Below, one piece after another: positions 1 to 23,783 of a stretch of 23,783 bases of DNA. Source of the stretch: a virus; the IMG/VR virus record IMGVR_UViG_3300042923_001020, positions 1 through 23,783 of that record. One strand, given 5' to 3'. Numbering within the stretch: the stretch's first letter is position 1; the number at the start of each line of letters is the position of its first letter. The notes under the pieces are model-generated. The model saw nothing but the letters and a program-made list of their open reading frames with translations. It was not told the origin of the DNA and did not search any database. Both the position numbers and the translations under genes were made by a program.

Positions 1-2
1 TT

Positions 3-101
3 CGTATGGTAGGCTATCGTGAACGAATTGCTAAGGATCATAATGGAGAATGGCAGAATACCGTTCTGATGGAGAGAAGAAGTACTGTAATTGGTGTATA
101 G
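3..101 (+). CDS. C-terminal end of a GNAT acetyltransferase (host, partial)
   Basis: The gene enters from the left edge and ends at the TAG at 99-101. The visible 32 residues include VGYRERIAK followed by GEWQNTVLMERRS. This matches, from memory, the C-terminus of phosphinothricin-acetyltransferase-type GNAT proteins, which use acetyl-CoA to acetylate small amines. It is a host gene just outside attL. The catalytic part lies outside the window, so substrate cannot be judged. Confidence 0.7.
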   Translation, partial: RMVGYRERIAKDHNGEWQNTVLMERRSTVIGV

Positions 102-134
102 GGAACGATGCCATACATGGTTTTGGCAAACAAA

Positions 135-179
135 AAAGCTCCCCAAGGGACTCGAACCCTCGACCTACGCATTACGAAT
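135..179. repeat. attL: 45-bp copy of the tRNA-Thr 3' end
   Basis: These 45 bp are identical to 23026-23070. They contain the T-arm, the acceptor 3' strand and half of the anticodon stem-loop of the tRNA-Thr gene (minus-strand sense), and then diverge at position 180. This copy is a tRNA remnant with no 5' half, left behind by integration. The strand exchange point must lie inside this block, but the repeat alone cannot place it more finely. Confidence 0.95.
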
Positions 180-291
180 TTATAAAGATGTTCTTCGCAT
201 CGTCTGATAAAATGCTGAAACCATTGATAAATGGGGGTTTTGTGAGATTGGAATTTTGTAACATTCAATAAATTTGAGCCTTTTTAAATAA

Positions 292-316
292 CAATAGTCA
301 TCAAATAGTCATCAAA
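292..316. repeat. Left copy of the paired integrase arm-type repeat
   Basis: This 25-bp sequence occurs again, identically and in the same orientation, at 22922-22946. It contains two tandem copies of AATAGTCATCAAA spaced 11 bp apart. It lies between attL and int, 112 bp inside the core repeat. Short tandem repeats inside both prophage ends are typical binding sites for the N-terminal arm-binding domain of tyrosine integrases. The rest of 180-348 shows no gene. Confidence 0.75.
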
Positions 317-348
317 ATCTGAACACGAACTGCAGGGATTTAGGAATG

Positions 349-1659
349 TTATGCTTTTTTCTTAAATAAATTCTCCAGAGTATCAGACGCTTTTTCATCC
401 TTCTTCTTAAGAGCATGAGAATAGATATTTAGAGTGGTACTTGTCTGGGCATGTCCAAGTCTCGCAGAAACTGTATTTACATCAATGTTTTCAGATATCA
501 GTAAAGTCGCAGATGTATGCCGGAGTCCGTGCAGTGGAATATCTGGTAATTTTTCTGATACATTTTCTATAGTAAAATTGTACCGTTTAATAACTTCCTT
601 GAAACACTGATATGGAGTGCAAAGATTCATCTGTTTTCCGTTCCATTGAATGAAGATATAATTTTCACCCTGCCACTGATCACCCAGAGATAGTCTCAAC
701 TCCTTTTGCTCATTACGGTATTTTTTAAGCATGTCCATGACAGAACCAGGTATATTAATCTCGCGCACAGAACTTTCATTCTTTGGTACCTTTGTTATGG
801 TTTCCTTCCCGGAATAAGCAGTTGATTTGGTTACACTAATTACATTGTTATTAAAATCAATATCGCTCCATTCCAAGGCTATCAATTCGCCGCGCCGGAG
901 ACCGCTAAATATGGCAAGATTAAAGAATACTCTTAATTGTGTTGGTATGCTATGCGTTTCAATGTAATCATTTACATGATATTTTTTTCCGGTATCGTCA
1001 ATTCTATCATGGGCTTTATGGATAATCTTAAAATCATCATTGATGATACTTAGGAAGATTTGAGATTGTTCCAGGGTGAAATGTTTTACATCTTTTACCG
1101 CCTCTCGCTTTGATTTATCTTTTTTCTTTTTGGGAGATATTCTTTCACATGGATTGGCTTCAACTACCTGCCATTGAACAGCAGTTGAAAATATACTAGA
1201 GATAATAGCATGGCATTTCTTAATAGTGGACTGGCTATAGCATCCAGGCTTACCATCCTTTCTGACTCCATCCTCTTGTAAATTATTGTAGAAACTGTTC
1301 AACTGTACGGGCTGAATTCTTGCCATCTTCAAATGGCCTATGGCAGGAAAAATTTTCTGATCAAGATATTGCTGATAACTATTATATGTTGTCATTTCTA
1401 ATGCTTTCTTGCTGTATTCATTCATCCATTTCTCGGAAAATTCTTTAAATGATATCTTTTCACCATCTAGATATTTACCATTCTTCACTTTTTCCTCAAA
1501 CTCAAATACGAATTTCTCAAGGGCCTTCTCTTGCTGCTTTGGTGTCATGGATGGATCAGGAACGAAAGTGGCGGTCTCTCGGATCTTTGTTCCATAAATG
1601 TCGTAGCCATTTGAAATAGTTATAAAGAATGAGTTTCCACGTTGTTTGATGCTTGCCAT
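349..1659 (-). CDS. int: Tyrosine site-specific integrase
   Basis: A 436-aa integrase that would recombine attP with the tRNA-Thr attB and, with an excisionase, reverse this. An N-terminal arm-binding-type segment (about residues 1-65) is followed by a core-binding helical domain (about 70-175). The catalytic domain shows R255 in GLRRGE, a candidate lysine at K290 or K293, the HGLRH box (H377, R380), H403 in LGHAQTSTT and the nucleophile Y413 in NIYSH. Length is normal for phage integrases of Firmicutes. The ATG directly follows the repressor stop codon (TAA then ATG), and its ribosome binding site GGAGGGGGA lies inside the repressor gene, so the two are co-transcribed and probably translationally coupled. 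The 3' end faces attL. Confidence 0.97.
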   Translation of the reverse strand: MASIKQRGNSFFITISNGYDIYGTKIRETATFVPDPSMTPKQQEKALEKFVFEFEEKVKNGKYLDGEKISFKEFSEKWMNEYSKKALEMTTYNSYQQYLDQKIFPAIGHLKMARIQPVQLNSFYNNLQEDGVRKDGKPGCYSQSTIKKCHAIISSIFSTAVQWQVVEANPCERISPKKKKDKSKREAVKDVKHFTLEQSQIFLSIINDDFKIIHKAHDRIDDTGKKYHVNDYIETHSIPTQLRVFFNLAIFSGLRRGELIALEWSDIDFNNNVISVTKSTAYSGKETITKVPKNESSVREINIPGSVMDMLKKYRNEQKELRLSLGDQWQGENYIFIQWNGKQMNLCTPYQCFKEVIKRYNFTIENVSEKLPDIPLHGLRHTSATLLISENIDVNTVSARLGHAQTSTTLNIYSHALKKKDEKASDTLENLFKKKA

Positions 1660-2268
1660 TTAATCGTCCCCCTCCATGTTTCCGTGATTTGAATCGTTAA
1701 ATAGATTTTCGGTTGTTTTACTGAAAAGCAACTGAATTTGCTTAATAGTATTAGCTCTTATATTATTAATCAGCAAATTAAAATCTTTATCCGAAACTTT
1801 AAACGATATTTTTCCGTTCGTAAAAATATACCGTTCATCAATTAACTTACAGTGTTCACAAAACTGTATATGGTTTTCTGTTGTAAATACTCCATTAAGA
1901 CACTCCTCACAATTATACCCTTCTATGTGATTGTTTAAGGTATAGGTCCACCCTAAAGATTTAATATATTTCTCAAGTAATAGCTTTTCATTCCATTCGT
2001 CATTAAAATCCCTTATGCGATCCATGAATGAGCTATAACCCGCCAACCAAGCTTCGTTAATGTCCAAGGTTTCTGCAATGAGTTTCATATTTTCAGATCT
2101 CGGCATATATCTTCCTGATATGTAAGAACTCAGTGAGCCTTTGTCTATTTTTGCAATCTGGGATAGTTCGGATTGCTTCATGCCCCTTATTTCCATTGCT
2201 TCTTTTAACCTTCTACCAAAATCTTTAGCATCTTCTTCATGAAGCTTTTTAATTAAGTTCTCACTCAT
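1660..2268 (-). CDS. XRE-family phage repressor with a CxxC/CxxC cluster, no LexA-type peptidase
   Basis: Predicted lysogeny repressor, 202 aa from the ATG at 2268. The reading frame is open further upstream, but this start gives a clean N-terminus and has GGAGG about 14 nt upstream. Residues about 11-70 form a helix-turn-helix of XRE type (MKQSELSQIAKIDKGSLSSY). The C-terminal part has two CxxC pairs (NCEEC and FCEHC, about 17 residues apart), which suggests zinc binding. No Ser/Lys S24 peptidase motif is visible, so RecA-stimulated self-cleavage is not expected. It shares a leftward transcript with int and lies beside two 17-bp operator-like sites. The function is inferred from position and the HTH. 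Confidence 0.85.
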   Translation of the reverse strand: MSENLIKKLHEEDAKDFGRRLKEAMEIRGMKQSELSQIAKIDKGSLSSYISGRYMPRSENMKLIAETLDINEAWLAGYSSFMDRIRDFNDEWNEKLLLEKYIKSLGWTYTLNNHIEGYNCEECLNGVFTTENHIQFCEHCKLIDERYIFTNGKISFKVSDKDFNLLINNIRANTIKQIQLLFSKTTENLFNDSNHGNMEGDD

Positions 2269-2302
2269 AATATAATTTATGACCTCCACTCCTTTTCTTA
2301 TT

Positions 2303-2331
2303 ATTATAAACAATTCTTTAGAATATATCAA
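2303..2331 (-). promoter_or_regulatory. Leftward repressor-int promoter
   Basis: On the minus strand, TTGATA (2326-2331) and TATAAT (2303-2308) are separated by 17 bp, a near-consensus sigma-A promoter. It lies 35 bp upstream of the repressor ATG and 15 bp from operator O1. Confidence 0.8.
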
Positions 2332-2346
2332 CATATATTTTAAAAA

Positions 2347-2363
2347 GTTTGGATATGCTAAAC
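2347..2363. promoter_or_regulatory. Operator O1 (17 bp)
   Basis: GTTTGGATATGCTAAAC is an imperfect palindrome (GTTT/AAAC with an inner G/C pair). It lies between the -35 boxes of the divergent promoters and has a matching site at 2408. It is probably bound by the repressor, the Cro-like protein, or both. Confidence 0.6.
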
Positions 2364-2369
2364 ACATAC

Positions 2370-2398
2370 TTGACACTCGTGTGCAAAAATGATATCAT
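2370..2398 (+). promoter_or_regulatory. Rightward early promoter
   Basis: TTGACA (2370-2375) and TATCAT (2393-2398) are 17 bp apart. Operator-like sites lie on both sides, O1 upstream and O2 at the expected transcription start. It should drive the Cro-like gene and the early region. Confidence 0.8.
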
Positions 2399-2407
2399 TA
2401 AGATAAA

Positions 2408-2424
2408 GTTTGGAATAACAAAAC
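2408..2424. promoter_or_regulatory. Operator O2 (17 bp)
   Basis: GTTTGGAATAACAAAAC shares the GTTTGGA left half and AAAC right end of O1. It lies about 10 bp after the -10 box of the early promoter, where bound protein would block initiation. Confidence 0.55.
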
Positions 2425-2441
2425 ATCGGAGGTGTTTATTT

Positions 2442-2669
2442 TTGTATGACTATAGTAAGTTGCGTGGTAAGATAAGGGAAGTATTTTTTACTCAGGCTAA
2501 TTTTGCAAAGGCGATCAATTTATCAAACGCTAGCATAAGTGCAAAATTGAATAATAACATTAAATGGAAGCAGGATGAAATTGAACGAGCAGTGAGAGCA
2601 CTTAACTTACCCATGGAGGAAATGCCGATATATTTTTTTTCGGTAAAAGGTTTGGAAAATCAAAACTAA
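2442..2669 (+). CDS. Cro-like DNA-binding protein (DUF739-type)
   Basis: A 75-aa helix-turn-helix protein, probably the early antagonist of the repressor. The sequence YDYSKLRGKIREVFFTQANFAK...LSNASISAKLNN is typical of the small DUF739-type phage proteins encoded opposite the repressor. I chose the TTG at 2442 because GGAGG at 2428-2432 lies 9 nt upstream and homologues, as I recall them, begin at this LYDYSKL segment. The frame is open back to 2349, but that would place the start inside the operator region, upstream of the promoter. The first gene of the rightward early operon. Confidence 0.85.
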   Translation: MYDYSKLRGKIREVFFTQANFAKAINLSNASISAKLNNNIKWKQDEIERAVRALNLPMEEMPIYFFSVKGLENQN

Positions 2670-2691
2670 TATAAAAAAGGATGGTGATTAT

Positions 2692-2925
2692 ATGGCATTA
2701 GCAAGACTGCGGACGGTTACACAGACTATTGAACTTTACCGACAACTGGATCCGGATAGTTGTATTTCAGAATATTGGCTCAGACGCTACATAAAATTAC
2801 ATCCAGAAGTAATAGTTAAGTCAGGGGTTAAGCAACTAATAAATCTTGAAAAATTTGAGGAAGCCTTAAATAATGGAACAGAAATCGAAGAACAACCTCA
2901 AGCGCGCATTCGTGCAGTTAAATAA
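2692..2925 (+). CDS. Small winged-HTH protein, excisionase-like
   Basis: A 77-aa protein with SEYWLRRYIKLHPEVIVKSGVKQLINLEKFEEAL, the pattern of MerR/Xis-type winged-helix proteins in which a recognition helix is followed by a short beta wing. It starts at an ATG after GGATGGTGA. Its place as second early gene, 22 bp after the Cro-like gene, fits a directionality factor for the integrase, though small regulators of other kinds share this fold. The function is inferred. Confidence 0.7.
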   Translation: MALARLRTVTQTIELYRQLDPDSCISEYWLRRYIKLHPEVIVKSGVKQLINLEKFEEALNNGTEIEEQPQARIRAVK

Positions 2926-2937
2926 CAAGGGTGATTA

Positions 2938-3009
2938 ATGAAAATAAACAGTCAAACGAAGTTTCATGCAACAATGGCTTCGGGTAGACAAGCAGTTAAT
3001 CCGAAATAA
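2938..3009 (+). CDS. Possible 23-aa peptide
   Basis: A short ORF beginning MKINSQTKFHATM with an AAGGGTGATT ribosome binding site just upstream, 12 bp after the Xis-like gene. No family is recognised. The binding site is the only support, and it could be a decayed gene or chance. Confidence 0.3.
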   Translation: MKINSQTKFHATMASGRQAVNPK

Positions 3010-3075
3010 AAGCGAAACACCAATCTGGAGAAATAAGAATGGGGATTCTAAAAACCAGATAAGGAGTTTGATACG

Positions 3076-3243
3076 ATGAAAATTTATAATCCGCTTTATG
3101 GGGATATGATAATCCCGGATACCAATAAAGACATTATTTCTGAATTACTTAACGCAATAGAAATAATCCAATTAAACTATTCACGAAGATTACAAGTTTA
3201 CATAGACACATTAAACGAAGGACTCGACATTATCAGTCGATAG
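3076..3243 (+). CDS. Small hypothetical protein, 55 aa
   Basis: This ORF has an AAGGAG site 9 nt before its ATG, and its stop codon overlaps the AGGAGG site of the primase gene, so the two should be co-expressed. The protein begins MKIYNPLYGDMIIP and then has one long, probably helical stretch (ISELLNAIEIIQLNYSRRLQVYIDTLN). I do not recognise a family. Spacing and coupling make it a likely real early gene. Confidence 0.7.
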   Translation: MKIYNPLYGDMIIPDTNKDIISELLNAIEIIQLNYSRRLQVYIDTLNEGLDIISR

Positions 3244-3252
3244 GAGGAAAAA

Positions 3253-5424
3253 GTGCTAACATTGCAAGATTTACTGATATATTTTAAAGTCTCAAAAAAA
3301 CTGAATGATACCTCCTATCAATGCGTATGTCCTACTCACCACGATGGCAAGGCCAGTCTTACAATATCAGAAAGCAACGGGAAACTACTGCTCTATTGTC
3401 ATGCAGGGTGCGATACAAAGGATATACTGGGTGCAGTCGGATTATCATATAGCGATATCGGAAATTATACACCGCCACAATGGAGGGAACGGCTGGAATT
3501 TTATAAGCAAAAAAAGATCGAAGCTGTTTATGATTATTGCGACGAAAAAGGAAGATACCAATATTCCAAAATCCGTTTTGAAGGTAAGGAAATCATTTAC
3601 GCAACAGTTGATAAAAAAGGCGATTCATATAAATTGGGGAGGACAGGAAAGCGAACTGTTCTTTATAATCTCCATTCGCTAATCAAGGCTGTTCGAGAAG
3701 GATATCCAGTCTATATTGTTGAGGGTGAAAAGGATGCAGATACTTTAAGGAAGCTTGGTTATTCTGTGACGACTCCCGGAGGTGCAAGTGATTGGAAAAA
3801 GGAATATGCATCTTATTTCATCGGAGCCAAGGTAATTATTCTTCCTGATAATGATGAACCGGGTTTGCAACTTAAAGACCAAATCATGCGTGATTTAAGA
3901 AATTATGCTCATTCTGTATCTTGGACAACCACATCAAAAGTCGAGAAGGGTGATGTTTATGATTATTTAGTCAAAGAAAATCATCCAAAAGAAGATCTAC
4001 ATAGCTTAATTTCTTCTGCCGAAACTATAATGGCTCCATGGATATTTATGGAGGGCAGCGGAGACAAAGCAAGAGCAAAGATCAATGGTGACATCTTAGC
4101 CGATTGCATTAGTAAAACTATGTATTACATGATTGTGCGACGGCCAGAAGAAGAAAAAGACGATTTTTATATATATGACCATGGAGTTTATAGTCGGTGT
4201 AATAGAAATACTGTACGATCATATATTCGAAGATATATTCCGGTTGGACTTGCCAGTGATAGTCTAATTAATAATATATACAACCTGTTAACCTGTAAGG
4301 AAGGTCATATATGCGGATATCGTGACCTTGATGCTGACGAATGGTATATTAATTTAAAAAATGGAATGTATAACGTCAAGACTAAACAAATAGAACCACA
4401 TACACCAGATAAATTAACAACCATTCAACTTAATTGCGAATACCATCCAGAGAATCATAATATGCCGAATTTTAATCATTATATTAATGACTTGTGCAGT
4501 GATATCGATGGAAAGATTGACGATCAAAAGAAAGCTATATTACAGGAGTTTATGGGTTTAATACTTTCAAACGTAAGGGTTAGTCGTATTAAGAAATGTC
4601 TGGTGCTCTACTCATTACTCGGTAATTCGGGTAAGACTCAGTTACTTAATCTAATTGGCGAACTACTTGGGACAGAAAATACAATCAATGTGCCATTGCA
4701 GCAGATGAACGAAAATTCGAAATTTTCTCTAGGTAGTATCGTTGGAAAGCGCCTTATCAGTATAGGCGATCAAACCGGAAGCGATGTAGAAGATAGCGCG
4801 GTATTTAAACAGCTAACAGGTGGTGATCCGGTTAAAGTTGAACCGAAGAATAAACAACCGTTTTCATATATATTTAATGGAGCAATCGCCATCTCATGCA
4901 ACAATCTCGTTAACTTCCAGGATGATAAAGGCGGTCATGTATTTGAAAGGCTTTGTATAATTCCATGTACTAATACGATACCTCCAGAAAAGCGAGATGG
5001 TGAATTATTGGATAAGATGCTATTGGAACGTGATGTAATATTTAACTGGTTTTTAGAAGGTTTACATAGATTGATTAGTAATAAATATCAACTTACGAAC
5101 TCTACTGAATGTGATAACGTAATTAATGATTACAGGGATAAACTTGACACAATATATCGGTTTATTCATGAGAATTATTCTATCACCAGCAACAAAATGG
5201 ACATGGTATCAAAAACCGATTTCGAGCAAGAGTATATCGATTGGTGTAAAAGCAATGATTACACAGCTATTAATAAGCGAAGTATTAAAGAGCGAATGGA
5301 AAAGAACGGTGTACCATTAAGTAAAGATGCTAAAGGAAATTGGAATTATAGGAATATTGTAAAAGGAACTGGTGAATTTATGAGTACAGCAGGAATGAAT
5401 CAGGAGGAGATGCCATTTTTGTAA
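3253..5424 (+). CDS. Phage primase-helicase (zinc finger, TOPRIM, SF3 helicase)
   Basis: A 723-aa replication protein that probably opens the origin, unwinds DNA and primes synthesis, as P4-type primase-helicases do. An N-terminal zinc-binding motif (C24, C26, H29/H30, C49, H50, C53) is followed by a TOPRIM domain with EGEKD at 157-161 and PDND at 198-201. The C-terminal half is a superfamily 3 helicase: Walker A GNSGKT (457-462), motif B around GKRLISIGDQ (498-507), motif C ending SCNN (548-551) and an arginine-finger candidate R566. The GTG start is chosen for the AGGAGG 5 nt upstream; it follows the 55-aa gene by 9 bp. The iteron region starts 20 bp after its stop. The domain assignment is firm; priming activity is inferred. 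Confidence 0.93.
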   Translation: MLTLQDLLIYFKVSKKLNDTSYQCVCPTHHDGKASLTISESNGKLLLYCHAGCDTKDILGAVGLSYSDIGNYTPPQWRERLEFYKQKKIEAVYDYCDEKGRYQYSKIRFEGKEIIYATVDKKGDSYKLGRTGKRTVLYNLHSLIKAVREGYPVYIVEGEKDADTLRKLGYSVTTPGGASDWKKEYASYFIGAKVIILPDNDEPGLQLKDQIMRDLRNYAHSVSWTTTSKVEKGDVYDYLVKENHPKEDLHSLISSAETIMAPWIFMEGSGDKARAKINGDILADCISKTMYYMIVRRPEEEKDDFYIYDHGVYSRCNRNTVRSYIRRYIPVGLASDSLINNIYNLLTCKEGHICGYRDLDADEWYINLKNGMYNVKTKQIEPHTPDKLTTIQLNCEYHPENHNMPNFNHYINDLCSDIDGKIDDQKKAILQEFMGLILSNVRVSRIKKCLVLYSLLGNSGKTQLLNLIGELLGTENTINVPLQQMNENSKFSLGSIVGKRLISIGDQTGSDVEDSAVFKQLTGGDPVKVEPKNKQPFSYIFNGAIAISCNNLVNFQDDKGGHVFERLCIIPCTNTIPPEKRDGELLDKMLLERDVIFNWFLEGLHRLISNKYQLTNSTECDNVINDYRDKLDTIYRFIHENYSITSNKMDMVSKTDFEQEYIDWCKSNDYTAINKRSIKERMEKNGVPLSKDAKGNWNYRNIVKGTGEFMSTAGMNQEEMPFL

Positions 5425-5443
5425 TTAACATTGTAAAAAATGA

Positions 5444-5694
5444 TTTACGGAAGAATTTAAAGTTTTTACGGACGGTTTACGGAATGTTTACGGAAGAAAA
5501 AAGTCAGTAAAATCAAGGCTTACGGACGATACGGACATATTTTTAATATTTATATTAGCTTTAAAAAAATATTATATATATATATAGATGTGAAAAAATT
5601 CTTCCGTTTTCCGTAAAATACTCCAAAGCATTGAAAAATAAGGGTTTAGAGGCACGGAAAGTTTGTTTTACGATTCTTCCGTTTTGTCCGTAAA
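5444..5694. other. Candidate replication origin: iterons around an AT-rich core
   Basis: On the left, TTTACGGA occurs at 5444, 5465, 5476 and 5487. The last three are exactly 11 bp apart and the first is 21 bp away, so all face one side of the helix. Further TACGGA copies lie at 5521 and 5530. On the right the motif is inverted: TCCGTAAA at 5610 and 5687, each preceded by ATTCTTCCGTTTT in a repeated block (5598-5617, 5673-5694). Between lies about 60 bp of almost pure A/T, a likely unwinding element. The whole 5425-5837 interval has no credible gene. Its place next to the primase-helicase supports origin function. Confidence 0.75.
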
Positions 5695-5837
5695 GCATTT
5701 AAGGCGTTACCTAAAAGGTTGAGAATAAGAATGAGGGCTAATCATACCGATTGACGGTTAAAGCATTTGGGGAAATGTAGTCAAAAGGAAAATGATGCAA
5801 CTGAAAATCAACCAATTATGAATCGAGGTAATGAAAT

Positions 5838-6272
5838 ATGAAATACATAGAACAAGGATATGAAAGACCAGAATACACAGTTTTAAAAACAATTAGACCA
5901 TTTTTCGATACTGCAAATGAATATTTAGTAATCAGAGTAAAAGACACAACCTTTTGCTGTCAAGAGGATCGCTGGAACGAATATGTACTGGGTTGCTCTG
6001 AAGACCTTTGGAGAAGGGTTGATGATTGGATTAGTGATTATGTAATGCCTCATGTGACTAGAAGAACGATTAATTATAATACGATGAGTAGCTACAAAAT
6101 AAAAGATGAATGTGAGCGGTGTATTGGTGCTTATGTAGCCGAAGAGTTGATTATGGCGCTTATATCCGCAAAGAATGTCCCAGGTGCAAATAAACATAGT
6201 ATGCGGTTATATCCGACAAGCGTACATTTCCCTTTATCAAGCAAATATAATCTCAATCGGGGGGTAAGATAA
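5838..6272 (+). CDS. Phage protein of unknown function, 144 aa
   Basis: Start supported by GAGGTAATG upstream of the ATG. The segment SSYKIKDECERCIGAYVAEELIMALI resembles, from memory, a small phage family that carries the pattern SSYxLKHxxE...Y(V/I)xNxxFIxAM. That family has no established function that I know. No membrane segment or catalytic motif is visible. The next gene starts directly after its stop codon, so the two are translationally coupled. It lies between the origin and the packaging genes. Confidence 0.8.
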   Translation: MKYIEQGYERPEYTVLKTIRPFFDTANEYLVIRVKDTTFCCQEDRWNEYVLGCSEDLWRRVDDWISDYVMPHVTRRTINYNTMSSYKIKDECERCIGAYVAEELIMALISAKNVPGANKHSMRLYPTSVHFPLSSKYNLNRGVR

Positions 6273-6731
6273 TTGCCAAACAAACGAGATCTTAACCTAG
6301 AAAGATTCGGGATAAGCCAATGTCGATATAGGGAACTTAAATACTTTAGTCTTCAATATCCGGAGTGGCAAGATGTAATAAAACATGGAACGCATTCTGT
6401 AAAGAGTCCGCAAATTACCGGAATGCCTAATGGTGATTCGATAAGTAATTCAACAATGAACCTAGCAATAAAAAGATCAGAAGCCGGCAACAATATGCAG
6501 CTGATAGAACAGACAATGTTTGAAGCAATTGCTACTACAGTTGATGGCAGGTGTAACCCAATATATGACGGTGATTGGGAAATTGATTTGTATCCGTTTA
6601 TGATGGAAGCTGTCACGAATACAGATATTACATACACTTATTTGTATCACAAAGGGATACCGATTTCCCTGAATAGTTTTAACTGTATACGAAGATATTT
6701 CTATTTTCTCTTAGATAAAAATAAAAACTGA
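6273..6731 (+). CDS. Phage protein common upstream of terminase, function unknown, 152 aa
   Basis: A TTG start directly follows the previous stop codon and has GGGGGT upstream. The N-terminus (NLERFGISQCRYRELKYFSLQYPEW) and the C-terminal ISLNSFNCIRRYFYFLL match, from memory, a hypothetical family often found just before the HNH/terminase genes of clostridial siphoprophages. In other phages late regulators of the RinA/ArpU type occupy this place, so a regulatory role is possible but unsupported. The last gene before the late promoter region. Confidence 0.8.
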   Translation: MPNKRDLNLERFGISQCRYRELKYFSLQYPEWQDVIKHGTHSVKSPQITGMPNGDSISNSTMNLAIKRSEAGNNMQLIEQTMFEAIATTVDGRCNPIYDGDWEIDLYPFMMEAVTNTDITYTYLYHKGIPISLNSFNCIRRYFYFLLDKNKN

Positions 6732-6751
6732 TAATTACAAAGTCGATGATA

Positions 6752-6779
6752 TTGGGACATACTTTTAGTTTATTATGAT
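6752..6779 (+). promoter_or_regulatory. Candidate late promoter
   Basis: TTGGGA and TATGAT are separated by 16 bp in the gap before the packaging genes. A weak -35 with a good -10 fits an activator-dependent promoter. A strong hairpin follows in the presumed leader. Confidence 0.45.
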
Positions 6780-6833
6780 AGTATGGAAATAGCAAACAAG
6801 GTAATAACATAGAAGTAATCCTCCTTCCTTTAT

Positions 6834-6871
6834 AAAGCGCTTATGACTTAGCAATAGGTTATAGGCGCTTT
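6834..6871 (+). terminator. 14-bp stem-loop between early and late genes
   Basis: AAAGCGCTTATGAC pairs with GTTATAGGCGCTTT across a 10-nt loop, with two G-T pairs. The end is rich in T (CTTTCTTAATT). It could end the early transcript or act as an attenuator in the leader of the late operon. Confidence 0.65.
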
Positions 6872-6910
6872 CTTAATTGATAGGAGCAGGCAGTAATTAA
6901 GGTGATAATC

Positions 6911-7117
6911 ATGAAGAAGTGTTTACCAAAATCATATAAAGATTGTATCTCAGAGAAGTATAAGAGTAAGACTTGTATTGGGTGCAAGGATTTGACTAAT
7001 CCGGAATGCGGCATACTTAAAAGCATTCGGCATAGTTCAGGTGCAGTATATACCATAAAGGTTCCGGATAAGGACTGCAGCATGTATGGCAACCGGGATA
7101 AGGCGGTGACCACCTAA
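6911..7117 (+). CDS. Small cysteine-rich protein, 68 aa
   Basis: I chose the ATG at 6911 over the GTG at 6902 because AAGGTG then lies 6 nt upstream. Seven cysteines, including CIGC, ECG and a late DKDC, suggest a zinc-binding fold, but no family is recognised. The stop codon overlaps the HNH start (TAATG), indicating coupled translation. Confidence 0.65.
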   Translation: MKKCLPKSYKDCISEKYKSKTCIGCKDLTNPECGILKSIRHSSGAVYTIKVPDKDCSMYGNRDKAVTT

Positions 7118-7440
7118 TGGCTATGGAGTTCGCTAAGCCATTCTATAACAGTAAAGCATGGCGAGAATGCCGTGCTTCTTATATTAGCAAGAGGATAACT
7201 ATCGACGGCGGTATGTGTGAGACTTGTCATATGGAACTGGGATACATCGTGCATCATAAGACATGGTTAACTCCAACGAACATATCTAATCCTATGATAT
7301 CCCTGAACCATGACAATCTAAAGTATGATTGTCAGACTTGCCACAACCAGGAGAAGGAAGGCAAAGTGTTAGAGCAGCCAAGATATATATTTGGTGATAA
7401 CGGAGAAATAATTTTAGTTCCACCAGTGAAAGAAGATTAG
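7117..7440 (+). CDS. HNH endonuclease of the packaging module
   Basis: A 107-aa HNH protein. The fold is visible as two cysteine pairs (CETC and CQTC), the central VHHKTWL motif carrying the catalytic histidine, and the HDNLKYDC...CHNQEK end carrying the asparagine and final histidine. In HK97-like cos phages a small HNH protein is encoded next to the terminase and helps the large subunit cut cos DNA. Its place just before terS fits that role. It begins in the TAATG overlap with the cysteine-rich gene. No sign of homing behaviour. Confidence 0.9.
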   Translation: MAMEFAKPFYNSKAWRECRASYISKRITIDGGMCETCHMELGYIVHHKTWLTPTNISNPMISLNHDNLKYDCQTCHNQEKEGKVLEQPRYIFGDNGEIILVPPVKED

Positions 7441-7500
7441 GTACCGCCCCCATTCAGATAATATTTTTTTATCTTGCTAAGACCGGCGGTGAAGTCTTAG
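7441..7500. other. Candidate cos region between HNH and terS
   Basis: The HNH stop codon is followed at once by GTACCGCCCCC, and then by a perfect 7-bp inverted repeat (7477-7483 and 7494-7500). C-rich cos overhangs beside the HNH and terminase genes are frequent in Gram-positive HK97-like phages. The position fits, but no cleavage site can be proved from sequence. Confidence 0.35.
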
Positions 7501-7552
7501 AGAATACGCAGGTCATCTACATGATCCCCTACCCTTAAAGGCGGTGAAACAT

Positions 7553-7930
7553 ATGGCAAGAAAGAAAGAGTTAACTAAAGCTGAACGGATTAAACTAGAA
7601 GAAGCGAGACTCAGAAAGATTTATACAAACATAAAAGAAGAAAACAAGTCCATCGTTGACGGCGTAATTCAAAGAGCTGCCTTTATGCGGATTCAACTTG
7701 AAATATACGAGGCCGACCTTGATGAAAAGGGTTACACTGAGTTATTTACACAATCACCGAATACTCCGCCTTATGAAAGAGAACGACCGGTTGCGAGATT
7801 ATATTCAACTATGAATAAAAATTATCAGACCATAATTAAGCAGCTCAGTGATCTTCTCCCTAAGGATGTAAAGCAGAAGCCGGATGAGGACGATGATTTT
7901 ACTGCATTTGCAGGTGAGAGAAATGACTAA
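7553..7930 (+). CDS. terS: Terminase small subunit (P27-like)
   Basis: A 125-aa basic/acidic helical protein beginning MARKKELTKAERIKLEEARLRKIY. It is placed directly before the large terminase and overlaps it by 8 bp. Small subunits of this kind recognise the packaging site and load DNA onto TerL. The ATG is preferred over the GTG at 7544 because GGCGGTG then has proper spacing. The C-terminal part (PYERERPVARLYSTMNKNYQTIIKQLSDLLP) matches the P27-type small terminases of Firmicutes phages as I recall them. Confidence 0.85.
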   Translation: MARKKELTKAERIKLEEARLRKIYTNIKEENKSIVDGVIQRAAFMRIQLEIYEADLDEKGYTELFTQSPNTPPYERERPVARLYSTMNKNYQTIIKQLSDLLPKDVKQKPDEDDDFTAFAGERND

Positions 7931-9647
7931 GATTAAGGTTGTGAAAAATCCTAAGGCGTTTATTAGATACCCAGCGGATTACAACCCGATACTAGAGTAT
8001 TGGCAACTGATTGAAAGTGGTAAAGAGGTTGTATCTAAGAAAATATATTATACATACCAGAAATTAGCGAGGGATTCACTTGATAACACAGGTGATTTTT
8101 TTTATTCTCCAAAAAGAGCAACCCATTGTATCGAGTTCATTGAAAATTACTGTAAACACTCAAAAGGAATTTTTGGTGGCAAGTCGATTATTCTTCAGTT
8201 ATGGCAAAAAGCCTTAATTGCTTCAGTGTTTGGATTTATTGATATCGAGGGTAGCCGGAAATACAGAAGATGTGTATTAATTATTGCTAAGAAGAATGGT
8301 AAATCATTATTAGCTTCAGCTATCGGACTATATTTAATGGTTATGGATGCTGAGCCGGGTAGTGAGGTGTATGCAGCAGCCACAGCAAGGGACCAGGCCA
8401 AGATCATTTGGAATGAAGCAAAAAGAATGGTTAAGAAATCTCCTTCATTACTTAAGAAGATTAAATGTCTGGTTGCAGAAATGAACAGTGATTTTAATGA
8501 CTCCGTATTTAAGCCGCTTGCCTCCGATAGTGACAATCTCGATGGATTAAATATACATGCAGCACTTCTGGATGAGTTGCAACAGTGGAAGAACGGCAGA
8601 GCCTTATATTCCATCTTAGCTGACGGAATGATTGCGAGAAGGCAGCCATTGTTATTGATAACCACTACCGCCGGAACTATCCGTAAAGATATCTATGATG
8701 AGATATACGAGGAATGCGAGCGGATTATTAATGGATATATTGGAGTTGACTCCTACATAGATGATCGTACAATTCCTTTTATCTATGAACTTGATAATCG
8801 TACGGAATGGAAAGATCCTAACTGCTGGAAGAAAGCGAACCCAAACTTAGGGGTATCATTCAAACGGTCAGACCTTGAAGAAAAGGTTAAACTTGCGAAG
8901 CAGAATGAGAAGCTGGTTAAGAATTTACTAACCAAGCATTTTGATATGCCGGAGACAGGTAGTGAAGCATGGTTGACTTATGAGCAGCTTAATAATAAAG
9001 CAACCTATGATATTAAAAAGTTAAAGCCAAAGTATGGTATTGCCGGCATTGATTTATCCAGTACCACGGATTTGACTTGCGCAACGGTATTATTTAGAGT
9101 CCCCAATGATCCGGTTATCTATATTAAACAAATGTATTGGCTTCCTAGTGACCGATTAGAGCAAAAAATCATACAGGATAAAGTTCCTTACGATGAATGG
9201 ATGCGACAAGGCTTATTGAGGCTGTCAGAGGGCAATAAAATCAACTATAAAGATGTGGTTGCATGGCTCATAGAGGTTCGAAATCAGTTAGGTCTATATA
9301 TTTATAAGATTGGTTATGACAGATGGAGTACAACATATTTGGTCGATGAATTAGAACAGAATTTTGGTAAAATAACCGTACCAATTGCTCAAGGCGCCAA
9401 GACATTTAATGTTCCCATGCGCAACTTTTCTGCAGATCTTGAAAAAGAATTGATTAATTATGATAACAATCCGGTTACATTATGGAATTTGGCTAATGCA
9501 TCCGTGACAATTGATACAAACCAAAATATGTATCTGTGTAAGACAAGCGATTCAACAAAACGCATAGATGGAGTGGCAAGTTTACTTGACGCATACGTCT
9601 TATATTTGGATGAAATGATTAATTACATGGCCATGGTGAATATGTGA
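7923..9647 (+). CDS. terL: Terminase large subunit
   Basis: A 574-aa packaging motor: ATPase plus nuclease that cuts concatemers and pumps DNA into the prohead through the portal. Walker A is AKKNGKS (122-128), Walker B is ALLDE (214-218) and the coupling motif is LLLITTTAG (243-251). The RNase H-like nuclease domain starts near KYGIAGIDLSSTTDLT, with candidate metal ligand D378, and YDRWST is a likely later nuclease motif. It belongs to the Terminase_1 (HK97-like) group. The ATG lies in the last codons of terS (ATGACTAA overlap). Full length, no defect visible. Confidence 0.97.
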   Translation: MTKIKVVKNPKAFIRYPADYNPILEYWQLIESGKEVVSKKIYYTYQKLARDSLDNTGDFFYSPKRATHCIEFIENYCKHSKGIFGGKSIILQLWQKALIASVFGFIDIEGSRKYRRCVLIIAKKNGKSLLASAIGLYLMVMDAEPGSEVYAAATARDQAKIIWNEAKRMVKKSPSLLKKIKCLVAEMNSDFNDSVFKPLASDSDNLDGLNIHAALLDELQQWKNGRALYSILADGMIARRQPLLLITTTAGTIRKDIYDEIYEECERIINGYIGVDSYIDDRTIPFIYELDNRTEWKDPNCWKKANPNLGVSFKRSDLEEKVKLAKQNEKLVKNLLTKHFDMPETGSEAWLTYEQLNNKATYDIKKLKPKYGIAGIDLSSTTDLTCATVLFRVPNDPVIYIKQMYWLPSDRLEQKIIQDKVPYDEWMRQGLLRLSEGNKINYKDVVAWLIEVRNQLGLYIYKIGYDRWSTTYLVDELEQNFGKITVPIAQGAKTFNVPMRNFSADLEKELINYDNNPVTLWNLANASVTIDTNQNMYLCKTSDSTKRIDGVASLLDAYVLYLDEMINYMAMVNM

Positions 9648-9689
9648 TGGTTTTCATCCTTGACAGCGGTTTTTATATACAGGAAGAAG

Positions 9690-10955
9690 GTGATTAAAAT
9701 AGGATTATTTGAAAAGATATTTCCAAGACAACCACAAATTGATAAACAGATACAGAATACAGTTCAAAGTTATTTTAAGACTCTGAATGCCTATACTCCA
9801 GCTTTTACCACATATGATGGTGGAATTTATGAAATGGAGTTAACGAGAGCAGCAATTGACCGATATGCAACCTTTTGCAGTAAATTAAAGCCTGAGATAC
9901 AAGGTAATGCTTACAAGAGCCTGGAAAAGATATTACAGTACAAGCCTAACCCATGGATGAATACGTCGCAGTTTCTTTACCGAATAGCAACAATCCTAAA
10001 GGTGAATACAACGGCTTTTATTATTCCTCTGTATGCGGATGATTATGAAACTATTACCGGGTTTTATCCGCTTCTGCCGCAAAGAACAGAGCTTATTGAT
10101 GTTGATGGTGAACCGTGGCTAAGATATAAATTTATGAATGGTCAAAGGGCTGCTATTGAATTAGCAAGAGTTGGTGTGTTGACACGATTCCAGTACAAGA
10201 ATGATTTTTTTGGTGATGGTAATGCTGCCTTAAATCCTACAATGCGATTGCTCGATATTCAGAAGCAGGGCATCGAAGAAGGGATTAAACAGTCAGCTAC
10301 ATTAAGATTTTTAGCAAGGCTGCAAGGTGTAATAACCCCGGAAGATATGAAAAAGGAAAAGCAAAGGTTTTCTACGGATAACCTTGGCGCGGATAATCAG
10401 ACCGGCGTATTGATGTTTGATAATAAATATGCTGATGTCAAACAAATTGATAGCAAGCCTTTTATTGTTGATGCCGAGCAAATGAAGATCATACAGAATA
10501 ATGTATGTAATTATTTTGGTACGAATGAGGACATTCTGCAGAATAAATTTAATGAAGATACATTTAATGCCTATTATGAGGGTGAAATTGAAGCAAGTTT
10601 TGCTATTCCTTTAAGTTTGACATTAACGAATATGTTATTTACTCAAATGGAAATTGCTTATAACAATGCCGTTATTCTTAGTGCGAATCGGCTCCAATAT
10701 GCATCCAATAGTACCAAACTGTCAGTATCTCAACAGCTATTTGATAGGGGAATTCTTACTACTAATCAAGTTATGGATATCTGGAATATGGCTCATGTTC
10801 CGGATGGTGATAAGCGTTATATTCGCCGTGAATACGCTGAGATATCCAAGATAGGCGATTTAGATGATACTGATACGAAGGGAGTTGAGCAGATTGCCAA
10901 AAATGGACAAGAGGGAATACCGTCAACTGACGATGTTACAGGCTCAAGCGAGTAA
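9690..10955 (+). CDS. Portal protein, HK97 family
   Basis: A roughly 421-aa portal, the dodecameric channel at the capsid vertex that binds terminase and later the neck. Typical portal features are LTRAAIDRYATFCSKLKPEIQG, ILQYKPNPWMNTSQFLYRI and, late, NYFGTNEDILQNKFNEDTFNAYYEGEIEA. The start is uncertain. GTG at 9690 has AGGA 5 nt upstream and is used here. Homologues usually begin at the next-but-three codon with MGLFEKIF, and that codon here is ATA (9699), correctly spaced from AAGGTG. Portal and protease genes overlap. Confidence 0.93.
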   Translation: MIKIGLFEKIFPRQPQIDKQIQNTVQSYFKTLNAYTPAFTTYDGGIYEMELTRAAIDRYATFCSKLKPEIQGNAYKSLEKILQYKPNPWMNTSQFLYRIATILKVNTTAFIIPLYADDYETITGFYPLLPQRTELIDVDGEPWLRYKFMNGQRAAIELARVGVLTRFQYKNDFFGDGNAALNPTMRLLDIQKQGIEEGIKQSATLRFLARLQGVITPEDMKKEKQRFSTDNLGADNQTGVLMFDNKYADVKQIDSKPFIVDAEQMKIIQNNVCNYFGTNEDILQNKFNEDTFNAYYEGEIEASFAIPLSLTLTNMLFTQMEIAYNNAVILSANRLQYASNSTKLSVSQQLFDRGILTTNQVMDIWNMAHVPDGDKRYIRREYAEISKIGDLDDTDTKGVEQIAKNGQEGIPSTDDVTGSSE

Positions 10956-11496
10956 TGAGAAGCGCATAGACAGCGATTATTACATAGAAGGATACGCCAC
11001 TACTTTTAATCAGCCATATGTTCTTTATGAGGCTGACGGTGTGAAGTATTATGAAAAAATTGACCGTAATGCCTTAGACGGAGCTGATCTAAGTGATGTG
11101 ATATTACAGTACGACCATGCCGGCAAAGTTTTTGCCAGAAAATCAAATAGAACATTGATCGTTGAGCCCGATAATAAAGGGCTTTTTGTATGCGCTGATT
11201 TAAGCAAGTCGGCTGCTTCCAAGGATTTTCACGAAGAAATCAGTAACGGATTGGTTACTAAGATGTCATGGGGATTTGTAGTAGCAAAGGATTCCTATGA
11301 TAGAACTACAAGAACCAGAACAATATTGAAAATCAAAAAAGTTTATGATGTTTCCGGCGTTTCCATACCAGCTAACCCGGATACTGAAATACAAGCTCGT
11401 TCTTACTTTGACGGAGTGATTGAAGGAGAGAAGCAGGAGTTGCTAGAGCGAAGGAAATTGAAACTAAAATTAATGATTGATTTGGAGGAATTTTAA
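10894..11496 (+). CDS. Prohead maturation protease (HK97-type)
   Basis: A serine protease of the phage prohead family, about 200 aa, which removes the scaffold-like arm of the capsid protein and then itself. Visible landmarks are YIEGYATTF near the start, the catalytic-histidine region QYDHAGKVFARKSNRTL and the catalytic-serine region LVTKMSWGFVV. The TTG at 10894 gives MPKMDKREYR and has AAGGGAG 9 nt upstream. The ATG at 10903 is an alternative with poorer spacing. It overlaps the portal gene by 62 bp and is followed by the capsid gene, the normal HK97 order. Confidence 0.92.
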   Translation: MPKMDKREYRQLTMLQAQASNEKRIDSDYYIEGYATTFNQPYVLYEADGVKYYEKIDRNALDGADLSDVILQYDHAGKVFARKSNRTLIVEPDNKGLFVCADLSKSAASKDFHEEISNGLVTKMSWGFVVAKDSYDRTTRTRTILKIKKVYDVSGVSIPANPDTEIQARSYFDGVIEGEKQELLERRKLKLKLMIDLEEF

Positions 11497-11497
11497 C

Positions 11498-12658
11498 ATG
11501 ACTAGATTACAGGAAATCGAAACTAGGTTATCAGCCATTAGGACTGAAATCGATACGGAAGGCGCTGATTTAAGTGTACTCGAAACAGAGATCGCATCCC
11601 TGAAAGAAGAGAGAAAAGCGATCACTGATAAAATCGAGAAGAGAAAAGCCTTACTTGACAGTGTTGCAGGGATTGTAAATCCCAACATAATTGAAAATTT
11701 TGTAGAGAAGCCGGAGGAAAGAAAAATGGAATTTAATAAGGACAATGTATTAGGATCAGCAGAATACCGTTCTGCATTCATGAAGAAGTTGCAGAGACTT
11801 GAATTAACAGATGTTGAGCAGAGAGCTCTTACAACCGCATCCAACAGCGTAGGTGCAGTTGTTCCCACTCAGACCGCAGATGACATCATTACAAAGGTAA
11901 AAGAATATGCACCATTACTAAGCGAGATTACCCTGCTTTATGTTCCAGGTGGTGTTAAGTTTGCAGTTGAAGGAACAATCAATGACGCAGCTTTACATAC
12001 TGAAGGGGCATCTATTACCGCAAGTGCTGACACCTTGATTACAGTAACTCTTGGTAGTTATGAGATCACAAAGCTAATCACTATTAGTAAGAGCGTTTCC
12101 GCAATGTCTATCAATACTTTTGAAGCATGGTTAGTTGATATGCTTGCTGAGGGTATTGCTAATAAGCTTAGTGCTTATCTGATCAACGGTACCGGCTCTT
12201 CTCAGCCTACAGGTATTGAAAAGGCACAGACATGGGATGAAACCAACGCTGTAACCGTAGCGCTTGCAGGCTCATTGACGGCGGCTAACGTTCAGGCTTT
12301 ATGTGGATTGTTAAAAGGTGGCTATGATGCCGGTGCTAAGTTCGTCATGAGCAAGAAGACACTGTTTAGCGACTTCATGCCATTACAGGACAGCGCTAAA
12401 CATGCTCTTGTAACCAACGAGGGTAATAAGTATTTCGTATATGGCTATCCCGTACTGCTTGATGAAAGAGTAACCTTCCATGAAGCATATCTTGCAAACC
12501 TTAAAAAGGCAGTTGTAGGTAATTTAGCAGAAGACATCAATGTTACTTATGACTTTGATGTTAAGACGAACTCCTTTGATTACCTCGGATGCGCTATCTT
12601 TGACAGCAAGATCGCAGTTGGCGAGGCGGTTGTTAAGTTAGTAAAAGCAACGGCATAA
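11498..12658 (+). CDS. Major capsid protein, HK97 fold, with N-terminal delta-type arm
   Basis: A 386-aa capsid precursor. Residues 1-60 or so are a charged coiled coil (LQEIETRLSAIRTEI...LKEERKAITDKIEKRK), the equivalent of the HK97 delta domain used as scaffold and cleaved by the protease. The shell domain follows, with ALTTASNSVGAVVPTQ as its typical N-arm, EGTINDAALHTEGASI and later the P-domain end (FDVKTNSFDYLGCAIFDSKIAV). The ATG has GGAGG upstream. A second strong site, GGAGG 8 nt before an in-frame ATG at 11726 (Met77), could produce the coat without its arm. An intrinsic terminator-like hairpin follows. Confidence 0.95.
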   Translation: MTRLQEIETRLSAIRTEIDTEGADLSVLETEIASLKEERKAITDKIEKRKALLDSVAGIVNPNIIENFVEKPEERKMEFNKDNVLGSAEYRSAFMKKLQRLELTDVEQRALTTASNSVGAVVPTQTADDIITKVKEYAPLLSEITLLYVPGGVKFAVEGTINDAALHTEGASITASADTLITVTLGSYEITKLITISKSVSAMSINTFEAWLVDMLAEGIANKLSAYLINGTGSSQPTGIEKAQTWDETNAVTVALAGSLTAANVQALCGLLKGGYDAGAKFVMSKKTLFSDFMPLQDSAKHALVTNEGNKYFVYGYPVLLDERVTFHEAYLANLKKAVVGNLAEDINVTYDFDVKTNSFDYLGCAIFDSKIAVGEAVVKLVKATA

Positions 12659-12673
12659 TTAGAATTAGAGTAA

Positions 12674-12700
12674 GGGCGGTTTCGATAACCGCCCTTCTTT
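12674..12700 (+). terminator. Hairpin after the capsid gene
   Basis: GGGCGGTT pairs with AACCGCCC around a 5-nt loop and is followed by TTCTTT. It probably ends part of the transcripts, or protects the mRNA 3' end, so that capsid protein is made in excess over the connectors. Confidence 0.75.
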
Positions 12701-12718
12701 AAGTGAGAAGGTGGAAGA

Positions 12719-13012
12719 ATGGCACTAATTGATGATATAAAGCAAGCGTTGAGAATTACTAATACTGCTTTAGATGCAGAAGTACAAGACCTTATTGACT
12801 CTGCTGAGGCTGATTTATTATTAAGCGGAGTAGCGGAAGCAAAAGTATACAGTAATGTTGATGCGTTAATAAAACGAGCAATAATTTTGTATTCGAAGGC
12901 TTTTTTCGGGTTGAACAACGCAGACAGTGATAAGTATAAGGTTGCATATGACAGTCTCAAGACGCATTTATGCTTATCGCAAGAATATTCCTTAAGATTG
13001 ACGGTGATGTAA
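12719..13012 (+). CDS. Head-tail connector, gp6-like
   Basis: A 97-aa protein beginning ALIDDIKQALRITNTALDAEVQDLIDSAEADL, the mainly helical pattern of HK97 gp6-like adaptors. These proteins form a ring below the portal. Start supported by GAAGGTGGAAGA before the ATG. The first gene of a tight run of four, sharing a TAATG overlap with the next. Confidence 0.85.
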   Translation: MALIDDIKQALRITNTALDAEVQDLIDSAEADLLLSGVAEAKVYSNVDALIKRAIILYSKAFFGLNNADSDKYKVAYDSLKTHLCLSQEYSLRLTVM

Positions 13013-13323
13013 TGTGGAAAGAAGTTATTGAATTAGGTAATCTTACTGAAACAATAGTTAAGGGCGAGCCGGTGCAATCCATGGTTTATCGGAAAGTGTT
13101 TGCTAATAAGAAATCTGTTAGGTTAACAGAATTTTATCAGGCTGCCAATGCCGGACTGAAACCCGAGTTAATATTTGAGATACGTTCCTTTGAATTTAAC
13201 AACGATGAAAAAGTAAGGTACTGTATCGGAGAAACCGTAAAAGAATATTCGATTATCCGGGTGTATGACAAGGGCGAGATTACTGAGCTTACTGTTTCTA
13301 CATATGCTGGGAGTGAAGTCTAA
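13012..13323 (+). CDS. Head closure / head-tail adaptor protein
   Basis: A 103-aa, mostly beta protein (MWKEVIELGNLTETIVKGEP...KSVRLTEFYQAANAGLKPELIFEIRSFEF...YSIIRVYDKGEITELTVS). Both sequence and position match the stopper-type proteins of SPP1/HK97-like phages, which seal the head and dock the tail. The ATG at 13012 overlaps the previous stop codon and is preferred over the upstream ATG at 12970, which would overlap the gp6-like gene by 43 bp. Confidence 0.82.
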   Translation: MWKEVIELGNLTETIVKGEPVQSMVYRKVFANKKSVRLTEFYQAANAGLKPELIFEIRSFEFNNDEKVRYCIGETVKEYSIIRVYDKGEITELTVSTYAGSEV

Positions 13324-13688
13324 TGTCTAAGAAAAGAGAGCCATTTACCTTTGAAAGTAACTTAGATAAAATTACGCTGAAGATTGAGGAAACCCCTCAA
13401 AAGGTTCTTAACATTGTCGGAAAAAATCTTGTAAAAGAAATTAAATCAACGACAATGAAGACTCAGTTCCACCAGAGAAGAGCTATCTTAACAAAGACAT
13501 TAGGCTTTTGGGCCAGAAAAAGAGAAAAGGATTTGCAGATAGGATTTAAACTATCCATTCCAGGCATTATCGGAAAGATGATAACCGGCCAGGAAGAGGA
13601 TCCAATCAAGCCGGTTGTTGTAAAAAATGCTCAGATAATTCAAGACATGATAAAGACCGCCATAGACGAGATAGGAAAGAAGGGATGA
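13323..13688 (+). CDS. Neck protein, HK97 gp10-like
   Basis: A 121-aa protein translated from an ATG that overlaps the preceding stop. Positively charged, with two likely helices at the ends (VLNIVGKNLVKEIKST and AQIIQDMIKTAIDEIGKK), as in the gp10-like minor tail/neck proteins always found between closure and tail terminator genes. The assignment rests more on gene order than on motifs. Confidence 0.75.
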   Translation: MSKKREPFTFESNLDKITLKIEETPQKVLNIVGKNLVKEIKSTTMKTQFHQRRAILTKTLGFWARKREKDLQIGFKLSIPGIIGKMITGQEEDPIKPVVVKNAQIIQDMIKTAIDEIGKKG

Positions 13689-13692
13689 TATA

Positions 13693-14064
13693 GTGAATAC
13701 CAATGCAATTGCTGATACAATTTTAGCATATTTAGAGTCGAAACATCCTAGAAGTTATCGCAATAGTAAGCCGCAGAATCCCATTCCTCCTTATGTTGTG
13801 TTTAGACTTGATAGCGGAGTAGATACATACCCAAGTGACGATATTTACCTTAATGTTGATATATACGATTTGGCTGGTAACTCTGTTAGAGCAATTGAAG
13901 ACTTGGCTGATTTAATTGATATCGGATTGAACCATTCAGTGATCAATAATTCTGATTTGAATATGCAGTTTGAAAGAGAACAAAGACAATATGTACCACC
14001 GGAAGAACTTATATCTCTACACTTAGTTAACTTAAGATATGTGGTACGAACTTATTTTAAATAG
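13693..14064 (+). CDS. Tail terminator / tail completion protein
   Basis: A 123-aa protein from a GTG start with AAGGGA upstream. The pattern of an N-terminal helix (IADTILAYLESKHP), a central PPYVVFRLDSG and a beta-rich DIYLNVDIYDL fits the lambda gpU / SPP1 gp17 fold that caps the tail tube and joins it to the head. Gene order agrees: it directly precedes the tube gene. Confidence 0.8.
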   Translation: MNTNAIADTILAYLESKHPRSYRNSKPQNPIPPYVVFRLDSGVDTYPSDDIYLNVDIYDLAGNSVRAIEDLADLIDIGLNHSVINNSDLNMQFEREQRQYVPPEELISLHLVNLRYVVRTYFK

Positions 14065-14078
14065 AAAGGCGGTCAAGT

Positions 14079-14570
14079 ATGGCAGCAGCAGAAAAGATTT
14101 TATTAGGATATGGAGTTGTATCAATCGGCGCTACACCAATCGGACTTACGAGAGGTGGTAGCGTTTTTAAAATTGAAAGAAAGTATAGAAACATCCAGGC
14201 TGACGGCGATTATGGTCCTGTTAAGGGAAGAGTTGAAATCGATGAAGAAATAGCAAGGCTTGAAGTAAATGCGCTTGAACTATTCAATTCGGCAGATATG
14301 ACAAAGTACTATCCTGGAATGAGTGTTACAGCAGGAGTATTAACATCGACAATGAAAATTGTTGAAGGCGATTACAATGACGTTAAATGGGTAGGTAAGA
14401 CCAAAGACGGTAAAGCAGTAACAATCACGGTAAAAGACGCTTTAAATTTAGATAATTTAGAGTGGAAACTTGAAGATAAAAGCGAAGTTGTTCCCAAAAT
14501 CAGCTTCACAGCACACTATGACGAAGCAACAAAAACAACTCCACCTTGGAATGTGGAATTTGCAGTGTAA
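14079..14570 (+). CDS. Major tail tube protein
   Basis: A 163-aa protein whose hexamers would stack into the tail tube. It contains the typical GGSVFKIERKYRNIQADGDYGPVKGRVEIDEEIARLEV stretch, in which an early beta hairpin is followed by the long loop of siphovirus tube proteins. The ribosome binding site is AAAGGCGGT. A hairpin with a T-run follows, as expected for a highly expressed gene at the end of an mRNA segment. Confidence 0.88.
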   Translation: MAAAEKILLGYGVVSIGATPIGLTRGGSVFKIERKYRNIQADGDYGPVKGRVEIDEEIARLEVNALELFNSADMTKYYPGMSVTAGVLTSTMKIVEGDYNDVKWVGKTKDGKAVTITVKDALNLDNLEWKLEDKSEVVPKISFTAHYDEATKTTPPWNVEFAV

Positions 14571-14579
14571 CAATTAGTA

Positions 14580-14610
14580 TGAGGATGGCTTATATAGCAT
14601 CCTCATTTTT
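14580..14610 (+). terminator. Intrinsic terminator after the tail tube gene
   Basis: TGAGGATG pairs with CATCCTCA around a 10-nt loop and is followed by TTTTT. It probably reduces expression of the chaperone and tape measure relative to the tube. Confidence 0.8.
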
Positions 14611-14630
14611 AATTAGGAGGACGTATAAAG

Positions 14631-15005
14631 ATGATCACAAAGAATTTTGATTTAGATGATGTTTTTTTAATATCTGAAATTATAGATAAGATGGGCCTTG
14701 AGGCTGATATTGAAAAGATTACAAAAACTATTCAGACCTCAAAGCTGGAAAATAAGCTAGATGCTGCCGGACTAGGCAAAGAAATAGCTGTAGGGTTGGG
14801 AATCGACATTGTAACGAAAATGATTAGAAATTTACATAAGGCAAAGACAGAAGTTAAGCAATTAATCTCAAACATGACAAGCCTTGGCGAAAAAGAGGTT
14901 AGTAAATTTGGAGTTAAGCAGATAAAAGACTTCTTCACTGAGTTATCAAAACATGAAGGATTTGCAGATTTTTTATCACAAGCAGAAGCAACCGGGCAGA
15001 ATTAA
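14631..15005 (+). CDS. Tail assembly chaperone, short form (gpG-like)
   Basis: A 124-aa, helical, acidic and lysine-rich protein after a TAGGAGG site. It lies between tube and tape measure genes, where siphoviruses encode the chaperone that coats the tape measure during tail assembly. Most ribosomes would end at the TAA at 15003. A minority should shift at 14969 to make the long form. No other function is likely. Confidence 0.85.
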   Translation: MITKNFDLDDVFLISEIIDKMGLEADIEKITKTIQTSKLENKLDAAGLGKEIAVGLGIDIVTKMIRNLHKAKTEVKQLISNMTSLGEKEVSKFGVKQIKDFFTELSKHEGFADFLSQAEATGQN

Positions 15006-15295
15006 CCGATCTTCTGCTAAAAAGGTATGGCAATATCGAATATGTCTTAAAGCTCCCGTTAAAGCAATCATTAAAACTGATTGAGAAAGCGCAGGAGGAA
15101 GAAACAAGGGAATATGTATTGAAATTTTACCTGGTAGACAGACCAAACATGACAAAGGAAAACTTCAAAACATTCAATGAATACTACGACGAAATGAAGC
15201 CTAGGAAAATCGAATACGACATAAGAAGCCGGGACGAAATCATGCAAGAAATACTTGAGATAGAAAAATCCAAAGCGAAGGGAGATGAAAAATAA
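14631..15295 (+). CDS. Tail assembly chaperone, -1 frameshift product (gpGT-like)
   Basis: The fusion shares residues 1-115 with the short form, slips back one base at T-TTT-TTA (14969-14975) and continues for 106 codons (ITSRSNRAELTDLLLKRYGN...), giving about 221 aa. The -1 frame is open from 14957 to the TAA at 15293-15295 and has no good start of its own. This explains the otherwise gene-less stretch after 15005. The stop overlaps the tape measure ATG (TAATG). In lambda, gpG and gpGT are both needed in a fixed ratio for tail assembly. Confidence 0.88.
14969..14975 (+). promoter_or_regulatory. -1 ribosomal frameshift site T-TTT-TTA
   Basis: This is a perfect X-XXY-YYZ heptamer in the correct zero frame (TTT at 14970, TTA at 14973). 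It falls in the only window where both frames are open (14957-15003). I did not identify a convincing downstream pseudoknot or an upstream stimulatory Shine-Dalgarno. Confidence 0.88.
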
Positions 15296-17142
15296 TGGAA
15301 TTATTCCGCTTATTTGGAACGGTCCTTATTGACGATAAAGACGCTATAGAATCCCTTAAAAAAGTAGACAATCAAGGAAAAACCACAAAGACTGGTTTGT
15401 CAGACATGGCAAAAAAAGGAGCAGTTATTGGAACCGCCGTTGTAGCTGGGTGCGCAGTTGCAGTCGGTGGTTTATTATCCTTAGCCAATAGCACAAGTGA
15501 CACAGCAGCTGGTTGGCTAGAGTTATCCCAACGAACTGATATTGGAGTAGAGAGCCTGCAAAGATGGGGATACGCTGCCAGTCAAAGCGGTGCAGATGTC
15601 GGCAAATTAGAAGTAGGTATGAAAAAACTGTCAACGAGTATAGTTGATGCACAAGGCGGTTCGGAAAAGGCAATTGCGGCATATGATGCCCTCGGAATAT
15701 CAATGTCTGATTTATCAAAGATGTCACCAGAGCAGACATTTGATGCAGTAATGGCGAAACTTGCGGATATGCCGGCAAGCGCAGAAAAGAACGTCATAGG
15801 TAATCAATTACTAGGAAAGTCCTACACCGAACTGAAGCCGTTATTAGACAGTGGTTCTGCAGGTATGGAAGCACTAAAAAACAAAGCTGATGAACTTGGA
15901 ATTGTAATGTCTGAGAAGAACGTTGTTGCCGCGGAGGGCTTTGGAGATTCGATGGACAACGTAAAATTGGCTGCCGACGGAATTAAGAATAATCTCATGA
16001 CCGCATTAATGCCACAACTAACCGGGCTGATGGATTGGTTCGTGGCCAGTATGCCAGCGATACAAGATTTCGTTACTAATGCACTTGATAAAGTTTCAAT
16101 CGCGATTCAATGGATCGGCGATAATTCAAACATCTTACTACCTATACTTGGTGCAGTAGCCGCCGCGTTTGTGGTAATGCAAGTTATTGGAGTAGTCAGT
16201 GCATTAATGACGGCATGGACTACCGTAACAACCGTTGCAACGGCCGTACAGACAGCCTTTAATGCAGTAATGGCAGCTAACCCTATAGCACTTGTTATAA
16301 TTGCAATTGTGGCCCTAATAGCAATTGGAGTATCATTGTGGAAGAACTGGGATACGATCAAGGAAAAAGCAAGTGAGATATTCGGAAAACTCAAGGAAGT
16401 TGTCGGGGATGCAATCGAAAAAGTAAAAGGCTTCTTCCAAAAAATCATTGATTTTGTCAAGGATAATTGGCAAGGATTACTTCTCTTAATAGTCAATCCC
16501 TTCGCCGGAGCTTTTAAACTAGCATATGATAATTGCGAAGGATTTCGAAATAAGGTAAATGAGATTTTTGAAAAAATAAAAGGTGGAATATCTGATAAGA
16601 TAAACGCAATAAAAACCACTATATCCAATGTGTTTGGATTGATAAAGGCTATAATGTCAGATCCATTTGAAGCCGCAAAGACCGCAATCAGTTTAGTAAT
16701 TGATAAGATAAAGGGCTTCCTTAATTTCAATTGGGAATTTCCTAAATTAAAGATGCCTCATTTCAGTTTTAGTGGAAGTATGAACCCATTAAAATGGGCT
16801 GAAGATGGGCTTCCTAAAATTGGTGTTGAATGGTATGCAAAGGGCGGTATATTTGATAGGCCTACAATCTTCAATACTCCATACGGTTTAAAAGGTGTTG
16901 GCGATGCATCCAGTCCGGAAATTGTGGCACCGCTAAGTGAATTAAATGCTATTATCAGGGAAGAAATCAGTAATATCATTCAATCACTATTCTCATTATC
17001 TGATACCGGAGGGCAAGAAATAGTAATACGTAACAACTTGTATCTTGATGGTCGGACTATTTATGAAAATGTAAAAACACGTGCGAAGAGTGATAATGTA
17101 GCCAATAATAGCTATTCGAGCTCTTGGCCGGATTACGCATAA
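15295..17142 (+). CDS. Tape measure protein
   Basis: A 615-aa tail-length ruler. The N-terminus (LFGTVLIDDKDAIESLKKVDNQGKTT) is the usual tape measure opening. Hydrophobic segments lie near residues 43-64 and 280-350, and long amphipathic helices with repeated IKEKASEIFGKLKEV-like units follow. The C-terminal part includes the WYAKGGIFDRPTI motif common at the ends of these proteins. With the known ruler relation of about 1.5 angstrom per residue, the tail would be about 90 nm, short for a siphovirus. The gene has GGGAG upstream and overlaps the chaperone stop by one base. No frameshift or gap is seen, so the short length looks native. Confidence 0.93.
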   Translation: MELFRLFGTVLIDDKDAIESLKKVDNQGKTTKTGLSDMAKKGAVIGTAVVAGCAVAVGGLLSLANSTSDTAAGWLELSQRTDIGVESLQRWGYAASQSGADVGKLEVGMKKLSTSIVDAQGGSEKAIAAYDALGISMSDLSKMSPEQTFDAVMAKLADMPASAEKNVIGNQLLGKSYTELKPLLDSGSAGMEALKNKADELGIVMSEKNVVAAEGFGDSMDNVKLAADGIKNNLMTALMPQLTGLMDWFVASMPAIQDFVTNALDKVSIAIQWIGDNSNILLPILGAVAAAFVVMQVIGVVSALMTAWTTVTTVATAVQTAFNAVMAANPIALVIIAIVALIAIGVSLWKNWDTIKEKASEIFGKLKEVVGDAIEKVKGFFQKIIDFVKDNWQGLLLLIVNPFAGAFKLAYDNCEGFRNKVNEIFEKIKGGISDKINAIKTTISNVFGLIKAIMSDPFEAAKTAISLVIDKIKGFLNFNWEFPKLKMPHFSFSGSMNPLKWAEDGLPKIGVEWYAKGGIFDRPTIFNTPYGLKGVGDASSPEIVAPLSELNAIIREEISNIIQSLFSLSDTGGQEIVIRNNLYLDGRTIYENVKTRAKSDNVANNSYSSSWPDYA

Positions 17143-17174
17143 ATTATAACTTATTTCATAATGAGGTGAAGAAT

Positions 17175-17531
17175 ATGTCACATAATTTTAATGGGGTAGA
17201 CGTGAGAACGCCTACCTCGTTTAATTGGGAATTAAAAGATATCGAATCTTATAGTGATAGAGATACCCTTGATGGCACTCTCCATGTCGAAGTAGTGGCT
17301 CAGAAAAGAAATATAAGTTATAAATGGGCCGATCCAACAGTGGAGGAAGTAGCAACGATATTACAACTAGTTAATCAATCATCAACGGTAAATATCAGGT
17401 ACCCGGATGCATTGAGCGGTACATATGAAACACGTAAGTTTAGAGCACTAAAGAAGACTGCTCCATTCCGTAATTTTCGTGTAGGAGCGAGGTCATATTC
17501 TGAACTTGCATTGGAATTTGAAGAGTATTAG
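17175..17531 (+). CDS. Post-tape-measure tail protein (DUF6711-like)
   Basis: A 118-aa protein starting MSHNFNGVDVRTPTSFNWELKDIESYSDRDTLDGTLHVE. The sequence resembles the DUF6711 group encoded just after the tape measure in some Firmicutes siphoviruses, possibly a small distal tail or tube-related protein. GAGGTG lies 6 nt before the ATG. It is the last recognisable structural gene. No tail-tip lysin, fibre or receptor-binding gene follows, only the sigma-like gene 29 bp later. Confidence 0.75.
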   Translation: MSHNFNGVDVRTPTSFNWELKDIESYSDRDTLDGTLHVEVVAQKRNISYKWADPTVEEVATILQLVNQSSTVNIRYPDALSGTYETRKFRALKKTAPFRNFRVGARSYSELALEFEEY

Positions 17532-17560
17532 TAACTTTACATAGAATACGAGGTGATATT

Positions 17561-18754
17561 ATGTCTGATGAAGAACTGGTTGCACTTATAAAGACTGGCA
17601 TTGATGTCAGAGATAATATGGAACAGCTATATAATCAGAAAAAAGGTTATATCCGATACTTTGCAAAGAGATATTTTGGGATCGTGGACGATGAGGATTT
17701 AATGCAAGAGGGATTCCTTGCGCTTTCTGATGCGGTCGATAGTTATGATAATACAAAATACGAGGTATTTGCTAACCACTTAAAATATTATCTAATAAGA
17801 CAATATGATACTTATGCTAAACGATTTAATCATAAAGGTGCGGTATCACGTTACGACAATGAGAGAATAAATAGGTATGTCAAAATTAAAAAAGCATTCT
17901 TTACCGAATACGGGAGAGAACCAACCATCCCGGAATACGTGGCATACCTTAACACAACCATAGAGCAAGTTGACCAGATCAGAATAATGATTAACACTAG
18001 AGATATTGTAAGCGTTGATAATATGGTTGATGAAGAAAGCGGAGAGTCTTTTGTTGATACGGTATTGACTAACGGCCAGAACATGGAAGAAAATATTGTT
18101 GACGGTATGATTGAAGCGAGCCTTAAATCTGGATTATGGGAAGTCGTGAAGCAAAGCACCACTCCGAATGAATATGATGTTGTCAGAGCAGTTTATACGC
18201 TTAATATAACACCAGGGGCGTATTCTGCCGAGACAGGCGAGCCCAGAAAAACAATTCAAACTGATTATAATCGCGCCATGGGAAAACTGAGAACGGACAG
18301 AGTAAAGCGCATAATATCCAATAAATTCGAACTGGATTATAACGGAGCTTACCGATCTGGAGTAGCCAGGTTTAAACATACAAGGACATCCTCAACTGAA
18401 AGAGTTGCAATTAACAATATCGAACGGGAATTAGGCTATATTTCATACGTATTAACTTCTACTGTCAATGGTATAAATCTTCTGACCCAAGGACAAATCA
18501 ATTTAGCTGTAGACCATGGAATATTAGATGATAAGTTTGAAATACATGTAGAATTCGAGAAACCTAAACCAGGGAAAAAGCCTCAGTCAATTTATCAATA
18601 CGATTTAAGTGGGACCTTTATCAGACGATGGGATTCGGCCTTGGAGGCTTCCAGGGAATTAGGTATAGATGAAAGCGCTATCCGCAAGTGTTGCAATGGT
18701 AAACTGAAGGCATACAAGGGATATCAATGGAGGCATGACCATGACGGAGAATGA
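17561..18754 (+). CDS. Sigma-70-like factor with C-terminal NUMOD1-like domain
   Basis: A 397-aa protein. Region 2 is clear: DDEDLMQEGFLALSDAVDSYD at 43-63. A region-3-like segment (TEYGREPTIPEYVAYLNTTIEQV) spans 115-137, and a degenerate region-4-like segment spans about 190-245 (NEYDVVRAVYTLN...KTIQTDYNRAMGKLR). Residues 342-391 (SIYQYDLSGTFIRRWDSALEAS...LGIDESAIRKCCNGK...GYQWRH) match NUMOD1, a DNA-binding module otherwise typical of HNH and GIY-YIG homing enzymes. No nuclease motif is present. GAGGTGATATT precedes the ATG. It is co-transcribed with the tail genes and overlaps the next gene. It probably redirects RNA polymerase to phage, helper or host promoters, but the target is unknown. 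Confidence 0.82.
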   Translation: MSDEELVALIKTGIDVRDNMEQLYNQKKGYIRYFAKRYFGIVDDEDLMQEGFLALSDAVDSYDNTKYEVFANHLKYYLIRQYDTYAKRFNHKGAVSRYDNERINRYVKIKKAFFTEYGREPTIPEYVAYLNTTIEQVDQIRIMINTRDIVSVDNMVDEESGESFVDTVLTNGQNMEENIVDGMIEASLKSGLWEVVKQSTTPNEYDVVRAVYTLNITPGAYSAETGEPRKTIQTDYNRAMGKLRTDRVKRIISNKFELDYNGAYRSGVARFKHTRTSSTERVAINNIERELGYISYVLTSTVNGINLLTQGQINLAVDHGILDDKFEIHVEFEKPKPGKKPQSIYQYDLSGTFIRRWDSALEASRELGIDESAIRKCCNGKLKAYKGYQWRHDHDGE

Positions 18755-19166
18755 TTTGAAACAATATATTTTCATTGAAAAGGAAATTGATATACTTGGA
18801 AAAGAATTGCTAAAGCTCAACTCCCACCAGTTGATACGGAGACAGGGACTTACGGAAAAGTTATATCTTGGAGCGGTTATTGAAGAGACTGCAGAGGAAC
18901 TATCAACCGAGATATCTTCCATAAAAACCATCATATCAGACAGGCTTCATAGACTCTACCAGAAAAGAGTTGATATTGAGACTTATATAGATTTGGTTGA
19001 TGACTGCGAAATCAGATTGATCCTTAGGCTTAGATATATTAACGGAATGAGTTATGATGATATATCTTCTGAACTTACCGTAGTGAATAGTAACGGTGAT
19101 GTAATGAGAACGGCATCAGCGACTTATTTCAATAATAAGATAGTTAGATTTTTCAAGCAGCATTAA
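18741..19166 (+). CDS. Late transcription regulator, sigma-region-4-like HTH (ArpU/RinA-like)
   Basis: A 141-aa protein: a coiled N-terminal half and a C-terminal segment DDCEIRLILRLRYINGMSYDDISSEL that resembles the region 4 helix-turn-helix of sigma factors. Small proteins of this kind regulate late genes in Gram-positive phages and usually lie before the terminase. Here the gene sits after the tail module and overlaps the sigma-like gene by 14 bp. The second ATG (18741) is chosen because GGAGG is then 7 nt upstream. An intrinsic terminator ends the operon. Confidence 0.75.
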   Translation: MTENDLKQYIFIEKEIDILGKELLKLNSHQLIRRQGLTEKLYLGAVIEETAEELSTEISSIKTIISDRLHRLYQKRVDIETYIDLVDDCEIRLILRLRYINGMSYDDISSELTVVNSNGDVMRTASATYFNNKIVRFFKQH

Positions 19167-19185
19167 CTGTAACTATATTCATTTT

Positions 19186-19219
19186 GGCATTCGGCTTAGG
19201 CTGGGTGCCTTATTTTTTT
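19186..19219 (+). terminator. Terminator of the late operon
   Basis: A 10-bp stem (GGCATTCGGC with GCTGGGTGCC, including G-T pairs) and a TTAG loop are followed by TTATTTTTTT. It closes the long structural-regulatory operon. Confidence 0.9.
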
Positions 19220-19220
19220 G

Positions 19221-19249
19221 TTGTAAATTTTGTAAGATTGTGGTAGTAT
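19221..19249 (+). promoter_or_regulatory. Promoter of the membrane protein gene
   Basis: TTGTAA and TAGTAT are 17 bp apart, directly after the late terminator and 21 bp before the ATG of the next gene. Independent expression in the lysogen is likely. Confidence 0.55.
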
Positions 19250-19270
19250 TTGGACGAAGGGGGTGTTTTC

Positions 19271-19711
19271 ATGGATGAACTAATGAAGTATTTAACAAAA
19301 AAGGTACCTCAAACAATTATGGTTGTATTTGGATTAATCGTTCCTGGTATGCTATCAATTTTAATATTCAGAGAAGATTTAATAATCAGTTTAGATATTT
19401 TTAAATTGATAGTATTATCAATTTCAATATGTTGTCCAAGCTATTTTGCTTGCATATTAGCCTGCCTATTTTTAGTTGACAAAGATGAAGAGTATGCCCT
19501 ATTGAAAATATTCGTTTTCGGTACGGTTATGAATACTACATTTTTTATAATCGGATTATTTAACGCTTTATTCATAGAGAATTCAGTCAAAACGTTTATA
19601 AAAATTATTTTTATTTTATCAATAGGACTTATATTTGTAGGGGTATGCTCGGATTGTGGTAAAAAAGTAGGCCGATGGATTGTATCGAAGTCCAAAAAAA
19701 TGAAACATTGA
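19271..19711 (+). CDS. Four-helix membrane protein of unknown function
   Basis: A 146-aa protein with four predicted membrane helices: about 15-32 (IMVVFGLIVPGMLSILIF), 45-68, 80-103 and 110-128. The C-terminal tail is basic (KSKKMKH). The ATG at 19271 has GAAGGGGGTG upstream and is preferred over the in-frame TTG at 19250, whose start would fall in the promoter. It has its own promoter and terminator, the mark of a cargo gene. A role in superinfection exclusion or host physiology is possible, but there is no motif to support it. Confidence 0.75.
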   Translation: MDELMKYLTKKVPQTIMVVFGLIVPGMLSILIFREDLIISLDIFKLIVLSISICCPSYFACILACLFLVDKDEEYALLKIFVFGTVMNTTFFIIGLFNALFIENSVKTFIKIIFILSIGLIFVGVCSDCGKKVGRWIVSKSKKMKH

Positions 19712-19713
19712 AG

Positions 19714-19738
19714 AGGAACTCTTGGCTGGGTTCCTTTT
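19714..19738 (+). terminator. Terminator of the membrane protein gene
   Basis: AGGAACTC pairs with GGGTTCCT (one T-G pair) around TTGGCT, followed by a short T-run. Confidence 0.75.
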
Positions 19739-19782
19739 CTTATATTCAAGACAACACGAATGAGAGACGAGTTTTGATATAA

Positions 19783-20294
19783 ACTAACAAGAATGATATT
19801 CCATTCAAGATAACTGACAAGACATTTAATAATTGCTCAGATGCTATTGCATGCATTATTCAAAACCAGTTTGGAAGAAGAAACCTATCCATGTTTGACA
19901 GAGGGTTTTGGCTTTGAGATTGAAGCCTATATTGGAGGAAAAGGCAAGGGAGAGATTAAAAACCTCAACAGGAGGAAACGAACCTCGACCTATGACCAAT
20001 TGGTCAGAGGCGGAAAATGGAACCACCCGAAAACAACTAGCCGAAATCTCTGGAACTTCCGAAGGAACCATTGCGAGAGTTGAAACCATCGTCACCAAAG
20101 GAACACCAGAACTGAAGGTTAAGTATGGGGATGTCTTGCAGAGGGCGAAGGAAAATCAAGGTACGAGGACAGATTTAAAACCTTTTGGAGATTTCTCCAA
20201 AAAGTCGGAATCAATTAACACCCGAGAAGAAATCAGCAAGGAAACAGGTGTACCCGAATGGCAGACCAGGCAATTGTTTGAAATTATTAAATAA
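19783..20294 (+). pseudogene. Decayed ParB-like / plasmid-type DNA-binding gene
   Basis: The first part reads FKITDKTFNNCSDAIACIIQNQFGRRNLSMFDRG, then meets a stop. One base back in register, from 19908, the text continues ALRLKPILEEKARERL...STGGN. Together they match the pattern NQ(F/L)GRRNLS...LALKLKP...STGG of ParB-like proteins from mobile elements. HTH-like blocks (TRKQLAEISGTSEGTIARVETI and TREEISKETGVPEWQTRQLFEI) follow, with odd sequence between them. The N-terminal domain and a usable start are missing. It therefore has one frameshift and a lost 5' end, a relic of another element. Confidence 0.75.
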
Positions 20295-20299
20295 GCAAA

Positions 20300-20455
20300 T
20301 TAATACTTTAACCAATATGTATGGCCACATTCGGAGCAAATGGGGAGTTTATCGTTATTTTGCTCTATGGTAACTGACTCAACACCGCATTGACAGCATA
20401 CATATGACCCTACTTCGACTTTTGTTCCTGTTTCGAACGGTTCTGTTTTATCCAC
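20300..20455 (-). CDS. Small zinc-ribbon protein, 51 aa
   Basis: Two pairs, CQC near residue 21-23 and CSEC at 40-43, frame a compact ribbon (GSYVCCQCGVESVTIEQNNDKLPICSECGHTYW), like YjzC-type small zinc-ribbon proteins. The GTG at 20455 has GGAGG 9 nt upstream and an excellent promoter above it. The frame is open further upstream, but that part runs through the promoter and is not coding. A cargo gene on the opposite strand; function unknown. Confidence 0.75.
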   Translation of the reverse strand: MDKTEPFETGTKVEVGSYVCCQCGVESVTIEQNNDKLPICSECGHTYWLKY

Positions 20456-20489
20456 ACTTCTATTCCTCCATTTATTGGGTAATATTAGT

Positions 20490-20517
20490 ATTATACCAGA
20501 ATATGGCAAACTATCAA
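20490..20517 (-). promoter_or_regulatory. Promoter of the zinc-ribbon gene
   Basis: On the minus strand TTGATA (20512-20517) and TATAAT (20490-20495) are 16 bp apart. The start codon lies about 35 bp downstream. Confidence 0.75.
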
Positions 20518-20534
20518 AGCAAAATAAATTATAT

Positions 20535-20563
20535 CTTATTAAGGATTGGAAAACCTTAATAAG
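20535..20563. repeat. Perfect 10-bp inverted repeat between divergent promoters
   Basis: CTTATTAAGG and CCTTAATAAG flank 9 bp. The site lies 18 bp upstream of the zinc-ribbon -35 box and may be an operator. There is no adequate T-run for a terminator. Confidence 0.6.
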
Positions 20564-20618
20564 TACGGAATGAACTGTCAGTGAAGGACGTTGTTGAGGT
20601 GGGAGCTGCAATTTAACA

Positions 20619-20647
20619 TTGACATAATATGTAACAGGATGTAAAAT
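20619..20647 (+). promoter_or_regulatory. Promoter upstream of the DUF2971 gene
   Basis: A perfect TTGACA and TAAAAT are separated by 17 bp. The gene starts 137 bp later, leaving a leader of about 130 nt that holds a hairpin. Confidence 0.7.
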
Positions 20648-20671
20648 CGAATAAGACCTTTTATTCTATTG

Positions 20672-20710
20672 AACCACTCTAAGGCTTAATTGTCTTATGA
20701 GTGGTTTTAT
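20672..20710 (+). terminator. Leader hairpin before the DUF2971 gene
   Basis: AACCACTC pairs with GAGTGGTT, with inner pairing TAAG/CTTA, and the end runs into TTTTAT. It may be an attenuator of the promoter at 20619, or the 3' end of a short RNA of about 55 nt. Confidence 0.5.
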
Positions 20711-20783
20711 ATATGTTATGATAGATAATTATGTTTATGATTGTCAATATGGCAAAGAAATTTATTGTTTGAGGAGAAAATCT

Positions 20784-21596
20784 ATGACTGAAAAGGAAGT
20801 AGAAAGGATATATCTATATGGAGATCCTCGACGAACTAACAATTTACAGCAAATAAATTACTACTACGATCATGTACCCACAAAACTATACCATTATAGC
20901 AGAGATACAAGTTGCAGTCTTAATAATCTATTAACTAATAAAATGTGGTTGTCTTTACCAAGTGAGTTTAATGATCCATATGAGTTTAAAATCGATATTG
21001 ATATTAAACATTACATAAAACAGGTAATAAGGGAAAACAAGGAACTAAAAAAACATAATGATGTTTTAGATGAGCTTGAATATAATCTTTTTAAAATAAA
21101 TTGTAAAGCGGAGGAAGTGCGTAATCAAGCAATAATTGGATGTTTTAGTGAGAAATGCAATTCCTTATTGATGTGGAGCCATTATGCCTCGTTTCATAAA
21201 GGATTTTGTATCGAGTATAATATAAATGATTTGATTCATAAATTTAATACGCTATTACTTCCTGTGGTATATGGGAAAAAGTATAATATGTATTACCATA
21301 ATGTAAATAACAAAAAAGATGAATTGTACAAAATCTTTATAACAAAAGCCAGAGAGTGGAAATATGAAAAAGAATGGAGATACGTAAAAGAATTATCTGG
21401 AGATAATTTAGAAGTCATAGAACATGGAGGAGTTGCCATTGACATTCCAAAGCCTAACAAGGTTATTATAGGATGTAACATAAAATCTACGAATGCAATT
21501 ACTATTATTAAACATTGTAGAAAAGAAGGAATTATGTGTAGTAGAATGAAGATGCATGAGGAAAAGTATAAATTAATTGAAGAGAAAATACTATAA
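20784..21596 (+). CDS. DUF2971 protein
   Basis: A 270-aa protein with the family's landmarks in order: LYHYSRDTSCSLNNLLTNKMWLSLPSEFNDPYEF near the N-terminus, then IIGCFSEKCNSLLMWSHYASFHKGFCIEYN, LPVVYGKKY, and AREWKYEKEWRYV followed by VIIGC. The ATG at 20784 is used because GAGGAG lies 7 nt upstream; an upstream in-frame ATG at 20697 starts inside the hairpin. DUF2971 genes often occur as cargo in prophages and islands; a role in anti-phage defence has been suspected for such genes, but I know of no proven activity. Low-GC even for this window. Confidence 0.85.
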   Translation: MTEKEVERIYLYGDPRRTNNLQQINYYYDHVPTKLYHYSRDTSCSLNNLLTNKMWLSLPSEFNDPYEFKIDIDIKHYIKQVIRENKELKKHNDVLDELEYNLFKINCKAEEVRNQAIIGCFSEKCNSLLMWSHYASFHKGFCIEYNINDLIHKFNTLLLPVVYGKKYNMYYHNVNNKKDELYKIFITKAREWKYEKEWRYVKELSGDNLEVIEHGGVAIDIPKPNKVIIGCNIKSTNAITIIKHCRKEGIMCSRMKMHEEKYKLIEEKIL

Positions 21597-21651
21597 AACA
21601 TTGTACATGATTAATACTGATATTCAATATAATTAAATAAAAGGACTTTTT

Positions 21652-21858
21652 ATGGACCCATTCGAATTACTTACTTACATAGGCGATAAAATCAAATCAT
21701 TTTTTAATATCTGTTTTGTTTTGATATACATATTACTAGGGTTACAAATGATCAAGGAAATAAAAGAATATGATTTTTATAAAGCAAAGGAAGTCTTATT
21801 AATTATAATTCTTATAATTATTTTCCATATATTTTCCATGAAAGTAATGTTGAGGTGA
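21652..21858 (+). CDS. Small membrane protein, 68 aa, two predicted helices
   Basis: Helices at about 17-34 (FFNICFVLIYILLGLQMI) and 48-66 (VLLIIILIIIFHIFSMKVM) are joined by a charged loop (KEIKEYDFYKAKE). AAAGGA precedes the ATG by 6 nt. It lies 55 bp after the DUF2971 gene and may be co-transcribed. Size and topology would permit a holin, but no lysin is nearby, and partner or effector of the DUF2971 protein is an equal guess. Confidence 0.6.
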   Translation: MDPFELLTYIGDKIKSFFNICFVLIYILLGLQMIKEIKEYDFYKAKEVLLIIILIIIFHIFSMKVMLR

Positions 21859-21865
21859 TATATAT

Positions 21866-21924
21866 AAATCCAAACCGAGAGCGCCTTTAAATGAGGTGCT
21901 CTTATATATTGCTGGTTCGGATTT
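21866..21924 (+). terminator. Nested stem-loop after the small membrane protein gene
   Basis: An inner stem AGAGCGCCT/AGGTGCTCT lies within an outer pairing of AAATCCAAACC with GGTTCGGATTT (one mismatch). There is only a short T-run at its end. Probable transcription end, although the two-level structure is unusual. Confidence 0.5.
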
Positions 21925-21986
21925 TATAACAGATTAAAGCGAAAAGGAAACATATAGAAATATATGAAAAATTAAGTAATTAATAC

Positions 21987-22015
21987 TTGACTTTACTTGT
22001 GTAATCAATTATACT
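21987..22015 (+). promoter_or_regulatory. Promoter of the RHH gene
   Basis: TTGACT and TATACT are 17 bp apart. The promoter overlaps two direct repeats that extend to 22034, suited to autoregulation. Confidence 0.75.
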
Positions 22016-22034
22016 TTACTTGTGCAATAAATTA
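21991..22034 (+). repeat. Tandem 21-bp repeats, candidate RHH operator
   Basis: CTTTACTTGTGYAAT followed by MAATTA occurs at 21991-22011 and 22014-22034, two differences in 21 bp and a 23-bp period. The first covers spacer and part of the -10 box, the second the transcription start. Confidence 0.75.
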
Positions 22035-22056
22035 ATGAAGAAAGGAGATGAATAAT

Positions 22057-22476
22057 ATGTCGCCAAAAACAGGAAGACCGTATACAGAAGACCCGAAGGA
22101 AGTTAGATTTAGCGTTATGCTAGATGCTGATGCTGCAAAACAAGTAGATGATTATTGCAAGGCGAAAGAAATATCTAAGGGAGAATTAATAAGAAGAGCA
22201 GTTATTACTTTTTTTGCTGTTGAAGGATTGAACAAGGCTAAGAAAGACCATACGTCTGAGGAAAGCAGACTCAGAAAACTTAGAAAAAAAGCAAGTGAAA
22301 TTGGATATAGCATTAGAAAAGGTGTTATGCAACCTGACTCTGCCTATGCGCATGAAAGAATAGCCGGTTACGCCATTATTGACCGCCAAACAAATTTAGT
22401 AGTAATGGGTTATGGTATCAATAGCACGTATCAAATGGATATTGATGATGTGGAAGAATACTTTAACAAAGAATAA
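22057..22476 (+). CDS. Ribbon-helix-helix regulator with C-terminal accessory domain
   Basis: A 139-aa protein. Residues about 14-50 (EVRFSVMLDADAAKQVDDYCKAKEISKGELIRRAVITFF) form an Arc/MetJ-type RHH domain that binds DNA through a beta strand as a dimer. The C-terminal part (LRKLRKKASEIGYSIRK...GYAIIDRQTNLVVMGYGI...DDVEEYF) is a small alpha/beta module seen in other Firmicutes proteins. The ATG at 22057 has AAGGAG 9 nt upstream; an ATG at 22048 has no spacing. The tandem repeats in its promoter suggest that it represses itself. Confidence 0.8.
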   Translation: MSPKTGRPYTEDPKEVRFSVMLDADAAKQVDDYCKAKEISKGELIRRAVITFFAVEGLNKAKKDHTSEESRLRKLRKKASEIGYSIRKGVMQPDSAYAHERIAGYAIIDRQTNLVVMGYGINSTYQMDIDDVEEYFNKE

Positions 22477-22546
22477 AAAAGCCATTAACTAAGCTGTAAC
22501 TTAGATAATGGCAAGCATCCCAACAACCCATCAAAGCAGTAGGAAC
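22475..22546 (-). ncRNA. Candidate 72-nt leftward small RNA
   Basis: A leftward promoter (22553-22581) would start an RNA near 22546. It ends at a strong terminator: GCCATTA...TAATGGC with inner CTAAG/CTTAG pairing (22481-22512) and then six U from 22480 to 22475. It would be antisense to the RNA between the RHH gene and the 57-aa gene. It is inferred from promoter and terminator only. Confidence 0.45.
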
Positions 22547-22552
22547 AAATAT

Positions 22553-22581
22553 ATTATAGAATACTTTACTCCTTACTGCAA
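22553..22581 (-). promoter_or_regulatory. Leftward promoter of the candidate small RNA
   Basis: On the minus strand TTGCAG (22576-22581) and a perfect TATAAT (22553-22558) are 17 bp apart. The -35 box matches the consensus at only three positions. An inverted repeat (22536-22544 with 22570-22579) surrounds the -10 box. Confidence 0.5.
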
Positions 22582-22606
22582 TACCTAAGAAGAGGAGAAC
22601 AATAAA

Positions 22607-22780
22607 ATGGACAAACAATTCATAGCTGAAAGATGCGTAGAGGCATTAGAGGAAAGTAAAGAGTATATGAAGATGGAGGAAAATGAGGAAATGGATCCGG
22701 ATATCCTCCAGGCTAAAGCCGAGGAAGTATGTTATAGAAAAGGGTTCATGGATGCAATGGCAATAGCATTGGGAAAATAG
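22607..22780 (+). CDS. Small acidic hypothetical protein, 57 aa
   Basis: GAGGAG lies 9 nt before the ATG, and a good terminator follows within 20 bp of the stop. The protein (MDKQFIAERCVEALEESKEYMKMEENEEMDPDILQAKAEEVCYRKGFMDAMAIALGK in two parts: an acidic helix to residue 45, then a short hydrophobic end) has no recognised family. The candidate small RNA is antisense to its leader. Confidence 0.7.
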   Translation: MDKQFIAERCVEALEESKEYMKMEENEEMDPDILQAKAEEVCYRKGFMDAMAIALGK

Positions 22781-22796
22781 TAATTGGATACATAGG

Positions 22797-22829
22797 GCGG
22801 CGGAGAAATCTGCCGCTTATAGTTTTTTT
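22797..22829 (+). terminator. Terminator at the right end of the element
   Basis: GCGGCGGA pairs with TCTGCCGC around a GAAA tetraloop, followed by TTATAGTTTTTTT. Confidence 0.9.
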
Positions 22830-22846
22830 GATTTATATTCTTCTGG

Positions 22847-22895
22847 TTGGGGTAGAAATTAGGGTAGAAAAAATTATATGCGACATCTACCCCAA
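22847..22895. repeat. Right-end inverted and direct GGGTAGA repeats
   Basis: TTGGGGTAGA (22847-22856) is repeated inverted as TCTACCCCAA (22886-22895), with a further direct GGGTAGA at 22862-22868. It lies between the last gene and attR, a likely binding site for Int, Xis or a host bending protein. Confidence 0.6.
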
Positions 22896-22921
22896 CTTAC
22901 TGCATATTTTATTTCTTAAAT

Positions 22922-22946
22922 CAATAGTCATCAAATAGTCATCAAA
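22922..22946. repeat. Right copy of the paired integrase arm-type repeat
   Basis: Identical over 25 bp and in the same orientation to 292-316, and 79 bp from the attR core. Retention of both copies indicates complete ends and supports excision competence. Confidence 0.75.
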
Positions 22947-22951
22947 CATGA

Positions 22952-22985
22952 AAAAAGCGCCCTTTACAGGACGCTTTTTCTTTTT
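22952..22985. terminator. Terminator between right arm and attR core
   Basis: AAAAAGCG pairs with CGCTTTTT with further C-G pairs inside, and T-runs exist in both directions. It insulates the prophage from the tRNA transcript and the reverse. Confidence 0.75.
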
Positions 22986-23025
22986 GTCTATTCGCTCTAA
23001 ACCTTGATTTTACTAGATTTCTTTT

Positions 23026-23100
<75 letters not shown>

Positions 23101-23309
23101 ATAAACTTTAATATATTGCCTAAGTAACAGGCTACTCAACTATTCTATTATAAAGAGTATAAAAATTCAAGGATTTTTTTAATCTTATTAAGATTAATTG
23201 ATGTCATTAATAGAAGTGAATAAGATACATCAATTATTTGCCGTTGCGTAAATAATTTTATTTTAGTTTTAGTGGATGAAATAACAGCTTGGCGGTGATT
23301 AGAATTATG

Positions 23310-23357
23310 ATAGGAATCAAAAGGTCTTCGAAATTCGAAGGCCTTTTTGATTCCTAT
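23310..23357. terminator. Long terminator palindrome downstream of the DegV gene
   Basis: The arms 23310-23333 and 23334-23357 are inverted and nearly perfect, with T-runs on either strand. Read leftward it ends the DegV transcript. The remaining host spacer 23101-23309 holds no gene; it should contain the tRNA promoter, but I see no clear -35/-10 pair. Confidence 0.85.
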
Positions 23358-23384
23358 ATGTAATTATGTATTAATAACGATGAA

Positions 23385-23783
23385 TTATCTTACATCACCC
23401 ATAAAGCACAGACCAATTGCTCCGGGACCGGAATGGGAACCGATACTTGGGCTTACATAATTAATTATGATCTTACGTGTGGGCAACTTCTCGCGAATTA
23501 ATTCAGCAAGGTAGTTCGCATCCTCAAAGGCATCACCATGTGCGATGCAGATGGGTTCGTCACTATCTCTGTATTGACCCATGCATTCAATCATATCATT
23601 ACAGATAGTAGCGAGAGATTTCTTTCGACCTCTGGCTGTAGACTTTGCAACTAACTGACCCTCTGGATTCAGATAAAGGATGGGCTTAATATTTATCATA
23701 GAACCGATGATGGCTGTTGTCTTAGAGATTCTACCACCACGATGTAGATGGTTTAGATCATCAACGGTAAAATATACACAGAA
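23385..23783 (-). CDS. DegV-family fatty-acid-binding protein, C-terminal part (host, partial)
   Basis: The gene enters from the right edge; 132 codons are visible. TVDDLNHLHRGGRISKTTAIIGSMINIKPIL and the later YVSPSIGSHSGPGAIGLCFMG are hallmark DegV sequences. Family members bind fatty acids and some deliver them to the acyl-phosphate kinase FakA for phospholipid synthesis. The frame is open to the edge, so the ATG at 23699 is an internal methionine and not the start. It is a chromosomal neighbour of the tRNA gene and unaffected by the insertion. Confidence 0.93.
   Translation of the reverse strand, partial: FCVYFTVDDLNHLHRGGRISKTTAIIGSMINIKPILYLNPEGQLVAKSTARGRKKSLATICNDMIECMGQYRDSDEPICIAHGDAFEDANYLAELIREKLPTRKIIINYVSPSIGSHSGPGAIGLCFMGDVR

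Follow-up and report, generated by a model that had tools for sequence, protein, structure and literature searches.

A prophage sigma-70-type factor with a C-terminal NUMOD1 domain

Sigma factors normally select promoters through their regions 2.4 and 4. Phages and prophages of Clostridia encode a family of sigma-70-type factors (phrog_351 / phrog_1740; L005, L030, L032, L116, L121, and others), which have the same fold and length as residues 1-290 of the protein described here, hereafter the window protein (the window is the whole stretch of DNA analysed, 23,783 nucleotides of the IMG/VR virus record IMGVR_UViG_3300042923_001020). The TSSTER motif at the C-terminus and the location near tape measure or head genes are also common to both. 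In contrast, none of the 80 relatives contains a NUMOD1 domain, and nearly all of them outscore the window protein in region 2.3-2.4 and in the HTH of region 4. Xpf (PCF) of the B. subtilis prophage PBSX is likewise a prophage-encoded sigma-like factor and acts on the PBSX late operon. It is listed as a sigma-like positive control factor and as a sigma2-sigma4 protein (PMC10141391), and it is by this description that Xpf is compared here with the window protein. The ArpU/phrog_36-type regulators, one of which is encoded beside the gene under study, have a region 4-like HTH but are separate proteins without region 2.

The C-terminal module of the window protein is the same NUMOD1 that is found in HNH and GIY-YIG homing endonucleases of the I-HmuI and I-TevI type, which, however, have a nuclease domain where the window protein has a sigma factor. 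A similar nuclease-free fold is present in sCTP-23166 of Paulinella, titled a DNA-binding protein, but this is a eukaryotic single-domain protein unlike the fusion. We found no description of a sigma-NUMOD1 factor in the literature searched, most subscription journals lying outside that search, in agreement with the first-pass annotation, which knew of no factor of this design. Where "NUMOD1" and "sigma factor" occur in one paper, they stand in passages unrelated to each other. New here is that a diverged region 2.3-2.4 and a diverged region 4 HTH stand beside an intact NUMOD1, while the putative core-binding parts are normal.

The fusion gene and its prophage

The gene starts with ATG and consists of a single uninterrupted frame of 397 codons, in which the sigma part (residues 1-290) is followed by a linker and the NUMOD1 domain (Table 1). 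A second contig (L002) carries the same DNA; the two differ at a single one of 8224 bases, window position 23107, which lies outside the gene. In frame, though in neither of the other two frames, the linker and NUMOD1 segments share the codon usage of the prophage, so that a frameshift does not account for the fusion. Together with the second contig, the codon usage rules out frameshift and misassembly as its source, and a separate homing gene joined by a frameshift, which the first-pass annotation had considered, is not present. The observation of the sigma-NUMOD1 fusion is confirmed.

Table 1. Features of the prophage and of the fusion gene (window coordinates)
Feature	Position	Strand	Basis or remark
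attL-like copy of the 45-bp direct repeat	135..179	.	
Tail tape measure protein gene	15295..17142	+	PHROGs
phrog_1194 gene, function unknown, upstream of the fusion gene	17175..17531	+	PHROGs
Sigma-NUMOD1 fusion gene	17561..18754	+	397 aa; frame, Pfam, family profile
Sigma region 2.1-2.2, residues 23-66, putative core RNA polymerase-binding part	17627..17758	+	Pfam Sigma70_r2; conservation normal
Sigma region 2.3-2.4, residues 66-100, -10-reading part	17756..17860	+	most divergent of the family (leave-one-out)
Sigma region 3 and start of the 3-4 linker, residues 101-174	17861..18082	+	Pfam Sigma70_r3 slightly below cut-off
Sigma region 4, residues 193-247, predicted folded, HTH diverged	18137..18301	+	family alignment; AlphaFold
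Family C-terminal motif F..T.TSSTER.AI, residues 258-290, usual end of the relatives	18332..18430	+	family comparison
Linker, residues 291-341, no known relatives	18431..18583	+	codon usage coding; low pLDDT
NUMOD1 domain, residues 342-392	18584..18736	+	Pfam, conservation, AlphaFold, structure matches
ArpU/phrog_36-type transcriptional regulator gene, sigma region 4-like HTH	18735..19166	+	ATG at 18735 or 18741
Terminator-like hairpin with T run, 3' of the regulator gene	19186..19209	+	
attR-like copy of the 45-bp repeat, inside tRNA-Thr (23028-23100, minus strand)	23026..23070	.	

The element is a whole integrated bacterial prophage of 22.9 kb. Its 45-bp repeat falls in a tRNA-Thr(CGT), and the integrase adjoins the left copy. 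The genes are ordered integrase, repressor, primase, terminase, portal, protease, major head protein, connectors, major tail protein, and tape measure, followed by phrog_1194, sigma-NUMOD1, the ArpU/phrog_36-type regulator, and the hairpin, so that the fusion gene closes the structural block. The regulator matches phrog_36 (5.1e-14) and, in both cases below the cut-off, Sigma70_r4_2 (5.1e-5) and DUF1492 (5.7e-4). Its gene overlaps the fusion gene by 14 or 20 bases, depending on the start codon, which suggests that both are translationally coupled. The same order of a sigma gene followed by a phrog_36-type gene recurs in four relatives (L020, L137, L154, L159). In other relatives the sigma gene has the tape measure gene (L116, L121, L125, L126, L132, L141) or the major head gene (L006, L135, L136, L144) as a near neighbour. 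Given this position beside tape measure and head genes, a role in late transcription is the natural reading of the gene order.

Between 17531 and 23026, nothing was recognised as a tail-fibre, holin, or endolysin gene, and related sigma genes are also found on contigs of 16-19 kb; the element may belong to a class of short or defective phages. The accessory region near attR, which in phages is a frequent place for cargo genes, encodes a DUF2971 protein (20697-21596; Pfam 8.1e-8). The promoter proposed at 6752 in the first-pass annotation is not supported. It matches the consensus in 9 of 12 positions, as expected at chance level (three promoter-like sites in the stretch compared to 4.0 expected), and nothing further supports it.

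The sigma part and its divergence

Residues 1-290 are a member of the family of Clostridia phage sigma-70-type factors. A profile built from 80 relatives without the window protein matches them with an E-value of 1.9e-78; the relatives, gathered from searches of genomes and viral contigs, are phage and prophage sigma factors of Lachnospiraceae and other Clostridia. In PHROGs, residues 3-256 match phrog_351, "RNA polymerase sigma factor" (1.3e-19). The relatives contain region 2, most of them region 4, and often also region 3, and they typically stop just past the common F..T.TSSTER.A motif, with a median extension of six residues beyond the position of residue 290. According to Pfam, region 2 is present but barely above the cut-off (Sigma70_r2, residues 23-66, 2.7e-5, 24.3 bits versus 24, profile positions 1-45 of 71), its 2.3-2.4 part being strongly diverged. 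Region 3 (residues 101-174, 1.9e-5, 25.1 bits) scores slightly under the cut-off of 25.3. Region 4 is not matched by Pfam in a search of all 397 residues, but it aligns in the family profile and is predicted to fold into three helices (residues 202-213, 218-225, and 229-243) with a pLDDT around 90.

Most of residues 1-250 are confidently modelled by AlphaFold, and the top PDB matches of the model in Foldseek are sigma-70 chains in polymerase complexes, with E-values down to 3.2e-9, in agreement with an overall sigma-70 fold. At a pTM of 0.33 the domains are not positioned relative to one another, which explains the low TM-scores, so that only the extent of the matches speaks for the fold. Structure prediction and profile searches, as proposed in the first-pass annotation, have thus recovered both sigma-70 chains and NUMOD1. 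The region 2 that it had placed at residues 43-63 is present, and its domain picture stands as described, to be extended by region 3, by the alignment to the family over the full sigma part, and by the changes in the -10-reading part. The region 4 that it called weak seems rather to be present, and is predicted to fold, with changed DNA-contact residues.

To compare conservation per region, each family member was scored against all others, with the scored sequence left out. In region 2.3-2.4 the window protein is the lowest of 66 (-0.27 versus a mean of 1.79, sd 0.68; none of the 65 others is lower), and in the region 4 HTH the second lowest of 68 (0.09 versus a mean of 1.37, sd 0.50; only one of the 67 others is lower). 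Its score for the 3-4 linker is likewise the second lowest of 68. The N-terminus, regions 2.1 and 2.2 (rank 37 of 66 for the latter), region 3 (residues 101-150), and the C-terminal motif are ordinary. The divergence is thus confined to the DNA-reading parts and the 3-4 linker, while the putative core-binding parts are normal. At the columns assigned by alignment and motif to Y430, R441, and R588 of E. coli, the family residues Y, R, and R are present in 66, 62, and 61 of the 80 relatives, but the window protein has H and T in region 2.3-2.4 and Q in region 4. Region 2.3-2.4, which also has an S at a conserved P column, is changed even more than the DNA-contact residues of region 4.

This pattern fits a protein that is still selected for polymerase binding but reads DNA in another way, without being proof that NUMOD1 has taken over promoter reading. 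The loss of several DNA-contact residues could also be expected from a decaying gene in a defective prophage, as could the lysis and distal tail genes not recognised between 17531 and attR. However, the gene contains neither a stop nor a frameshift, and random decay would not spare regions 2.1, 2.2, and 3, the C-terminal motif, and NUMOD1, which are all conserved normally; decay is therefore very improbable. Alternatively, the protein might no longer read promoters itself but bind core polymerase while being held at a NUMOD1 site, where it would act as co-activator, decoy, or blocker, and the ArpU/phrog_36-type partner would provide the promoter contacts as in split factors. The divergence of both promoter-reading surfaces with the putative core-binding parts kept would agree with this, as would the region 4-like HTH of the overlapping downstream gene. 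Yet region 4 is still predicted to fold, and since the same gene pair occurs with other sigma factors of the family, the pair alone does not imply a loss of promoter reading. We consider this second-ranking alternative improbable.

The NUMOD1 domain and the linker

Residues 342-392 bear the NUMOD1 consensus QYDL.G.FI..W.S...A...LGI....I..CCNGK.K...GY.W and are, according to the predicted fold, an intact canonical NUMOD1. Pfam matches NUMOD1 at residues 343-377 (1.2e-7, 32.2 bits versus a curated cut-off of 22.8) and I-HmuI_NUMOD-like at residues 356-389 (1.6e-6). With 2.39 bits per column the domain is not less conserved than other NUMOD1 proteins (mean 2.18; rank 28 of 38 from the lowest). 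In an AlphaFold model built with 39 relatives the pLDDT is above 90 throughout the domain. The best PDB match of this model is DNA-bound I-HmuI (1u3e; Z 9.5, rmsd 2.8 over 62 residues); it also matches sCTP-23166 (8b6e; Z 7.5, rmsd 1.7 over 51) and the DNA-binding domain of I-TevI (1i3j; Z 5.7, rmsd 3.0 over 50). The model of residues 334-397 (window 18560-18751) is matched by the anti-CRISPR AcrVA3 as well (9kja; Z 4.5, rmsd 2.4 over 52). This likeness seems to be that of a shared small fold only, and a distant link between the two folds is possible.

Pfam finds no nuclease domain, whether HNH, GIY-YIG, or other, in residues 1-397, and because of this the window protein is not a homing endonuclease. 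The C-terminal NUMOD1 and the missing nuclease had both been recognised in the first-pass annotation. The linker has no Pfam match and no recognisable relatives. Its pLDDT is low, yet it is coding according to its codon usage. The stretch NLLTQGQINLAVDHG is reminiscent of the HNH tail NLEWxTxxENxxHAxxxG, but a homing-nuclease remnant is not supported. A profile of 13 HNH tails matches the linker no better than shuffles (p about 0.10), nor is it matched by the end linkers of 77 NUMOD1 proteins (p 0.86).

Occurrence of the fusion and its possible role

Among the 81 aligned family members NUMOD1 is found in the window protein alone. Given that L002 represents the same element, all known copies of the fusion belong to one prophage population with two near-identical contigs. 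Counting its recurrence, as the first-pass annotation had proposed, revealed no further case. The search covered 35 further loci, most of them contigs already included, 371 Clostridia genomes probed with the C-terminal half, and, with the whole protein as query, 398 genomes of the phylum and 291 of the class. These scans are of limited sensitivity, and the viral scans used a few short peptide patterns each, so that rarer fusions may escape. NUMOD1 itself is rare in this neighbourhood, being detected at 1e-5 in one of 200 Lachnospiraceae genomes. A sigma domain is absent from about 100 other NUMOD1 frames, which come from viral contigs, phages, and Clostridia genomes. A simple motif search found HNH or GIY-YIG signatures in most of them and left 14 unassigned, several of which are visibly of these types or truncated. 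One relative (L156; IMGVR_UViG_3300021255_001997, 6001-7080) has an intact region 4 and a C-terminal HTH of the Cro/CI type (Pfam HTH_3, 6e-5, 23.4 bits versus a cut-off of 23). Together with the NUMOD1 of the window protein, it follows that a DNA-binding domain has been added at this end at least twice, each time a different one.

The strongest alternative is that NUMOD1 is a passenger on a phage sigma factor that is otherwise ordinary and has a promoter specificity of its own. A homing endonuclease might once have inserted at the 3' end of the gene and then been reduced by deletion, which would be tolerated because the end of the family proteins is free. That only one prophage has the fusion and that NUMOD1 elsewhere mainly accompanies the HNH or GIY-YIG nucleases of mobile elements both agree with such an origin, and a recent fusion would appear intact from its age alone. 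In addition, phage sigma factors can drift in their promoter contacts as the promoters themselves change. However, the linker contains no nuclease remnant, the frame is open with normal codons, and L156 has a different DNA-binding domain at the same end. We therefore regard a mere passenger as unlikely.

The reading that we prefer, and to which we give about an even chance, is that of a prophage sigma-70-type factor, probably for late genes, in which a flexibly tethered NUMOD1 adds to the promoter choice. Regions 2.1-2.2 and 3 would, judged by their conservation, hold the host core RNA polymerase, while the diverged surfaces of region 2.3-2.4 and the region 4 HTH would contact the -10 and -35 elements less strongly. 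Through the linker of about 50 residues NUMOD1 would be tethered to the sigma part, so that it could add a contact at a specific DNA site next to a late promoter, possibly together with the ArpU/phrog_36-type protein. The family profile and sigma-70 fold matches, the intact NUMOD1, the divergence pattern, the HTH_3 of L156, the neighbouring tape measure and head genes, and the recurrent sigma/phrog_36 pair argue for a supplemented promoter choice. Against it, selection on the fusion cannot be measured because only one prophage population is known, and phage sigma factors can diverge in their promoter contacts without any new domain. Also, the intergenic regions of the prophage share only short A/T-rich 10-mers and no operator-like motif, and the prophage may be defective. 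Taken as a whole, the interpretation of the first-pass annotation, a sigma factor with an added sequence-specific DNA contact, is partly supported.

It is a more tentative proposal, with less than an even chance, that a selfish homing-endonuclease module has been reused such that the factor, its own -10 and -35 contacts weakened, finds its promoters through the tethered NUMOD1. If so, this sigma family would have gained DNA-binding domains at the C-terminus at least twice independently (the HTH_3 of L156 being the other case), and the fusion would mark a domestication route for homing-endonuclease parts by which a piece of selfish DNA is reused for gene control. Drifted promoter-reading regions with an attached DNA-binding module would demonstrate a modular re-aiming of bacterial RNA polymerase, and the protein could serve as a small natural scaffold on which to design orthogonal sigma factors for use in Clostridia. 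A different architecture with NUMOD1-like domains was noticed in a Lachnospiraceae genome (G302; L179, 1-1674), where a protein of 546 residues, the first 500 of which have no Pfam match, contains two NUMOD1-like copies and an apparent EDxK/Vsr-like nuclease motif.
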